Shown here piece after piece: positions 1 to 6,144 of a DNA stretch of 6,144 nt; the stretch's first letter is position 1; every line of letters starts with the position of its first letter. The notes beneath the pieces were generated by a model that worked only from the letters and a program-made list of their open reading frames with translations, had not been told where the DNA came from and did not search any database. The position numbers and the translations under genes are program-made. The DNA is from Eubacterium sp. (lineage in GTDB: Bacteria > Bacillota_A > Clostridia > Lachnospirales > Lachnospiraceae): the NCBI GenBank assembly GCA_017475785.1, contig JAFVEX010000035.1:1-6144 (forward strand), given 5' to 3'.

Positions 1-336
1 GACCTGCCGGAATACCTCAAGCATGGCTGCATTTTCCTCTTCATCAGGCTTAACAACCACGCGCTGGCCCCTGACTCTGTCCTGGATTACCTCACCTTCT
101 CCGCTCTCTTCCTGCTCACGCAGCAAGACGTTCAGGTAATTGAACGGAATCTCGATGCCCTGCCTGGACGTCAGATGGATGTATCCATGCCCGTATTGCT
201 CCGCCACTTCCGTAATTGCCGCGAGCTGTCCGGCACTGACCTGTCCGCCCGTCACAGCCAGACGCAGGGAAAAATGATCCTTTTGCTTCTGCCGCATGAA
301 GCCGCCTTTTTTCAGGGTTGCGTAATCCGTCGCCAT
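1..336 (-). CDS. Nitrite/sulfite reductase-type protein, N-terminal part (3' end outside window)
   Basis: This gene runs off the window after 112 codons. The N-terminus matches the ferredoxin-like half domain of sirohaem nitrite/sulfite reductases: KKGGFMRQKQKDHFSLRL at residues 9-26, then GG at 30-31 and HLTSRQGIEIP at 54-64, the conserved arginine-containing strand of this family. By family knowledge it would reduce sulfite to sulfide in the cytoplasm; the Fe4S4 cysteines and sirohaem site would lie beyond the window and cannot be verified. Two in-frame ATGs exist, at 342 and 336. I chose 336 because the purine-rich GGAAGGAA at 350-343 sits at a normal distance from it and almost touches the 342 start. 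It follows tusA by 27 nt and is probably cotranscribed. Residues 73-103 form an acidic, charged stretch where I would have expected the chain to move quickly towards the first cluster cysteines. Its position in the operon fits the sulfide-supplying role of Sir in the Wolinella homocysteine pathway. Confidence 0.8.
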   Translation of the reverse strand, partial: MATDYATLKKGGFMRQKQKDHFSLRLAVTGGQVSAGQLAAITEVAEQYGHGYIHLTSRQGIEIPFNYLNVLLREQEESGEGEVIQDRVRGQRVVVKPDEEENAAMLEVFRQV

Positions 337-363
337 AACCATTTCCTTCCGTTTAAATCATCT

Positions 364-615
364 TTAATCGCCGCTTTTCTGTACATACAGCTCATATGTG
401 CCGTCACCGTTATCCGACAGCCTGAGAACCTTATGTCCCTCGTCCTTCACGCTTCTGGGCACATTCTGCACCGGTTCCCCGTCATTCAGACGAACATCCA
501 GAATTTCCCCGTCCTCCAGTTCTTCTAGCGCGACCTTTGTTTTGACGAACGTCACAGGACAGACCACGTCTGTGATATCCACATATGCGTCCGCTTTAAT
601 GTCCAAACTGCTCAT
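364..615 (-). CDS. tusA: TusA/SirA-family sulfurtransferase-like protein with CPVT motif
   Basis: This 83-residue protein has the TusA/SirA/YedF layout: a first strand at about 11-16, the reactive cysteine C19 followed by P20, a long helix (KTKVALEELEDGE), a strand (ILDVRL), then the VPRSVKDEGHKVL helix and a final strand. Family members carry sulfur as a persulfide on this cysteine. The usual signature is CPxP; here it reads C19-P20-V21-T22, so the second proline is replaced by threonine. GGAGGAG at 629-623, 7 nt before the ATG, is a strong ribosome binding site. The gene lies 99 nt after hcyD and 27 nt before the sulfite reductase gene, so I infer a role in sulfur delivery to or from the thiocarboxylate pathway. 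The true partner is unknown, and the gene may be a paralogue not involved in tRNA thiolation. The fold call is firm; the specific role is inferred. Confidence 0.85.
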   Translation of the reverse strand: MSSLDIKADAYVDITDVVCPVTFVKTKVALEELEDGEILDVRLNDGEPVQNVPRSVKDEGHKVLRLSDNGDGTYELYVQKSGD

Positions 616-639
616 GATATAACTCCTCCGTCAGGAACA

Positions 640-668
640 AATCTACGACCCATCACTTGTTATGACAA
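640..668 (-). promoter_or_regulatory. Candidate internal promoter before tusA
   Basis: On the minus strand, TTGTCA (668-663) and TAGATT (645-640) are separated by exactly 17 nt. The -35 matches consensus in five of six positions and the -10 in four of six. Transcription would begin roughly 18 nt before the tusA start codon, just ahead of its ribosome binding site. It could let tusA and the reductase gene be expressed apart from the upstream genes. A chance match is quite possible. Confidence 0.3.
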
Positions 669-714
669 CTGTCTGTTTTGATCCTCTCTCTGCCACACAG
701 ACTGCCTGTTATGA

Positions 715-1149
715 TCATCCTTCTGTTATAATCAATTCTTCCTTCCGGACGATCCGGTTTTCGGCATCTTCTCCCTCGATGTGAAACGCGTTCAGAACGG
801 GTTCGTCCTTCTTTTCCAGCGACAGGATCAGGTATGTCGCGCCGCTGTCGTTTGCAAGCCGGATATCCTCTCTGGAAGGCCTGGAAGGGGTTTCCGGGTG
901 CGAGTGCCAGTTTCCCAGCGGCGCCAGCCCCTCCTTCCGCATTTCTCTGACTGCCGACAGCTGCTCCCGCGGATCGATGGAAAAATGTTCGCTGCTGTGA
1001 TCGATGTTTGTCAGCAGGTAAACCTTTTCGATTATCCTCGCGTCCTCGCCGTCTCTTCCGGCGACCAGTCCGCAGGCTTCGTCCGGCAGCTGCTGCAGGG
1101 CATGCAGGCAGAGTCTGTCATAGTCCGATTTTCGAATGATTACTCTCAT
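715..1149 (-). CDS. hcyD: JAMM/MPN+ zinc metalloprotease, HcyD/Mec+-like
   Basis: This 144-residue protein is a stand-alone JAMM (MPN+) domain, the usual size for bacterial Mec+/HcyD-type enzymes. The full catalytic set is present: E24 in DEACGL, the zinc-binding H82 and H84 in WHSHP, S92, and D95 in the SxxD tail. Related enzymes cut next to the C-terminal glycines of small ubiquitin-like sulfur carriers. Mec+ of Mycobacterium releases cysteine from CysO, and HcyD of Wolinella first trims the carrier and later frees homocysteine. The metY, carrier and E1 neighbours favour the HcyD role. The ribosome binding site is weak (GAGAG at 1160-1156), and between the hcyF stop and this start lies a tandem repeat array, so its translation may be tuned separately from the E1. 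The protein is predicted to be cytoplasmic, with no signal peptide or membrane segment. Family assignment is firm; substrate is inferred from context. Confidence 0.88.
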   Translation of the reverse strand: MRVIIRKSDYDRLCLHALQQLPDEACGLVAGRDGEDARIIEKVYLLTNIDHSSEHFSIDPREQLSAVREMRKEGLAPLGNWHSHPETPSRPSREDIRLANDSGATYLILSLEKKDEPVLNAFHIEGEDAENRIVRKEELIITEG

Positions 1150-1161
1150 CGCAGGCTCTCT

Positions 1162-1278
1162 TTACTCTTTCTTTTTCAGCTCTGACTCTTTCTTTTTCAG
1201 CTTTTAATCTTTCTTTTTTAGCTCTTAATCTTTTTTCAGCTCTTAATCTTTTTTCAGCTCTTAATCTTTTTTCAGCTC
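1162..1278 (-). repeat. Six-unit in-frame tandem repeat of the hcyF 3' end
   Basis: Read on the minus strand, six head-to-tail units start with (G/A)AGCT(G/A)AAAA. Units 1-3 (1278-1261, 1260-1243, 1242-1225) are identical 18-mers, GAGCTGAAAAAAGATTAA. Units 4-6 (1224-1204, 1203-1183, 1182-1162) are 21 bp with an extra lysine-type codon and some substitutions. Unit 1 is the end of hcyF itself (Glu-Leu-Lys-Lys-Asp-stop). All lengths are multiples of three, so every copy stays in the hcyF frame; each ends in TAA except unit 5, which ends in TCA. The array fills nearly the whole hcyF-hcyD gap. It looks like slippage or unequal-crossover expansion of a gene end, with the hcyF-proximal copies the most recent. 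Confidence 0.93.
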
Positions 1279-2073
1279 ACAGGCAGCCTGCTCATAGTCA
1301 ATCAGTTCTGTGATGGCCGGCGTGTCAGAACAAACCGCGCACCCGTTTCCGCGCGGCGGAAGCTTGATCTTCCGGAATTCCATGGTCAGGGCGTCGTACG
1401 TCAGGAGATAACCGGCCAGCAGTTCGCCTGTGCCGGTCAGGTATTTGATTGCCTCCATCGCCTGGAGCGACCCGATCACTCCGCCCATCGCGCCGATGAC
1501 GCCGGCTTCTCTGCACGTCGGCACCGCGTCCTTTGGGGGCGGGCTGTTGAAAATACAGCGGTAACACGGACTCTCGCCCGGAAGAATCGTCGTCAGCTGC
1601 CCCTTAAAGCGAATGATCCCGGCGTGCGACAAGGGTTTCTTTGCCATCACGCAGGCGTCATTTATCAAGAATTTTGCAGGAAAATTGTCTGTCCCGTCAA
1701 GTACGAAATCGTAATCCGCGATCAGGTCCAGGATGTTTCCGCTGTGAACGAACGTGTGGTATGTGTTTACCGTCACGTCCGGGTTGATTTTCCGAATCGT
1801 CTCTGCGGCAGATTCCACCTTCTTTTTCCCGATGTCTTCTGTCGTGTGGATGACCTGTCTCTGCAGGTTAGAGAGATCCACCACGTCCGCGTCCGCGATT
1901 CCGATGGTTCCGACGCCTGCCGCTGCCAGATAGAGAGCAGCCGGCGCGCCGAGACCGCCGGCGCCGATGATCAGCACCTTCCCGCCCAGCAGCTTTTTCT
2001 GTCCTTTGACGCCGATCTCCTTCAGGATAATATGTCTGGAGTAGCGCTCCAGCTGTTCATTGGTAAATGCCAT
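1261..2073 (-). CDS. hcyF: E1-like adenylyltransferase (ThiF/MoeB/HesA family), HcyF-like
   Basis: This 270-residue enzyme has the complete MoeB/ThiF layout. The ATP-binding loop is GAGGLG at 37-42. The DADVVDLSNLQRQ segment (61-73) contributes D61 and the arginine finger R72, and K85 sits in GKKKVESA. TDN at 128-130 contains the magnesium-binding aspartate. Two CxxC pairs, C170/C173 and C245/C248, form the structural zinc site. C187 in PTCREAGVIG aligns with the catalytic or sulfur-transfer cysteine of ThiF. There is no rhodanese domain, so it is the short form. By family it adenylates the C-terminal glycine of a ThiS/MoaD-like carrier, activating it for thiocarboxylate formation. The start overlaps the hcyS stop in TAATG, with its ribosome binding site inside hcyS. 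The local context lacks thiG/thiH or moaE, so thiamin or molybdopterin synthesis is less likely than the homocysteine role. The last codons seed the tandem repeat downstream. Confidence 0.9.
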   Translation of the reverse strand: MAFTNEQLERYSRHIILKEIGVKGQKKLLGGKVLIIGAGGLGAPAALYLAAAGVGTIGIADADVVDLSNLQRQVIHTTEDIGKKKVESAAETIRKINPDVTVNTYHTFVHSGNILDLIADYDFVLDGTDNFPAKFLINDACVMAKKPLSHAGIIRFKGQLTTILPGESPCYRCIFNSPPPKDAVPTCREAGVIGAMGGVIGSLQAMEAIKYLTGTGELLAGYLLTYDALTMEFRKIKLPPRGNGCAVCSDTPAITELIDYEQAACELKKD

Positions 2074-2282
2074 TATCTCGCGCCTCCGCCCATAAAATAA
2101 AGAAATTCTATTTCGTCGCCTTCCTGCAGCCTGCGGCCGGCAAAAAAGCCGGACTCCACAAACTCTTCGTTGACTGAGACCGTGACGTACTGGGGCGTCT
2201 CCACCTTTTCCTGCTCGATCAGTTCAGCGATAGTGATGCCGTCTTTTACTTCCTTCTTCTCTCCTGCTACATGGATTATCAT
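2073..2282 (-). CDS. hcyS: ThiS/MoaD-like sulfur carrier with Gly-Gly-Gly-Ala-Arg end, HcyS-like
   Basis: This 69-residue beta-grasp protein has the ThiS plan: an opening strand pair (IIHVAGEKKEV), the first helix (TIAELIEQEKV), a strand (YVTVSVNEEFV), and the LQEGDEIEFLYFMGGG tail. ThiS proteins typically end on the glycines; here G65-G66-G67 is followed by A68-R69. A capped carrier cannot be adenylated until the cap is removed, which matches the adjacent JAMM protease and the single-alanine cap reported for Wolinella HcyS. After trimming, the exposed glycine would become a thiocarboxylate that passes sulfur to O-acetylhomoserine on MetY. Its ATG overlaps the metY stop (ATGA), with a GGAGAGGAG ribosome binding site about 9 nt upstream inside metY, so translation is probably coupled. 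It could be mistaken for ThiS, but no thiazole synthase gene is nearby. Confidence 0.88.
   Translation of the reverse strand: MIIHVAGEKKEVKDGITIAELIEQEKVETPQYVTVSVNEEFVESGFFAGRRLQEGDEIEFLYFMGGGAR
2083..2090 (-). promoter_or_regulatory. hcyF ribosome binding site inside the hcyS glycine codons
   Basis: The minus-strand sequence GGCGGAGG lies 9 nt before the hcyF ATG at 2073. These bases are the codons for G65, G66 and most of G67 of the carrier. The catalytic glycine tail therefore doubles as the Shine-Dalgarno sequence of the next gene, and the stop and start overlap as TAATG. The two-codon Ala-Arg cap and the stop provide the remaining spacing. Confidence 0.75.
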
Positions 2283-3535
2283 TTCGGTGACTCCTCTCCA
2301 TTATGATCTTCTGCCGCCAGAACTGCCCTTCTGAAATCCTCTGTCAGATCCCGGCTGTCTTCAATTCCCACACTGACCCGTATTGTATCTTCATAGACGC
2401 CCGCCGCTTCTCTTCTTGCGTCGGCACACCCGGCGTAGATCGTCGACGCCGGATGAATCACCAGCGTTCTCAGGTCTCCGATATTGCTCGCGATCCGCGC
2501 GTATTTCAGCTGATTGATAATCTGAAATGCCTTCTTCTTCGATCCGGCCCGGAAATTCAGAATGCCCCCGCCATATCCGTTGAGCACCTTCTCCGCCAGC
2601 GCATGATCCGGATGATTCGGGAGAGTCAGGTAACTGACCTCTATGCCCGGGATCTCATCGAGCGCTCTCGCCAGCGTGTCTGCATTCCGGCAGATCCTTT
2701 CCATCCTAAGACCCAGGGTATCCAGGCCGATATAACTCAAAAACGCGTTCGCCGGCGCCATGCAGCCGCCCAGGTTTTCCCAGAGATCTGTGCGGAGACG
2801 GATCAGAAACGCCCGCTTTCCGAACGGGGCAAATTCTCTCAATGCCGTGTGTTTTTCAAAATCCCAGCAGAACCTTCCGCCGTCCACGATAATCCCGCCG
2901 ATGGAGTTGCCTCCGCCGTTGATGTATTTGGATGTGGAATGGATCACCACGTCGGCACCTTCCGATAAAGGCTTTGCCAGATATGGCGTCGCGGTCGTCG
3001 CGTCAACGAACAGCGGAATTCCTGCCCTGTGGGCAATCCCGGACACGGCAGAGATATCCATCACCTTCAGCGCCGGGTTGCTGATCAGTTCTCCGAATAT
3101 GACTCTTGTCTTTTCAGTAATTGCTTCTTCAAGACCCGGCCCGGCGAGATTGTCCAGAAAAACGGTGTGGATGCCCAGCTGTTCAAAGTCGTGAAATAAG
3201 TTCAGCGTTCCTCCGTACAGGCTGCTGCCTGCGATAATCTCATCCCCGCTGCGGCAGACAGACAGAAGCGCTGCCGTGACGGCGGACATCCCGCTGCTGG
3301 TACAGACAGCGCCCGCGCCGCCTTCCAGTTCATTGATGCGCTGCTCAAACGCGGTCAATGTCGGGTTGCCGATGCGGGTATAGGCATAGCCCGGCCGCCT
3401 GTGGGCAAAGACCTTTTCCAGATCTTCCATCGTCTCGTATTGAAAAGCAGTAACCTGTGAGACAGGGGGAAGGATCTCTCCATTGCTATAGCCGCCGGAA
3501 TTCACACCGTGCAGTAATTTTGTGTTGAATTCCAT
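2279..3535 (-). CDS. metY: O-acetylhomoserine sulfhydrylase (Cys/Met metabolism PLP enzyme)
   Basis: This 418-residue enzyme is a Cys/Met-metabolism PLP family member of the MetY type. From the chosen start, the opening is MEFNTKLLHG, as usual for the family. GYAYTRIGNPT (49-59) holds the conserved Tyr and Arg that bind cofactor phosphate across the dimer. SSGMSA (80-85) caps the PLP phosphate, D178 in DATTATP contacts the PLP nitrogen, and K203 in STSK is the Schiff-base lysine. R386 in IRVSVGIE should bind the substrate carboxylate. It would join sulfur to O-acetylhomoserine to make homocysteine, here probably from the HcyS thiocarboxylate rather than free sulfide. I chose the ATG at 3535 because GGGAGGAGGAG at 3555-3545 sits 9 nt upstream. 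The frame stays open to an ATG at 3637, which would add 34 charged residues but has no ribosome binding site. The stop overlaps the hcyS start. Confidence 0.9.
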   Translation of the reverse strand: MEFNTKLLHGVNSGGYSNGEILPPVSQVTAFQYETMEDLEKVFAHRRPGYAYTRIGNPTLTAFEQRINELEGGAGAVCTSSGMSAVTAALLSVCRSGDEIIAGSSLYGGTLNLFHDFEQLGIHTVFLDNLAGPGLEEAITEKTRVIFGELISNPALKVMDISAVSGIAHRAGIPLFVDATTATPYLAKPLSEGADVVIHSTSKYINGGGNSIGGIIVDGGRFCWDFEKHTALREFAPFGKRAFLIRLRTDLWENLGGCMAPANAFLSYIGLDTLGLRMERICRNADTLARALDEIPGIEVSYLTLPNHPDHALAEKVLNGYGGGILNFRAGSKKKAFQIINQLKYARIASNIGDLRTLVIHPASTIYAGCADARREAAGVYEDTIRVSVGIEDSRDLTEDFRRAVLAAEDHNGEESPK

Positions 3536-3714
3536 ATGCAGTATCTCCTCCTCCCGGTCCGAAATGCCGCAGGACTTTAAAAACGCGGTGAACTGATTGT
3601 CCCGATCTAACTGATCGTCCTGATCTTTATTGAGCATACAGCAGAGTGCCCGCCCGCGTAAAATACTTAGGATTTAGAGAACATTCTCAAAATGTTTGAT
3701 AGCATATACCGCGA
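3536..3714 (-). promoter_or_regulatory. Spacer between lysR and metY with operator-like elements
   Basis: These 179 nt separate the lysR stop from the metY start. They hold an inverted repeat AACATT-N5-AATGTT (3680-3696), an overlapping imperfect palindrome GAGAACATTCTC (3678-3689), and a motif ATAGCATAT (3699-3707) that is repeated upstream of lysR. A possible promoter starts with TTGAGA (3690-3685) on the minus strand, but its -10 (TATTTT with 19-nt spacing) is poor, as would suit an activator-dependent promoter. No intrinsic terminator is visible, so read-through from lysR is also possible. Nearer metY, the frame is open from 3637 to the start codon. Confidence 0.5.
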
Positions 3715-4626
3715 TTACGAGAAGCTGTTTTTGAGCGCCTCAATGTAATGCTCGCACATCTGACTTGGCACGCAGTTTTTCTTGATGATATAGCCGATTA
3801 CCATCACGGCGTTCTGATTGTTCTCGTCTTCTCTGAACGGGACAACCACGCAATTGTTGCCATTCAAATCTCCGGAAATAATCCCGGAACACAGGGTATA
3901 CCCATTCAGGCCTGCCATCAGATTCAGCATGGTCGACCGGTCATTCACCTTTACCGTCTGCGGGTATTGCTTTTCACTCAGAATTTCTTCGGCAAAATAA
4001 AATGCATCATCCTCCTGCTCAAAGGAGAGGCAAGGATAATCCATCAGCTGTTCCATGCCGATCGATTCCTCCCCGGCAAGCGGATGGTTTTTCCAGAGAT
4101 AGACATACGCCTGGCACTCCACCAGCGGATAGAATTCCAGTTCCTGCTCTCCCAGATATTTGCGCAGCACCTTCTCATTCGCGGCGGACATATAGATTAC
4201 ACCGATCTCACTTCTGAGGGAACCGACATCTCTGATGACCTCCTTCGTCTTCGTCTCGCGGATCGCGAAATCGAATTGCTTCATGTCATACTGCTTTGCC
4301 ATATCCACAAACGCTTTCACGGCAAATGAATAATGCTGTGTGGAGACGGCAAATTTGCGCTTATAATTTCCCTCGCCCTCGTATTTACTGAGGACCATCG
4401 CGTAATGCTGATAGAATATCCGGATATCCGTCAGGAATTCTCTGCCTTCCGGCGTAACGGTCACGCCTCTGTGCGTTCGATGAAAAATTGTGATACCCAG
4501 TTCATTCTCCAGCTCTTTGACTGCGCTCGTCAGTGTCGGCTGGACGATGAAGAGTTTCTCCGAAGCCTTGTTCATAGACCCGCATTCTTCGATGGTCAAT
4601 ACGTATAAGATCTGCTGTAAAGTCAT
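3715..4626 (-). CDS. LysR-type transcriptional regulator
   Basis: This 303-residue protein has the LysR layout. The N-terminal winged helix-turn-helix covers about residues 1-60, with MTLQQILYVLTIEECGSMNKASEKL leading into the recognition helix around QPTLTSAVKELE (29-40), then the wing FHRTHRGVTVTPEGREFL. A linker helix follows to about 88, then the two-lobed effector domain. I prefer the ATG at 4626 because MTLQQ is the typical LysR opening; an ATG at 4644 would add six residues, and neither start has a strong ribosome binding site. It lies directly upstream of metY in the same orientation, so it probably controls the homocysteine operon in response to a sulfur or methionine-pathway signal. 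O-acetylserine or O-acetylhomoserine are known or plausible LysR effectors in such pathways, but nothing in the sequence identifies the ligand. LysR regulators are often divergent from their targets; here it leads the cluster instead. Confidence 0.9.
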   Translation of the reverse strand: MTLQQILYVLTIEECGSMNKASEKLFIVQPTLTSAVKELENELGITIFHRTHRGVTVTPEGREFLTDIRIFYQHYAMVLSKYEGEGNYKRKFAVSTQHYSFAVKAFVDMAKQYDMKQFDFAIRETKTKEVIRDVGSLRSEIGVIYMSAANEKVLRKYLGEQELEFYPLVECQAYVYLWKNHPLAGEESIGMEQLMDYPCLSFEQEDDAFYFAEEILSEKQYPQTVKVNDRSTMLNLMAGLNGYTLCSGIISGDLNGNNCVVVPFREDENNQNAVMVIGYIIKKNCVPSQMCEHYIEALKNSFS

Positions 4627-4698
4627 ATCATCCCCATCTTTCATAGAAAGACTCGCAGATATTCTGCATTCGTTCTTACTTTTTATCTTTCCGCTGTT

Positions 4699-4773
4699 CT
4701 ATATCATATATTTTCGATATGTTTTATATGTATAGCATATTTGCGATGGTTTTTCAACTTCTTTTACAAAAGA
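4699..4773 (-). promoter_or_regulatory. lysR promoter with overlapping inverted repeats
   Basis: On the minus strand TTGAAA (4757-4752) and TATACA (4734-4729) are 17 nt apart, a plausible sigma-A promoter about 100 nt before the lysR start. The -10 lies inside an imperfect AT-rich inverted repeat, CTATATCATATA (4699-4710) against TTATATGTATAG (4724-4735). Just upstream of the -35 is a second palindrome, TCTTTT-AC-AAAAGA (4760-4773). The layout fits autoregulation by the LysR protein. The rest of the 4627-4837 gap is AT-rich, with no gene visible. Confidence 0.55.
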
Positions 4774-4837
4774 TACCTAATCCTGATCATCAAAAAAACT
4801 TATAATAAACTGCCGGGCAGCCACTTTTTTACGTGCG

Positions 4838-4870
4838 AAAAAACCGGCACCCTTTTGTAAAGGATGCCGG
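4838..4870 (-). terminator. Rho-independent terminator of the tRNA-Arg unit
   Basis: On the minus strand CCGGCATCCTTT (4870-4859) pairs over 12 positions, with one G-U pair, with AAAGGGTGCCGG (4855-4844) around a three-base ACA loop. Six T residues (4843-4838) follow directly. It starts 12 nt after the mature tRNA end and insulates the sulfur genes from the tRNA transcript. There is no T-tract on the plus strand, so it is unidirectional. Confidence 0.92.
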
Positions 4871-4881
4871 CCGGCTTTCTA

Positions 4882-4954
4882 CACGCCTGGAGGGAATCGA
4901 ACCCCCGACACACGGTACCGGAAACCGTTGCTCTATCCACTGAGCTACAGACGC
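4882..4954 (-). tRNA. tRNA-Arg with CCG anticodon
   Basis: A full 73-nt cloverleaf can be drawn. The acceptor strands are GCGTCTG and CAGGCGT; U8-A9 are followed by the D-arm GCTC/GAGC. The anticodon stem is ACGGT/ACCGT around loop TTCCGGT, giving anticodon CCG, which reads CGG arginine codons. The variable loop has 5 nt, and the T-arm GGGGG-TTCGATT-CCCTC is canonical. The discriminator base is G. The 3' CCA is not encoded (TAG follows), so it must be added by a nucleotidyltransferase, as for many Firmicute tRNAs. The terminal acceptor pair is G1-U72, a wobble. Confidence 0.95.
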
Positions 4955-4995
4955 AGATACAGGGAGGGACTTCTTCGTCCGCCTGCAACGTTACG

Positions 4996-5024
4996 ATCAT
5001 AGCACAGGGATGAAAGATTGTCAA
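4996..5024 (-). promoter_or_regulatory. Near-consensus promoter of the tRNA-Arg gene
   Basis: A perfect TTGACA -35 box (5024-5019) and TATGAT -10 box (5001-4996) lie on the minus strand with an ideal 17-nt spacer. Transcription should start near 4989, about 35 nt before the tRNA 5' end, leaving a leader for RNase P to remove. The -35 begins one base after the DUF5688 stop codon, so the tRNA is a separate unit. Confidence 0.9.
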
Positions 5025-5025
5025 A

Positions 5026-5940
5026 CTAACTGTTCCTGATTTCTCCGGATTTTTCTCCTGTGAGCAAAAGCATCTGCTTTTCTGCGCAATCATAATAGTA
5101 CAGATTGTCGGAGAGCACTTCCTGCGGCGCGACCTGTGTGCGGTTGATCTCTCTTACCATCGCAAGAAGAATGGCTTCATCCCACACTTCATCTTTTGCC
5201 AGAATCAGGCACTCGTGAATACTGCTTGGCAGAACATAGTAGTCCCCCTGCATCCATTCCCCGATACGCCGCTGCATCGTCTCATCGGCGATCAGCACTG
5301 CTCCAAACGTCTTATTTTCATTCGTAAGAAGATACAGCGGTGAGGATTCTCCGTCATAAAGCTGGATGGAGTTCATCTCCTGAAGCACACTGCCGAGCGT
5401 CCGGAACACAGGCTTCATAGAAGAACAGGTTCTGCGCCAGGCCTCTTCCAGAAGTTCTTTTTCACTGATGTTCCACTGCCGCACATGCTCCCTGCTGATC
5501 AGGATCGAAGCATCCTGTATGATGGCGGAATCCACCTGATAATAGCTGACCAGCGCAAGATCATTCCATCTGGTGTGCGGCACCTGCTGCAGAAGCTTCT
5601 GGTTTTTCTCGTAATTGATCAGCTTGCAGAAGATGCTGCCCCGGACCTCTGTGTAGCACAGAAAAAAATTCCTTGGCATTTCCCTGCGCGCATTGTACTG
5701 CTCACACTGTTCCAGAAGATGATCCGCCAGCTGTGATACCGGCATGCCATTCTGATACTGCGTGTAGTACGGCTCCATATAAATAGAAGGATACAGGCCG
5801 CTTCTGCCTGCGCTGATTTCCATCGCCCGTCTCCGGATTCCGTTGTTTTTCGTGATGGTCTGAAGCCTGACGTCGATCTTCTCCTTCGCCTGAAGCCGTA
5901 CTGCTTCCGCAAGTGCTTTTTGAAACTGCAAAAAATTCAT
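5026..5940 (-). CDS. DUF5688 family protein, function unknown
   Basis: This 304-residue protein resembles the DUF5688 proteins that occur, often in several copies, in Lachnospiraceae and relatives. Their function is not known to me. Family-like segments are an N-terminal MNFLQFQKALAEAV helix, IYMEPYYTQYQNG (53-65), NFFLCYTEVRGSIFCKLINY (91-110), NQKLLQQVPHTRWNDLALVSYY (113-134), LPSSIHECLILAKDE (237-251) and EVLSDNLYYYD (274-284). There is no signal peptide, membrane segment or recognisable catalytic motif, so it is probably cytosolic. I chose the ATG at 5940 because AAGGAGGA lies directly upstream at 5952-5945; the frame stays open to 6027, adding 29 residues that do not look like the family. 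It stands apart from the sulfur genes, with the tRNA unit between, and has no evident link to them. Confidence 0.75.
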   Translation of the reverse strand: MNFLQFQKALAEAVRLQAKEKIDVRLQTITKNNGIRRRAMEISAGRSGLYPSIYMEPYYTQYQNGMPVSQLADHLLEQCEQYNARREMPRNFFLCYTEVRGSIFCKLINYEKNQKLLQQVPHTRWNDLALVSYYQVDSAIIQDASILISREHVRQWNISEKELLEEAWRRTCSSMKPVFRTLGSVLQEMNSIQLYDGESSPLYLLTNENKTFGAVLIADETMQRRIGEWMQGDYYVLPSSIHECLILAKDEVWDEAILLAMVREINRTQVAPQEVLSDNLYYYDCAEKQMLLLTGEKSGEIRNS

Positions 5941-6144
5941 AGATTCCTCCTTATATGCTTTCCGGCAGCCAGAAGAAAATGGCAAACAGCAGAAAAAACC
6001 ATGCTGGAGAAAAACCGGTTCATTCACTCAAAAAGTGCGGTCATGAATGAATCAGTGCTCCAATAAAAGCAGCGCGGCGTCTGAAAAGACGCACACAAAA
6101 AACTGCTGCCGGACAGCCTCTCAATTATTTGTTAAAAATGGAAC
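5941..6144 (-). other. Leader region of the DUF5688 gene with inverted repeats, no gene seen
   Basis: Upstream of the DUF5688 start I see no gene but several structures. The minus strand carries a short hairpin GCTG-TCCGG-CAGC followed by AGTTTTTT (about 6118-6097), which resembles a weak terminator. Next come a 6-bp stem GCGTCT/AGACGC (6077-6092) and an 8-bp inverted repeat TTCATTCA/TGAATGAA (6019-6026 and 6044-6051). A 9-bp long-range inverted repeat joins 5961-5969 to 6105-6113. An AT-rich AAATAAT near 6131-6125 could be a -10 box, whose -35 would lie near or beyond the window edge. The first hairpin could end an upstream gene or act inside the leader. Confidence 0.4.

Follow-up and report, generated by a model that had tools for sequence, protein, structure and literature searches.

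A probable sulfite-fed operon for homocysteine synthesis through a protein thiocarboxylate, with a predicted role for TusA, in a Lachnospiraceae-like bacterium

The stretch of 6,144 nt analyzed here (the window) likely carries an operon that makes homocysteine through a protein thiocarboxylate with sulfite as the sulfur source, in which the sulfur would be delivered through TusA. The first-pass annotation had read the genes as the HcyS/HcyF/HcyD/MetY/Sir set, and this reading is well supported by the gene content, the gene order, the kept catalytic residues and the blocked tail of the carrier protein. The Clostridia background that it had thought probable was supported by the comparison with relatives, and looks Lachnospiraceae-like; the source is probably related to bacteria of the rumen. 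We infer every chemical step from the genes, above all the passage of the sulfur via TusA and not as free sulfide.

The genes lie on the minus strand in the order LysR, MetY, ThiS-like carrier (HcyS), E1, JAMM, TusA and the start of Sir. As had been claimed, the genes of the set are in order on one strand; all named genes are present with open frames and clear family matches (ORF list; Pfam/NCBIfam profile search of the window). The LysR-type regulator (3715..4644; PF00126 and PF03466) lies upstream of the operon on the same strand, and among the 25 matches listed no NCBIfam equivalog for it scored above its own cut-off. It is followed by MetY, an O-acetylhomoserine sulfhydrylase of the HcyS type (2279..3535, frame open to 3637; PF01053, 347 bits). 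The start of MetY is probably 3535 rather than 3637, because a GGAGG-type ribosome site precedes its ATG and an identical database protein (P0001) has 418 aa. Against TIGR01326 this MetY reaches 399 bits, under the cut-off of 495; it is 69% identical to the MetY of the L010 genome cluster and at most 37% identical to the other paralogues compared. Next come the HcyS-like sulfur carrier of 69 aa (2073..2282; PF02597 and TIGR01683) and the HcyF-like E1 adenylyltransferase (1261..2073; PF00899, ThiF family, 291 bits). The claimed overlap of the first genes was found as well, with 4 nt shared by MetY and HcyS and 1 nt by HcyS and E1. The HcyD-like JAMM metalloprotease (715..1149; PF14464) and the TusA sulfurtransferase (364..615; PF01206, 73 bits) precede the siroheme sulfite reductase Sir (1..342; PF03460, 60 bits, and an N-terminal match to TIGR02912). 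Sir is cut by the end of the window, which holds only its N-terminal 114 aa, and its start is probably near 336; the full-length Sir of relatives contains NIR_SIR and 4Fe-4S domains. No RNA element was found in the metY leader, the Rfam search returning a tRNA alone, and a promoter scan was uninformative, with 7 sites versus 5.6 expected.

The HcyS of the window ends in FMGGG-AR, so a protease must trim its tail. Residues beyond the GGG are also present in the HcyS of 76 out of 76 relatives. The JAMM motif HSHPx6SxxD is intact in the window and in all 80 relative loci. The E1 keeps Cys187 (the PTC motif is present in 77 of 79 relatives, the remaining two sequences being cut), and the profile search gave no rhodanese match in the E1 of the window. 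The active-site motif of TusA is CPxP. In the window the cysteine is kept and the second proline has been substituted by Thr (CPVT), and the same substitution is seen as CP[VI]T in 75/75 of the relatives' copies.

In the proposed mechanism, the JAMM protease would first remove the short tail that follows the terminal glycines of HcyS, and the E1 would adenylate the trimmed end. Sir would reduce sulfite, and the resulting sulfur would go through TusA (as a persulfide, via Cys187 of the E1) to generate HcyS-COSH. MetY would subsequently join HcyS-COSH to O-acetylhomoserine. In the last step, the JAMM protease would cut HcyS-homocysteine and free homocysteine would be released.

The HcyS/HcyF/HcyD/MetY/Sir pathway of Wolinella succinogenes was reportedly described by Krishnamoorthy and Begley in 2011. 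In its genes, the window is similar in that a blocked-tail carrier, a rhodanese-less E1, JAMM, MetY and Sir occur together. It differs in the tail, GGG-AR versus a single alanine reported for Wolinella, and in the LysR gene that precedes its operon. The first-pass annotation had regarded TusA as an addition to the Wolinella set. This was not borne out, because in the sections of Iyer et al. 2006 on these neighborhoods (PMC1779556) SirA (=TusA) is stated to be constant, Wolinella is listed and a rhodanese-like role is predicted. Row 4e of that paper (PMC1779556) comprises ThiS/MoaD, JAB, E1, SirA, sulfite reductase and O-acetylhomoserine sulfhydrylase. The window has the same gene content, including SirA (TusA), JAB and a rhodanese-less E1; unlike the row as given there, it holds no sulfate activation or transport genes, which in relatives, e.g. 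L014, lie upstream or downstream. The set of the window belongs to an already known kind of gene neighborhood, TusA included. TusA appears to be a near-constant part of the pathway; no test of its predicted role was found in the literature, and no title among the matches listed linked TusA to HcyS.

The comparison sample consisted of 80 relative loci from 79 genomes (L017 and L076 are from one genome), and counts based on HcyS refer to the 76 loci with HcyS inside the fetched DNA. The order HcyS-E1-JAMM is kept in 76/76 of these, which excludes a chance arrangement. A search for tusA conserved beside the set, as proposed with the first-pass annotation, gave a positive result: TusA lies directly after JAMM in 71 of the 79 evaluable loci. 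Among the eight remaining loci, three have a rhodanese-TusA-DsrE fusion in that slot and three carry tusA elsewhere in the locus. In a separate motif search, the rhodanese cysteine loop was present in 47 of 47 sequences. No TusA was found in the draft genome of L018, which counts against the proposed mechanism. In a less selected sample, a TusA domain search located TusA in the cluster in all eight evaluable Clostridia loci. The adjacency of TusA and its replacement by the fusion support a persulfide relay via TusA, without proving it. In a quick tree, the window groups with L013, L014 and L022 (SH-aLRT 95), where CysN or AprAB-CysDN is found upstream of MetY. The pathway, established in a single epsilonproteobacterium, seems to occur widely among rumen Clostridia.

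The strongest alternative, possible though on the doubtful side, retains the same pathway but has free bisulfide from Sir attack HcyS-AMP directly; TusA would then work with Sir as a partner or carry its product, serve tRNA thiolation or supply sulfur when sulfide is low. The Wolinella HcyS is said to have been converted in reconstitution with sulfide and without TusA, which counts against the TusA step. TusA adjoins Sir in 14/14 loci holding Sir, with gaps of 5-64 bases between the match ends, and NifS-like and MnmA-like genes (named from sequence resemblance) come after Sir in L008, L009 and L012, all as direct attack would have it. However, TusA still adjoins JAMM in loci without Sir, and the genomes of the three loci with the rhodanese fusion in the TusA slot show neither Sir nor encapsulin, which is better accommodated by delivery through TusA. 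Against the proposed mechanism, some genomes have Sir without an adjoining TusA; in G012, the single TusA is located about 209 kb from Sir.

In the mycobacterial CysO-CysM-Mec system, the sulfur is likewise carried as a carrier thiocarboxylate and the amino acid is released by a JAMM protease. It is unlikely that the carrier of the window similarly serves cysteine synthesis, or the synthesis of both amino acids with MetY also acting on O-acetylserine. In 46 of 76 loci HcyS is immediately preceded by a serine O-acetyltransferase, and in L008, L009, L012 and L023 it has no MetY nearby; both would fit such a role. The window, however, contains MetY and neither ClpS nor a cysteine synthase (Pfam and NCBIfam search), and its MetY overlaps with HcyS. 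Row 4d of Iyer et al. 2006 (PMC1779556) is related to CysO-CysM-Mec.

An assignment of the carrier and E1 to thiamine or molybdopterin synthesis, with MetY as an ordinary sulfhydrylase alongside, is highly improbable: the model TIGR01683 'thiS' for the carrier and the MoeB subfamily model NF004281 for the E1 do score above cut-off, but the Pfam search found no ThiG within the window, full-length ThiG was not found in 18 of 20 relative genomes searched, a separate ThiS adjoins ThiG in the other two, HcyS is the sole ThiS/MoaD-family match in 10 of the 20, and the blocked tail and the JAMM after E1 recur in all 76 loci. A ThiG set employing this carrier and E1, a case raised at the outset, was not encountered in these relatives, and the set of the window does not resemble one for thiamine synthesis.

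Less favorable was the outcome for the suggestion that other homocysteine routes might be missing. In the relatives G001, G003 and G010, canonical O-acetylhomoserine sulfhydrylases above the curated cut-off coexist with the HcyS set, which is therefore not the sole possible homocysteine route there. Nor is the HcyS route as the only one supported by the several PF01053 proteins present in each of the 20 genomes searched (for the paralogue check, 13 stretches were taken from four genomes and 10 of the 13 were family-scanned).

In 49 of the 80 relative loci, the module shares a gene cluster with the shell of a family 2A encapsulin, in most cases accompanied by the cysteine desulfurase of that shell and by a serine O-acetyltransferase; the 6,144-nt window itself holds no encapsulin gene. 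The shell of L010 scores 487 bits with NF041162 (above the cut-off of 380) and its SufS-like cargo 775 bits with NF041166 (under the cut-off of 800). As in the family 2A desulfurase encapsulins, these relatives combine shell, cysteine desulfurase, serine O-acetyltransferase and rhodanese domain; unlike the systems described in the main texts of PMC8346489 and PMC8049743, their encapsulins cluster with two carrier/E1/JAMM sets, TusA and MetY. Neither paper mentions ThiF or homocysteine in its main text, and no report linking the carrier module to an encapsulin was found in the searches made.

This clustering suggests that cysteine sulfur may be passed on to homocysteine. A tentative scenario, quite possible though falling short of probable, is that in rumen Lachnospiraceae (and in some Gram-negatives by gene transfer) the module is functionally coupled to a desulfurase encapsulin. 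The enzyme inside the shell would remove sulfur from cysteine, and the shell may store this sulfur; rhodanese or TusA would draw it onto HcyS, and MetY would make homocysteine. The window would then be a variant of this interchangeable system that is supplied by sulfite, and TusA would be the adaptor common to both. If true, homocysteine could be made from cysteine without passing through cystathionine, and the sulfur of the encapsulin would have a defined outlet. The conserved link in relatives provides a concrete, testable candidate for the destination of the compartment sulfur.

A clean mutual exclusion of Sir and encapsulin was considered and rejected. Among the 79 genomes, both occur in 20 and neither in 8; 40 carry encapsulin without Sir and 11 carry Sir without encapsulin (Fisher p = 0.065; three of the matches counted for Sir, in L037, L050 and L067, are partial). 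The encapsulin is also not tied to the module everywhere. Five shell-bearing genomes occur among 291 Clostridia, and the four non-seed ones gave no JAMM, HcyS or TusA match within the 12.7-18 kb fetched. One of these loci, L122, displays a weak E1-like match (32%, 105 bits).

On the minus strand of the window, open frames with Pfam matches follow one another in transcription order: a LysR regulator (3715-4644), MetY (2279-3535, frame open to 3637), the ThiS-family carrier HcyS (2073-2282), a ThiF/MoeB-family E1 (1261-2073), a JAMM protease (715-1149), TusA (364-615) and, as 114 N-terminal residues, the start of the sulfite reductase Sir (1-342). NCBIfam matches add to this. The first-pass annotation had placed MetY, the carrier, E1, JAMM and the start of Sir in this order on one strand with the first genes overlapping, and this is confirmed; the overlaps are 4 nt (MetY/HcyS) and 1 nt (HcyS/E1). 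A tRNA-Arg and a DUF5688 gene lie upstream of the set. Among the matches listed (best 120 of 4987 and best 120 of 3501), protein relatives with a named source belong to Lachnospiraceae, with one Butyrivibrio and one Eubacterium. The stretch separating E1 from JAMM has 18- and 21-base units in tandem (1162-1278), the unit being a copy of the 3' end of the E1 gene, including its stop codon. Another 18-base unit, absent from the output of the 14-base repeat finder, occurs twice in the gap that separates LysR from the likely start of MetY (3591-3626); it is possibly a regulator site, or possibly due to chance.

For comparison, 80 loci were picked by similarity from a JAMM scan (best 80 of 502). 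The relatives are mostly draft MAGs, so absences carry little weight, and match thresholds were not uniform across the searches. The reading of the window as a protein-thiocarboxylate homocysteine set proved mostly right, given the blocked carrier tail, the JAMM gene after E1 and the kept E1 cysteine. The window HcyS ends in GGG-AR, which means that its glycine end is blocked. In the relatives too, every readable HcyS (76/76) extends beyond GGG, most commonly as GGG-R (50/76). E1 is followed by JAMM in 76/76 loci, and the JAMM metal motif is present in 80/80. The E1 cysteine, which we take to occupy the sulfur-acceptor position of ThiF and MoeB, is kept in 77 of 79 relatives, the remaining two being cut by contig ends.

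TusA had been regarded as an addition to this set. That view was not borne out: in Iyer et al. 2006 (PMC1779556), SirA (TusA) is given as a constant member of such neighbourhoods with a predicted rhodanese-like role, with Wolinella and several low-GC Gram positives listed, and our own counts agree. Its presence here is therefore not new. As for the proposed check on conservation, 71 of the 79 evaluable loci among the best 80 of 502 have TusA directly after JAMM and in the same orientation (the cut locus L003 was left out). The eight others are accounted for individually. Three (L026, L052, L070) carry tusA elsewhere in the locus, and L059 has it on a different contig, adjoining sir. In L025 (7442-8554), L063 (3094-4200) and L068 (4314-5420) a rhodanese-TusA-DsrE fusion occupies the TusA slot after JAMM, and no TusA was found in the draft genome of L018. 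In a less selected sample of 291 Clostridia genomes, JAMM was detected in 10 (9 excluding the seed). One of these nine loci is cut at a contig end; the clusters of all eight evaluable ones contain a TusA domain, once as the fusion and twice (L116, L117) at only 43-45% identity.

Given the pathway, a circumstantial case makes it moderately probable that sulfur passes through TusA. The main rival is that sulfide alone acts as donor; the Wolinella reconstitution reportedly worked in this way. The L018 draft, with its missing TusA match, and genomes such as G012, where Sir has no adjoining TusA, also count against the relay. In its favour, the TusA cysteine is conserved (CP[VI]T in 75/75 copies), and TusA adjoins JAMM even in loci without Sir. 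TusA adjoins Sir in 14/14 Sir-bearing loci, which was counted in favour of the relay. Moreover, the fusion replaces TusA only in genomes that gave no match to either Sir or encapsulin (3/8 vs 0/71 others; Fisher p = 0.0007, with fewer independent cases than counted, as L063 and L068 are near copies). A fourth case, L113 (near 7222), likewise comes from a genome with neither. TusA domains also occur elsewhere in G013, G025 and G026, in frames of a length similar to the fusion.

A thiamine set using this carrier and E1 is unlikely: among 20 relatives' genomes, 18 show no full-length ThiG, the other two have a second ThiS adjoining ThiG, and HcyS is the sole ThiS-family match in 10.

In many relatives a second set precedes the same module. 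It comprises MetY, a second JAMM gene, a MoaD-E1-rhodanese fusion, the shell of a family 2A encapsulin, a cysteine desulfurase of the encapsulin type and a serine O-acetyltransferase. Family 2A shells reportedly store elemental sulfur. Locus L010 (542-5905) and 48 other shell loci combine shell, desulfurase and acetyltransferase with two carrier/E1/JAMM sets, and MetY where the contig reaches. With contig edges included, the shell gene occurs in 49 of the 80 loci, the desulfurase in 55, the acetyltransferase in 52, the fused E1 in 47 and Sir in 14; shell and Sir meet only in L035. In 49/49 loci the shell gene shares the strand of HcyS and lies upstream of it at a distance of less than 7 kb, and the other 48 shells are 81-97% identical to that of L010, vs 50-64% in four unlinked Clostridia loci. 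Per genome, a shell was found in 60/79 relatives vs 5/291 in the class-wide draw, seed included. Of the 76 genes immediately preceding HcyS, 46 encode the acetyltransferase, 10 the desulfurase and 9 MetY. In L056 the desulfurase and acetyltransferase adjoin the module, and no shell gene was found in the genome.

The fused protein (L010:976-2433 and relatives) adjoins the second JAMM. Its MoaD part has an internal AGG end followed by a linker in 44/47 matches (three are cut), the rhodanese cysteine loop is present in 47/47, and the JAMM partner has its metal motif in 41/42. Judging from this AGG end with linker and the metal motif of the partner, the MoaD carrier may need to be cut free from its own activating enzyme.

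PMC8346489 already describes operons in which encapsulin is accompanied by desulfurase, serine O-acetyltransferase and rhodanese. ThiF and homocysteine are absent from the main text of both main encapsulin papers (PMC8346489, PMC8049743). In the literature searched, which comprised few subscription papers and no supplements, no link between encapsulin and the thiocarboxylate homocysteine module was found. Encapsulin with homocysteine returned unrelated work only; encapsulin with Lachnospiraceae, or with desulfurase and serine acetyltransferase together, returned nothing. The context of the relatives is thus notable and, as far as this literature goes, unreported; the window itself is a further case of a known set.

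A quick tree of HcyS, E1 and JAMM (81 rows, made up of the window, 75 of the 80 loci and 5 of the 9 loci from the class-wide draw; 34/78 inner branches weakly supported) groups the window with L013, L014 and L022 (support 95), which carry CysN or AprAB-CysDN, plus MetY, upstream. Encapsulin and Sir contexts are mixed on it, with 10 and 8 changes, respectively (five unlabelled rows left out); branches with strong support require no fewer than two of the former and three of the latter. The carrier core therefore seems to have changed its sulfur source more than once while TusA was kept. The whole cluster was also seen in MAGs of Ruminobacter, with LpxK, CRP-family and cytidylyltransferase genes as neighbours, and in MAGs labelled proteobacterial, Aeromonadales and planctomycete (L016:7828-11748; also L019, L042, L071, L028, L037). 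A single clade (support 100) unites L016, L019 and L042. Transfer of the cluster between phyla in the rumen is probable.

MetY of the HcyS type (at least 60% identical to the window MetY) occurs in 39/80 loci, and four loci (L008, L009, L012, L023) have HcyS and Sir without a nearby MetY. On the proposed check for other homocysteine routes, the relatives G001, G003 and G010 carry canonical O-acetylhomoserine sulfhydrylases (563-635 bits; cut-off 495), so HcyS is not their sole possible route. In L008, HcyS is separated from a LysR fragment by a PF03601 membrane protein (4243-5613), which may transport sulfur compounds.
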